A stretch of 49,503 nucleotides of DNA from Candidatus Aphodenecus pullistercoris (GTDB lineage: Bacteria > Spirochaetota > Spirochaetia > Sphaerochaetales > Sphaerochaetaceae): positions 1-49,503 of the forward strand of contig JADIMU010000066.1 of assembly GCA_017694495.1 (NCBI GenBank), given 5' to 3'. The position numbers and the translations under genes were made by a program. Positions within the stretch are counted from its first letter, which is position 1. Each line of letters begins with the position of its first letter. The notes under the pieces were generated by a model. It did not search any database. It was not told where the DNA came from and worked only from the letters and a program-made list of their open reading frames with translations. This document shows positions 1 to 49,503 of the stretch, piece after piece.

Positions 1-575
1 TCGACGAGCCGCTGTCGAACCTCGACGCCAGGCTCCGCATCCAGACGCGCGAGGAGATCCGCCGCATCCAGCAGGCGACGGGCATCACAACGGTCTTCGT
101 CACGCACGACCAGGAGGAGGCGATGAGCATCACGGACGAAATCATCGTCATGAAGGACGGCGTCGTCCAGCAGATCGCCCCACCCCAGGAGACCTACGTG
201 CACCCGGCGAACGTCTTCGTCGCCAAGTTCCTGGGCAACCCGCCGATCAACATGTGCCGTGCCAAGGTCTCAGGCGGCCAGCTCATCCTCAACGGCCAGG
301 CGGCCATCGCCGCCCAGCTGCCCGACGGCGAGTACCAGGTCGGAATCAGGCCCGAGAGCTTCATACTCAGCCGGGAAGGCTGGCCTGCCAAGGTCGTCTA
401 CAAGGCGACGATAGGGCGCGATGCCCAGATCCGCTTCGACATCAACGGCTGCCTCAGCGAGGCCCTGATCGAGTCGGACCAGATCGTGGAGGAAGGACAG
501 GAGGTCCACTTCGCCCTCAGGCCAAGCGGCGTCCACATCTTCACGCTGGAAGGTGAGAGGATCGAGCGATGGTAG
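1..575 (+). CDS. ABC transporter ATP-binding protein, MalK/UgpC type (3' part)
   Basis: C-terminal part of the ATPase of a carbohydrate or glycerol-3-phosphate importer. The reading frame is open from base 3 and starts inside the Walker B/D-loop (DEPLSNLDA), followed by the switch histidine in VTHDQEEAMSITDEI. The last 120 or so residues form the MalK-type regulatory domain, with GIRPE and a closing LRPSGVHIF strand. The Walker A and LSGGQ parts lie before the window. The stop overlaps the start of the first permease by 7 bp, so the genes are translationally coupled. Substrate cannot be read from this subunit; MalK/UgpC ATPases often serve several importers. Confidence 0.93.
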   Translation, partial: DEPLSNLDARLRIQTREEIRRIQQATGITTVFVTHDQEEAMSITDEIIVMKDGVVQQIAPPQETYVHPANVFVAKFLGNPPINMCRAKVSGGQLILNGQAAIAAQLPDGEYQVGIRPESFILSREGWPAKVVYKATIGRDAQIRFDINGCLSEALIESDQIVEEGQEVHFALRPSGVHIFTLEGERIERW

Positions 576-1456
576 GACAGAATCAGAGAAAGACGGCGCT
601 GAAGGCCATCCTCTACCTCCTTCCCGCCCTCATCATCATCCTCGTCTTCACCGTCTGGCCCCTCTTCCACACGCTGAGGATGAGCTTCTACGAAGACTAC
701 AACATCTTCAACAAGACGGGAGAAGGCTTCGGCTTCTCCAGCTACGCCTGGGTCCTCCAGGATCCGACCTTCCACAAGGCCCTCCTCAACACCTTCATCT
801 ATGCGATAGTCACGGTCCCCGTGTCGATCGTCATCTCGCTCGCGATCGCCATCCTGCTCAACAGCGGCATCAAGGGCTCGAAGTTCTTCCAGACGGCCTA
901 CTTCCTCCCCTACGTCACCAACGCGATCGCCATAGGCCTGGCCTTCCGCTTCATCTTCCACAGCGAGTTCGGCATCTTCAACAAGTTCCTCGGCCTCTTC
1001 GGAATCGACGCGATACAGTGGCTCAACGACCCGGACTACGCCATGGTGACGCTGTGCATCTTCGGCGTCTGGTCGGCCCTCGCCTTCAAGATCGTCATCT
1101 TCCTGGCGGGACTCCAGGGCATAGACCCACAGCTCTACCAGGCGGCGCGGATCGACGAGGCGGGCAAGTGGAAGATGTTCACGAAGATCACACTGCCTCA
1201 GCTGGGCCCCATCATGGCCTACCAGTTCGTCATCGCGACGATCGGAGCCTTCAAGGCCTACGTCGAGGTCGTCGGCATCTTCGGCGACGACGGCCCATTG
1301 CACAGCGCAATCACGATGGTCTACTACATGTACGACAAGTTCTACAACGCCTCCGACTACACGAAGGCTGCCGCCAGCGGCGTCATCATGTTCCTGATCA
1401 TCATGGTCTTCACCTTCATCCAGCTGAGGATGAGCAACCGCAAGGCGGAACAGTGA
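569..1456 (+). CDS. ABC sugar transporter permease, MalF/UgpA type
   Basis: Inner-membrane permease of 295 residues. It opens with a basic N-terminus and a first membrane helix (AILYLLPALIIILVF), has about six hydrophobic segments, and carries the EAA loop that docks to the ATPase near residues 190-215 (AARIDEAGKWKMFTKITLP). The FRFIFHSEFGIFN region is typical of MalF/UgpA-like binding-protein-dependent permeases. It sits between the ATPase gene (7-bp overlap) and the second permease (13-bp gap), so the three form one operon with the binding protein downstream. Length is normal for the UgpA group. Confidence 0.93.
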   Translation: MVGQNQRKTALKAILYLLPALIIILVFTVWPLFHTLRMSFYEDYNIFNKTGEGFGFSSYAWVLQDPTFHKALLNTFIYAIVTVPVSIVISLAIAILLNSGIKGSKFFQTAYFLPYVTNAIAIGLAFRFIFHSEFGIFNKFLGLFGIDAIQWLNDPDYAMVTLCIFGVWSALAFKIVIFLAGLQGIDPQLYQAARIDEAGKWKMFTKITLPQLGPIMAYQFVIATIGAFKAYVEVVGIFGDDGPLHSAITMVYYMYDKFYNASDYTKAAASGVIMFLIIMVFTFIQLRMSNRKAEQ

Positions 1457-1469
1457 GGAGGGAAGTGCG

Positions 1470-2315
1470 ATGAATGATGCCAACAAGATCGACAGGCGCT
1501 GGGCGCGCATCCTTGTGACAGTCCTGCTGTCGCTGGGCGCCCTCCTGATGCTCTTCCCCTTCTTCTGGATGATCAGCGGCTCGCTGAAGACGATCCGCGA
1601 GATCACAAGCCCAGACATCATCTGGTGGCCGGCCGAGGCCCAGTGGTCCAACTATGTGACGGTCCTGACGAATCCCGAGAACCCCTTCGGCGTCTACTTC
1701 AGGAACTCGATCATCGTCTCCGTCGCCAACACCGTCTTCACGCTGCTGACGACGATCCTGGGCGCCTTCGCCTTCTCCCGGCTGGAGTTCAAGGGCCGCG
1801 ACCGCCTCTTCAGCCTCCTGATGGCGACGATGATGGTCCCCAGCCAGATGTACATCATCACGAACTTCATCACGATCACCCGCATGCACCTGATGGACTC
1901 GCTGTGGGCCCAGATCCTCCCCTATACCGCCTCGATCTTCTACATCTACCTGCTCAGGCAGTTCTTCAACCAGATTCCCGACCAGATCTACCTGGCGGCC
2001 AAGGTAGACGGCTGCTCGGACTGGAAGTACCTGTGGAAGATGATGGTCCCCAACGCGCGCTCCTCGCTGGTGACGATAGGACTGTTCAACTTCATCGCGA
2101 GCTGGAACGCCTACCTCTGGCCCCTCATGGTCACCAACACGATCCAGAAGCGCACCCTCTCGATCGGACTGAAGTACTTCGCCAGCGACTCGGGCAGCGA
2201 CTACCACCTGATGATGGCCGGAGCGACAATCGTCGTCCTGCCATTGATCGTCATCTACCTCGTCTTCCAGAAGTACATCATCCAGGGCATAGCCCGTGGA
2301 GGTCTCAAAGGATGA
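1470..2315 (+). CDS. ABC sugar transporter permease, MalG/UgpE type
   Basis: Second inner-membrane permease, 281 residues, with six predicted helices and an EAA loop at about residues 180-205 (AAKVDGCSDWKYLWKMMVP). The N-terminal FPFFWMISGSLK and the C-terminal FQKYIIQGIARGGLKG are typical of MalG/UgpE subunits. A GAGGGAAG ribosome binding site precedes the ATG. It pairs with the upstream permease to form the membrane channel. The gene ends 54 bp before the binding-protein gene, with a small hairpin between them. Confidence 0.93.
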   Translation: MNDANKIDRRWARILVTVLLSLGALLMLFPFFWMISGSLKTIREITSPDIIWWPAEAQWSNYVTVLTNPENPFGVYFRNSIIVSVANTVFTLLTTILGAFAFSRLEFKGRDRLFSLLMATMMVPSQMYIITNFITITRMHLMDSLWAQILPYTASIFYIYLLRQFFNQIPDQIYLAAKVDGCSDWKYLWKMMVPNARSSLVTIGLFNFIASWNAYLWPLMVTNTIQKRTLSIGLKYFASDSGSDYHLMMAGATIVVLPLIVIYLVFQKYIIQGIARGGLKG

Positions 2316-2317
2316 TT

Positions 2318-2332
2318 CAGGCACTGTGCCTG
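2318..2332 (+). other. intercistronic hairpin before binding-protein gene
   Basis: Six-base-pair stem (CAGGCA, loop CTG, TGCCTG) in the 54-bp gap between permease and binding-protein genes, followed by an A-rich stretch and AAGGAG. Such hairpins commonly protect mRNA 3' ends or separate segments with different expression levels; that role is inferred here. Confidence 0.4.
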
Positions 2333-2369
2333 GAAAAATAGAAAAAGAAAGGTAAAAGGAGATTCGTTA

Positions 2370-3695
2370 ATGAAAAAGACACTCTCGATCCTTGCCCTCG
2401 CCCTGATCCTTGTGGCTCCCGTCTTCGCCAACGGCGCCGCAGAGGCCCAGGCTGGAGCGGCCGTCGACACCTCGTCGATCACCGCCGACGATCTCAGGAA
2501 CGCGAACATCACGCTCGAGCTGTGGCACGCACAGACGGGCGAGAACGGCATCGCCCTCGACAAGGTCGTCCAGCTCTTCAACGAGACGAACGAGTATGGC
2601 ATCACAGTCAACTCCACCTGCCAGGGTGGCTACAGCGACACGCACAACAAGATCCTCAGCGCTCTGGCCGCCGGAACGCCTCCCAATGTCGGACAGGCCT
2701 ACAACAACAACATGATGACCTACATGCCCAGCGGCAGGCTGATGGACCTCACGGACTATCTGAACGATGACTTCGGCATCACTGCCGACGAGCTGGCCCA
2801 GGTCGTCCCCTCCTACCTCGAGGAGAACCGCGCCTTCCCCGACGGCCGCACCTACGCGACCAGCCTCGGAAAGAGCACCGAGGTCATGTTCTACAACAAG
2901 ACCTTCTTCGACGAGCACGGACTCGAGGTCCCCACGACCTTCGAGGAGCTGACCGAAGTCGCCAAGCAGATCACAGCCATCACCGGCCGCCCCGCCATCG
3001 GCTGGGACTCCATGGACAACCTCGGCATCTACGGCCCGATCAACTTCGGCGCCCAGTATGCCGACACCCAGGGCAACCTCTACATCTTCGATGAGGACAA
3101 CATCGACGCCACGAAGGCCTTCTACAGCTGGTGGCAGGAGGGCATCCAGGGCGGCTACTTCCGCACCGCAGGCGAGGACCAGTACTGCTCCGGCCCCTTC
3201 AGCAACGGCACCATGATCGCCTACATCGGCTCATCCTCCGGCACGAACTACATCCTGCCTGACGGCTTCGAGGTCGGCGTCACCTACGCCCCCGTCGGAA
3301 CCAACCCGGCAGTCATCCAGCAGGGAGGCAACTTCTGCGGCTTCACCACCGGCGATCCGCTCGTCGACCTGGCCACCTCGATCTTCCTCGAGTACATGTA
3401 TGACGCCGAGGCCAGCGGCCTCTACGCCGCCAACACCGGCTATGCTCCTTCCAGCAAGGCCGGCCTCGAGACCCAGGCCTACAAGGACTCCATCGCCCAG
3501 GGTGGACTCGCCGCTGCCGCCAAGGACATCAGCGCCACTTACCCTGACGGAGTGCTCGCCTACGATCCCGTCTTCGAGAACAGCTACGAGACCCGTCTCG
3601 CCCTCTCCGACGTCGTCGAGGCCATCGCCCTCGATCCGGACGCCGACATCGACGCCCTGATCGCCCAGGCCGAAAGGACGATCGCAGCCCTCTGA
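2370..3695 (+). CDS. ABC transporter sugar/glycerol-phosphate-binding protein
   Basis: Periplasmic solute-binding protein of 441 residues in the UgpB/MalE-like family (bacterial extracellular solute-binding, family 1). The signal peptide runs to about residue 21 and ends in VFANGAAEA, with no lipobox cysteine; FANG-type ends are common in spirochaete binding proteins. The mature part has the family features ITLELWHAQTG, a GGYSDT loop and LAAGTPPNVGQAY. It is the last gene of the importer operon, behind its own AAGGAG site, and is followed by a strong terminator. Specificity is uncertain: the WHAQTG opening favours the UgpB branch, but other sugars are possible. Confidence 0.9.
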   Translation: MKKTLSILALALILVAPVFANGAAEAQAGAAVDTSSITADDLRNANITLELWHAQTGENGIALDKVVQLFNETNEYGITVNSTCQGGYSDTHNKILSALAAGTPPNVGQAYNNNMMTYMPSGRLMDLTDYLNDDFGITADELAQVVPSYLEENRAFPDGRTYATSLGKSTEVMFYNKTFFDEHGLEVPTTFEELTEVAKQITAITGRPAIGWDSMDNLGIYGPINFGAQYADTQGNLYIFDEDNIDATKAFYSWWQEGIQGGYFRTAGEDQYCSGPFSNGTMIAYIGSSSGTNYILPDGFEVGVTYAPVGTNPAVIQQGGNFCGFTTGDPLVDLATSIFLEYMYDAEASGLYAANTGYAPSSKAGLETQAYKDSIAQGGLAAAAKDISATYPDGVLAYDPVFENSYETRLALSDVVEAIALDPDADIDALIAQAERTIAAL

Positions 3696-3716
3696 CACAG
3701 AGAGCCCAGAATCGAG

Positions 3717-3753
3717 GCATGCCCGTGGTCCAGACCATGGGCATGCTTTTTTT
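3717..3753 (+). terminator. Rho-independent terminator of the ABC operon
   Basis: A 13-bp stem (GCATGCCCGTGGT with ACCATGGGCATGC, one G-T pair) with a short loop and a run of eight or nearly so T residues directly after. It closes the importer operon. Confidence 0.9.
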
Positions 3754-3765
3754 CGCCACTTCGTC

Positions 3766-3771
3766 TACACT
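3766..3771 (+). promoter_or_regulatory. -10 box for leaderless nrnA-like gene
   Basis: TACACT ends 6 nt before the ATG at 3778 (spacer TTGCCC). No Shine-Dalgarno is present, so transcription should begin at or next to the start codon. No clear -35 box is seen. Confidence 0.45.
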
Positions 3772-3777
3772 TTGCCC

Positions 3778-4704
3778 ATGAACGCATTCGACATCATCGC
3801 ACACCAGATCACCCGCTGGAGCAAGGTGGTCATCATCGGCCACATCCAGCCGGACGGAGACTGCATGGGCTCATCCTTCGGTCTGGCCCACATCATCCAG
3901 GACAACTGGGGCATCAAGCCCATCATCGTCAACCAGCCGATCAGGCGCTACGGCTTTCTGGGAAGCTGGCAGCTACCTGGCAGCGTCGACTACAGCGACG
4001 CCTTCGCCATCCAGGTCGACAACTCGACCCGCTCCCGCTCCGCCGACCCCGCCTTCATGACTTCTCCCGCCATCCTCAAGATCGACCACCACATCGTCGT
4101 CGACAGCTACGGCCACTGGAACGTCGAACAGCAGCTCTCCTCATGCTGCCAGATCATCGCAGGCCAGGCCTTCGAGAAAGGACTGACCATCAGCCCCGAG
4201 GCCGCCCAGGCCCTCTACATGGGCATGGTCACGGATACGGGACGCTTCGCATACAGCGGCGTCGACGCGACGACGCTGTCCATCGCGAGCCGACTGCTCG
4301 AGACGGGCTTCGACATGCCATCGCTCATCTCGAGGATCGACATGAGGTCCATGTCCTCAGTCGGCTTCATCGGCTGGTGCTACAGCCAGCTGCAGATCAG
4401 CGACGGCGGCATTCCCTGGCTCTACGTCACACAGGAAACGATCGACCGCTACGGCCTCTCCCCCGACATGGTCTCCGAAGCCCTCAGCGTGATGAGGAAC
4501 ATCGAAGGCCACCCCATCTACGTCCTCTTCGCCGACCTTGAGGACAAGGTGCGCGTGGAGTTCAGGAGCGACGGCATCGAAATCGTCGACGTCGCAGTCA
4601 AGTTCGGAGGTGGCGGACACAAGTTCGCATGCGGAGCCCGGCTCGACTCCAACAGCCAGATTCCAGACGTCATCAGAGAGCTCGAGAAATATCAGCCCAA
4701 GTAA
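3778..4704 (+). CDS. DHH-family phosphoesterase (NrnA-like oligoribonuclease/pAp phosphatase)
   Basis: Cytoplasmic protein of 308 residues from the ATG; an in-frame TTG two codons upstream is less likely. It has the DHH motifs HIQPDGDCMGSSFGL (about residue 24), the DHH motif itself in KIDHHIVV (about 103), VTDTGRF (about 151), and a C-terminal DHHA1 glycine-rich motif GGGGHKFACGA (about 281). In this family the conserved Asp/His residues bind Mn2+ and the enzyme degrades nanoRNA or cyclic dinucleotide products and dephosphorylates pAp. Which of these applies here cannot be told from sequence. Its mRNA looks leaderless. Confidence 0.88.
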   Translation: MNAFDIIAHQITRWSKVVIIGHIQPDGDCMGSSFGLAHIIQDNWGIKPIIVNQPIRRYGFLGSWQLPGSVDYSDAFAIQVDNSTRSRSADPAFMTSPAILKIDHHIVVDSYGHWNVEQQLSSCCQIIAGQAFEKGLTISPEAAQALYMGMVTDTGRFAYSGVDATTLSIASRLLETGFDMPSLISRIDMRSMSSVGFIGWCYSQLQISDGGIPWLYVTQETIDRYGLSPDMVSEALSVMRNIEGHPIYVLFADLEDKVRVEFRSDGIEIVDVAVKFGGGGHKFACGARLDSNSQIPDVIRELEKYQPK

Positions 4705-4723
4705 AAAGGACAAACACACAAGT

Positions 4724-4746
4724 GGCGCTGGAAAGCTTCCAGCGCC
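4724..4746. other. hairpin between convergent genes
   Basis: Ten-base-pair stem GGCGCTGGAA/TTCCAGCGCC with a 3-nt loop, 19 bp after the phosphoesterase stop. There is no T-run on either strand. A second weaker hairpin (GGACCAGGA/TCCTGGTCC) lies at about 4783-4815. Together they may end the two convergent transcripts. Confidence 0.45.
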
Positions 4747-4870
4747 CATCATTCCCACGACAATCCAATCAGCAGATGGGCCACGGACCAGGAGGGAGGA
4801 CAAGCCAGTCCTGGTCCAAAACCTCAACCTCATTGAATCATCAAAAATACAATTCTAGACAAGGAAGTGC

Positions 4871-5443
4871 TCAGCTATCTTTCTTTTCCTCTTCCCCTTT
4901 CGCGTCGATCTTCTTGACGACCTCAATGGGAAGAGTCACACGGCGCATCTCGCCAAGAAACTCCATCTCGACAGTGACGCGCGTCCCCTTGTAGATTGAG
5001 ACGATCCTTCCCCTCATCTCTCGCATCGGACCGGAGACGACAGTGATCCTGTCGTCTGGAGTCAGCCCACGGTAGTCGAGGATGACCTGGGAGGCCTTGA
5101 TGAGGCCCTTGTTGTCCTCAATCCAGATTGCGAACTGGCGGTCGGAGCCCTTGAGCTCAAAAGTCCTGTCGACATTCCGCAGCAGACCGTAGCAGGTCTC
5201 TGACATCAGGAAGATCTCCTTCTGGATCTCCCAGAGCATCTCGCTTGACGAGATGATGACATAGCCTGGCAGTATGGGACGGTTGACCAGCGTCCAGGTC
5301 TTCGCGCACAGCTCCTTGCTCTCGCGTGCCGGGATGTAGGTCTCGAGCATGCATGATGGCCTCAGCCGAGAGACCGTCCGCCTCAGCAGTTTCGCGTTCC
5401 GCTCCTCGCGCCCAGTCTCACATGCCATCACGTAATAATACAT
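4871..5443 (-). CDS. NusG-family transcription antiterminator paralogue (RfaH/LoaP/UpxY-like)
   Basis: Protein of 190 residues with an NGN domain (YYYVMACETGREE at the N-terminus, then RPILPGYVII at about residues 76-85) and a C-terminal KOW domain (DRITVVSGPMREMRGRIVSI, about 129-149). NusG paralogues of this shape modify RNA polymerase elongation, often on one long operon; whether this one is specialised is inferred from divergence. The ATG lies only 10 nt after the 3' end of tRNA-Arg on the same strand, and no Shine-Dalgarno is visible in that gap, so the gene is probably read from the tRNA promoter. No polysaccharide or natural-product operon that could be its target is in the window. It could instead be the housekeeping NusG, but the lack of a secE/rpl context argues against this. 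Confidence 0.8.
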   Translation of the reverse strand: MYYYVMACETGREERNAKLLRRTVSRLRPSCMLETYIPARESKELCAKTWTLVNRPILPGYVIISSSEMLWEIQKEIFLMSETCYGLLRNVDRTFELKGSDRQFAIWIEDNKGLIKASQVILDYRGLTPDDRITVVSGPMREMRGRIVSIYKGTRVTVEMEFLGEMRRVTLPIEVVKKIDAKGEEEKKDS

Positions 5444-5453
5444 TTCTTTGGAA

Positions 5454-5527
5454 TGGCCCCAGCGCGATTCGAACGCGCGACCCCTTCCTTAGGAGGGAAG
5501 TGCTCTATCCAGCTGAGCTATGGGACC
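5454..5527 (-). tRNA. tRNA-Arg (anticodon CCT)
   Basis: A 74-nt cloverleaf: 7-bp acceptor stem GGTCCCA/TGGGGCC, D-arm with AGCTGGATAGAGC, anticodon stem CTTCC/GGAAG with loop CTCCTAA (anticodon CCT), and T-arm GCGCG TTCGAAT CGCGC. CCA is not encoded. It decodes AGG. Confidence 0.96.
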
Positions 5528-5548
5528 TCAGTCGTTGTGACGAAGGCT

Positions 5549-5577
5549 ATATTAGCAGGATTGGCGATCAGATGCAA
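5549..5577 (-). promoter_or_regulatory. promoter of tRNA-Arg and NusG-like gene
   Basis: TTGCAT, 17-bp spacer, TAATAT, ending about 22 bp before the tRNA 5' end. It most likely drives both the tRNA and the NusG-like gene behind it. Confidence 0.6.
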
Positions 5578-5664
5578 TCTCCCCCGACAAGAAAGCTGTG
5601 ATGCCAGGCATTGTTGCCTTATCGCGTGCAATCGGTTAAGTTTCGTCCATAAGGAGAAAGTACC

Positions 5665-6417
5665 ATGAGAGTGACAATATGCGACTCCAAGAAGGAGCTC
5701 GGCCGTCTCGCCGCAGCAGAGGGAGCCTCTTACATAAAGGCCGCGATCGAGGAGAACGGAGAGGCCAATGTCGTGTTCGTCACCGGAAAGAGCCAGGTGG
5801 ACACCTTGCTCAACCTCGCCAAGGCCGACATCGATTGGAGCTGCGTCAACGTCTTCCATCTGGACGAGTTCATCGGACTGAAGAAGGACTCGATCTCATC
5901 ATCGCGCTACTTCCTCCAGGAATTCTTCCTCAGCCACATCTCTGCCGTGAAGAGCTACACTCCGATCGACAGCGACGAGTCCAGGCTGGAGAAGACCGTA
6001 GGCAAGCTCAATGCGCTCATGGCGAGCCATCGCCTTGACGTCGCCTTCATATGCATCGGCGAGAACGGACACCTGGCATTCAACGATCCTCCCGCAGACT
6101 TCGACACACGCGACCCATACATCGTGGTGGACCTCGAGAAGCGCTCACGCAGGCAGCAGGTCAGCGAGGGCTGGTTCCGCACCCTCGACGAAGTGCCGAC
6201 CAAGGCGATCACGATGTCCGTCAGCGAGATCATGCGCTCAAGGCACATCATCGTCTCCTGCCCCGACCAGAGGAAGGCGAAGGCTGTCGCCTCATGCCTC
6301 TTCGACGACATCACGGTGCTCAGCCCTGCAGCCGCGCTGAGGATGAGTCCCGACTGCTCGCTCTACCTGGACAGGCTCTCATCCTCCCTCGTCTTCAAGG
6401 ACGGCAGGACCTTCTGA
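5665..6417 (+). CDS. nagB: glucosamine-6-phosphate deaminase-like protein (NagB/6-phosphogluconolactonase family)
   Basis: Cytoplasmic protein of 250 residues, close to NagB length. It has VFVTGKSQ near the N-terminus (about residue 37), the FHLDEFIGL motif (about 67), and the diagnostic CIGENGHLAFNDPPADFDT (about 129-147). The late segment KAITMSVSEIMRSRHIIV is the family's final core strand and helix. NagB converts glucosamine-6-phosphate to fructose-6-phosphate and ammonia, feeding amino-sugar carbon to glycolysis. The start has an AAGGAG site 9 nt upstream. NagA or other amino-sugar genes are not adjacent, so a related sugar phosphate could be the substrate. Confidence 0.85.
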   Translation: MRVTICDSKKELGRLAAAEGASYIKAAIEENGEANVVFVTGKSQVDTLLNLAKADIDWSCVNVFHLDEFIGLKKDSISSSRYFLQEFFLSHISAVKSYTPIDSDESRLEKTVGKLNALMASHRLDVAFICIGENGHLAFNDPPADFDTRDPYIVVDLEKRSRRQQVSEGWFRTLDEVPTKAITMSVSEIMRSRHIIVSCPDQRKAKAVASCLFDDITVLSPAAALRMSPDCSLYLDRLSSSLVFKDGRTF

Positions 6418-6437
6418 GGAAAAACTTCTGCACTCGT

Positions 6438-7593
6438 CTATGCACTCGGCACGCTCGGGTGCAGCAGAGCTGATGACACGAGGCTGGCGTCGACCAGCCT
6501 CGACGTGCTCTCATGGAGATACCTTTCGTTGACTCTGAGAGACGAATGGCCCAGGACGAGCATGCGCGTCTCATCGCTCTGGCGCGAATCGAAGAGCATC
6601 GTATTGTAGCCATGGCGCAGACTGTGGAAGCTCAGGTTGCGCCGCTTCCTCTCCTCTTCCCCTATCCCAATGCCTTCAAGGAGGGCATAGAAGCCCTTTC
6701 GCAGCTCGACTGGACTGATGTACTCGGACTTGTCGCCTGAGAAGACATGACGCCCGGAGACTGCCAGAAGCTCATGCGCCAGGGCATCCTCTATCAGGAC
6801 CTGGCGGCCCTTCCTGTTCTTCGTGCTCTTGACCCCGCTGTATGGCGCCAGTGAATGTTCGATCGCGATGTGGGCGAGCATCGTTCCATCCTCACGCATC
6901 AGGTAGCCTGTCGTGATGTCTCCAGGATCCAGGGCCCTGATCTCGTTGAGCCTCATCCCGGTCACGAGGGCAAGCTTCACAGCCAGGGCGACCTTGTCGC
7001 CAGGCATGAGGGACAGAAGGGAGACGAGCTCGCGCGTCTCTCCATCACTGAGCACACCCCTCTCCTTCTCCGTACCGCTGAAGGAGGCGGCCCGGAGAAG
7101 GAGAGCACGACCATCTGGACAGTACCTGTCGCAAGTCCGCTTGAGAGTGCATGGGAGACGACCTTGTCCAGCAGGGATACTGTCACTCCGGACAGCTTCA
7201 CACCATCTGTGATGAAGGGCCTGACATGGTTGATGTAGTTTCCCAGCATGTTGCGGCAGTACTCCTTGCCGACAGAGCCTTCCTTCATGCTGTTGCGCAT
7301 GCGGATGTAGTCGCTCTTCTCCCAGTCCCAGAAGTCCAGACAATACTGGTTGAAGGACATTGAGGCTGAGCGCGAGAAGACCAGGCCTGCCTCAAGCGCC
7401 TTGTTGGCGATGATCGCAGCCTCGTCCCGGCTCGTCACGCTGCTGCCATAACCAAGACAGAGGCGTTCCTTGAGGACATCGATGCTCTTGGCGTTCTCCT
7501 GGGCTCCAGTGTCTGGATTGATGAAGCACACGTACCAGTAGCTGCCATGTTTCTTCTTCCGTTTGTAGAGATAGAAGGCCTTACGCTTGGCCA
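6438..7593 (-). pseudogene. tyrosine recombinase/integrase, frameshifted
   Basis: Phage-integrase-family recombinase in two frames. The N-terminal part starts at 7593 (MAKRKAFYLYKRKKKHGSYWYV, GGGAGG site) with a SAM-like core-binding domain (YIRMRNSMKEGSVGKEY). Near 7090-7115 the frame must shift by -1 to continue into the catalytic domain. That domain keeps all active-site residues: Arg in GMRLNEIRAL, HSLRHG, the His of VLGHSS, and the Tyr of NERYLHES. Total length would be about 385 residues, normal for the family. It is divergent from the first barrel gene and has no phage or transfer genes beside it. A one-base deletion, an assembly error or programmed frameshifting are all possible; the intact catalytic set suggests recent or no loss. 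Confidence 0.85.
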
Positions 7594-7752
7594 TGACAAA
7601 AACCTCCCTAGGCAAAGAATTGCCGAATTCGGAAGCCGGCCTTACAAGCATGTTGGAGAGACGAGGAGACAGGCCCGGCCCCAAAGTGGTCCGGCCAGAA
7701 CATTCTGCCATGACTCCGACAAGGAATGATGAAGAAAGGAAACACAAAACCA

Positions 7753-7769
7753 CTCCAATCGCCATGGAG
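7753..7769 (+). promoter_or_regulatory. possible Shine-Dalgarno-masking hairpin, first barrel gene
   Basis: CTCCA pairs with TGGAG across a 7-nt loop, and the right arm is the ribosome binding site of the barrel gene at 7775. The stem is short, so the effect is uncertain. Confidence 0.3.
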
Positions 7770-7833
7770 GAATTATGAAAAAGACAATTGCAATTCTCCT
7801 GGTTGCAATCATGGCTGTCGGCTCCGTCTTTGC
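7765..7833 (+). repeat. 69-bp start cassette, copy 1
   Basis: Ribosome binding site plus first 59 coding bases of the barrel gene, from TGGAGGAATT to the signal-peptide end. Identical over 69 bp to the copies at 12354-12422 (direct) and 18975-19043 (inverted), and 64/69 to 15910-15978 (inverted). Silent positions are also conserved, which points to duplication with gene conversion rather than protein constraint. Confidence 0.9.
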
Positions 7834-9214
7834 CGCTGTCACTGGTGAGGCCAGCCTCGGTGCAGGTCTGAACTTCGACAATGGCAACTACGGTTTCATC
7901 GACAGTGGTGCCAAGGTCAAGATTGACGTCGATCTTGCCACCGCTGATGCTGAGGCCATCGCTGAGGGCGATGTCTACGCATCTGTCAAAGCTTCTTTCG
8001 GCCTGAAGGTCTACTCTGGTGAGAAGAACATCGACGAGATGGAGGATCCGACTTTTGATGGATCGTGGAAGGTGGGTCTTACCGCTGACATCACCGAGGC
8101 CATGATCGCCGGTGCCAACTGGTCTGTCAGCATCCTCGGCCTTGATGGCGCTCCCAACTACGCCAAGGGCTTCCAGACCTACACTGTCAAGAAGGGCATC
8201 GACAAGTGGGGCTTCGAGAGGAATGACTTCGATGAGCAGTACAGCATCGACTCCAACTTCGACAAGGCCACTGGCATCCAGGCTACTGTCTATGGATACA
8301 AGGTTGGTTTCGGTCTTGTTGGCGACTACGACAGTGCTGACACTTGGAAGTTTGCTGACAAGCTCAATGTCGCAGCCCTCTTCGAGACTCCCGAGTACAA
8401 CTTCAACGGCCTTACGCTCCAGGCTGGTGCCGCCTACAGCTACCACTCTATGAACGATGACAAGGTTTCTGAGGCAAAGGACCACAACCTCAACATGTCC
8501 GTCAAGGCTGGATACGCCAATGATGTCCTGAGCGCCAGCGTCGCTTCCGACATGGTCCTCGGAATCCCCACCGCTGATGGTGAGAAGGCCACCTTCGATG
8601 CTGAAGTCGCAGCCAACTTCGTCTACGACTTCCTGACCGTCGACGCCTACTACGGCACCAATCCTGTCACCGGCAAAGACCCCAAGGGCCCTGCAAGTAA
8701 TTCTGACAACTGGGACAGCTACACCAAGTCCTATTCCGAGCACATGCTCTCCGCTCAGGTCAAGACCGATCTCAACAGCTTCGATGTTCCTGTCGCCATC
8801 ACAGTTGGTGTCAACGACATCATCGCCAAGCAGGCGATCAAGGCCAAGGTTGAGGTCACTCCTGTTGCTGGCCTCTCCCTTGCTGTCAACGGTGGCTACA
8901 CTATCGATGACACCGGAAGGGCTGCAGATGGTGCGATCCTCGAGAACAACGAGCTTGTCGGAAAGTGGAGTGCCGGTCTTGATGCCACCTACGAGATGGA
9001 CATCATGAAGATCACCGCTGGTGTTTCCGCCGAGCAGAAGATTGTCGATGGCGACAAGGTCAAGCTTGGCATGAACGCCGCTGTCGAGACCAGCTCCCTC
9101 ATCCCGGGTGCTACCCTCAAGCTCGCATGGGCCGATGCAGATGATCTCACCAACACCGGAACCGAGAAGACTCAGTACGGAAAGGTCACCGCTTCCATCA
9201 AGATGACCTTCTAA
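7775..9214 (+). CDS. outer-membrane beta-barrel protein, paralogue 1
   Basis: Secreted protein of 479 residues. The signal peptide (MKKTIAILLVAIMAVGSVFA) is identical to two other paralogues in the window. The rest is alternating polar/aromatic strands typical of a porin-like barrel: ANWSVSIL, GFQTYTV, LTLQAGAAYSYHS, FLTVDAYYGTNP, GLSLAVNGGYTID. It ends in KVTASIKMTF, the terminal Phe expected for BAM-assembled barrels. Codons are T-ending more often than in neighbouring genes, as in its paralogues. It starts just past the recombinase relic and ends at a hairpin shared in sequence with paralogue 2. No named family can be assigned with certainty. Confidence 0.85.
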   Translation: MKKTIAILLVAIMAVGSVFAAVTGEASLGAGLNFDNGNYGFIDSGAKVKIDVDLATADAEAIAEGDVYASVKASFGLKVYSGEKNIDEMEDPTFDGSWKVGLTADITEAMIAGANWSVSILGLDGAPNYAKGFQTYTVKKGIDKWGFERNDFDEQYSIDSNFDKATGIQATVYGYKVGFGLVGDYDSADTWKFADKLNVAALFETPEYNFNGLTLQAGAAYSYHSMNDDKVSEAKDHNLNMSVKAGYANDVLSASVASDMVLGIPTADGEKATFDAEVAANFVYDFLTVDAYYGTNPVTGKDPKGPASNSDNWDSYTKSYSEHMLSAQVKTDLNSFDVPVAITVGVNDIIAKQAIKAKVEVTPVAGLSLAVNGGYTIDDTGRAADGAILENNELVGKWSAGLDATYEMDIMKITAGVSAEQKIVDGDKVKLGMNAAVETSSLIPGATLKLAWADADDLTNTGTEKTQYGKVTASIKMTF

Positions 9215-9240
9215 ACAGAAGATTCATCTGAAGTGCAAGA

Positions 9241-9273
9241 CAAGCCCCAGAGCCTCATCGGCCCTGGGGCTTG
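9241..9273 (+). terminator. hairpin after barrel gene 1
   Basis: Stem CAAGCCCCAG/CTGGGGCTTG with a 13-nt loop, 27 bp after the stop. No strong T-run, so it may act on both strands between the converging genes. The same arms recur at 14041-14073. It is followed by a tandem 10-mer, TACAGGCAGG twice (9281-9300). Confidence 0.6.
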
Positions 9274-9309
9274 ATTCATGTACAGGCAGGTACAGGCAGG
9301 ATGCGACAA

Positions 9310-10677
9310 TCAAAGAGAGTATAGGTCCTCTCCATCAATCAGGATGTAGTCATCCACAGCTTCTTCAAATCCATTGACTGAAGCGAATCCAAGCCTAATT
9401 ACACCTAAGCCCTGAGCATTACCGACCTGAGCAGCTTCAGCCCTCATCTCAGCAGCGCTCATCGGCCTTGTGTAGAACTTTGCTTCATACAGACTGAAGT
9501 GGTCATCAAAGCGGACAGCACAGTCGAACTCTCCATTCGTTTTCGTCTTTGGATCGTCATACCAGAATGTACCGATGTCCAATGGTGTGGTCCCTTCCAG
9601 CTCTGCTACCTTGATCCTCAGATAGTCCCTGACGATCGACTCGAAGCGCATGCTTATGAATGTTCCAATCGAAGGCTTGATGTGGGAATCGTAGAAGTCT
9701 TCTTCTCTCAGGTGGATGATGCTTGATCCGTTTGGGTAGATGTAGGTGTAGTAAAAGCGGACAAGATTGTCAGCGATGGCATAATATGCCTTTTTTCGGT
9801 CGTTCTTCTTGTTGATGGGGGTTATGGAGGCTATCAAACCCATGTCCTGAAGCATTCCGAGGTATTTGCTCAGAAGTCCATTTGATGGAAGATTGAGGCT
9901 GTTCTCAATCTGGCTGTATCTCACCTTGCCATTCCCAATCACACGAAGGATGTCGTTGAGGATCGAGACTTTTCCTATCTCTTTGAAAAGGATGTATTCG
10001 ATATAGATGCGGGCAAGACCATTCTGTCTCACGAACATGTTGATGATGTTGTCCCTCAAACCGAGAGCAGGATTCAGATTCTCCAGAATATATGGGCAGG
10101 CCCCAAAGACGGAGTGGAAACACGCCTTGTCATAGACTGGCAGATTGGGATAGAAAGCCTGGGCTTGCCAGTATTCGAGCTCATCGACTCTCATCACCAG
10201 CTGGAAGCGACCAAAGAGCGGGTTGTCCTGTTCCAGCAGCTCCTTCATCATGGTGACATGGGAACCGGTGAGGATCAGCTTCATGTTTCCTGGAAGCTGG
10301 TCAATGATCTGCTTGAATTCTGAGTCGACTTCATTTCCAGTCCTGCTCTGCTTCAGGAACTGGTATTCGTCAATCACGATTGTCAAAGGTTCCTTGTAAA
10401 GCTGTAAGGTATGGAAGAGGTCAAGATGATGCTGGAATGAGCCTAGAGGCGCACCAAGAAGGTCTGAGACCTGCTTTGCAAGGAGATTGAGATTCGTCTC
10501 GTATCGTCCATCAAGCGCTTCGAAGAAGATGGTTTTCCCCGGGGCATCAACAATCGCTTTCCTGAGCAATGTCGTCTTTCCAATCCTCCGCCTTCCATAG
10601 ACGGTTGCCGCCTTGGTTTCAGCAGCATTCATGAATTCAGTCAACGCTTTCAATTCGCTTTCTCGGCCGACGAACAT
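9310..10677 (-). CDS. AAA ATPase with DUF234-like nuclease-fold C-terminus (1)
   Basis: Protein of 455 residues. The N-terminal P-loop domain has MFVGRESEL, Walker A in YGRRRIGKTTL (about residues 27-37), Walker B LTIVIDEYQF (about 97-106) and the GSHVTMM sensor segment. A winged-helix region follows (ILRVIGNGKVRYSQIENSL). The C-terminus has the DUF234 pattern GEFDCAVRF...SLYEAKFY, resembling a PD-(D/E)XK nuclease core. These 'archaeal-type' ATPases are common in host-associated anaerobes and their biological role is not established. The gene looks more AT-rich than its neighbours. Start chosen for the GGAGG site 5 nt upstream. Confidence 0.88.
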   Translation of the reverse strand: MFVGRESELKALTEFMNAAETKAATVYGRRRIGKTTLLRKAIVDAPGKTIFFEALDGRYETNLNLLAKQVSDLLGAPLGSFQHHLDLFHTLQLYKEPLTIVIDEYQFLKQSRTGNEVDSEFKQIIDQLPGNMKLILTGSHVTMMKELLEQDNPLFGRFQLVMRVDELEYWQAQAFYPNLPVYDKACFHSVFGACPYILENLNPALGLRDNIINMFVRQNGLARIYIEYILFKEIGKVSILNDILRVIGNGKVRYSQIENSLNLPSNGLLSKYLGMLQDMGLIASITPINKKNDRKKAYYAIADNLVRFYYTYIYPNGSSIIHLREEDFYDSHIKPSIGTFISMRFESIVRDYLRIKVAELEGTTPLDIGTFWYDDPKTKTNGEFDCAVRFDDHFSLYEAKFYTRPMSAAEMRAEAAQVGNAQGLGVIRLGFASVNGFEEAVDDYILIDGEDLYSL

Positions 10678-10688
10678 GCATCCTCCAT

Positions 10689-10721
10689 ACTGAAAAACTT
10701 TTCACTTAAAAAATTTTCAGT
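10689..10721. promoter_or_regulatory. inverted repeat in the promoter of ATPase gene 1
   Basis: ACTGAAAA and TTTTCAGT form perfect 8-bp arms 17 nt apart, with a third related half-site (TTTTCACT) between them, 12 bp before the ATPase start at 10677. It looks like an operator, perhaps for autoregulation; no regulator is known. Confidence 0.5.
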
Positions 10722-10829
10722 TAATTTTGTGCCAGCATTTTGAAGGCGTCAAGGCACAATCGACAAGACATTCATCGTCAAAAGTTGCAACATGGAAGTG
10801 ATTTTCGTTGTGTAAAATTGCTTTTTTGC

Positions 10830-10858
10830 TTGCATCTGTCTGTAATGCAAGCTATTGT
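10830..10858 (+). promoter_or_regulatory. promoter of the DUF4143 ATPase gene
   Basis: TTGCAT, 17-bp spacer, TATTGT. The -10 box ends 9 nt before the ATG at 10868, so the leader would be only about 2-3 nt and there is no Shine-Dalgarno. The -35 box is also one arm of an inverted repeat (TTGCAT, 9 nt, ATGCAA). Confidence 0.6.
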
Positions 10859-10867
10859 TTAAACAGA

Positions 10868-12235
10868 ATGCTTAAACGTAAGATTGATGACAGGTTCACA
10901 AGCTGGAAAAACAATCCAGACCATCTACCGCTCGTAGTGGAAGGCGCTCGTCAGGTCGGTAAGACCACGAGCATAGAAACCTTCGCACGGAAGGCCTACA
11001 AAGCATTCTACAATCTGAACTTCTTCAGCGATCCTGGACTGATGAGCATTTTTGACGGTGCCTTGGATCCGGAGAGCATAATCACAAGAATCACGATAGC
11101 CTTTCCATCTCAGGAATATGTTCCTGGCTCTACACTCATTCTCCTGGACGAGATCCAGCACTGCCCCAATGCAAGGACAGCGTTGAAGTTCCTTGCCAGA
11201 CATGCTGATTTCGATGTGGTCGCATCAGGCTCGCTGCTTGGAATCAGTCTGTCCGACAAGGCATCGCTTCCTGTCGGCTACAGCGAGACGATTATGATGC
11301 ATCCCCTGGACTTCGAGGAGTTCCTATGGGCTATGGACATAGGAGAAAAAGTCATCTCGGGACTCAAAAGCTGTTTCGATGAGCGCAGGCCAGTCGACGA
11401 TTATGTCCATCAGAGGATGCTGGACTACTTTGCCATGTACACGGTCACAGGTGGCATGCCAGCCGTCGTCGCCAGCTTCGCAAAGGAGAGAGACTATTCT
11501 AAGGTCCTGAGGCTGCAGAGGGGCATCGTTGCCGATTATAGGAAAGATGCTGTCAAATACGCAGAAGGAAGTGAGAAGGTCAAAGTCGTCCGCTGTCTCG
11601 ACTCGATTCCTGCCCAGCTCGCGAAGGCAAACAAGAAGTTCCAGTACTCTGTCGTAGAGAAGAAGGCGAGCTCCAGGAAGTATGGCGATTCCCTCCTCTG
11701 GCTCGAAGATGCAGGAATAGTCAATCTCTGTCGGAACCTTTCCAGAATCGACAGCCCTCTAGCAGGATTCTCGAAAGACAACGAGTTCAAACTCTATTTC
11801 AACGATACTGGACTGCTCATCTCGATGTACGAGGATGGAACTGCCAGACGAATTGTTGAAGGTGAGATGGGAATCTACAAAGGAGCAATTTACGAGAACA
11901 TTGTGGCATCAGCATTGGCTGCGCTGGACATGCCGCTGTTCTACTTTGCCCCATCCGATACTCTGGAGATCGACTTTGTCATCAATTTCAGAGGCAGACC
12001 TTGCATTCTGGAAGTCAAAAGCGGTGAGAACACAAAGTCGAAATCGCTCAACACCGTGCTTGGAAATCCGAAGTACAACGTCGACCAGGCAATCAGGCTC
12101 TCCAGAAAGAATGTAGGAGAGGAAGGGGCGATACTGGCTCTGCCCCTCTACATGGTCATCTTCCTGAAGCCGGCAGACAATGAGTCCTGGATGCCTCCAT
12201 TGGCATCATCAGATGATCTGGAAAGCCACATGTAA
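10868..12235 (+). CDS. AAA ATPase with DUF4143 C-terminus
   Basis: Protein of 455 residues counting from the ATG; an in-frame TTG 60 bp upstream would lie before the promoter. The P-loop domain has VVEGARQVGKTT (about residues 23-34), Walker B LILLDEIQHCPNA (about 97-109) and the ASGSLLGISL sensor. The C-terminal DUF4143 region ends in a nuclease-like EIDFVINF...CILEVKSG motif (about 380-405). It is divergent from ATPase 1 and directly upstream of barrel gene 2. The family is widespread in gut anaerobes with no settled function; the nuclease-like residues suggest nucleic-acid work. A near-leaderless mRNA is predicted. Confidence 0.88.
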   Translation: MLKRKIDDRFTSWKNNPDHLPLVVEGARQVGKTTSIETFARKAYKAFYNLNFFSDPGLMSIFDGALDPESIITRITIAFPSQEYVPGSTLILLDEIQHCPNARTALKFLARHADFDVVASGSLLGISLSDKASLPVGYSETIMMHPLDFEEFLWAMDIGEKVISGLKSCFDERRPVDDYVHQRMLDYFAMYTVTGGMPAVVASFAKERDYSKVLRLQRGIVADYRKDAVKYAEGSEKVKVVRCLDSIPAQLAKANKKFQYSVVEKKASSRKYGDSLLWLEDAGIVNLCRNLSRIDSPLAGFSKDNEFKLYFNDTGLLISMYEDGTARRIVEGEMGIYKGAIYENIVASALAALDMPLFYFAPSDTLEIDFVINFRGRPCILEVKSGENTKSKSLNTVLGNPKYNVDQAIRLSRKNVGEEGAILALPLYMVIFLKPADNESWMPPLASSDDLESHM

Positions 12236-12353
12236 TTCACACGGCATAGCCGCAGATTCATCAACTGTGAGTAAAACCCTAATGTGACTTACGCGACAGG
12301 GCAAGCACAGCCGTTTCATGGTCTTTTTCATCCTCGTTCAAGTCATCTGACTA

Positions 12354-12422
12354 TGGAGGAATTATGAAAAAGACAATTGCAATTCTCCTGGTTGCAATCA
12401 TGGCTGTCGGCTCCGTCTTTGC
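12354..12422 (+). repeat. 69-bp start cassette, copy 2
   Basis: Identical over 69 bp to copy 1 (same orientation) and to copy 4 (inverted). It covers the ribosome binding site and signal-peptide codons of the barrel gene at 12364. Upstream sequence differs from the other copies apart from ATGGAGG. Confidence 0.9.
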
Positions 12423-14016
12423 CACGTTCTCCGGTGAAGCCAGCATCGGCTTCGGTGGAAACCTGGACAACGGCAACTTCGGATTCATCGACACCGGTGC
12501 CAAGGTCAAGGTTGATTTCGACCTCAGCACCGCTTCCGTTGATACTACTCCCACAGAGACTGTCGCAGAGGACGGCACGGTTACTCCTGCTCCTTCCATC
12601 TACGCCGCAGTAAAGGGATCCCTCGGTGTCAAGCTTTACACTGGTGAGGAGAACGTCGACGAAATTGAGGATCCTAACCTGCTCTCCAGCGTTAAACTTG
12701 GCGTCACTGCTGATATCACTGAGGCGACGATTGGTGGACAGAACTGGTCAGTCAGCATCCTCGAGGTCGCTGGTGCTCCCAACTATGCAAAGGGCTTCCA
12801 GACCTACACCGTCGAGGACGGCTACGACAAGTGGGGCTTTGAGAGGGCCGACTTCACCGAAAACTACAACACTGAACTGACATTCAACAAGGCTCCTGGC
12901 ATCACGGCTACAGTCTACGGCTATAAGGTCGGCTTCGGTATGCTCGGCGACTACAACTCAAAGGATTGGAAGCTTTCCGACAGCCTCAACATGTCCGTCA
13001 TGTTCGAGACTCCCGCATACGATTTCGGTGTTGAGGGACTCTCTCTCCAGGCCGGTGCCGCCTACAGCTACAAGTCTTTCGATTCACTCAAGGACGGTGA
13101 GACCTATAATGGAAACAAGACTGATCTCGATGGCGACGCAATTAAGGATGATGATGGTAATAACGTAGAAAAAGAGAGCTTCACGAAAGCTAATGCGCTG
13201 ACCATGTCTGCCAAGGCTAGCTATGCTACAGACCTCTTCTCTGTCGCTCTTGCCACCGATATGGGTGTCAAGCTCGGCTCTGATCCGAAGTTTGATGCTG
13301 ATGTCACTCTCGATGCCACCTATGACTTCCTGACTGTCAACGCCTACTATGGAACCAACCCTGTCACTGGCAAGACTCCTAAGAAGCAGCTTACCGATGT
13401 GAACAAAGATGGTAATCCTGATCTTAATGATAAGGGCAAGGTTGACTATGGACCAAACAAGAACGACGCCTACTGGAAGGAGACTTCCAAGGACATGCTC
13501 TCCGCTCAGGTCAAGGTCGACCTCAACAGCTTCGAGATTCCTGTTGCAGTCACTCTTGGCATGAACGACATCTTGGCTAAGCAGGCAATGACCGCTTCTG
13601 TCGAAGTCACTCCGATTGACGGCCTCAAGCTCACTGTCAATGGTGGTTACACCATCAACGACAATGGCAGGAAGGAGAACGTCACGGACGGCAAGGACAG
13701 CAAGGAGAATGGTGTCTGGAGAGACTATCAGATGGTCATCGACAAGGATGCCGCCAAGGTTGGAAAGTGGTCCGCTGGAATGTCCGGTGAGTACAGTTTC
13801 GCCTATGGAAAGGTCACCGCTGGTCTTTCCCTCGAGCAGAAGCTTGACGCCAACAAGAACCTGATTGTTGGAGCCAATGCCGCATTCGAGAACAGCACTC
13901 TCATCCCTGGCGCAACGCTGAAGTTCGCTTGGGCTGACGCTAAGGATATGCTCGGCAAGGATGCTGACAAGACCGATTTCGGCAAGATCACGGCCTCTGT
14001 CTCCATGACCTTCTAA
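12364..14016 (+). CDS. outer-membrane beta-barrel protein, paralogue 2
   Basis: Secreted barrel of 550 residues with the shared signal peptide and a terminal KITASVSMTF. It is closest to paralogue 1 in the first third (APNYAKGFQTYTV, DKWGFER, ATVYGYKVGFG). It also has an insert at about residues 58-76 (SVDTTPTETVAEDGTVTPA) that is found in paralogue 3 but not in 1 or 4. Charged, Asp/Lys-rich loops (around residues 245-275 and 340-375) are the most divergent parts and are likely surface loops. No promoter with good -35 and -10 boxes is seen in the 128 bp upstream. It is tail-to-tail with paralogue 3. Confidence 0.85.
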   Translation: MKKTIAILLVAIMAVGSVFATFSGEASIGFGGNLDNGNFGFIDTGAKVKVDFDLSTASVDTTPTETVAEDGTVTPAPSIYAAVKGSLGVKLYTGEENVDEIEDPNLLSSVKLGVTADITEATIGGQNWSVSILEVAGAPNYAKGFQTYTVEDGYDKWGFERADFTENYNTELTFNKAPGITATVYGYKVGFGMLGDYNSKDWKLSDSLNMSVMFETPAYDFGVEGLSLQAGAAYSYKSFDSLKDGETYNGNKTDLDGDAIKDDDGNNVEKESFTKANALTMSAKASYATDLFSVALATDMGVKLGSDPKFDADVTLDATYDFLTVNAYYGTNPVTGKTPKKQLTDVNKDGNPDLNDKGKVDYGPNKNDAYWKETSKDMLSAQVKVDLNSFEIPVAVTLGMNDILAKQAMTASVEVTPIDGLKLTVNGGYTINDNGRKENVTDGKDSKENGVWRDYQMVIDKDAAKVGKWSAGMSGEYSFAYGKVTAGLSLEQKLDANKNLIVGANAAFENSTLIPGATLKFAWADAKDMLGKDADKTDFGKITASVSMTF

Positions 14017-14040
14017 TCAAGTCATCTTCTGATGACAAAT

Positions 14041-14073
14041 CAAGCCCCAGGGCCGACAAAGCTCTGGGGCTTG
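14041..14073. terminator. bidirectional hairpin between barrel genes 2 and 3
   Basis: Arms CAAGCCCCAG/CTGGGGCTTG are the same as in the hairpin at 9241-9273. It lies between two convergent barrel genes (stops at 14016 and 14139) and can serve both. Confidence 0.6.
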
Positions 14074-14138
14074 TGATTTGAAAAGGTCTCCCGGATTTGA
14101 AGTCCAGGAGGCCTCGTGTTGAATCCTCAGACAGGAAC

Positions 14139-15968
14139 TTAGAAAGCGATGCTGCAGGAAGCGGTCAGCTTGCCAAGGTTCGTCTTGTCGTAGTCGGATC
14201 CGCTGTAGCTGTAGACCTTGAGGAGGTCGTTAGCATCGGACCATGCGAGCTTGAGGGTGGCGCCAGGAATCAGGCTGCTGGACTCGACGGAAGCGTTGAG
14301 ACCGAGCAGGACGCTGTTCTCATCAGAACCGTCAGAGAGCTTCTTCACATCAGCAACAGCAGCGCTCTTGCCGAGGTTCTTGACGTCGACACCGGCAGCG
14401 ACCTTTGCGAAGCCGAAGTCGTACTCAGCACTGGCGTTGACCTTCCACTGACCAAGGAAAGCGCCCTTGAGATCATCAGCAGACATGTCGTTGGCCTTGT
14501 ACCATGCATCCTTGTTGTAGGCATCGATTGTATCGACGACATAACCACCACCAACTGTGACCTTCAGGCCCTCGATCGGAGCGACTTCAACAGTGGCGCC
14601 GAGGTCGACAGTGTTCAGGAGGTCCTTGGTTGCCAGTGTGATGGACACGGGGATGCCGAAGCTGTTGAGGTCGGTCTTGACCTGAGCGGACAGGACGTCC
14701 TCAGTGTACTTGTTGCCCCACTTGGAAGCATCGTAGGTTACAGTATACTTCTGAGTGGTCTCATCGAACTTGGCGTTGAATCCACCGACCTTGTCCTCGC
14801 CGGACTTGGCCTTGGTGGCATAGTAGGCGTCGACACTCAGGAAGTCGTAGGTGAAGTTGGCGGCGACATCGGCACCGAACTCCTTGGCAGTGATGTTGTA
14901 TCCAAGGTCGGTGGCGACAGAAGCGCTGATCAGGTCGTTGCTGTAGCCGATCTTGCCGGACAGAGCGATGCTGTTGGTCTTGATGCCATTGTATTCCTTG
15001 GTATCAGTGACGATTGTTCCGTTCTCATTGAGATCCTTCACAGCAGCTTCATAAGCAGCCTTAGCTGCTACGACAGCATTGACCTTATTCTGGTAGTCTT
15101 CAGGATCCACTGTAGATGCAGCTGCGAGAGCATCGAGCGCAGCTTCAAGATTCTTTTTAGCGTCATCAACAGCCTCCTGCTTCTCTTCGATTGTCTCAGA
15201 AGAAATCGGGAAATCAGGATCAGCGGCAGGAGCATAGTGATCCTCGCCATAGAAGTCGGCGACACTCTTGTAGGAGTAACCAGCGGCGACCTGGGCGGTC
15301 AGACCACTGAAGTCGTACTCGGGAGTGGCGACGTAGGCGGCGACGTTCATGCTGTCCTTGAGGCCGTCGAGGGTGAAGCCGTTGAGGTCGCCCTTGACAC
15401 CCAGTCCGACAGTGTAGCCGAAGATGTCAGCCTTGACGCCGGGAGCCTTCGCGAAGGCGGCAGAGTAGCTGTAGTTGCCGTCGAAGTCGGCCTTGGTGAA
15501 GCCGTAGTCGTCAACCTTGCCCTTGACGGTGTAGGTGTCGATGGCGGAAGTGGCGTAGTCGGCCATGCCGGGCATCTCGAGGATGCTGACGGACCAGTTC
15601 TCTCCACCAATGGTGGCCTCGGCCAGGTCGACGGCGACGAAGGGCTTCACATCGCCCATCGGGTCATCGGCGGCGGATCCCTTCTCGCCGTTGAACAGCC
15701 ATGCCCTCAGAGAGGCCTTGACAGATGCGTAGACGGAAGGAACGGGAGTGACGGTGCCGTCCTCGGCGACAGTCTCGACAGGGGTGGTGTCGACATCGAG
15801 CGTGCTGAAGTCGACATCAAGCTTGAGCGTGTTGCTCTGGTCGAGGAAGCCGAAATTGCCGTTGTCGAGGTTCAATCCTGCTTCGATCTTTGCCTCTCCG
15901 GAGAACGTGGCGAAGGCAGAACCGACAGCCATCATTGCAACCAGGAGAATTGCAATTGTCTTTTTCAT
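14139..15968 (-). CDS. outer-membrane beta-barrel protein, paralogue 3, with helical insert
   Basis: Secreted barrel of 609 residues, read from the ATG behind GGAGG; the frame is open further upstream but without a site. The signal peptide is MKKTIAILLVAMMAVGSAFA. It shares the DTTPxETVAEDGTVTP insert with paralogue 2 and the TIGGENWSVSILE and SSLIPGATLKLAW blocks with the family, ending in TASCSIAF. A segment coded at about 15009-15202 is rich in Ala, Glu, Lys and heptad-like (EKQEAVDDAKKNLEAALDAL), predicting an alpha-helical coiled coil placed in a loop of the barrel; the other paralogues lack it. Confidence 0.85.
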   Translation of the reverse strand: MKKTIAILLVAMMAVGSAFATFSGEAKIEAGLNLDNGNFGFLDQSNTLKLDVDFSTLDVDTTPVETVAEDGTVTPVPSVYASVKASLRAWLFNGEKGSAADDPMGDVKPFVAVDLAEATIGGENWSVSILEMPGMADYATSAIDTYTVKGKVDDYGFTKADFDGNYSYSAAFAKAPGVKADIFGYTVGLGVKGDLNGFTLDGLKDSMNVAAYVATPEYDFSGLTAQVAAGYSYKSVADFYGEDHYAPAADPDFPISSETIEEKQEAVDDAKKNLEAALDALAAASTVDPEDYQNKVNAVVAAKAAYEAAVKDLNENGTIVTDTKEYNGIKTNSIALSGKIGYSNDLISASVATDLGYNITAKEFGADVAANFTYDFLSVDAYYATKAKSGEDKVGGFNAKFDETTQKYTVTYDASKWGNKYTEDVLSAQVKTDLNSFGIPVSITLATKDLLNTVDLGATVEVAPIEGLKVTVGGGYVVDTIDAYNKDAWYKANDMSADDLKGAFLGQWKVNASAEYDFGFAKVAAGVDVKNLGKSAAVADVKKLSDGSDENSVLLGLNASVESSSLIPGATLKLAWSDANDLLKVYSYSGSDYDKTNLGKLTASCSIAF

Positions 15969-15978
15969 AATTCCTCCA
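15910..15978 (-). repeat. 69-bp start cassette, copy 3 (diverged)
   Basis: Inverted relative to copies 1 and 2; 64 of 69 bases match, all five differences lying in the last third of the signal-peptide codons. The inner ATTGCAA-9-TTGCAAT element is unchanged. Confidence 0.88.
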
Positions 15979-15987
15979 TGGTGGAGG
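15973..15987 (-). promoter_or_regulatory. Shine-Dalgarno-masking hairpin, barrel gene 3
   Basis: CCTCCA pairs perfectly with TGGAGG over a 3-nt loop. The right arm is the ribosome binding site of the barrel gene, so translation may be held low unless the stem opens. The role is inferred. Confidence 0.45.
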
Positions 15988-16124
15988 TGGTTTCTGGATG
16001 TCCTCAAAGCAATCTGGGCATCAGATTTTGAGCTCGCAAATCCATTGATTACGCCTAGACTTGTAGCGACAGGTCGGTTGAATGTAAGTCGATTTGGCTT
16101 ATTCCTGTGAATGATGTTTTGATA

Positions 16125-16153
16125 TTGTGTTCTGTTTACTCGTGTAATATAAT
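16125..16153 (+). promoter_or_regulatory. promoter of ATPase gene 2
   Basis: TTGTGT, 17-bp spacer, TATAAT; the perfect -10 box is also the left edge of the inverted repeat that follows. Confidence 0.6.
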
Positions 16154-16178
16154 TCAAATTAGACTAAATTGAATTATA
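16148..16178. promoter_or_regulatory. operator-like inverted repeat over the -10 box
   Basis: TATAATTCAA and TTGAATTATA are perfect 10-bp arms 11 nt apart. They overlap the -10 box and start site of the ATPase gene at 16198, so a bound protein would block transcription. Which protein binds is unknown. Confidence 0.6.
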
Positions 16179-16197
16179 AAAATTGGAGGCACTTGGT

Positions 16198-17592
16198 ATG
16201 TTCATAGGACGCAGAAAAGAGCTTGAAACACTCGAGAAGGCATACTCAAGCGGAAGCTTCCAGTTTGTCGCCATCTATGGCAGACGAAGGGTGGGAAAGA
16301 CGACCCTCATCAACGAGTTCTGCAAGGGGAGGAAATGTGTGTCATTCCTTGCGACGAAGGAGAGCTTCGAAATACTGCTTCGAGAATTCTCGCAAGTCAT
16401 GCACCAGACAGTATGTCCAGAGGATCCTCTTCCGGTCTTCCAGGACTTCACATCGCTGTTCGCCTTCTATGACCAGAAACTTGATGACGGCCTCGTGATT
16501 GTAATCGATGAGTTTCCATATCTTGCAGAGTCTGATCCAAGCATTGCATCGGTGCTTCAGAAGTTCATCGACTCGCGCTGGAAAGGCCGCAATCTGACGC
16601 TCATACTCTGCGGCTCTTCGATGAGCTTCATGGAGGAGCAGGTGTTGAATGGACAGTCGCCTTTGTACGGCAGAGTCACTGTGCCGATGAAACTGGAACC
16701 GCTGAAGCCGAATGAGCTGTTGGAGTATTCCTGGCCATTCTCAAGCGAAGATCTTGTGACGCTGTACGCTGTCACAGGAGGCATTCCTGCCTACTTGGAC
16801 CATGTTGACCCGCATCTGGACCTCATGGAGAACATCTCGGCAATGTTCCTTGACCGTAACGCCTATCTCTTCAATGAGGTGGACAATCTTCTCAAGGAGG
16901 AGTTCAAGGAGCCGAGAATCTATTCTTCGATCCTGAATGCAATCTCTAATGGAAGGACATCGTTGAACGACATCGCGTTGTTCATTGGGCTTGAGACTTC
17001 ACGCACAAGCGCATACATCGCCAAGCTCATTTCCTTTGGACTCGTCTCCAGAACAGCACCTCTCGGAGCATCGGGAAAGGAGCGCAAGAGCATCTATCTG
17101 ATCAGAGACAGCTTCCTGACATTCCACTACCGCTTTGTCAGCCCGATGAGGAGCTTCATCAACGCAGACAATCCCTTTCCAGCAATGATGCGGATCAAGG
17201 ATGGTCTTTCACGTTACATGGGAACCGTCTGGGAGCAGATATGTCTTGACTGGATGCTCTCCTGGCAAGCAATGAAGGACTGTCCATTCCTTTACGAGGA
17301 AGTAGGCCGCTGGTGGGGTGGAAGTGCTCGAACAATGAAGCAGGTTGAAGTGGACATCCTCGCCTGGGACAAGGAGAATGCAATCATCGGAGAGTGCAAG
17401 TGGTGGAGCGACAAGATAGGAATGGATGTCTACAAGTCGGTCCTTTTCAAGGCTCAGGAGATCAATCGGAAAAGGAAGTACATCTATCTATTCAGCAAGT
17501 CTGGATTCAGTGATGATCTGTTGGCACTTGCCTCTGTCTCAGATGACCTGCGTCTTTTCACTCTTGATGACATCCTTGGATTATCACAGTGA
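16198..17592 (+). CDS. AAA ATPase with DUF234 nuclease-fold C-terminus (2)
   Basis: Protein of 464 residues from the ATG 9 nt after GGAGG; an in-frame ATG five codons upstream overlaps the site. P-loop domain: MFIGRRKELE, Walker A in IYGRRRVGKTTLI, Walker B LVIVIDEFPYL, and the LCGSSMSFM sensor. The middle has a winged-helix-like AISNGRTSLNDIALFIGL. The C-terminus carries QVEVDILAWDKENAIIGECKWW, the DUF234 form of a nuclease-like core. Same family as the gene at 9310 but only distantly similar. It is convergent with barrel gene 4 and flanked by barrels on both sides. Confidence 0.88.
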   Translation: MFIGRRKELETLEKAYSSGSFQFVAIYGRRRVGKTTLINEFCKGRKCVSFLATKESFEILLREFSQVMHQTVCPEDPLPVFQDFTSLFAFYDQKLDDGLVIVIDEFPYLAESDPSIASVLQKFIDSRWKGRNLTLILCGSSMSFMEEQVLNGQSPLYGRVTVPMKLEPLKPNELLEYSWPFSSEDLVTLYAVTGGIPAYLDHVDPHLDLMENISAMFLDRNAYLFNEVDNLLKEEFKEPRIYSSILNAISNGRTSLNDIALFIGLETSRTSAYIAKLISFGLVSRTAPLGASGKERKSIYLIRDSFLTFHYRFVSPMRSFINADNPFPAMMRIKDGLSRYMGTVWEQICLDWMLSWQAMKDCPFLYEEVGRWWGGSARTMKQVEVDILAWDKENAIIGECKWWSDKIGMDVYKSVLFKAQEINRKRKYIYLFSKSGFSDDLLALASVSDDLRLFTLDDILGLSQ

Positions 17593-17627
17593 ATGATGTC
17601 ATCTAGAACAGCTGATGACATAATAAT

Positions 17628-17652
17628 GCCCCCAAGGCTTAACCTCGGGGGC
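17628..17652. terminator. bidirectional terminator
   Basis: Stem GCCCCCAAGG/CCTCGGGGGC (one A-C mismatch) with a 5-nt loop, between the convergent ATPase 2 and barrel 4 genes. T-rich stretches follow weakly on both strands. Confidence 0.65.
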
Positions 17653-17674
17653 GTTGTTGAGTAGCTGACTAAAC

Positions 17675-19033
17675 TTAGAACTCGACCTTGATGGAAGCGA
17701 TGACCTTGCCGTAGTTCTTCTCGTGATCAGCACTGTTGTTGAGGAGATCCTCAGCGTCCTTCCACTCCAGCTTGATGGTGGAACCAGGAATGAGGGTGCT
17801 GTTCTCGATGGAGGCACTGGCCTTGAGGGTCGTGGAAGCCTTGTCGAAACCAGTCTCGACGGAAGTCGCAGCCTTGGCAGTGAAGTACTCGTGGTCGTAC
17901 TGTGCCTTGAGACCAGCGTTGAACTTCTCAGTGCCGATGACATATCCGACAGACGGGGTCAGTGTCAGGGAAGCGACCTTGAACTCGACGGAGAGGTCCA
18001 GATCCTGCTTGTTGATCAGGTCCTTGCCGGAAACGGTGACCTTAACAGGAACGTCCATGGTGTTGAGGTCGGTGACGACCTGAGCAGAGAGGAGGTTCTC
18101 AATCTTTGTTCCATCGTCCTTCGTCTTCGGGTTGGTTCCATAGTAGGCATCGAAGGTCAGGAAGTCATAAGTGAAGTTGGCGGCGACATCAGCACCGAAC
18201 TCCTTGTTCTCGAAGTCATATCCCAGATCGCTGGCGACAGAAGCGGAAAGTGTGTCGTTCGCATAGGAGAGCTTGAGAGAAGCTCCGGCAGCGTTGTAAG
18301 CCTTGCTGTCTTTCTTGTCGGAGAAGGACTTGTCGGCATCACCGCTGGAGAGGGAGTAGACGGCGCCGGCCTGGAGTCCAAGACCGTTGAAGTCGTACTC
18401 GGGAGTCTTGAAGTAGGCAGTTGCGGCATACTGGGCGAAGAGATCGACTTCCGGAGTCTGCTGAGCATCAGCCCTGAAGCCAGCACCGATGACGTAGTCG
18501 GCAATTCCAACCTCAACACCAGGAGCCTTTACATAAGGAACACTCCATGATGCGTTGCCGGTCTCTCCATCTGAATCGGTGACGATGTCATACTTCTTGA
18601 CAGCCTTGTCGTAGGTGTCGACAGCAGAGGTCGCAAAGTCGGGAGCGCCGGGAACTCCGAGCAGGCTCACGTACCAGTTGGCTCCAGCGATCTTCGCCTC
18701 GTCGATGGATGCGCCGAGACCAATATAGGACTTGTCACCCCAGTCGCCAACAAGATAGAAGGGAAGCTTTTCAGCAGGAGCATTCTCGGCCTGGAAGACC
18801 TCGAGAACGAGAGAGCCCTTGATGGAAGCGTAGATGTCACCTTCACCGACAGCCTCGCCGGTCATGTTGGCGAGCTCGAAGTTGATGTCGACGCTGTTGC
18901 TGTTGTCGATGAAACCGTAGTTTCCATTGTCGAAGTTGGCACCGACACCAATCTGGGCGCTACCTGTGATGGCAGCAAAGACGGAGCCGACAGCCATGAT
19001 TGCAACCAGGAGAATTGCAATTGTCTTTTTCAT
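17675..19033 (-). CDS. outer-membrane beta-barrel protein, paralogue 4
   Basis: Secreted barrel of 452 residues, the shortest of the four. It has the identical signal peptide, the NGNYGFIDNSNSVDINFELA opening shared with paralogue 1, the FDAYYGTNP strand, and a terminal KVIASIKVEF. The middle third is the least like the others. It is the only paralogue behind a consensus sigma-70-type promoter and has a structured leader, so it may be the expressed copy in the arrangement seen here. Confidence 0.85.
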   Translation of the reverse strand: MKKTIAILLVAIMAVGSVFAAITGSAQIGVGANFDNGNYGFIDNSNSVDINFELANMTGEAVGEGDIYASIKGSLVLEVFQAENAPAEKLPFYLVGDWGDKSYIGLGASIDEAKIAGANWYVSLLGVPGAPDFATSAVDTYDKAVKKYDIVTDSDGETGNASWSVPYVKAPGVEVGIADYVIGAGFRADAQQTPEVDLFAQYAATAYFKTPEYDFNGLGLQAGAVYSLSSGDADKSFSDKKDSKAYNAAGASLKLSYANDTLSASVASDLGYDFENKEFGADVAANFTYDFLTFDAYYGTNPKTKDDGTKIENLLSAQVVTDLNTMDVPVKVTVSGKDLINKQDLDLSVEFKVASLTLTPSVGYVIGTEKFNAGLKAQYDHEYFTAKAATSVETGFDKASTTLKASASIENSTLIPGSTIKLEWKDAEDLLNNSADHEKNYGKVIASIKVEF

Positions 19034-19043
19034 AATTCCTCCA
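18975..19043 (-). repeat. 69-bp start cassette, copy 4
   Basis: Identical over 69 bp to copies 1 and 2 but in the opposite orientation, 11.2 kb and 6.6 kb away respectively. Covers the ribosome binding site and signal-peptide codons of barrel 4. Confidence 0.9.
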
Positions 19044-19078
19044 AAAAATCCGGGCGTGACCCCAAGAGGTCACGGATT
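19043..19078 (-). promoter_or_regulatory. terminator-like hairpin in the leader of barrel gene 4
   Basis: On the coding strand AATCC-GTGACC pairs with GGTCAC-(GCCC bulge)-GGATT and is followed by a run of six T, then at once by GGAGG. It is built like an intrinsic terminator or attenuator and sits between promoter and start codon. The opposite strand also has a T-run of eight after the inner stem. Confidence 0.5.
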
Positions 19079-19105
19079 CCCCTTTTTTTTCATAATTCGT
19101 ACACA

Positions 19106-19134
19106 ATTCTAGGGTCAGACTGTGTACCTGTCAA
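19106..19134 (-). promoter_or_regulatory. consensus promoter of barrel gene 4
   Basis: TTGACA, exactly 17 bp, TAGAAT: 6/6 and 5/6 to sigma-70 consensus. Predicted start near 19098, giving a leader of about 65 nt. Confidence 0.8.
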
Positions 19135-19423
19135 GATAAATTCACAAATGCTACAAAGGTTACACATAAACAATACAAGAAATGTTTAGACTTGCTGAAA
19201 GTCCTATTTTCTAGTCTCATTGTCATGATTTAGGTACTTTGAGTGTGGTTTTTGTCCTTTTATCCGGCGGATGAAGGAAGCTTTGTCGATTATCTTCTTA
19301 CAGAAATTTTGCATTGACACTTCATGCACTGTGTCAAATGAGGGAACTTCTTTGTGCGTTTGATGGAGTATGCATGAAGCGGGGATTTCCAGCTATTTCG
19401 CTCGGGTGCAGAAGAAGGTGCAC
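19135..19423. other. non-coding spacer
   Basis: Part of the 439-bp gap between barrel 4 and enolase. It is AT-rich and holds no convincing gene. The only element noted is an inverted repeat TTGACAC/GTGTCAA with a 10-nt centre at 19314-19337, a possible operator with no clear promoter beside it. Confidence 0.6.
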
Positions 19424-19457
19424 AAAGGGGGCAGGACTGACTGCCCTACCCCCTTTT
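19424..19457 (-). terminator. terminator of enolase
   Basis: Stem GGGGGTAGG/CCTGCCCCC (one T-G pair) with a 9-nt loop, flanked by A and T runs on either side so it can work in both directions. It starts 25 bp after the enolase stop. Confidence 0.75.
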
Positions 19458-19482
19458 CTAGTGCTTGATGATGTCCTGATGA

Positions 19483-20834
<1,352 letters not shown>

Positions 20835-20836
<2 letters not shown>

Positions 20837-20874
20837 AAAAGGCTCCTGCCCGACAAAAATGTCAGATAGGAGCC
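20835..20874 (-). terminator. terminator of the purine permease gene
   Basis: Stem GGCTCCT/AGGAGCC with an inner GAC/GTC stem, followed by TTTTTT on the minus strand, 22 bp after the permease stop. Confidence 0.8.
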
Positions 20875-20896
20875 CTTTTGTGTGGCGACAGGATTG

Positions 20897-22261
20897 TCAG
20901 CCGATCGCCTTGAGGATGATGTCGACCAGGAAGAGGATCGAGGCGCCCGCGATGATCGGGTGGATGTCCTTGGCCTTCTTGGTGCAGATCAGCGTGATGC
21001 AGTACATGATGAAGCCGGCCGCGATACCGTTCGTGATGCCGTAGGTGAAGCTCATGACGGCGACGGTGAAGAATGCGGGCACAGCCTCAGAGAAGTCGGT
21101 CCAGTTGATCTTCGCGAAGGGCTCGACCATCAGGATGCCGACGACGATGAGCGCGGGGCTTGTGGCGGCGGAAGGAACCATGCCGATCAGTCCGCTGAAG
21201 GGGATGCAGATCAGGAACATGATCGCAGTCACGAGGCTTGTCAGACCAGTGCGGCCACCAGCCGCGATGCCGGCAGAGCTCTCGACGTAGGTCGTGGCGT
21301 TGCTCGTACCGAAGAGGGCGCCGACGGAAGTCGCGAAGGAGTCCGCGACCAGGGCCTTGTCCAGGCGGCTCTTGAATCCACCACCCTCGAGGGCCTTCTC
21401 GTCCTCCTCATCGAAGATGCCGCTCTTGCGGCCGGTTCCGATGAAGGTTCCGATCGAGTCGAAGGTGTCGGAAAGGCACATCGAGAAGATCGTGACGATG
21501 ACGAAGGGAATCTTCGACGGGTCGCTGAAGAGCGAGATGATGCCATCGCCGCCGAAGAAGGCGAAGGACACCTCACCGAAGCCCTGCCAGGTCTCGCTTC
21601 CGGAGAAGATGGATGCGGGCAGCTGGGTGACGCCCATCGGGATGCCGATGATCGTCGTCGCGACGATGCCGATCAGGATGGCGCCCTTCACTTGCATGAC
21701 CATGAGGATGACCATGATCAGCAGTCCAATGACGGCAAGCACGAGGTTGGGGCTCGTAAGAGCGGCCATGCCGGGCGTGACGCTGTCGGACACGGAGAAG
21801 GAGACCAGTCCGGCGTTGTTCAGGCCCAGATAGGCGATGAAGAGTCCGATACCGCCTCCGATGGCGTTCTGCAGGCTCTCGGGAATCGACTTGACGATGG
21901 ACTTCCTCAGCTTTGTGACCGTGATGATGATGTTGATCAGGCCGCAGATGAAGACCATGGCGAGGGCCTGGCGCCAGGTGAAGCCGCCAGCCGCGCAGAC
22001 TGTGAAGGCGAAGAGGGCGTTGAGTCCCATTCCAGGAGCGACCGCGTAGGGAACATTGGCGAAGAGCGCCATGATGAGCGTTCCCACGGCGGCTGCAAGG
22101 CAGGTGGCAACGAAGACTCCGTGCCAGCTCATGCCGGTCGTGGCCAACATGTTCGGATTGACGAAGATGATGTAGGCCATTGTGAAGAAGGTCGTGAGGC
22201 CGGCCACGATTTCCCTTTTCACGTTGGTTCCGGCGCTCTCAAGTCCGAAGAGATCCTTCAT
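20897..22261 (-). CDS. NCS2-family purine permease (AzgA-like)
   Basis: Inner-membrane transporter of 454 residues from the ATG behind AAAGGAGGAAAG. It opens with VKREIVAGLTTFFTMAYIIFVNPNML, the AzgA-type start, then VAPGMGLNALFAF, ESLQNAIGGGIGLFIAYLG, a central acidic loop (FDEEDEKALEGGGFKSRLDKALVADS) and TSNATTYVESSAGIAAGGRTG, giving about 12-14 helices. AzgA-type members import hypoxanthine, guanine or adenine with protons. It is divergent from adenine deaminase, which turns adenine into hypoxanthine; that pairing supports a purine substrate. Confidence 0.93.
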   Translation of the reverse strand: MKDLFGLESAGTNVKREIVAGLTTFFTMAYIIFVNPNMLATTGMSWHGVFVATCLAAAVGTLIMALFANVPYAVAPGMGLNALFAFTVCAAGGFTWRQALAMVFICGLINIIITVTKLRKSIVKSIPESLQNAIGGGIGLFIAYLGLNNAGLVSFSVSDSVTPGMAALTSPNLVLAVIGLLIMVILMVMQVKGAILIGIVATTIIGIPMGVTQLPASIFSGSETWQGFGEVSFAFFGGDGIISLFSDPSKIPFVIVTIFSMCLSDTFDSIGTFIGTGRKSGIFDEEDEKALEGGGFKSRLDKALVADSFATSVGALFGTSNATTYVESSAGIAAGGRTGLTSLVTAIMFLICIPFSGLIGMVPSAATSPALIVVGILMVEPFAKINWTDFSEAVPAFFTVAVMSFTYGITNGIAAGFIMYCITLICTKKAKDIHPIIAGASILFLVDIILKAIG

Positions 22262-22307
22262 ACGCTTTCCTCCTTTTGGAATAGTGTGTCTTGAACCACC
22301 TTTTGTC

Positions 22308-22327
22308 TGTTGCAACATTCTGCAACA
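22308..22327. promoter_or_regulatory. operator-like inverted repeat before the purine permease
   Basis: TGTTGCA and TGCAACA, perfect 7-bp arms 6 nt apart, starting 5 bp downstream of the permease -10 box. A repressor here would control the permease and perhaps the divergent deaminase. Confidence 0.5.
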
Positions 22328-22332
22328 ACCTC

Positions 22333-22361
22333 ATTATAGGGCCCATATGGCCAGACTGCAA
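22333..22361 (-). promoter_or_regulatory. promoter of the purine permease
   Basis: TTGCAG, 17 bp, TATAAT. The -10 box is perfect; the leader would be about 65 nt. Confidence 0.65.
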
Positions 22362-22413
22362 GAAAAAGTTCTCTGTGTGAAAAACGATGTTATCATTGAT
22401 TGTGGAGGCAAGC

Positions 22414-24147
22414 ATGGACAAGAAACTTGCGACAAGACTCATCGACGTCTGTGAAGGCCGCGCCGAGGCCGACCTTCTGGTCACCAACTGCAAGATTGTA
22501 GACGTATTCAACAAGACCGTCTTCGAAGGCGCTGTGAGCGTCGTCGACGGCCACATAGCCTCGTTCAGCCCTGAAGTGAAGGCCAAGAGGACACTCGACG
22601 CCAAAGGCCGCTACCTTCTGCCCGGCCTGATCGACGCGCACTGCCACATCGAGTCGAGCCACCTCTCGCCGGCCGCCTACAGCGACCTTGTCGTGGCCAA
22701 GGGGACGACGACGGTCATCGCCGACCCCCATGAGATATGCAACGTGGCGGGTCTGGACGCGATGCGCTACATGCTCCTGGCAAGCGAGGGCCTGCCCCTC
22801 TCCGTCTACCTGATGTTCCCATCATGCGTACCTGCGACGGACAGCGAGCATGCCGGAGCCGTGCTGCTTGCGGACTCTGTCGCCGCGATGATAGGCCATG
22901 AGCGGGTGCTGGGCCTGGGCGAGATGATGAACTACCCTGGCATCGCCGCCGCCCTGCCCTTCGTCATGGACAAGCTGGAGTGCGCCTACCAGGCAGGCAA
23001 GCTCATCGACGGCCACGCGCCCGACGTCAAGGACCGCGACCTCGACGCCTACGCCGCATGCCGCATCCGCACAGACCACGAGTGCTCCACACCTGAAGAG
23101 CTCACTGAGCGCATCAGGCGTGGCATGTACGTCGCCCTGCGCCAGGGGACGGCATGCCGCAACGTCCTGGACCTGCTGCCGGGCGTCAACGCCGACAACG
23201 CATCGCGCGTCATGTTCTGCACCGACGACTGCCAGCCCCAGTCGATCATGGAGAATGGCCACATAGACTACGCAGTCAACCTCGCAATCGGAGCCGGCAT
23301 GAAGCCTGAGAGGGCCATAGCCGCAGCGACGCTGAACGCCGCCACATGCTACCGCCTTGCCGACCGCGGCGCCATCGCCCCCGGCCTCAGGGCGGACTTC
23401 ATCCTCTCTCCGTCGATCGAACACATCGTGGCCGACGAGGTCTTCATCTCGGGAAATCTCGTAGCACAGGGAGGCAGAATCCTGAAGCCGGCCGCCCACA
23501 TCCGCCCTGAGAAGGTCTCGGGCATGATGGACGTGGCCTCCTTCGACGAGTCGCGCCTCGCCCTTCCGCTCAAGTCGGACAGGGCCCGCGTGATCGGCAT
23601 CATCCCGGGATCCGTCGTGACGGAGAACCTCGTCGAGGAGGTCAGGAGGGACGCCGATGGACTCTTCGTACACGATGATGGCCTCGACATCCTGAAGATC
23701 GCCTCGATCGAGCGCCACCATGGCACCGGCAATGTCGGAGTCGGCCTGATCAAGGGCTATGGTATGAAGAGGGGCGCCGTCGCGACCTCGATCTCCCACG
23801 ACTCGCACAACATCATCGTCGTGGGAAGCGACGACAAGGACATGGCGGTCGCAGTCAAGGAGCTGATCGCGACAGGCGGAGGCATAACGATGGTCCAGGA
23901 TGGCAAGGTCCTGATGACGCACACTCTGGAGATCGCCGGCCTGATGACGGACCGGGACGCCCATACAGTCTACGAGGAGCTTGCCAAGATGCACGAGATC
24001 GCCTACGGCCAGCTTGGAGTGCCAAAGGACATCGACCCCTTCATGACGCTCTCCTTCATGGCCCTGCCCGTCATTCCGGCACTGAAGATCACTGACAGCG
24101 GACTGTTCGACGTCACAGCCTTCAGCTTCACGGACATCAATCCCTGA
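22414..24147 (+). CDS. ade: adenine deaminase
   Basis: Amidohydrolase of 577 residues that deaminates adenine to hypoxanthine. The start behind GGAGG is preferred over an ATG nine codons earlier. It has the Ade pattern throughout: EADLLVTNCKIVDVFN, then the metal motif LIDAHCHIESSHLSP (about residues 67-81), DPHEICNVAG, LGLGEMMNYPG, DGHAPDV (about 199), FCTDD (about 277), and a C-terminal SHDSHNIIVVG and GGGITMV. Length fits the family. Its 3' end overlaps the convergent recX by 11 bp. It shares its upstream region with the purine permease. Confidence 0.95.
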   Translation: MDKKLATRLIDVCEGRAEADLLVTNCKIVDVFNKTVFEGAVSVVDGHIASFSPEVKAKRTLDAKGRYLLPGLIDAHCHIESSHLSPAAYSDLVVAKGTTTVIADPHEICNVAGLDAMRYMLLASEGLPLSVYLMFPSCVPATDSEHAGAVLLADSVAAMIGHERVLGLGEMMNYPGIAAALPFVMDKLECAYQAGKLIDGHAPDVKDRDLDAYAACRIRTDHECSTPEELTERIRRGMYVALRQGTACRNVLDLLPGVNADNASRVMFCTDDCQPQSIMENGHIDYAVNLAIGAGMKPERAIAAATLNAATCYRLADRGAIAPGLRADFILSPSIEHIVADEVFISGNLVAQGGRILKPAAHIRPEKVSGMMDVASFDESRLALPLKSDRARVIGIIPGSVVTENLVEEVRRDADGLFVHDDGLDILKIASIERHHGTGNVGVGLIKGYGMKRGAVATSISHDSHNIIVVGSDDKDMAVAVKELIATGGGITMVQDGKVLMTHTLEIAGLMTDRDAHTVYEELAKMHEIAYGQLGVPKDIDPFMTLSFMALPVIPALKITDSGLFDVTAFSFTDINP

Positions 24148-24541
24148 AGCCCAGGCCCTTCCTCGCCAGAGCGGCACGACCCTTGAGCTCACCCTTGCGC
24201 TCGAGGGTCTTCTTTCTATATTCGGCGTAGATCCGCTCCACTTCCTCTGTGTGCTCATCGAAGTAGCGCTCAATGACGCTCGATGCCAGACCAGAGTCGA
24301 TGCCCTTCTCGACGAGGCGGGCCCTGAGCAGGGCCTGGCCTTCCGGGTTCTTCCTCAGCCGTGAGCGGATGAAGGACTCTGCGAAGCGCTCGTCGCTCTG
24401 CCAGCCCTCCTGGACGAGCCTGTCCAGGGCGGCGCTGCTCTCCTCGCGTCCATAGCCCTTGGCGATGAGCTTGCGCTCAAGCTCCTTCCTTCCGTGTTCC
24501 CTCATGCCCAGAAGCTGCAAGGCCTTGTCATATGCAGTCAT
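24137..24541 (-). CDS. recX: RecX regulatory protein
   Basis: Protein of 134 residues made of the three-helix repeats of RecX: AYDKALQLLGMREHGRKELERKLIAKGY, then VQEGWQSDERFAESFIRSRLRK and the ALLRARLVEKGI segment. RecX caps RecA filaments and limits strand exchange. It starts in an ATGA overlap with the end of the JetD gene, so it is the fifth cistron of the Wadjet operon rather than part of a recA operon. Its end overlaps the convergent ade by 11 bp. A bit short for RecX but all core repeats can be traced. Confidence 0.88.
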   Translation of the reverse strand: MTAYDKALQLLGMREHGRKELERKLIAKGYGREESSAALDRLVQEGWQSDERFAESFIRSRLRKNPEGQALLRARLVEKGIDSGLASSVIERYFDEHTEEVERIYAEYRKKTLERKGELKGRAALARKGLGFRD

Positions 24542-25782
24542 GAAAGCAGCGCCTCCAATGTCGCCTCATCCACACTGATGTTCTCCTGTTCGAGGCGCCT
24601 ATCCCCGTCCAGCATACGGGCGACCAGATTGTCGAAGACTTCGTAGCCGTCCTTCCCCTGGCGGGAGGAGAGGCGGTCGCGGTAGGCCTCGCCACCCAGC
24701 TTCTGCGCCTTGTCGCTGTAGCGCTCCAGCGTGTCGACATCCATCAGGAAGGGTTCCAGAGCCGGGATGTCACCCTTCAGCTGGACGAAGATGTCCATGC
24801 CTCCCAGGTCGATGTCTCCCCAGTGGAAGAAGCGGCAGCGGTTGGACGCGAGCATGCGGTGCCACTGGCGCGCCGCCTTGCCGCTGAAGCCTCCATGGTA
24901 GACGACGAAGAGGCCCTCGGGGGCCTTGAGGCCATAGAATGTCTCCTTGTTCTCAATGGAGAGGACAGCCGCATCGTCGATCTCGATGCCCTCGAGGAGG
25001 TCCAGCGATGAGGTGTCAAGGTAGCCGACTCCCATACAGTGACGCCACTGGGTGACGGGCCCATCCTTCCAGACGAGGCGGGCATTCCCTCTGAAGGGCA
25101 GGATTGCAGGATAACGGCGCAGCGAGAAGAGCGACAGAAGCTCTTCATCCCCTTCCACCCCCTCATCCCTGAAGGCCTGGCGGAGGAAGATGAGCACCCT
25201 GTCCTTCCACTGCTTCTCGAAGGTCTTGCTGTCGCCGAAGAAGCGGCTCGAGAAGACGCGCTCGCCCTTCTCCTCATCGTTGGCGGCGATGGCAAGCAGG
25301 AGTTCAAGAAGCTTGCCGTCCTCCTCAACGTTTCCGTTGAAAGGTTTGGGAAGACTCCTCCTGCTGTCGATGTATGAGACGAGGGCAAGGGCAAGGTCAC
25401 ACAGCTGGACGGAAGTGCAACTGTGGCTGAAGGAGAGGAGAGCCTGTTTGAGCGCATCGAGGCTGTGGGCGAGGTCCAGCCTCCCGGCGACCTCATAGGC
25501 GCGGTCCATCAGACCATTGTCCAGAGCGGTGAGACGGATCCTCTCAGGAAGATTGCCCTCCTCACCCTTCAGCCATTCGATACGCACGAGGCACTCCTTC
25601 TCCAGACTCTTCGCCGAGCGGAGGAAGTCGTCCTTGAAATCGTATGACTCGAGCTTGCTGAAGAGCTCGCCGTCCCTGGATGCATCGAGGTAGAGGCGGG
25701 CACGAGTCCCCCTGAAGGCCCCGGACTTCTCATAGCGGGCCAGGAGCATGTCCATGATCGTCTTCCTCATCACCTCACTCAT
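24538..25782 (-). CDS. jetD: Wadjet defence protein JetD (TOPRIM nuclease subunit)
   Basis: Protein of 414 residues. The N-terminal part resembles the JetD arm and CAP-like region; the C-terminal half is the DUF2220 TOPRIM domain with the acidic residues in VLSIENKETF (about 274-282) and HWGDIDLGGMDIF (Asp323, Asp325). JetD makes the DNA cut in Wadjet, an SMC-like system that extrudes loops and cleaves small circular DNA such as plasmids. The start overlaps the JetC stop by 8 bp and the end overlaps recX by 4 bp. The catalytic residues appear intact. Confidence 0.92.
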   Translation of the reverse strand: MSEVMRKTIMDMLLARYEKSGAFRGTRARLYLDASRDGELFSKLESYDFKDDFLRSAKSLEKECLVRIEWLKGEEGNLPERIRLTALDNGLMDRAYEVAGRLDLAHSLDALKQALLSFSHSCTSVQLCDLALALVSYIDSRRSLPKPFNGNVEEDGKLLELLLAIAANDEEKGERVFSSRFFGDSKTFEKQWKDRVLIFLRQAFRDEGVEGDEELLSLFSLRRYPAILPFRGNARLVWKDGPVTQWRHCMGVGYLDTSSLDLLEGIEIDDAAVLSIENKETFYGLKAPEGLFVVYHGGFSGKAARQWHRMLASNRCRFFHWGDIDLGGMDIFVQLKGDIPALEPFLMDVDTLERYSDKAQKLGGEAYRDRLSSRQGKDGYEVFDNLVARMLDGDRRLEQENISVDEATLEALLS

Positions 25783-28700
25783 CGCACTTGAGCTCTCCCG
25801 GCTCGAAACGCCTTACGAAGGAATGCTTGTTGTCACGGAAGGTGACGAGGATGTTGTCGACCAGCGGTGCGATGTCGCCGATCTTGTCGCTGGGCGCAGA
25901 GAAGATGGCCTGGAGGCCGAAGCGGCCCAGCAGCCTTATGCTCTCACGTATCCTTTCCGCATCCATCTTGCTGAAGGCTTCGTCGAAGATGACGAGACGC
26001 ACAGTGTTCGAAGTGGAAGGGTTCTTCTGGCCAATCCTGCACACTTGGCTGAAGGAGGCCAGGAGGGCGATGTAGAAGGGAAGCTGGGTCTCGCCGCCGC
26101 TCTTCTTCAGCAAGGTCCGGCTCAGGCGCTGCTGGCTGCCGTTCTCCCTGTCCTCGACGATGAGGTCGAAGACAAGATAGGTCCTGTAGTCCGTGTACCG
26201 CGCCAGGTCCTTCTCATACTGGGCCATGCGCTCGGCGCTGGCCCTCTGGCTGTCGTTGACGATGAGCTTGTCGAAGAGCTCGTCGATCTCCATCTTGTAC
26301 TTTTCGAAAAAGGATTCGCTGTACAGGTTCAGACCTCCGCCGACATCGAGCAAGGCCTCGTCCATGAACATGTTGTAGAACTGGCGATAGTCAGGGTTGG
26401 CCAAGACGGAGAAATGGTACCTGTCACGGCCGAAGACGGACTGGGCCAGTGCGCTGTTCAGCTTGCCTATCTGTATCCTCACATCCTCAATCTTCGACTT
26501 GATCTTGCTGATGAAGTCCTCGCGGAACTGGCGGTAGGCAGCTTCCTTCGCCTCCTTGATCCTTTCCCTGTATTCGGGGAGCTTGACCTCTGCAAGCGAG
26601 CGCCTCTCCTCCTCATAGGCCTCATTGTCATCGGCGGTGCTGTCGTGGGCCGCCCGGTAGAGGTTGTTGTAGTCGGCCCTCCTGGCGACGACTTCACTGA
26701 AGGCCTTCTCCATCCTGGTGGTGAAGCCCTTCAGGCTGTTGTCGTAGGCCTCCTCCATCGTGACTGTGCGCTTCTCGGCAAGGGCCTCGCGGTAGCTGCG
26801 CTCACCGACCTGGGCGATCCAGTCCTTGTCGAAGTTCGCCTCGATGCCTTCCTCGAGACTCCTCACCACCTCCTCCTGGGCAGGGATGCGACTATTCCTC
26901 AGATCCTCGAGCTGGGCAGTCTGCGCGCCATCCTCCTTCGAGAGGACGATGATGCGCTCCTCCAGGTCCTTCTTCTTCATGCGGCACTCGTCGATCTCGG
27001 CCCTCAGCCTCTCGAGGTAGAGCATGTCGATGCCCTCAAGCTCCTGGGCAAGCTGGGAAAGCTCTTCCTTCAGGCCACCAATCGCCCTCGAGGCAGTGAT
27101 GTCCTCCTCGATGCGTCGCATGTTGTCTTCAGTGATGGGCTGGAAGCGGGCCTTGCAAAGGCGCTCGAGGCCTTGAATGAGCCTCGACTCCTCCTCTTCC
27201 ATCCTCGCGATCGCAGCACGGCAACGCTCCATCTGGATGGTGAGGGCGCTACGCCCCAGGAAGGGCGAGCGGGAGAGGGCCTCGTCATGACGGCACAGGA
27301 GGCTTCGAGTCCAGCTGTGGAGCTCAGTGTCGGCCTGGGCGTCCTGTCCATAGCATGAGAGGAGGTGGTTGAGATGGCTGCGTATGCGTCCGTCATCAGC
27401 GCTGAGGTGGGATGCGAGCCCACGGCCCTCCTCCTCTTCCAAGGCCGACAGGTCGACAAGGGTGACGCTGCCTCCTCTGCCTGAGTCCATGAGGAGATCA
27501 TAGGCCTTGCGATAGCCCTCCTCAGAGTCGATGAGGATGTCGAAGCGGTGGTCGTCCAGGAGCGCCTCGAGGCTGTCATGCCAGTCCAGGTCGACCACTT
27601 CGACCTTCTCGCACAGCACACAAGTCACGATGCCTTCATCCTTGAGGATGGAGAGGAAGGAGCGGACGGCTTCAGGATAGGGGCGCATGCCCTTCTCCAG
27701 ATCGGAGAGGATGGTACGTTCACGACCAAGCTGGGCCCGCGTCCCCTCAAGGGCGCGGGTCAGGTCGAAGAATGTGTTCTCGAGCGCGTGAGAGACATCG
27801 GAGCCGGCTTGTGCGGCTTTGGCAAGGTCCAGAGAGTGGACACGGACGCTGTCCATTGCGGACAGGGAGCCTGCCAGAAGGCTGAGGTCATCATCCTTCA
27901 CGTCCAGGACAGCCATGGCCGCAGTGAGATGGCGGCCAAGCTTCGAAAGCTCTCCGACAGCCAGATCAAGCCGTCTTTCGAGCAGTGCGATCCTTTCCTT
28001 CCTCTCAGCGATTCCTTCTTCCAGCTGGCGACGGCGCACTTCGGCCGACGATGAATGGAGCTCGCGGCTCAGCCTGGCCTCCCGCTCCTCCACTTCATTG
28101 CGCTGTCCCTCGAGGAGGGTACTGGAGGAAAGGATCTCGGCCACACGAGCCTCGCACTGGGCGAGCTGCTCCTTCAGCTCGGCGATGAGCCTGGTCGCCG
28201 CATCCACTCTTGCACGCTGGAGGACGTACTCGTGCACCTTCACCGTCTCTTTGCGCGCGAGGTATTCCTTCCAGGCCGAGGCTATGTCCTCGAGGTCCTT
28301 GAGTCGGCGCTCGGCGATGGCACTCGTCTCCTCGAGCTCAGTGTAGTTGCGGATGTCAGTCTGCATGTTCGAGATGTCGACACTGCTGTCGATGTCGCAT
28401 ATCGACTCCGTGATGAACTTCACCATGTCCGTGATCGGCGTGAAGGGCACAGCCTTGCGCAGAAGGGACATGTATTTCTTGTTGATGTTCCCGAGAGCGG
28501 CACACAGGGCGGCCTGGTACTGATAGGCCGCATCATGGACTTTGTAGTCGACCTTTCCAGACAGGCGTGACTTGAGGAGCCTGAAGTCCAGAGGCACGTC
28601 ATCATCGCCGAGGAATAGGCTGAGCGCCGCATCGCTGGAGATGGTCATCCAATGGCGGTCGAAATTGTGGTCCTGATGACAATCGGCCATGAATAGGCTC

Positions 28701-29032
28701 GTGAAGCAACGTCCGTTCAGGCTGTCACGCCAGACTGCCGCGACATAGCTCGAGAAGGGGCCCTGGCGGCGGTAGCGGAAGCCTGCGCCCTCATCGTCCC
28801 CCTGCTCTCCATAAAGATAGCCTTCCAGCGTCCTGCTGCTCTTGGTACTCGCCGCCTTGTTGAAGAAGGTCTGTCCATTTCCATCTCCCAGGATGACGAG
28901 CTGAAGGGCATCGATGATCGTGCTCTTTCCGGTCGCGTTCTTTCCAGTGAGGAAGTTCAAGGTTCCGAACTCGAGGCTCTCGAGCTCGAAGTTGTGCCAG
29001 TTGACAAGCAGCAGCTTCTCAAGCTTCTTCAT
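25775..29032 (-). CDS. jetC: Wadjet defence protein JetC (SMC/MukB-like ATPase)
   Basis: Protein of 1085 residues from the ATG behind AAGGGGAGG. Walker A is GKNATGKST (about residues 30-38), the signature motif SGGETQLPFY is near 978, and Walker B LVIFDEAFSKMD near 1012-1023. Long coiled coils lie between, broken by a central hinge-like region with CVLCEKVEVVDLDW. It is the motor of the Wadjet complex and partners JetA and JetB as kleisin/KITE-like subunits. It overlaps jetB by 14 bp and jetD by 8 bp. Both ATPase halves look complete. Confidence 0.93.
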   Translation of the reverse strand: MKKLEKLLLVNWHNFELESLEFGTLNFLTGKNATGKSTIIDALQLVILGDGNGQTFFNKAASTKSSRTLEGYLYGEQGDDEGAGFRYRRQGPFSSYVAAVWRDSLNGRCFTSLFMADCHQDHNFDRHWMTISSDAALSLFLGDDDVPLDFRLLKSRLSGKVDYKVHDAAYQYQAALCAALGNINKKYMSLLRKAVPFTPITDMVKFITESICDIDSSVDISNMQTDIRNYTELEETSAIAERRLKDLEDIASAWKEYLARKETVKVHEYVLQRARVDAATRLIAELKEQLAQCEARVAEILSSSTLLEGQRNEVEEREARLSRELHSSSAEVRRRQLEEGIAERKERIALLERRLDLAVGELSKLGRHLTAAMAVLDVKDDDLSLLAGSLSAMDSVRVHSLDLAKAAQAGSDVSHALENTFFDLTRALEGTRAQLGRERTILSDLEKGMRPYPEAVRSFLSILKDEGIVTCVLCEKVEVVDLDWHDSLEALLDDHRFDILIDSEEGYRKAYDLLMDSGRGGSVTLVDLSALEEEEGRGLASHLSADDGRIRSHLNHLLSCYGQDAQADTELHSWTRSLLCRHDEALSRSPFLGRSALTIQMERCRAAIARMEEEESRLIQGLERLCKARFQPITEDNMRRIEEDITASRAIGGLKEELSQLAQELEGIDMLYLERLRAEIDECRMKKKDLEERIIVLSKEDGAQTAQLEDLRNSRIPAQEEVVRSLEEGIEANFDKDWIAQVGERSYREALAEKRTVTMEEAYDNSLKGFTTRMEKAFSEVVARRADYNNLYRAAHDSTADDNEAYEEERRSLAEVKLPEYRERIKEAKEAAYRQFREDFISKIKSKIEDVRIQIGKLNSALAQSVFGRDRYHFSVLANPDYRQFYNMFMDEALLDVGGGLNLYSESFFEKYKMEIDELFDKLIVNDSQRASAERMAQYEKDLARYTDYRTYLVFDLIVEDRENGSQQRLSRTLLKKSGGETQLPFYIALLASFSQVCRIGQKNPSTSNTVRLVIFDEAFSKMDAERIRESIRLLGRFGLQAIFSAPSDKIGDIAPLVDNILVTFRDNKHSFVRRFEPGELKCDE

Positions 29033-29657
29033 CAGCATCCTCCCCTTCAGCAGTCTCATCATCACTCTGGCGGGCGATGGCCGCCAGGGCGCCAAGACGC
29101 TCCTGGCTGACCACGAAGTCGATCGATGGCAGGATGGAGAGCCTCGTCGACTTCTCATCCAGCGCGCCCGGACCCTTGGCTATGATGCGGAAGCGCAGCA
29201 AGGTGCGCAGGCTCTCGCGCACGAGGGCGCGTGTCGCCTTCACTTTGAACAGGCCCAGAGTCTCCATCTGCTCGACAAGGTCACCAACGCTGAGCATGAC
29301 GGACTGCGATAGCGAGAGATCCTCCTTCTTCTCCAGATATATACGCTTGAGCGCCAGGCAGACGAGAGTTGTCATCTTGTCCAGATGGATGCGCTGCTCA
29401 GCCGGAAAGGATGAGATGTAGATCACACCCGATGCCGTGTCGCGGCTGAGCGTGATGCCAGCATAACCCAGATAGTCCTCAAGCAGCTCGTAGTTGCGCA
29501 GCGCGAAGCCGTACTGGGCGTTGAAGAAGCGCTCTCCCGTCACCGGATCGTAGTCGTGGGATAGGATGAAGGTATGGCACAGCAGGCTGGTCACCGTCTT
29601 CCTGAAAGATTCCCTCTCTCCTGAATTGAGCTTCTCATATTCTTCGTCGAACATCAT
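29019..29657 (-). CDS. jetB: Wadjet defence protein JetB (DUF4194, KITE-like subunit)
   Basis: Protein of 212 residues starting at an ATGATG that overlaps the jetA stop; the second ATG (29654) has better spacing from AGGAG and may be the real one. It has winged-helix features of the MukE-like JetB family: FRKTVTSLLCHTFILSHDYDP, YFAQ-like FFNAQYGFALRNYELLEDYLGYAGI, a DTASGVIYI strand and KMTTLVCLALKRIYLEKKE. It bridges the kleisin JetA and the ATPase JetC. The C-terminus is acidic. Confidence 0.88.
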   Translation of the reverse strand: MMFDEEYEKLNSGERESFRKTVTSLLCHTFILSHDYDPVTGERFFNAQYGFALRNYELLEDYLGYAGITLSRDTASGVIYISSFPAEQRIHLDKMTTLVCLALKRIYLEKKEDLSLSQSVMLSVGDLVEQMETLGLFKVKATRALVRESLRTLLRFRIIAKGPGALDEKSTRLSILPSIDFVVSQERLGALAAIARQSDDETAEGEDADEEA

Positions 29658-31018
29658 CGTCTCCTGAATGTACACTGTGGCAGCACCATCCTTCCCCTTC
29701 TGTCCTCTCCAGGCGCGAATGCGCATGAGAAGGGACAGTCATCCTCGCTGGACCTGACCGTCGCCAGGATGAAGAGCATGAAGTCGTCGATCGATGCCAG
29801 GGCGATGTCGGCACCTTCGAGCTCATCGCCATCCATCCGGGAGAGGATGAAGTCGTCGATGCGCTTGGCCCCGAACTGCTTCCTGATGTCGTCAAAAAAG
29901 CCCTCCTCAAGCTGACCGTCCACGCTGTAGCGTCTGACCGCCTCCCTCCTTCCCTCGTCACGGCTTCGGCGGTTGATGCGGTCGAAGAGGGAGGACTGGT
30001 CGAGGAGCATCGTGCGCACGAGGCCAAGCTCCTGTGGCAGCCGGGCGGCGAAGGACTCGTCCATCGACGCGCGCTTGAGGATGGCGTCGATGTTGCCTTT
30101 GGCCCCCTTGTCGCTCGCCATGAGGTAGCGCATGCGCTCGATGGAGGACTGGATGTAGGCCGTATTCTTGGCGTAGATCTCCTCGATCGTAGCCTCGACT
30201 GTGGAGAAGATCGAGACCGTCTGGTGGATCTTGTACCTGATGTCGGCCTCAGCCGCTTCCTCATCAGGGCTCTCCCTCGTCACGACAGTCTTCTGGACCA
30301 GGCTTGAGAAGATGTCCTCGTCCCTCTCCAGCTCGTCAAGCATGTCGATGATCCGGTTCTTGAAACGGGGGACGGAATCTATCGTCCTCAGCGGCTCGAT
30401 GACTTTCTTCGACACTTCGCTCACATAGAAGTCGAAATGGTCCTTGAGGAGGGAATTCACGTCGTCCAGCTGACCGATGCGCTGATAGAAACCTTTGATG
30501 TTGTTGAACAGGACCTTGAGGGAGGTCATGAAGGACTCGGCCTTCTCATAGGCCTCATTCAGGGCGCTGAGCCTGTAGTCCGGATTGTTCCGGCTCTCCT
30601 TCAGGGCGGCGTAGACGGTATAGACGTTGCGGTTGTACTCGCTCTTCCTCTCAACGCACAGGTCTTTGAGCGTCTTGACGATGGCGACCGTGTGGAAGGG
30701 CAATGAAAGGTTCTCGACGAAGGAGTCCTTGGAGCTCTCGTACTCGATCCAGCCCGTCTCCTTCAGCCGTCTCAGGACGAGCTGCACCTTGCCTGACAGC
30801 TGGCGTGCCTCCTCACCCCCTTCCTCATCGGAGAAGTCGGCCGACTCGAGCACATCGCTGAGGGCATATTGCAAGGCGGACTCGACCTCGTCACGGCTTA
30901 TGACGAGCTGGTTGTCGAAAAGCTCGCCAAGCGTGAAGAGCGCCGCGCTGTAGATGTCCCTCTTCTGGGACGAGAGCGGCGAGAAGAGTCGGGGCGGAAT
31001 GGCGTCGAAGAGCTGCAT
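29654..31018 (-). CDS. jetA: Wadjet defence protein JetA (kleisin-like subunit)
   Basis: Protein of 454 residues opening with MQLFDAIPPRLFSPLSSQKRD, as in the JetA family group with DUF5716 rather than DUF3375; that subtype call is from memory of the families. The middle is helical, with LDELERDEDIFSSLVQK and RMRYLMASDKGAKGNIDAILKRA. It acts as the kleisin joining the JetC heads. First gene of the jetABCD-recX operon. No Shine-Dalgarno; a TAAACT box ends 7 nt upstream, so a leaderless mRNA is likely. Confidence 0.87.
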   Translation of the reverse strand: MQLFDAIPPRLFSPLSSQKRDIYSAALFTLGELFDNQLVISRDEVESALQYALSDVLESADFSDEEGGEEARQLSGKVQLVLRRLKETGWIEYESSKDSFVENLSLPFHTVAIVKTLKDLCVERKSEYNRNVYTVYAALKESRNNPDYRLSALNEAYEKAESFMTSLKVLFNNIKGFYQRIGQLDDVNSLLKDHFDFYVSEVSKKVIEPLRTIDSVPRFKNRIIDMLDELERDEDIFSSLVQKTVVTRESPDEEAAEADIRYKIHQTVSIFSTVEATIEEIYAKNTAYIQSSIERMRYLMASDKGAKGNIDAILKRASMDESFAARLPQELGLVRTMLLDQSSLFDRINRRSRDEGRREAVRRYSVDGQLEEGFFDDIRKQFGAKRIDDFILSRMDGDELEGADIALASIDDFMLFILATVRSSEDDCPFSCAFAPGEDRRGRMVLPQCTFRRR

Positions 31019-31025
31019 CGAGGCA

Positions 31026-31031
31026 AGTTTA
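31026..31031 (-). promoter_or_regulatory. -10 box of the Wadjet operon
   Basis: TAAACT, 7 nt before the jetA ATG, with no ribosome binding site between. No convincing -35 box. Confidence 0.4.
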
Positions 31032-31147
31032 GCACATCATGGCTGCCTATTGAGAGGGAATCGACCACAAAACGACATCATGTTGGTCCAGATGAAGGTT
31101 CTTGCACCTTCCGATCCCACCATTCGCAAGAGCGGCACGGATTATGA

Positions 31148-31153
31148 TAGGAT
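31148..31153 (+). promoter_or_regulatory. -10 box before the HipA-like gene
   Basis: TAGGAT, ending 6 nt before the ATG of a 10-codon minicistron at 31160 (spacer ACTGAC). A TATGAT box just upstream (31143-31148) is an alternative. Confidence 0.4.
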
Positions 31154-31159
31154 ACTGAC

Positions 31160-31192
31160 ATGAGCGCGAACTCATACAAAAGATGGGAATGA
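31160..31192 (+). CDS. possible 10-codon leader cistron of the HipA-like kinase
   Basis: ATG to TGA coding MSANSYKRWE, ending 3 nt before the kinase ATG. It would be translated from a leaderless 5' end and could couple initiation at the kinase start, whose own ribosome site is weak. Short ORFs of this kind arise by chance, so confidence is low. Confidence 0.3.
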   Translation: MSANSYKRWE

Positions 31193-31195
31193 GCT

Positions 31196-32509
31196 ATGAA
31201 ATACTATCTGATGCACAAGGATTACAAGGCGGCTGTTCTTGAAATCAACGTTCAATATGGCGCAATAGAGAAAATCAGCACATTGCAGAAAGAACTGCTC
31301 CCCCTCTGCGCTCAATCGAAGGTCCTCAACGACCCTAGAGAAATCAAAAGGTGGTGGAGTGACAGGGCTGTGTCAAAGAATCAGTCCAATGTGAAGAAAC
31401 TGCTTGAGAGATACGGAATTCCCACTACGGAGAAGCTTTTGCTGGACAACCTCGCCCTCAGTCTGACTGATTGCTATTGGGTGTGCCCCATAGATGCTCC
31501 CATCCATTGGGATGATGTATCCCTATTCAAAAATGGCTTTACAAGCGACCTCTACCAGCATCTACAGTCTCATGGTGGAAATCTGTCAGACCAGAGAATT
31601 CCGCATGCAGCAGAGCTTGGAACATTCACACCAGCCGCCTCGACAGGCGGGGAGCTTGAAAAGAGGTGGGAAAGGATAGATGGTACGATATTCCTTATGA
31701 AAGGAAACATGCCTGGCAACTCCTTTCAGCAGTCTTTGAACGAGGTGTTCGCCTCCAAGCTGCATGAACGGATGGGATTCAGCAACCATGTCGATTACAG
31801 GCTTGTGAAACTCGCCAAAGGCAGTTTTGGATGCATTTCGAAATGCTTCACCTCGGAAGATGTGGAACTTGTTCCTGCCTGGCAGCTTCTTTCGAAATAC
31901 AAGAAGCCCAACGATGTCGGTCCATATGCCTTCTATGTCGAATGCATGGCAAAAGAAGGAATTCAAGAGGAAGAAGCCAAGCAGTTCCTTGATTATCAGA
32001 CTACAACAGATTTCCTCCTTACGAATCTGGACAGGCATTGCAACAATTTCGGTATTTTGAGGAACAGTGACACCTTGGAAGCGATCGGTCCTGCACCCAT
32101 TTTCGATACGGGCAACAGCATGCTCCATACTCGATACTCAGAGGATGATCCGATCGAACTGCTTGAAAGAAGAGTTGCATCACTGTGCAATACCGAAATG
32201 CAAATGATGGGCAATGTCACTTCCTTTCAGAATGTCGACTTGGACAAATTGCCTTCATCAGAAGAAGTCATCAGTTTCTATAGGCAGGACGAGACGATAG
32301 GATACAATCTTTCCAGGATTTCTGAGACGTTCAGATACAAGGCCAATATAATAAGGCTGGTCAAGGATGACCATATTCCTATTGCCGACATCAAGAAAGG
32401 AATTTCACAACTTGTGCTTTCCGATGCAAGGCTTGCTGAGACGAGGAACATGAATGATCATCTCGAAACGGAAGGACTGAAAGCAGGATCTTTTCATACA
32501 GGCAAATAG
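31196..32509 (+). CDS. HipA-like serine/threonine kinase domain protein
   Basis: Protein of 437 residues from a family common in gut Firmicutes and spirochaetes. The N-terminus (MKYYLMHKDYKAAVLEIN, then RWWSDRAVSKNQ and LALSLTDCYWV) is typical of these lone HipA-domain proteins. The kinase-like part has the catalytic loop LTNLDRHCNNFGIL (about residues 280-293) and the metal-binding PIFDTGNSM (about 306-314). HipA kinases phosphorylate protein or tRNA-synthetase targets and act as toxins with a HipB partner; no HipB-type helix-turn-helix gene is adjacent. AT-richer than its neighbours, so probably acquired. It is divergent from the Wadjet operon. Confidence 0.82.
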   Translation: MKYYLMHKDYKAAVLEINVQYGAIEKISTLQKELLPLCAQSKVLNDPREIKRWWSDRAVSKNQSNVKKLLERYGIPTTEKLLLDNLALSLTDCYWVCPIDAPIHWDDVSLFKNGFTSDLYQHLQSHGGNLSDQRIPHAAELGTFTPAASTGGELEKRWERIDGTIFLMKGNMPGNSFQQSLNEVFASKLHERMGFSNHVDYRLVKLAKGSFGCISKCFTSEDVELVPAWQLLSKYKKPNDVGPYAFYVECMAKEGIQEEEAKQFLDYQTTTDFLLTNLDRHCNNFGILRNSDTLEAIGPAPIFDTGNSMLHTRYSEDDPIELLERRVASLCNTEMQMMGNVTSFQNVDLDKLPSSEEVISFYRQDETIGYNLSRISETFRYKANIIRLVKDDHIPIADIKKGISQLVLSDARLAETRNMNDHLETEGLKAGSFHTGK

Positions 32510-32575
32510 ATATCTTACCCCAAGATAATCCTGTCCTGGACAGCGGAATCCTTGCTCTTTTGACTCGTCTGGATG

Positions 32576-32605
32576 CACAGAGCAGGACCGGAGTCCTGCT
32601 CTGTG
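32576..32605. terminator. strong hairpin between convergent genes
   Basis: A perfect 13-bp stem (CACAGAGCAGGAC/GTCCTGCTCTGTG) with a 4-nt loop between the HipA-like gene and the BMP gene. No T-run on either strand, so it may protect 3' ends or act with Rho. Confidence 0.55.
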
Positions 32606-32665
32606 GATGATTGACGGGATGCGCTACGCGGCAGTCCCTTCCAAAGCTGTGTACGCTTCCTTGCA

Positions 32666-33895
32666 TCAATAGGCGCTGTTGAGCCACTGGATGCCGTCGA
32701 TCTGGACGGTGAAGTAGGGAGCGGACTGGGCCTCGGACTCGTGGAAGGCTCCGTCGTGGACAGCCTCGACGCTGTCTGCGGTGAAGTCGCCGTCCGTATC
32801 GAGGGCGAAGGCGTGGGTCAGCGTCTCACCGTTGACGGTGAAGGTGCTGGTGTCGAAGACCTGGAGAGAGCCGTCTGCAAGGGCGGCCTCGACCTCGGCG
32901 ATCTTCTCGGCGGTGCCGGGAGCGGCGATGGCCTCGTTGAGCGGAGTCATGACGACGGCGCCCTCAGCCATGCCCTTGCACCAGTCCTGAGGAATGGGCT
33001 CGCCGTTGGCGTAGGCCCTGATTGCCTCGGAGAAGTAGATGCCCCAGTCGATCCTGGTTCCGATCAGGGAGGCTGCGGGAGCGATGCCGGTCATGTCGTT
33101 GTTGTAGCCGGTGTGGTAGACGCCGCGGCTCTGGGCTGCGGTTGCCGGAGTCGTGTTGTCGGAGTGCTGGCTGATCATGACGCAGCCCTCGTCGATCAGG
33201 GCCAGGGCGGCATCGGACTCGGCGGTGGCGTCAGACCAGGAACCGACGAAGGAGACCTTCATCGTGACGGAGGGGCATACGCTCCTGGCGCCGAGGAAGT
33301 AGCTGGTGAAGCCGGAGATGACCTCTGCGAAGGAGTAGGCTCCGACGTAGCCGATGACTGCCTCTTCCGGTGTGATCTCGCCGTTGTCGATCATCTCCTG
33401 GAGCTTCATGCCTGCGACGACACCCGCGATGTAGCGGCCCTCGTAGATGTTGGCGAAGGCGTTGTGGGTGTTCTCGCGGCCATCGTTCCAGCTGGCGCAG
33501 TTGGTGCACGAGATGAACTCGATGTCAGGATAGTCGTCGACGACCTCGAGCATGTAGGGCTCGAAACCGTAGCTGTTGTTGATGATGATCTCGCAGCCCT
33601 CCTCGGCGGCCTCGATGTTGGCGTCGATGCAGCTGGAGTCCTCACCGATGTTGTAGATGGTCATCCACTCGACGTTGATGCCCTCCTCTGCAAGGATGGC
33701 GGTCGCCTCGTCGCGTCCGCGGATGAAGTTGTAGGTGTAGCCCTGGTCGTTCTCGTCTCCGATGCAGATGAGGCCGACCTTGATCGTCCTGGTTCCGTCG
33801 TCGGCGACGGCCGCTGTCGTCTCTGCGCCACCATTGGCGAAGAGGCTGGTGATGGCGATGAGGGCCACCATGAACAAAGCTAGAGTCTTTTTCAT
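32666..33895 (-). CDS. BMP/PnrA-family nucleoside-binding protein
   Basis: Periplasmic binding protein of 409 residues with a signal peptide ending SLFANGGAE and no lipobox. The mature start IKVGLICIGDENDQGYTYNFIRG and NSYGFEPYMLEVVDDYPDIEFIS are typical of BMP-family receptors such as treponemal PnrA (TmpC), which bind purine nucleosides. The YVGAYSFAEVISGFTSYFLGA and DWGIYFSEAI blocks also fit. It is the last gene of the importer operon, 62 bp after the second permease and behind a hairpin and an AAAGGAG site. Nucleoside specificity is inferred from the family. Confidence 0.92.
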   Translation of the reverse strand: MKKTLALFMVALIAITSLFANGGAETTAAVADDGTRTIKVGLICIGDENDQGYTYNFIRGRDEATAILAEEGINVEWMTIYNIGEDSSCIDANIEAAEEGCEIIINNSYGFEPYMLEVVDDYPDIEFISCTNCASWNDGRENTHNAFANIYEGRYIAGVVAGMKLQEMIDNGEITPEEAVIGYVGAYSFAEVISGFTSYFLGARSVCPSVTMKVSFVGSWSDATAESDAALALIDEGCVMISQHSDNTTPATAAQSRGVYHTGYNNDMTGIAPAASLIGTRIDWGIYFSEAIRAYANGEPIPQDWCKGMAEGAVVMTPLNEAIAAPGTAEKIAEVEAALADGSLQVFDTSTFTVNGETLTHAFALDTDGDFTADSVEAVHDGAFHESEAQSAPYFTVQIDGIQWLNSAY

Positions 33896-33920
33896 ACAGT
33901 CTCCTTTTTCTATCTGTGGA

Positions 33921-33939
33921 GGGCTCCCCTGTGGAGCCC
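33921..33939 (-). other. intercistronic hairpin before the BMP gene
   Basis: GGGCTCC/GGAGCCC with a 5-nt loop in the permease-BMP gap. It matches the arrangement before the binding-protein gene at 2370 and may stabilise or separate the transcripts. Confidence 0.45.
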
Positions 33940-33957
33940 ACTCATTTCAGTTCCATA

Positions 33958-34941
33958 CTACCGCTCCTCGCGGAAGTAGTTCAGGCCCAGCGAGGCGGGC
34001 GGCTGCTTGTCCCGGCTGTTCCTCATGCTCGTGATGATCAGGACGATGACGGTCACCACGTAGGGCAGGATCTTGTAGATCTCCGTCGGGATGAAGGGCA
34101 GGCTGACGCGCAGGTACATGATCATCATGGCACCGAAGATCACGGAGCCCCAGATGGCGTTCAGCGGCCTCCAGATGCAGAAGATGACCAGGGCGACGGC
34201 CAGCCAGCCGACGCCGGCGAGTCCCTCGTGGTTCCACACGCAGCCGGCCGTGGTCATGATGTAGACCATGCCGCCGATGGCGGAGATTCCGCCGCCGATG
34301 ATCGTCGCCAGGTAGCGGTAGCGCGTCGTGTCGATGCCTGCCGCGTCGCTCGTCGAGGGCGACTCTCCCACGGCCCTCAGGTAGAGGCCCTTGCGCGTCC
34401 GGTTCAGAAAGAGGCTCATCACGATGGCCAGCACGATCGCCAGGTAGAAGAAGATCGTATGGCTGAATAGGATGGGTCCCAGGATCGGGATGCGTATCAG
34501 GGCATCGGGCCAGATCGTCGCCGAGAAGGCCTCCTTGAGCGGGTTGGACAGGGCGACGTAGCCTCCCTCGCTGACGCGCATGAACTCTCCGACGAACTGC
34601 CCCACTCCGGTTCCGAAGATTGAGAGGGCCAGACCGGTGACGTTCTGGTTGGTGCGCAGCGTGATCGTCAGGAAGCTGTAGATGGCGCTTGCCAGGGCGC
34701 CTGCGGCGAAGGCGGCCAGTATGGCGATGACTATCGCCACAGGGCCGTTTCCAATGCCGCCAGCCGCCTTCTCGTAGTAGAAGGCTCCAGCCAGGCCGAA
34801 GGCGCCGCCCATGTACATGATGCCCTCGACACCCAGGTTGAGGCTGCCCGACTTCTCGGTCAGTATCTCGCCCAGCGTGCCATAGAGGAGGACGGTTCCA
34901 AAGGTTATTCCAGCAGTTATGAGGGTGACCAATGTGTTCAT
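33958..34941 (-). CDS. nucleoside ABC transporter permease (NupQ/BmpD-like)
   Basis: Inner-membrane permease of 327 residues in the branched-chain/ribose-type permease family. Features are TFGTVLLYGTLGEILTEKSGSLNLGVEGIMYMGG at the start and RAVGESPSTSDAAGIDTTRYRYLA, the conserved cytoplasmic loop that contacts the ATPase. About 9-10 hydrophobic segments. The start overlaps the end of the other permease by 4 bp (ATGA). Confidence 0.92.
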   Translation of the reverse strand: MNTLVTLITAGITFGTVLLYGTLGEILTEKSGSLNLGVEGIMYMGGAFGLAGAFYYEKAAGGIGNGPVAIVIAILAAFAAGALASAIYSFLTITLRTNQNVTGLALSIFGTGVGQFVGEFMRVSEGGYVALSNPLKEAFSATIWPDALIRIPILGPILFSHTIFFYLAIVLAIVMSLFLNRTRKGLYLRAVGESPSTSDAAGIDTTRYRYLATIIGGGISAIGGMVYIMTTAGCVWNHEGLAGVGWLAVALVIFCIWRPLNAIWGSVIFGAMMIMYLRVSLPFIPTEIYKILPYVVTVIVLIITSMRNSRDKQPPASLGLNYFREER

Positions 34942-36023
34942 GCTTCGACCTCCTCGCCCTTTTTGCGGAAGATCAGGCGATAGTTGATGAAGAACTCGCA
35001 GCTGAGCATGGCGAAAAGCAGTATGCCTGTGATGATGTCCGAGATCGAGGCGGGCACCTGCAAGCGCGTCTGGAGCGTGTTGGCGCCCTTGGAGATCACG
35101 GCCAGGAGCATCGAGATGAAGATCATCGCGAAGGCGTTCAGCTGGCTCAGCCAGGCGACGGTGATCGCGGTGAAGCCGACGTTGTCGGCGACCCCGCTGT
35201 AGAGGGTGTAGTTCGCTCCGCTGACCGTCATGAAGCCGACGAAGCCGCTGATCGCTCCAGAGATGAACATCGTGCGCATGATGATGGCTCCAACGTTCAT
35301 GCCTGCGTAGCGTGCCGTGTTCTGGCTGTCGCCGATGACTGCGATCTCATAGCCCTGCTTCGTCTTGTTCATGTAGATGTGCATCAGGACGACCAGGACG
35401 AGGACGAAGATCCAGCCGATGTGGACGCCGAAGAGGTTGGGTAGCCTCGCCGCGTCGTCGAACATCGGGATGAGCTGGCTGCCCTTGCGCCCCTCCCAGG
35501 GACCACCCTGGAGCCAGGCGACGATGCCGATGGCGATGTAGTTCATCATCAGGGTGAAGAGCGTCTCGTTCGTATTCCACTTGGCCTTGAAGAAGGCGGG
35601 AATCAGGGCCCACAGCCCTCCTCCCACGAGGGAGGCGAGGAACATGATGACCAGCAGTACTGCGCTGGGGACCTTGTCGACCCAGTAGAGGGCGAAGTAG
35701 GTCGCGCACATGGCGCCCATCGTGATCTGACCCTCGGCGCCGATGTTCCAGAAGCGCATCTTGAAGCAGGGAGCGATGGCCAGGGCGCAGCCCAGCAGCG
35801 GAATGGCGATCTTGACGGTCTGCCTGAAGTAGACGGGCCGCAGCAGCGAGCCCTGGACGATGACCGAATAGGCCTCGATCGGGTTGGTCCCGGTGAAGAG
35901 CATGGGGATGCATCCCAGAATCAGGGCGACGACGATGGAGGCGACGCGGATCAGCCAGGCCTTCTTCGGGTCGATGTCAGTGCGCTTCGCCAGACGGACG
36001 AAGGGAGTCCTCTTCTCACTCAT
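34938..36023 (-). CDS. nucleoside ABC transporter permease (NupP/BmpC-like)
   Basis: Permease of 361 residues, starting at MSEKRTPF inside the end of the ATPase gene (8-bp overlap). It has FWNIGAEGQITMGAM, AIPAFFKAK-like ALIPAFFKAKWNTNETLFTLMMNYIAIG and the coupling loop AVIGDSQNTARYAGMNVG. It pairs with the next permease to form the channel of the BMP importer. Length fits NupP-type subunits. Confidence 0.92.
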   Translation of the reverse strand: MSEKRTPFVRLAKRTDIDPKKAWLIRVASIVVALILGCIPMLFTGTNPIEAYSVIVQGSLLRPVYFRQTVKIAIPLLGCALAIAPCFKMRFWNIGAEGQITMGAMCATYFALYWVDKVPSAVLLVIMFLASLVGGGLWALIPAFFKAKWNTNETLFTLMMNYIAIGIVAWLQGGPWEGRKGSQLIPMFDDAARLPNLFGVHIGWIFVLVLVVLMHIYMNKTKQGYEIAVIGDSQNTARYAGMNVGAIIMRTMFISGAISGFVGFMTVSGANYTLYSGVADNVGFTAITVAWLSQLNAFAMIFISMLLAVISKGANTLQTRLQVPASISDIITGILLFAMLSCEFFINYRLIFRKKGEEVEA

Positions 36024-37551
36024 TGGCGTCCACCTCCTGTCCCACATGCGTCATCATGAGGCCTATCTCCTCCTTCGTGGCCTTGCGTCCGTCGACGATT
36101 CCGGAGACGCGGCCGCCGCACAGGACGAGGATGCGGTCGCAAAGCTCCAGGAGCACGTCCAGATCCTCGCCGATGAAGATGACGGCGACACCCTTCATCT
36201 TCTCCTCGGTCAGAAGCCTGTAGATCGTATATGATGTGTTGATGTCCAGTCCGCGGACGGCGTAGGCCGTCATCAGGACGCTGTGCGGTATGGCGATCTC
36301 ACGTCCGACGAGGACCTTCTGGACATTTCCTCCCGACAGGCGGCGCACCGGATAGTCGATGCCCGGCGTGACGACTTCAAGCTCTTTGAGGATGTCGTTG
36401 GCCAGGGCCTGGGGATCCTTCTTCTTCAGCAGGGCGCCACGGCCGTTCCTCCAGCTCCTGAGGAGCATGTTGCCCGTCATGCCCATCGAACCGACGAGTC
36501 CCATGCCGAGCCTGTCCTCAGGGACGAAGGCCATGCCGACGCCGGCCTTGCGCACCTGCATCGGACTCTTTCCCAGAAGCTCCATCTCCTGGCCGTCGTC
36601 GCCGACGACCTTGACCGAGCCGGACTTGACCGGGTAGAGGCCTGTGATCGCCTCAAGCAGCTCCTTCTGTCCACTGCCCGAGATGCCCGCGATGCCGAGG
36701 ATCTCGCCCGTCATTGCGGTGAAGGAGACGTCGCTCAGTCGGCTCACGCCCTCCTCGTCCGTACAGCTGAGGCCGCTGACGACGAGACGGGGCTTCGGAT
36801 TGTCGTACTTGGGCCTGTCGATGTTCAGGCTGACCGCGCGGCCGACCATCATGTCTGTCAGCTCCTGAGGGCTGGTGTCCTTCGTCATGAGGGTGCCTAT
36901 GTACTGGCCCTTCCTGAGGACGGCGACGCGGTCCGAGACGTCCATGACCTCATGCAGCTTGTGCGTGATGATTATGATCGCCTTTCCGTCCTCCTTCATG
37001 GCACGCAGTATCCTGAAGAGCTTGACGGTCTCCTGCGGAGTGAGGACGGCGGTTGGCTCGTCCAGGATGAGGACGCGCGCGCCTCTGTAGAGGACCTTGA
37101 CGATCTCGACGGTCTGCTTCTGGGACACGGACATGTCGTAGACCTTCATCGTCGGGTCGATCTCGAAGCCGTAGCGTGAGCAGATCTCGGCGACGCGGCG
37201 GTTCGTCTCCTTGAGGTCCATCTTCTCCTCGTCCAGGCCGAGGATGATGTTCTGCGCGGCGGTGAAGACCTCGATCAGCTTGTAGTGCTGATGGATCATT
37301 CCGATGCCATGGCGGAAGGCGTCCTTGGGGGAGCGGATGCTGATCGGCTCTCCGTCCTCGAAGATCTCGCCCTCGTCGGGCTGGTAGATGCCGGAGAGCA
37401 TGTTCATCAGCGTCGTCTTGCCGCTGCCGTTCTCTCCAAGGAGGGCGAGGATCTCGCCCCACTCCACGCTCAGGTCGATCCTGTCGTTGGCGACCACCTG
37501 CCCGAAGCGCTTGGTGATGCCCTTCATCTCAATTGCGTGTCTGCTGTCCAA
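36016..37551 (-). CDS. nucleoside ABC transporter ATPase, double-domain (NupO/BmpB-like)
   Basis: ATPase of 511 residues with two nucleotide-binding domains. The first has Walker A GENGSGKTT, SVSQKQTVEI as signature and LILDEPTAVL as Walker B. The second has a degenerate Walker A (GISGSGQKEL) and LSGGNVQKVLVGREIA, as in RbsA/NupO-type ATPases. The Walker B region of the second half reads VLMTAYAVRGLDINT, which departs from the usual QPTRGLD. The TTG at 37551 is chosen as start because AGAGGTGA lies 5 nt upstream; the frame is open to 37653 without a better site, and ATG at the MKGITKRFG position would cut the first strand. First gene of the importer operon. Confidence 0.88.
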   Translation of the reverse strand: MDSRHAIEMKGITKRFGQVVANDRIDLSVEWGEILALLGENGSGKTTLMNMLSGIYQPDEGEIFEDGEPISIRSPKDAFRHGIGMIHQHYKLIEVFTAAQNIILGLDEEKMDLKETNRRVAEICSRYGFEIDPTMKVYDMSVSQKQTVEIVKVLYRGARVLILDEPTAVLTPQETVKLFRILRAMKEDGKAIIIITHKLHEVMDVSDRVAVLRKGQYIGTLMTKDTSPQELTDMMVGRAVSLNIDRPKYDNPKPRLVVSGLSCTDEEGVSRLSDVSFTAMTGEILGIAGISGSGQKELLEAITGLYPVKSGSVKVVGDDGQEMELLGKSPMQVRKAGVGMAFVPEDRLGMGLVGSMGMTGNMLLRSWRNGRGALLKKKDPQALANDILKELEVVTPGIDYPVRRLSGGNVQKVLVGREIAIPHSVLMTAYAVRGLDINTSYTIYRLLTEEKMKGVAVIFIGEDLDVLLELCDRILVLCGGRVSGIVDGRKATKEEIGLMMTHVGQEVDANE

Positions 37552-37672
37552 AGCGTCACCTCTGGGTGAAGTGTAGCACGTATTGGCTCTCCTTGTGACA
37601 ATTTTCAAAGGGAGGGAAGCTGAAGAATTCTGCAAGTTTTTGCAATTTTCCACACCAAGAGCGCTTTTACGC

Positions 37673-37678
37673 TAGAAT
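37673..37678 (+). promoter_or_regulatory. -10 box of leaderless trmD fusion
   Basis: TAGAAT, ending 6 nt before the ATG at 37685. The GAGG in the 6-nt spacer is too close to the ATG to act as a ribosome site. Confidence 0.45.
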
Positions 37679-37684
37679 CGAGGC

Positions 37685-38908
37685 ATGAGAATACGCATCC
37701 TCAGCCTGCTTCCGCAGGCCTTCGACAGCTTCCTTTCCTACCCCGTCATCCGCCACGCAGTCGACAAGGGTCTGGTGGAGATCGAAGTCATCGACATCAG
37801 GGACTATGCCGACGGCTGCTGGCGCGCCATCGACGACTCGCCCTACGGAGGTGGTGCCGGCCTCCTTCTGAGGGTCGACGTCGTGAAGAAGGCCTTGGAC
37901 GGAGCGGCAGGAGACAAGGGACGGAGGATCCTGCTCGGCCCGAAGGGACGGCTCTTCGACCAGAAGCTTGCACATGCGCTTTCCCATGAGAAGGAGCTTG
38001 TCCTGATCGCAGGACACTATGAAGGTGTGGACGAAAGGGTTCGTTCCTACATCGACGACGAGGTCTCGATCGGTGACTACATCCTCACTGGGGGAGAGAG
38101 CGCGGCGATCGTCCTGGCCGAGGCGGTCATCAGGCTGCTGGATGGTGCGATCAAAGAGGCCTCCTCGGCCAGCGAGAGCTTCGAGGATGGCATTCTGGAG
38201 GAGCCGCAATACACCCACCCTGCGCTCTTCGACGGCAAGCGTGTTCCTGATGTGCTCATGAGTGGCAACAAAGCGGCGATCACCCACTTCAACGAGCTCG
38301 AGGCCATCAAGGACACGACCGCTCTGAGGCCGGACCTCATCCCCTCAGACCGCAGCTTCCGCTTCCACACTGTCCACAGGGACTACGGCAACGAGAAGGA
38401 CATCATCACCTGGATCGGCGACCGCCTGCCATGCCCGAGGATCGTCTGGCATACGGAAGACCACCTTGTCCTCGAGAAGAGGAATGCCCGCCCCCTATCC
38501 AGCGCAGGGCAGAAGACGATCCTCTCGACAGTCTCCTCCATCCTCAAGGCGCTGTGGTCCTTCGACACGACAGGTTGTCCGGCTGACATGAGGCTTGCAT
38601 ACAGGCTCTCCAGGCTCAGCCTGCCCTGGGCTCGTTGGCAGGCTCTCCGTCCCCTGATGGATGATGTGCATGGTGATGACCTCGTCCTCTCCCATGGCAG
38701 ACTGACTCTGGAGCACATACTCGTGAACGGCAACGGGCTCGTCGCCATCACAGACTGGCAGGATGCGGGCCTTGCCGAGAGGGAAAGGGATGTGGCAAAC
38801 ATTCTGGACCAGCTGGAAGAGGTGGGCATCAGCAAAGACGAGCTCTTCAGCCGTCTGGGCCGCGACTTCGACCCCAGACGCCTGTCCCTCATGCGCCTTG
38901 TCCCCTGA
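37685..38908 (+). CDS. trmD: tRNA (guanine-N1)-methyltransferase TrmD fused to an APH-like domain
   Basis: Protein of 407 residues; TrmD alone is about 240. Residues 1-225 are TrmD: IRILSLLPQAFDSFL, DDSPYGGGAGLLLRVD, LLGPKGRLFDQ, the knot segment IAGHYEGVDERV and the SIGDYILTGGESAA motif, then EEPQYTHPALFDG. TrmD methylates G37 of tRNAs reading CUN, CCN and CGG codons. From about 230 on, an aminoglycoside-phosphotransferase/choline-kinase fold is seen: ITWIGDRLPCPRIVWH, then LSHGRLTLEHILVNG in the place of the catalytic HGDLHPxNIL, then AITDWQDAGLAERERDVA. The catalytic Asp is Arg and the metal Asn is His, so kinase activity is doubtful. No rimM, rpsP or rplS nearby, unlike the usual trmD operon. 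Confidence 0.9.
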   Translation: MRIRILSLLPQAFDSFLSYPVIRHAVDKGLVEIEVIDIRDYADGCWRAIDDSPYGGGAGLLLRVDVVKKALDGAAGDKGRRILLGPKGRLFDQKLAHALSHEKELVLIAGHYEGVDERVRSYIDDEVSIGDYILTGGESAAIVLAEAVIRLLDGAIKEASSASESFEDGILEEPQYTHPALFDGKRVPDVLMSGNKAAITHFNELEAIKDTTALRPDLIPSDRSFRFHTVHRDYGNEKDIITWIGDRLPCPRIVWHTEDHLVLEKRNARPLSSAGQKTILSTVSSILKALWSFDTTGCPADMRLAYRLSRLSLPWARWQALRPLMDDVHGDDLVLSHGRLTLEHILVNGNGLVAITDWQDAGLAERERDVANILDQLEEVGISKDELFSRLGRDFDPRRLSLMRLVP

Positions 38909-38915
38909 GACGGAC
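38895..38915 (+). repeat. direct repeat at trmD stop, left copy
   Basis: GCCTTGTCCCCTGA followed by GACG; matches 39544-39561 at 17 of 18 bases. It covers the last codons and stop of trmD. An inverted repeat (TGAGACGGA/TCCGTCTCA, 38906-38951) starts at the same stop. Confidence 0.55.
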
Positions 38916-39019
38916 ATCCTTGGATGATGAGACCTGCATCTTTCCGTCTCAAACGGCAGCCACATACAGGCTGGTCTCATTCGAGTGCGACGCAAATACA
39001 GAATTATGCAAGGAGGTTT

Positions 39020-39049
39020 ATGGAGCTTTCTCCAAGATATCATGAATAA
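39020..39049 (+). CDS. possible 9-codon leader cistron
   Basis: ATGGAGCTTTC to TAA coding MELSPRYHE, behind a perfect AAGGAGG. Its stop overlaps the ATG at 39042, so it may feed ribosomes to the next gene. Low confidence as a real product. Confidence 0.35.
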   Translation: MELSPRYHE

Positions 39050-39407
39050 GGAAGATAAGATTGCCATCATCAAAGGACTTTTCTGGGACTACGACATCAA
39101 GCCTGAAGCCTACCTGTGGATTGCAGAGCATCCAGACGAAGCCGACCGGAAAGACCTCCAACATTTTTTCATCAAGGCCTTTGAACGCCTGCGATGGCAT
39201 GACCTGATTGGGATTTTCGGCATAGAAACGGTCAAGAGGCTCCTGACGGAAGAAACGCGCCGAGGACTCAGGAAGGAGGCACGTGGGAGATTTGATTCAG
39301 CATGCGCAATATTGCAAGGAAAGCCTCTGACCATTACAAGACAAGACATCGAAAACCGCAAGCGTGCTCTCAAGCCCTTTCTCTCGGGCAGGTGGTACGG
39401 CGTCTAG
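39042..39407 (+). CDS. small DUF6922-like protein of unknown function
   Basis: Protein of 121 residues from the ATG overlapping the leader ORF stop; the frame is open to 38985. The pattern GLFWDYDIKPEAYLWI, then HDLIGIFGIETVKRLL, resembles DUF6922 proteins, which often sit beside AbiEii-type nucleotidyltransferase toxins; no such partner is present here. The C-terminus (NRKRALKPFLSGRWYGV) is basic. It lies in a segment bracketed by a direct repeat of the trmD end and seems AT-richer than trmD. Function is not known. Confidence 0.55.
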   Translation: MNKEDKIAIIKGLFWDYDIKPEAYLWIAEHPDEADRKDLQHFFIKAFERLRWHDLIGIFGIETVKRLLTEETRRGLRKEARGRFDSACAILQGKPLTITRQDIENRKRALKPFLSGRWYGV

Positions 39408-39543
39408 TCTCGGGCACTTCAATTCCAGGCAGTCTGACAACCTGGTTCAAATCCAAAGTCAACGACCTGGTCGGATGAATGACTTGACATCTTGGAGCAA
39501 CGTTCCAGCTCCAGGCAGTACAGCCCTTTTTCTCTGACAACGA

Positions 39544-39564
39544 GCCTTGTCCCCTGATACGACG
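39544..39564 (+). repeat. direct repeat of the trmD end, right copy
   Basis: Repeats GCCTTGTCCCCTGA then TACG, about 650 bp after the left copy. It would mark the far end of a small insertion at trmD. Confidence 0.5.
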
Positions 39565-39594
39565 AAAGCTCCCGACATCTGGTCAGGAGCTTTC
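39564..39594 (-). terminator. hairpin after tRNA-Val
   Basis: Stem GAAAGCTCC/GGAGCTTTC with a 13-nt loop, 5 nt beyond the tRNA 3' end. No long T-run. Confidence 0.5.
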
Positions 39595-39598
39595 CGGT

Positions 39599-39670
39599 TG
39601 GGCGATATAGGGTTTGAACCTATGACTTCCACCACGTCAAGGTGGCACTCTCCCGCTGAGTTAATCGCCC
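39599..39670 (-). tRNA. tRNA-Val (anticodon GAC)
   Basis: A 72-nt cloverleaf: acceptor GGGCGAT/ATCGCCC, D-arm ACTC-GAGT, anticodon stem CCACC/GGTGG with loop TTGACGT (anticodon GAC), T-arm ATAGG TTCAAAC CCTAT. CCA is not encoded. Confidence 0.96.
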
Positions 39671-39684
39671 GGCGAACAAGCGAT

Positions 39685-39713
39685 ACCCTAGCAGATTTGC
39701 CCAAACGTGTAAA
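39685..39713 (-). promoter_or_regulatory. promoter of tRNA-Val
   Basis: TTTACA, 17 bp, TAGGGT, ending 14 bp before the tRNA and lying in the 51 bp after the topA stop. Confidence 0.55.
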
Positions 39714-39721
39714 GTGGCTTG

Positions 39722-42697
39722 TCAGCTTTTTTTGCGTTTTTCAACCAGCTCCACGGCCTCCTGCTCGCCAAGTCCTTCCACCGACTGTTTATATTTCTCC
39801 GGCAGACCGATGTTCACACCCTTCCATTTCAGGTAGTAGCCATAGCGTCCATGGGCCAGAGTGACCGGCTCGCCCTCGAATGTGGCGATGTTTCGGCCCT
39901 CCTCCTGGCGCCTGGCGTCCTGCTGTGCGATCAGAGAGAGTGCCGTCGAGAGGTCGACCTCCTCCTGGCCGGAGGGAAGACGGTAGTTGTTCCCCTTCCA
40001 TCTCAGATAGCGTCCGTAGCGGCCGCTGACGAGCTCGACGGGAGAGCCGTCCTTCTCGCCGAGGGAGGATGGAGTCTTCGCCTCCTGTGCCTTCTTCAGG
40101 ACGCTGACGGCCACATCGTAGTCGATGGAGGCCGCCTGCTGGCGGGTCAGGCTGTAGTTGCCGCCGTTCCACTTGAGGTAGATGCCGTAGCGGCTGCGTG
40201 CCAGCACGATGTCCTGGCCCTCGTACTTGCCGAGGACGCCGCCTTCGGCCGGCTTCGCGCTCTTCAGGCAGAGCGCCTGGGCCTCTTCCTGGCTCAAGGC
40301 CTCGAGGTCGGTGCCCTTGGGCAGCCTGACATTGTCCTCACCCCACTTGAGGAAGGGACCGAACTTGCCCTTCCTTGCGCTGAGGGGCCGTCCATTGAAG
40401 TCATCGAAGGTCCTGAGGATGGATCCTGAGGCCGAAGTGCGGGAGACGATGTCCAGCGCCTCCGCCTCCGTCATGTTGAAGGGCACCTTGTAGACGCGGT
40501 AGTTCTTGTCACCACACTTGAGGTAGAAGCCGTAGGGGCCCTTGTTCAATGTGATCTCATTGCCATCAGCGTCGCTTGCGACCTTCACAGGCAGGCTCAG
40601 AAGGTAGTCGATCTCCTCCACGCTGTAGTCCTCGGCCTTGCGCTTGCCCTTGGGCACGAGGCAGACCCTGTCGCCCTTCTGCCAGTAGGGGCCGCGGCGG
40701 CCGTCGCGCAGGACGATCTCGTCCAAGGAAGGCTGGCTGACGCCGCAGATGGCCGAGTCGAGGATGCGCACGAGGTCGGCTTCCACCATCTGGCCGGGAA
40801 GGAGGTGGCTGGGCAGGTTGACCAGCTTCGCCTTGCCGTCCTCGCCGACGATGTCTGTGGCGACATAGGCGCCGTAGGGGCCGATCTTCACCGAATAGGA
40901 GCACGTACGGCCATCGCTCAGCTGTGCCTTGCCTGAGAAGTGCGGGAAAGAGAGCGTCTTGTAGTCGGCGACGGAGGAGCGGGCCTGGGCGACCATGGCC
41001 TTGAGGCCGCTGTTGCCGTCATCGCCGTAGTAGAAGCGCTCGAGGTAGCTCAGGCTGTCCTCCTCGCCCGCGGCGATGCGGTCCAGCTCATCCTCCATGT
41101 CGGACGTGTATGAATAGTCGACAAGGCGGCTGAAGGCCGACTCCATGCATGCGTTGACGGCGAAGCCTGTGAAGGTCGGGATCATGGCCCTGTCCTGCTC
41201 GCGGACATAGCCGCGGTCGAGCAATGTCGAGATGATCGTCGCATAGGTGCTCGGGCGCCCCACCCCCTGCTCCTCGAGGCTGCGGATCAGGCTGGCCTCG
41301 CTGTAGCGTCCGGGAGGGCTCGTCACATGCTCGCCGACGGTGAGGACGGCATCGGCCAGCTCGTCGCCCTCCTTCAGCTCGGGCAGGCTCTGCCCCTTCT
41401 CCTCCTTCTCCTCGTCGCTGTATACGCGCAGATAGCCGGGGAAGAGGATGACGGTGCCGGAGGCGGCGAAGACGACGTCGCCGCAGGCGATCCTCACGGA
41501 GGTCGTGCTCTTGCGTGCGCTCGCCATCTGGGTGGCGAGGGTGCGCATCCAGATCAGGGCGTAGAGGGCAAGCTCCTTGCCCTTGAGTCCCGTCTCCTCC
41601 GGACGGCGGAAGCTGTCTCCGGCGGGACGGATGGCCTCATGGGCCTCCTGCGCGTTCTTGCTTTTGTTCTTGAAGCGGCGCACGCTGGGTGCCAGGTACT
41701 GGGCGCCGAACTCGGCCTCTATCTGCTCGCGCGAGGCCTTGATGCACTCGTCCGAGAGGTTGACGCTGTCCGTCCTCATGTATGTGATGAAGCCGTTCTC
41801 GAAGAGGGACTGGGCGATGCGCATCGTCTCCCGGCTCGAGAGGTGGAGGCGGCTGGAGGCCGCCTGCTGCAGCGTCGATGTGGTGAACGGCGGCTGGGGA
41901 TTCGACACGGAAGGCTTGCTCACGACGCTTGAGACCACATAGGGCTTGTGCTCATTGCAGTAGCCGACCAGCCTGTCGCAATCCTCGCGCTCCAGCAGGA
42001 GGCTGCGTCCATTGAACTCTCCCGTCGAGGAGTCGAAGTCCTTGCTTCCGGCGACCCTCTTGCCCTCCACGGACTCGAGGGAGGCGGAAAAGAGGCCGAA
42101 GTCGGCCTTCAGGTCGCAGTATGTGGACGACTTGTAGCGCAGGCGGTCGAGCTCCTTCTCCACGATCAGGCGCAGTCCGACGGACTGGACGCGGCCGCCG
42201 GAAAGCTTCTTGTTCGACAGCTTCCTCCACAGCACGGGCGAGACCTCGAAGCCGTAGAGGCGGTCGATGATGCGCCTGTCCTCCTGGGCCTTCACGAGGT
42301 TGGAGTCGATGTCGCGCCCCTTCTCGAGGGCTTCGGCGATCGCGGAGCGCGTGATCTCATGGAAGACCATGCGGCGGTATGGCACCTTGGGCTTGAGGAG
42401 CTCCAGGAGGTGCCAGGAGATCGACTCTCCCTCGCGGTCCTCATCGGTGGCGAGCAGCAGCTCCCCCGAGTCCTTGAGCTTCTTCCTGAGGTCCTGGATC
42501 AGGGCCTCCTTCCCCTCTGTGATGACATACTGCGGCGCGAAGCCGTGCTCGATGTCTATGCCCATGCTGTCGGCTGGCAGGTCCCTGACATGGCCCTTGC
42601 TTGCCGCGACGACATAGTTTTTGGGCAGGTACTTCCTGATCGTCTCCGCCTTGGTCGGAGACTCGACGATGACGAGTGTCTTCTTCTCTGTTGCCAT
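39722..42697 (-). CDS. topA: DNA topoisomerase I
   Basis: Type IA topoisomerase of 991 residues that relaxes negative supercoils. The ATG behind AGGAAAA (MATEKKTLVIVESPTKAETI) is chosen; the frame extends 51 bp upstream over the promoter. TOPRIM: VIVESPTK and LLATDEDREGESISWHLL; active-site Tyr in FITYMRTDS. There is no zinc-finger tail; instead about four to five copies of a C-terminal repeat of the form GPYGFYLKCGDKNYRV, RYGIYLKWNGGNYSL, RYGRYLRWKGNNYRL, RYGYYLKWKGVNIGL. The last residues KRKKS are basic. Confidence 0.96.
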   Translation of the reverse strand: MATEKKTLVIVESPTKAETIRKYLPKNYVVAASKGHVRDLPADSMGIDIEHGFAPQYVITEGKEALIQDLRKKLKDSGELLLATDEDREGESISWHLLELLKPKVPYRRMVFHEITRSAIAEALEKGRDIDSNLVKAQEDRRIIDRLYGFEVSPVLWRKLSNKKLSGGRVQSVGLRLIVEKELDRLRYKSSTYCDLKADFGLFSASLESVEGKRVAGSKDFDSSTGEFNGRSLLLEREDCDRLVGYCNEHKPYVVSSVVSKPSVSNPQPPFTTSTLQQAASSRLHLSSRETMRIAQSLFENGFITYMRTDSVNLSDECIKASREQIEAEFGAQYLAPSVRRFKNKSKNAQEAHEAIRPAGDSFRRPEETGLKGKELALYALIWMRTLATQMASARKSTTSVRIACGDVVFAASGTVILFPGYLRVYSDEEKEEKGQSLPELKEGDELADAVLTVGEHVTSPPGRYSEASLIRSLEEQGVGRPSTYATIISTLLDRGYVREQDRAMIPTFTGFAVNACMESAFSRLVDYSYTSDMEDELDRIAAGEEDSLSYLERFYYGDDGNSGLKAMVAQARSSVADYKTLSFPHFSGKAQLSDGRTCSYSVKIGPYGAYVATDIVGEDGKAKLVNLPSHLLPGQMVEADLVRILDSAICGVSQPSLDEIVLRDGRRGPYWQKGDRVCLVPKGKRKAEDYSVEEIDYLLSLPVKVASDADGNEITLNKGPYGFYLKCGDKNYRVYKVPFNMTEAEALDIVSRTSASGSILRTFDDFNGRPLSARKGKFGPFLKWGEDNVRLPKGTDLEALSQEEAQALCLKSAKPAEGGVLGKYEGQDIVLARSRYGIYLKWNGGNYSLTRQQAASIDYDVAVSVLKKAQEAKTPSSLGEKDGSPVELVSGRYGRYLRWKGNNYRLPSGQEEVDLSTALSLIAQQDARRQEEGRNIATFEGEPVTLAHGRYGYYLKWKGVNIGLPEKYKQSVEGLGEQEAVELVEKRKKS

Positions 42698-42718
42698 ATT
42701 TTTCCTGTCTTGATGACG

Positions 42719-42748
42719 AAAATAGGAACATGGAAGAGGATTTGTCAA
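42719..42748 (-). promoter_or_regulatory. promoter of topA
   Basis: TTGACA, 18 bp, TATTTT, about 22 bp before the start codon. The -35 box is perfect. Confidence 0.65.
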
Positions 42749-42773
42749 GCTTGGCCGGGGCCCTGAGAATGGC

Positions 42774-42792
42774 TTATTACATAAAGTAATAA
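42774..42792. other. AT-only hairpin after the FN3-like gene
   Basis: TTATTAC/GTAATAA with a 5-nt loop, flanked by a 7-base homopolymer. A weak candidate terminator for the gene ending at 42800. Confidence 0.35.
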
Positions 42793-42799
42793 AAAAAGT

Positions 42800-43609
42800 T
42801 CACTCTTCCAGGCGCAGGACGTAGGTGTGGGGCCTCTCACTGTCGGTCGGATTCCTGTAGAGCGCCGAGAGGGCGAGTCCCCCACCCGTCGTCGTGAACT
42901 CGAGATATCGCCCCACGTCATCGACGCCGAAGACGTAGCTGGAGGTCGTGACGACCTCTATGCCCAGCGCCTTGCTCGCGACATCGACGCTCGAGCTGTC
43001 GACGGACAGGCGGATCTGCCGCGTGCGGAACTCGCTGGGATCGATGCCCAGGCGGTTGAACTTCTCGCAGTTCAGCCTGTAGGCCAGAGCCTCGGGCCCA
43101 TCATCGTCCCAGTCGGTCCAGGGCCAGGAGCCGTCGAGCCCCTGGAGGGGGAAGATGACGTGGTCGACGCCGTCGACGTTGACGCTTATCTCCATGTACT
43201 GGCCATAGCGCTCGTCCTCGCACAGCCTGGCCGTATACCTGATCTCCTTCAGCTTGCCTCCGTTGTCCCTGTCGGTCGGATTCGTCCAGACATAGGTGCC
43301 ATCGTAGTTGCCTGTCGTGAAGCTGACCTCCTCGGCGTCCAGGGTTGCGTTCTGAGCGTCGCGGGCGCCCAGGATGTAGCTGTAGTCCTCATTCTGGTCC
43401 AGATGAGCGATGGTGTACGAATGCTGGTCGGCAGGCAGGCGGACGACGAAGTCCTGACCCCGGTAGAGGTCGTACCAGCTGGCGCCATCCACAGCCTTCC
43501 AGCTGAAGGTCACATTGTTGACGGCGACATCAGCCGTGAAGGCGAGGTTTGCGGCGGCAAGAGGGGCAAGTGCTGCAACGGAAAGGACCAGAACTGCAAG
43601 AGTGAACAA
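42800..43609 (-). CDS. secreted protein with a fibronectin type III-like domain
   Basis: Protein of 269 residues from a TTG codon; a better start is not in frame, and the nearby ATG with AAGGA is out of frame by one, so a start error or frameshift is possible. It begins with a hydrophobic signal segment ending APLAAA. Residues about 28-95 look like an FN3 or similar beta-sandwich (NVTFSWKAVDGASWYDLYR, then YTIAHLDQNEDYSYILGARD). The rest is strand-rich, with two NPTD repeats (VWTNPTDRDN and YRNPTDSER). Probably periplasmic or surface-exposed; function unknown. Divergent from the lipoprotein gene at 43648. Confidence 0.65.
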   Translation of the reverse strand: MFTLAVLVLSVAALAPLAAANLAFTADVAVNNVTFSWKAVDGASWYDLYRGQDFVVRLPADQHSYTIAHLDQNEDYSYILGARDAQNATLDAEEVSFTTGNYDGTYVWTNPTDRDNGGKLKEIRYTARLCEDERYGQYMEISVNVDGVDHVIFPLQGLDGSWPWTDWDDDGPEALAYRLNCEKFNRLGIDPSEFRTRQIRLSVDSSSVDVASKALGIEVVTTSSYVFGVDDVGRYLEFTTTGGGLALSALYRNPTDSERPHTYVLRLEE

Positions 43610-43635
43610 CGGTAGGCATCCTTCTTCTGATATTG

Positions 43636-43641
43636 TATCCT
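43636..43641 (+). promoter_or_regulatory. -10 box of lipoprotein gene
   Basis: TATCCT, 6 nt before the ATG at 43648 (spacer TGAATT). A TACAAT on the other strand in the same 40 bp may serve the divergent gene. Confidence 0.35.
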
Positions 43642-43647
43642 TGAATT

Positions 43648-44343
43648 ATGCGAAAAATCCTTCTTTTGTCAATTTTAACAGGCATTTTCCTCTCAAGTTG
43701 TACGGTAACTGAAACGATGCAGCTCTCCCAGGACGCGTCAAGCAGCCAGAGCGACATCTCGGTCCAGCAGTTCTTCATCGATGTGCTGAACGACTACGCC
43801 GAATTCATGCCCTCATCGGACGAGAGCATAATGGACTCGGCCGTCTCCACCTTCGCCGGCCAGATCGAGGCCACTGACGAGGGTCACAGCACCCTCTTCG
43901 TGAAGACCGGAGTGAACGACTACTCGGGCTACTTCGAGTTCGGCGACCTCGAGGAGCTCGCCGACCAGCTCGGCGGCCAGGAGCAGAGCATCATAAGGCA
44001 GACGGACAAGAGCCTGAGCTTCTACTGCTCGATCGACAACTACACCGAGCTCGAGAGCATAGTCCCCTTCCTCGCCGACCCGAACATCTCGGTCTACCTC
44101 GCCCAGTACAACATCGGCTACAGCGAGCAGGACTACATGGACATGATCACCTTCGCCATCGGCGAGGAGGCTCCCGATGCACTGAGAAGCAGCATGATCA
44201 CGATCAATGTGACAGTCCCAGGCACGATCACTGCGATCGAGGGCGCCGAGCAGACCGGTCCCGACAGCCTCAGCTACAGCTTCCCGCTGATCGATTTCCT
44301 CCTCCTTGCCGAGCCCCTCGCCTTCTCTGTCCAGTGGTCCTAA
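43648..44343 (+). CDS. predicted lipoprotein of unknown function
   Basis: Protein of 231 residues with signal peptide and lipobox LSSC (Cys18), so probably lipid-anchored. The mature part is acidic and has no recognised domain; visible segments are SVQQFFIDVLNDYAEFM, KTGVNDYSGYFEFGDLEELADQLGG and a closing FLLLAEPLAFSVQWS. No Shine-Dalgarno, with a -10-like box 6 nt upstream. It precedes the foldase gene in the same direction. Confidence 0.75.
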   Translation: MRKILLLSILTGIFLSSCTVTETMQLSQDASSSQSDISVQQFFIDVLNDYAEFMPSSDESIMDSAVSTFAGQIEATDEGHSTLFVKTGVNDYSGYFEFGDLEELADQLGGQEQSIIRQTDKSLSFYCSIDNYTELESIVPFLADPNISVYLAQYNIGYSEQDYMDMITFAIGEEAPDALRSSMITINVTVPGTITAIEGAEQTGPDSLSYSFPLIDFLLLAEPLAFSVQWS

Positions 44344-44441
44344 CGTTGACAGCTGACAATCATTGATGGTAATTTCTGTAGCAAATGTGCCCAGCCCCGG
44401 AGGGAGGGGCACATCTCATCATCAAAAGGAAGGCGCTGCAA

Positions 44442-45944
44442 ATGGCTGACACTGAGAACAAGGACATAGACTTCGACAAGGCCAAAGGAGAGACCAAGCC
44501 GGCCGAGGACAAGAAGAAGGAAGGGGCCAAGCCCAAGAAGAACCACTCGAAGAAGAGCTTCGCCTGGTGGGCCGGAGTGATCGTCCTGATCCTCATCTCG
44601 ATAACCTTCATCCTCCCCGCGACGGGAGTCTCGATGCTCTTCACCAGCTCCACTCTGGAGTTCGGCCGCTACAATGGCCAGCCGATCAGCTATGAGAACG
44701 GCAGCTACATGTACAACCAGTTCATGAGCCTCTACAGCCAGTACGGCATGTACATGAGCCAGGAGACCATCCTCCAGCAGGCCTACTACAACACCGTCCT
44801 CTACGAGGCCCTGACCCAGAAGGCCGAGGCCGTCGACCTCTTCGTGAGCGAGGAGATGGTCAACCGCGGAATCTTGGACAGCGGCTACTACAACAACGAC
44901 CAGGGCGTCTTCGACGAGTCGATCTACCAGTCGACCGGCGTGAGCGAGCGCACATCCGTCTACAACTCCATCCAGCAGTCGATGCCGGCCCAGATCGTCT
45001 CCACGGACATCTCCAGCGTGCTCTCCAGCCAGGGCGAGAGGGACTTCGTCTCCTCCATGGCCTCGACGGGACGCACCTTCGACTATGTCGCCTTCGACGC
45101 GGCAAGCTACCCCGCCGACAGGACTGTGGCCTACGCCAACAGCAATCCCCAGCCCTTCACCCAGATCACGCTCTCGACGCTGACCGCGACCAGCGAGGCC
45201 GATGCCCAGGCCCTGATGGATGAGATCACGAGTGACCCCGCCGCCTTCGACAGCCACATGGATGCCGGAGAGGGCATCAGCGGAACCTACTGCTTCCACA
45301 CGATCGCCGAGCTGGGCGAGGATGTCGCGAATGAGATCTTCTCCACTTCGGTCGGCTCCTTCGCGGGCCCCTACCTCGACGGCACCGTCTATGAGATTTA
45401 CCGCGTCGACGCGGCTCCCTTCATGCCCGACTTCACAAGCGAGGAGATGCTCGCCGAGATCAGGACCTACATCGGCGCCAACGAGAGCGCACTCGTCAGC
45501 GAGTATGCCCAGGAGGCCGCCGACGTCTTCTACGCAGTCGCCCAGGACGACTTCGACGCCGCCCTCGAGCAGTATGGTCTGAGCGCCCAGAACGTCACCT
45601 TCACACCGGCATCCACGGGCAGCTCCCTGATGCTCACAAGCTTCTCGACGAGCGACAGCTACGGCCTCCTCTCGATGGCCAGCCTCGCCGACTCCGCCTA
45701 CAACGACCAGCTCTTCAGCAGCGCTGAGGGAACGGTCCTGGCACCTCAGGCCGCCGGCGACGCCTACATCGTCACCCGCGTCAACGCCGAGACGCAGGAC
45801 GCCAACCAGTCCAGCTTCGTCGACTCCTTCTACGACTACCTGGTATCGACCTTCAGCCAGAACGACCTCTCGTCCGCCATCCTCACCAGTCCCCTCTTCG
45901 AGGACAACTTCCTGGCGACGCTGATCGGAAACCTGGTCCAGTAA
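44442..45944 (+). CDS. membrane-anchored SurA/PpiD-like periplasmic foldase
   Basis: Protein of 500 residues from the ATG behind AAGGAAGG; the upstream open frame runs through a hairpin and is unlikely. A charged cytoplasmic N-terminus (KPAEDKKKEGAKPKK) is followed by one membrane helix (WWAGVIVLILISITFIL, about residues 42-58), then a SurA_N-like start (FGRYNGQPISYENGSYMYNQ). The general form resembles PpiD, a chaperone that helps outer-membrane proteins fold after export. A clear parvulin active site is not seen, so chaperone activity without isomerase is possible. Placement among envelope genes supports the role. Confidence 0.72.
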   Translation: MADTENKDIDFDKAKGETKPAEDKKKEGAKPKKNHSKKSFAWWAGVIVLILISITFILPATGVSMLFTSSTLEFGRYNGQPISYENGSYMYNQFMSLYSQYGMYMSQETILQQAYYNTVLYEALTQKAEAVDLFVSEEMVNRGILDSGYYNNDQGVFDESIYQSTGVSERTSVYNSIQQSMPAQIVSTDISSVLSSQGERDFVSSMASTGRTFDYVAFDAASYPADRTVAYANSNPQPFTQITLSTLTATSEADAQALMDEITSDPAAFDSHMDAGEGISGTYCFHTIAELGEDVANEIFSTSVGSFAGPYLDGTVYEIYRVDAAPFMPDFTSEEMLAEIRTYIGANESALVSEYAQEAADVFYAVAQDDFDAALEQYGLSAQNVTFTPASTGSSLMLTSFSTSDSYGLLSMASLADSAYNDQLFSSAEGTVLAPQAAGDAYIVTRVNAETQDANQSSFVDSFYDYLVSTFSQNDLSSAILTSPLFEDNFLATLIGNLVQ

Positions 45945-45967
45945 GGCTCGCCAAGAGCGGCACAGAG

Positions 45968-45994
45968 GGCACGGCTTCACGGCCGTGCCTTTTT
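45968..45994 (+). terminator. Rho-independent terminator
   Basis: Stem GGCACGGC/GCCGTGCC with a 6-nt loop and TTTTT, 24 bp after the foldase stop. Confidence 0.9.
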
Positions 45995-46077
45995 CATTGG
46001 CCTGCAATCTTGATTATTCCACGCGCAAGGTCTACAGTGACTGCTGTCAGGTTGTGTCTGAGGGGAAATCTTCCACA

Positions 46078-46083
46078 TAGAAT
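46078..46083 (+). promoter_or_regulatory. -10 box for LPP20-barrel gene
   Basis: TAGAAT about 68 bp before the start at 46152; -35 region is weak. Confidence 0.35.
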
Positions 46084-46151
46084 TATGCTGGCCGCGCGGC
46101 TGAAGTCCTGCGCCATCCCCCACCATCGCCTGTTGGAGGGGGAGAAGCATA

Positions 46152-48476
46152 ATGCACAAGCTCATAAGGTCCATTCTGTGTCTGGTGCTCGTCCTGTCGG
46201 CATGCACTGTCCTTTGTGCCGCCAGCCTGAGCGACAGCGGCATCGGAGAAAGCCTCGAGGACGCTCAGGAACAGGCCATGGCGAACCTCGCCAGACAGAT
46301 TTCAGTCAGCGTCGAGTCGGTGATCACGACACATTCCTACGATGACGGAGAAGAGGGTCACGACAGCCTCTACGAGCAGACGAGCACCCAGTCGACCAGC
46401 TTCACATTCTTCGGCCTGAGGACAAGCCAGCCAGAGCGGCTCTCCGACGGCTCCTGGCGCGTCACAGTCACGCTTCCCGAAAGCTCTGTCGACCTCTACA
46501 TCGACGAGCTTGGACGTCTTGGCGACGACATCGACTCGACGCTTGTGCGTCTGGGACAGCTCAGGAACTACATGGACATCTCCGACGAGGATTATGAGAA
46601 TCTCATCGACATGCTCGAGATGCACAACGCCTACCGCCACGTCGTCATGGCCCTGGACGGTACGATGCTGGCAGCGACGGATGATCCGGCAGTCAGCCTC
46701 TCCCAGGTACGTCAGCTCAAGAGCGCGAAGGACAGCGAGGAGCGCAACAGGATCGCGGAGGACCTCGGCTACTACAAAGCCCTCGACAAGTACGACTTCC
46801 TGACCGCCTCCCAGCAGAGGGCCATGGCCGAGGCCGAGGCCAGCCTCGACGAGTCCATCGCACTGCGCCAGCAGATCGCCCGGGAGCAGATCCGGCGCGT
46901 CGGCGACAGCATCGCCCTTGCACAGCAGACCTATGGCACCAGCAGCAGGATCGACTACGCGGAACTCTACGAGGAGCTCAACGTCGAGGACAGCATGAGC
47001 GTCAGCGACGCCGTCAACCGCATCGAGTCCAACAAGAGGGCCCTCTCCACGGTGAGGGGCATGCTGACGGACTACCTCGAGGATGTGTACGACGATATGG
47101 AGGCTGAGGCCTCCGCCTACATCTCAAGCGAGGTCGACGCCCCCTACCCTGAAATCTTCATAGGAGCCGATGGCAGACCGCTTGAAGAGGAGGTCGAGCG
47201 CAGGAAGGCCAACGCCCAGCACTATGTGGATGAAGAGATCGTCCCGAGCTACATCGAGCTGTACCAGGACCAGATGGAGCTCTACATCGAGGCCATGGTC
47301 GACCTTGCAGGAGAGATCATCGAGGACATCGAGGAGATGAACGAGGCGGAGTTCACATACAACTCGCACCGTGGAGACGAGCTCTCCGTGCGCATCGACC
47401 GCTACGACAACACCAGCCACGCCTTCAAGGGCGAGGTCCTGATGAACATCGGCGTGGCCAGACTCTTCATCCCGCTTGAGATCACATACGAGGCCTGGAC
47501 AGGCAAGGATGTCCCCGACCCCTCCAGCCCAGAGTATGACGAATACGCCTATGAGGTGAGCTCCATCCTCGACGTCCTGCGTGACGATTCGTCGACGATC
47601 ATGATGGAAGTCGACTTCCACCTCGAACCCTATGCCGACAGCTCGAGCTACGGCCTCGTGATGACCCACTGGTCGATCACACGTCTGGACAATGGAGAGC
47701 GCATCATCAACAAGAAGATCAAGGACGGTCGCATGGACGATATAGAGGTCGCCGAAGAGGGCTCCGACGGCATCATCGTAGGAATCGACAGCGAAAAGGC
47801 GTCCGAAATGCTCACCCTGGCAGGTGGAGACGAGACCATCGCCCGCCTCATGGAGAAGGACGGCCTCGGCGAGCGCATCGCCGCCTATTCTCTTGGCGGC
47901 TACAGCGGCACCTACTTCTCCCATGGCAGACAGGATGGGCAGCGCAACCTCTACAACGAGATGGAGCTCAACAACCTCTGGGGCATGACCTTCGGCATCT
48001 CCTTCGCAGGGCAGTGGCACGATGCCACGCTCAATGCGGACATCGGAATGGTCATGCCGCTCAACGTGGGCATCTTCGACGAAGTCCACCTCAACTGGGT
48101 CGGCCAGAGCTTCGGCCTCGCCTTCGCAGCCGGAGCCGAAGCCTCATGGATCACAGTGGGCGTCAAGGACGAATACAAGGAAAAGGTCCAGCCACTCGGC
48201 TTCAACATGGACCTCAGGGCCCGTGTCGGCCTTGGTGGGACCTACACCTTCGGCGAGCGCTACGTCTCCCTGATGGCCTATGGGACAGGTGCCTACACAT
48301 TCGGTACAGGAAGCATCAACTGTGGAGCTGAGCTCTCGCTCGCCTACGGCTCCGTAAGCGAGGGCTTCGGTGGAGGCCTTGGCCTCACAGGACGCTACGA
48401 CTTCTACAGGGTGGACGACTACGACGGCAGTCCCTGGTCCTTCTCCATCTACCTGTCGACCTATATGCCTTCCTGA
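46152..48476 (+). CDS. LPP20-like domain fused to a C-terminal beta-barrel-like region
   Basis: Envelope protein of 774 residues with a GGAGG site. The signal segment ends LVLSAC (possible lipobox Cys18) or could be cut after LCA at about residue 23. Residues 26-115 match LPP20-type lipoproteins (SLEDAQEQAMANLARQISVSVES). A long helical, acidic middle follows. From about 590 the sequence turns into Gly/aromatic strands (LWGMTFGISFAGQWHDATLNADIGM, SFGLAFAAGAEASWITVG, YVSLMAYGTGAYTFGTG, LGLTGRYDFYRV) like a small outer-membrane barrel. It ends in STYMPS, not Phe. Function unknown; first of three envelope genes in a row. Confidence 0.7.
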   Translation: MHKLIRSILCLVLVLSACTVLCAASLSDSGIGESLEDAQEQAMANLARQISVSVESVITTHSYDDGEEGHDSLYEQTSTQSTSFTFFGLRTSQPERLSDGSWRVTVTLPESSVDLYIDELGRLGDDIDSTLVRLGQLRNYMDISDEDYENLIDMLEMHNAYRHVVMALDGTMLAATDDPAVSLSQVRQLKSAKDSEERNRIAEDLGYYKALDKYDFLTASQQRAMAEAEASLDESIALRQQIAREQIRRVGDSIALAQQTYGTSSRIDYAELYEELNVEDSMSVSDAVNRIESNKRALSTVRGMLTDYLEDVYDDMEAEASAYISSEVDAPYPEIFIGADGRPLEEEVERRKANAQHYVDEEIVPSYIELYQDQMELYIEAMVDLAGEIIEDIEEMNEAEFTYNSHRGDELSVRIDRYDNTSHAFKGEVLMNIGVARLFIPLEITYEAWTGKDVPDPSSPEYDEYAYEVSSILDVLRDDSSTIMMEVDFHLEPYADSSSYGLVMTHWSITRLDNGERIINKKIKDGRMDDIEVAEEGSDGIIVGIDSEKASEMLTLAGGDETIARLMEKDGLGERIAAYSLGGYSGTYFSHGRQDGQRNLYNEMELNNLWGMTFGISFAGQWHDATLNADIGMVMPLNVGIFDEVHLNWVGQSFGLAFAAGAEASWITVGVKDEYKEKVQPLGFNMDLRARVGLGGTYTFGERYVSLMAYGTGAYTFGTGSINCGAELSLAYGSVSEGFGGGLGLTGRYDFYRVDDYDGSPWSFSIYLSTYMPS

Positions 48477-48547
48477 GGGCCGGCCAAGCATTGAAATGGA
48501 CAGAACAGTAAGCTACCATATCCAACAGTAGTCAGAGGGGAAAAACA

Positions 48548-48622
48548 ATGTACACGTCGACCATGCAGCCATATGGGGAAGGCCTCCCCACCCTTGGCTC
48601 CAGCTTCGCCCTGGAAGGCTGA
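48548..48622 (+). CDS. possible 24-residue peptide
   Basis: ATG to TGA behind GAGGGG in the 181-bp gap between envelope genes; residues MYTSTMQPYGEGLPTLGSS then FALEG. Ribosome site spacing is good. No known family; could be a leader peptide or chance. Confidence 0.3.
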   Translation: MYTSTMQPYGEGLPTLGSSFALEG

Positions 48623-48657
48623 GGCATGGCCCACGACGCATATTTAGACGGAAAGAA

Positions 48658-49389
48658 ATGAAGAAGATACTTGCAAGCATACTCATCCTGACGCTCATCC
48701 TGCTGTCGTCATGCACCACACAGGAAGAGGCGCCTCTTTACAACACACCCGATTTCGCCAATGCCATCAACCGCATCTTCGACGACTATGAAGAGCTCGA
48801 CGGCCAGGTCTTCATCGGCATATCGGGCCCATACAAGGACCAGGACCTCGCCTACAAGGCGGCCACCCGGAATGCCTACCAGATGGCCCTCTTCTACGAG
48901 GACCTCTCGATGAAGGTCGACGTCAACCTCGACGTCAACACTGCCCTCGACAGGGAGAGCTTCAGGCTCTATTCCAACGCGACCTACGACGAGGACAGAC
49001 TTGTGGAGGTCGCCGGAAGGCTGGACATCGTCGACATCCAGTGGGCAGGTGGCGACATCGGAGCCGTCGTGCTCGCCCAGTACATCGACCCACCCTTCGA
49101 CATCCCCGAGGAAGGGAACTTCATCTACGCCGATGGAGTGGTCCTGAAATACCACTTCATCCAGGACTCGATGTTCGCAGCGGCCTACGCCGCAGCCGTC
49201 AACCTCGCGATGACCAGCAGCGATGTGACCACGGTCTCGGAGGACATAATCACGATAAACGACCAGCTCATCACAAAGTCGCAGCAGGTGAACCTCTCCG
49301 ACCTCGACGGCTTCGAAATCGTCTCCTACAGCTACGACCCGAAGACGGACAACTATACATGCACGGCACGCGCACTTTCCAAGAACTAG
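48658..49389 (+). CDS. LPP20-family-like lipoprotein
   Basis: Protein of 243 residues with signal peptide and lipobox LSSC (Cys19). The mature part has GQVFIGISGPYKDQDLAYKAATRNAYQMALFYEDLSM, the LPP20-type helix that follows an opening strand, and it ends in strand-rich sequence. It resembles the N-terminal part of the gene at 46152 in type, not in close sequence. It is likely anchored in the inner or outer membrane; role unknown. Ribosome site is weak (GGAAAG). Confidence 0.72.
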   Translation: MKKILASILILTLILLSSCTTQEEAPLYNTPDFANAINRIFDDYEELDGQVFIGISGPYKDQDLAYKAATRNAYQMALFYEDLSMKVDVNLDVNTALDRESFRLYSNATYDEDRLVEVAGRLDIVDIQWAGGDIGAVVLAQYIDPPFDIPEEGNFIYADGVVLKYHFIQDSMFAAAYAAAVNLAMTSSDVTTVSEDIITINDQLITKSQQVNLSDLDGFEIVSYSYDPKTDNYTCTARALSKN

Positions 49390-49438
49390 CCAACCTTAGA
49401 GGTTGATAGGAAATAAAAGAACAAAGGAGTTGAGAAAA

Positions 49439-49503
49439 ATGAAGAAGACATTGCTTATCGTCGCTCTTGTCGCCATCGCCCTCCTCGCCGGATGCTCTTC
49501 CAC
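49439..49503 (+). CDS. lipoprotein, 5' end only
   Basis: First 21 codons of a gene cut by the window end: MKKTLLIVALVAIALLAGCSS, a signal peptide with lipobox LAGC. AAAGGAG lies 9 nt upstream. Probably another member of the envelope lipoprotein block. Confidence 0.75.
   Translation, partial: MKKTLLIVALVAIALLAGCSS

Follow-up and report, generated by a model that had tools for sequence, protein, structure and literature searches.

The window analysed here, a stretch of 49,503 nucleotides from Candidatus Aphodenecus pullistercoris, carries a gene for a second, diverged TrmD (TrmD2), and the C-terminal tail of the protein is a pseudokinase that descends from an APH(3') kinase joined to TrmD2, as supported by its fold, its ancestry and the loss of kinase residues. 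The gene is a single uninterrupted open reading frame at 37685–38908 on the + strand, with an ATG at 37685 and the stop codon at 38908, encoding 407 amino acids. Pfam places tRNA_m1G_MT at residues 24–216 (E 3e-44) and APH at residues 229–377 (34 bits, above the gathering score of 23.2), which bears out the fusion of TrmD to an APH-like domain in one frame that had been described in an earlier note on this DNA. The protein passes both NCBIfam TrmD equivalog cut-offs (253.1 against 220 and 235.9 against 195 bits), and matches APH_3p with 56.5 bits (E 3e-15), far below the cut-off of 205. The gene is flanked by an ABC-transporter gene and topA, with a tRNA-Val (gac) gene located between the fusion gene and topA (39599–39670, - strand). 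The candidate promoter listed in Table 1 ends 6 nt upstream of the ATG and would give an almost leaderless mRNA; two such consensus matches were found against 0.5 expected from shuffling.

Table 1. Coordinates of the fusion gene, its parts and the related P-loop kinase fusions
Feature	Position	Strand	Remark
TrmD2 methyltransferase domain, residues 1–220	37685..38344	+	SPOUT knot and TrmD C-terminal domain
Degenerate APH(3')-like pseudokinase tail, residues 221–407 (~185 residues)	38345..38905	+	
H337-G338-R339, remnant of the catalytic HGD motif	38693..38701	+	Arg for Asp
H344-I-L-V-N-G-N-G351	38714..38737	+	His at the metal-Asn position
Possible sigma-70-like promoter, TCCACA-18-TAGAAT	37649..37678	+	consensus match only
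AAA_33-like plus APH(3') fusions, about 434 aa	L198:856-2160, L199:1495-2799, L200:856-2160		

The window genome has two TrmD genes, and the fused copy is not the essential one, as the earlier note had assumed, but an additional, lineage-specific paralogue. The other copy of 242 residues, on contig C39 (3713–4441), is directly followed by rplS and is the canonical operonic gene. In a tree of 64 TrmD domains TrmD1 and TrmD2 are separated with a support of 100/100, with the operonic copy in TrmD1 and every fusion in TrmD2. The fused copy as the only TrmD of some genomes was considered and rejected; rplS is also missing there, or found at a contig end, indicating that the operon lies in an assembly gap. 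Genome G078 has two TrmD genes as well (L098 and L099), both in the TrmD1 clade, which reflect either a duplication or contamination.

In its methyltransferase part (residues in E. coli numbering) the window protein resembles TrmD (TIGR00088, PF01746) in the SPOUT knot, the SAM-binding residues, D50, R154 and the acidic residue D/E169, and the knot residues, D50, R154 and E169 are kept in the fused TrmD2s as well. D50 takes part in the recognition of G36, and D50, R154 and residue 169 together serve catalysis and the recognition of G36 and G37, in the roles described in PMC5372744 and PMC9508554. A loss of the general base through the Glu at 169 was rejected since Glu is also present in all spirochaete TrmD1 (33/33), and it is likewise aligned in the solved TrmDs 3ief and 8byh. 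Unlike TrmD, the window copy lies outside the ffh-rpsP-rimM-trmD-rplS operon, carries the C-terminal pseudokinase, and has R183, H201, W207 and R208 replaced. The tRNA-contact signature of the C-terminal domain (R183, SG[HN]H 198–201, W207, R208) is lacking in the degenerate fusions, with R183H and W207F in 11/11, H201 absent from 11/11 and R208N in ten of the eleven. SGHH 198–201 is a named tRNA-interacting motif (PMC11187310), and R183, W207 and R208 are putative contacts, so judged because they hardly vary in TrmD1 and not because a structure shows it. In the TrmD2s without a tail H201 is kept in 12 of 13, and W207 and R208 are mostly kept.

The tail has the protein-kinase-like C-lobe fold of APH(3') (NF033068, PF01636; PDB 1nd4, 4feu, 3q2j). 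Its AlphaFold2 model has pLDDT values mostly of 89–96, with dips to 67–79 near residues 300–330, and matches the structures of APH(3')-IIa, -Ia and -IIIa with Z 18–19; in the TrmD part the knot and the interdomain linker are poorly modelled, and the model is therefore confident for the tail and not for the arrangement of the domains. Shared with APH(3') are also the HG...RD structural residues and the alphaC Glu. Unlike APH(3'), the tail is without the beta1-beta2 hairpin, the catalytic Lys and the catalytic Asp, its substrate region is shortened, and scores are 56–60 bits against 205. The short N-lobe, the Arg for the catalytic Asp (R339) and the His for the metal Asn (H344) that the earlier note had pointed out are all confirmed, and of the Asp, Asn, Lys and hairpin set only the DFG-like D357 is kept. 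Across the eleven degenerate tails (the window and ten relatives in genera g1 and g16) the catalytic Asp is found in none, the catalytic Lys in one, the DFG-type Asp in three and the metal Asn in six, but the structural residues H337, G338, R368 and D369 in all, and a pseudokinase, one of the possibilities raised earlier, is the best reading of this pattern. The NGNG turn is invariant in the same eleven tails, and 37 columns are invariant across ten of them. The tail is under purifying selection at a dN/dS of about 0.2; three species pairs whose silent sites are not saturated give values of 0.20–0.25 for the tail and 0.165–0.20 for the TrmD part, and pairs more distant than these have saturated silent sites and are little informative.

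A set of 139 genomes from the family has the APH-like tail in three genera. The degenerate form is present in eleven genomes of g1, the genus of the window, and g16, and the search in other spirochaetes that had been suggested thus turned up the same fusion in ten more genomes, with full-length homologues in G001, G002, G009, G011 and G012 at 54–55% identity and also in G072, G079, G081, G086 and G102. In g8, a sister genus, two fusions (G022 and G156) have a complete kinase domain with the Lys, HGD, Asn and Asp. The G156 fusion passes both NCBIfam cut-offs (TrmD 270.8 against 220, APH_3p 216.8 against 205), and that of G022 is just under the latter with 195.9 bits. Four further g8 fusions, L072, L073, L074 and L075 (G157, G158, G151 and G160), keep all ATP-site residues and are without the C-terminal end and the greater part of what separates the CP motif from HGD, where 12–14 residues are left in the three measured, against 55–62 in complete kinases. 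In APH(3') enzymes aminoglycosides bind at the C-terminal end and ahead of HGD, and the kinases of L072–L075 possibly have another substrate. A stand-alone kinase is found in four g16 genomes, and TrmD2 without a tail makes up 13 rows of the TrmD tree.

The close named matches among 84,980 species genomes are all uncultured Spirochaetales or Spirochaetaceae assemblies, and from the kind of assemblies the carriers are probably gut organisms. In this set the fusion was found in close relatives only, the other matches being ordinary APHs, and among the matches listed for 393 genomes sampled from the phylum none was a fusion outside the family. Viral contigs gave nothing closer than distant APH-like matches of 22% identity, plasmid and phage records contained no TrmD2 and only TrmD matches below 60% identity that are apparently canonical, and the window protein was unmatched in a defence library. 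No general conservation of the gene neighbourhood was seen, with topA or an ABC transporter recurring in a few genomes of the genus.

In a tree of APH domains the 17 fused domains, intact and degenerate, are found on one side of a branch, apart from the stand-alone APHs of spirochaetes and other bacteria, with a support of 85/96 that is not decisive. The branch to the degenerate tails is long (1.39), and the window tail is the fastest-evolving fused tail with an end branch of 1.18. In the TrmD tree the tail-less TrmD2s form one clade nested among the fused rows, and a tree constrained to place all fused rows in a single clade is marginally rejected (AU p 0.025, with G159, which is cut by a contig end inside the linker, counted as fused); two changes suffice. 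The simplest account is a single old fusion, after which the tail degenerated in one line and was lost in another, though because of the long branches this is provisional.

With moderate confidence we take TrmD2 to be a working m1G-type methyltransferase whose contacts with RNA have changed, and its pseudokinase tail to be a non-catalytic docking or regulatory module. In uncultured gut Spirochaetales a complete APH(3')-type kinase was joined to the C-terminus of TrmD2, and in the window genus and one neighbouring genus this kinase has become a pseudokinase. Gone from it are the beta1-beta2 ATP hairpin, the catalytic Lys and Asp, some of the aminoglycoside-binding region and, to a varying extent, the metal ligands. 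Since the active-site residues are kept, the enzyme should still use SAM to methylate a G at N1, and the replaced contact residues of the TrmD C-terminal domain suggest that it holds RNA in a different way from TrmD. The tail might then act without catalysis in docking, in stabilising the dimer or in regulating the methyltransferase. Regulation of TrmD or tRNA binding, as proposed in the earlier note, is possible for the tail, although with a net charge of -5 to +3 it is near-neutral and not basic, which makes a direct, plainly electrostatic binding of RNA uncertain. Further observations speak against this explanation, namely that TrmD2 exists without a tail in a related lineage and the tail is dispensable there, that a conserved gene partner pointing to the function was not found, and that of all fused tails the one in the window evolves fastest.

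Somewhat unlikely, in our judgement, is that TrmD2 is a redundant second m1G37 methyltransferase whose tail is a vestige being lost and has no function of its own. Wherever TrmD2 occurs, TrmD1 is either present too or lies at a locus that the assembly lacks, and the tail-less rows and the long branch to the degenerate tails also fit such a decay. On the other hand, 11 species from two genera keep the tail in frame, and its dN/dS, its invariant columns and its confident fold speak against decay; the TrmD contact residues have changed too. A more specific proposal, that TrmD2 acts on some RNA or group of tRNAs which TrmD leaves unmodified, and that the fused kinase at first had this RNA, or else a nucleoside-like drug, as its substrate before turning into an RNA-docking module, is put forward tentatively as an unlikely one. 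Were it true, this would be a new tRNA-modifying system with its kinase-to-pseudokinase history visible in living relatives.

The probability is low that the ancestral fusion was a resistance-type gene, an insensitive duplicate of the essential target TrmD joined to an antibiotic kinase, of which the window keeps the duplicate only. That an essential enzyme has an extra copy of patchy distribution, located outside the operon and fused to a kinase passing the APH(3') cut-off, agrees with this, as does the report that lowered m1G37 makes bacteria more sensitive to several drugs including gentamicin (PMC10057733). On the other side the fusion is not linked to any resistance gene or to a natural drug directed at TrmD, has no conserved neighbours and was not seen on plasmids or phages, and the kinase has been lost in two genera. 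A tail that is an active phosphotransferase with unusual residues, the new activity considered in the earlier note, is very improbable for the window protein; the DFG-type Asp and the alphaC-like Glu are kept and there are g8 fusions whose kinases look intact, but the hairpin is missing and the catalytic Asp and Lys are found in 0/11 and 1/11 tails. A misassembly or annotation error joining two genes could be imagined in a genome fragmented into 70 contigs, but is rejected by ten independent genomes with the same fusion at 50–56% identity, in all of which the reading frame is open across the junction.

In bacteria TrmD is viewed as one essential, near-invariant enzyme and as a target for drugs, and a second, diverged TrmD that has the methyl-transfer centre, is without the canonical tRNA-contact residues and is joined to an antibiotic-kinase fold challenges this picture of one TrmD. 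No earlier report of a TrmD-APH fusion or of a spirochaete TrmD paralogue was found in the literature searched, subscription papers lying mostly outside it. Forms without a tail, with a complete kinase, with a truncated kinase and with a pseudokinase are found side by side in one family, and the change from an enzyme domain to a non-catalytic module can thus be tested stepwise. Among described proteins the TrmD-Tm1570 fusion of Calditerrivibrio nitroreducens (PMC11187310, PDB 8b1n) comes closest, also a TrmD with an extra C-terminal domain, in which the activity resides in the TrmD part and the tail may aid substrate binding; unlike in TrmD2, the tail is a second SPOUT domain and TrmD keeps the SGNH tRNA motif. 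This spirochaete APH(3') family also occurs joined to another domain in a different spirochaete family of the class (L198–L200, Table 1), with an AAA_33-like P-loop kinase domain as the N-terminal partner and with intact APH motifs.

Stand-alone chromosomal kinases of uncultured spirochaetes are encoded by L081:4791-5579 and its homologues L082–L084. L081, the one scanned of the four, passes the NCBIfam APH(3') cut-off (219.3 against 205 bits) and might be an intrinsic aminoglycoside phosphotransferase. Three of the four genomes (G067, G094 and G095) encode a tail-less TrmD2 elsewhere, and these are near-copies of each other.
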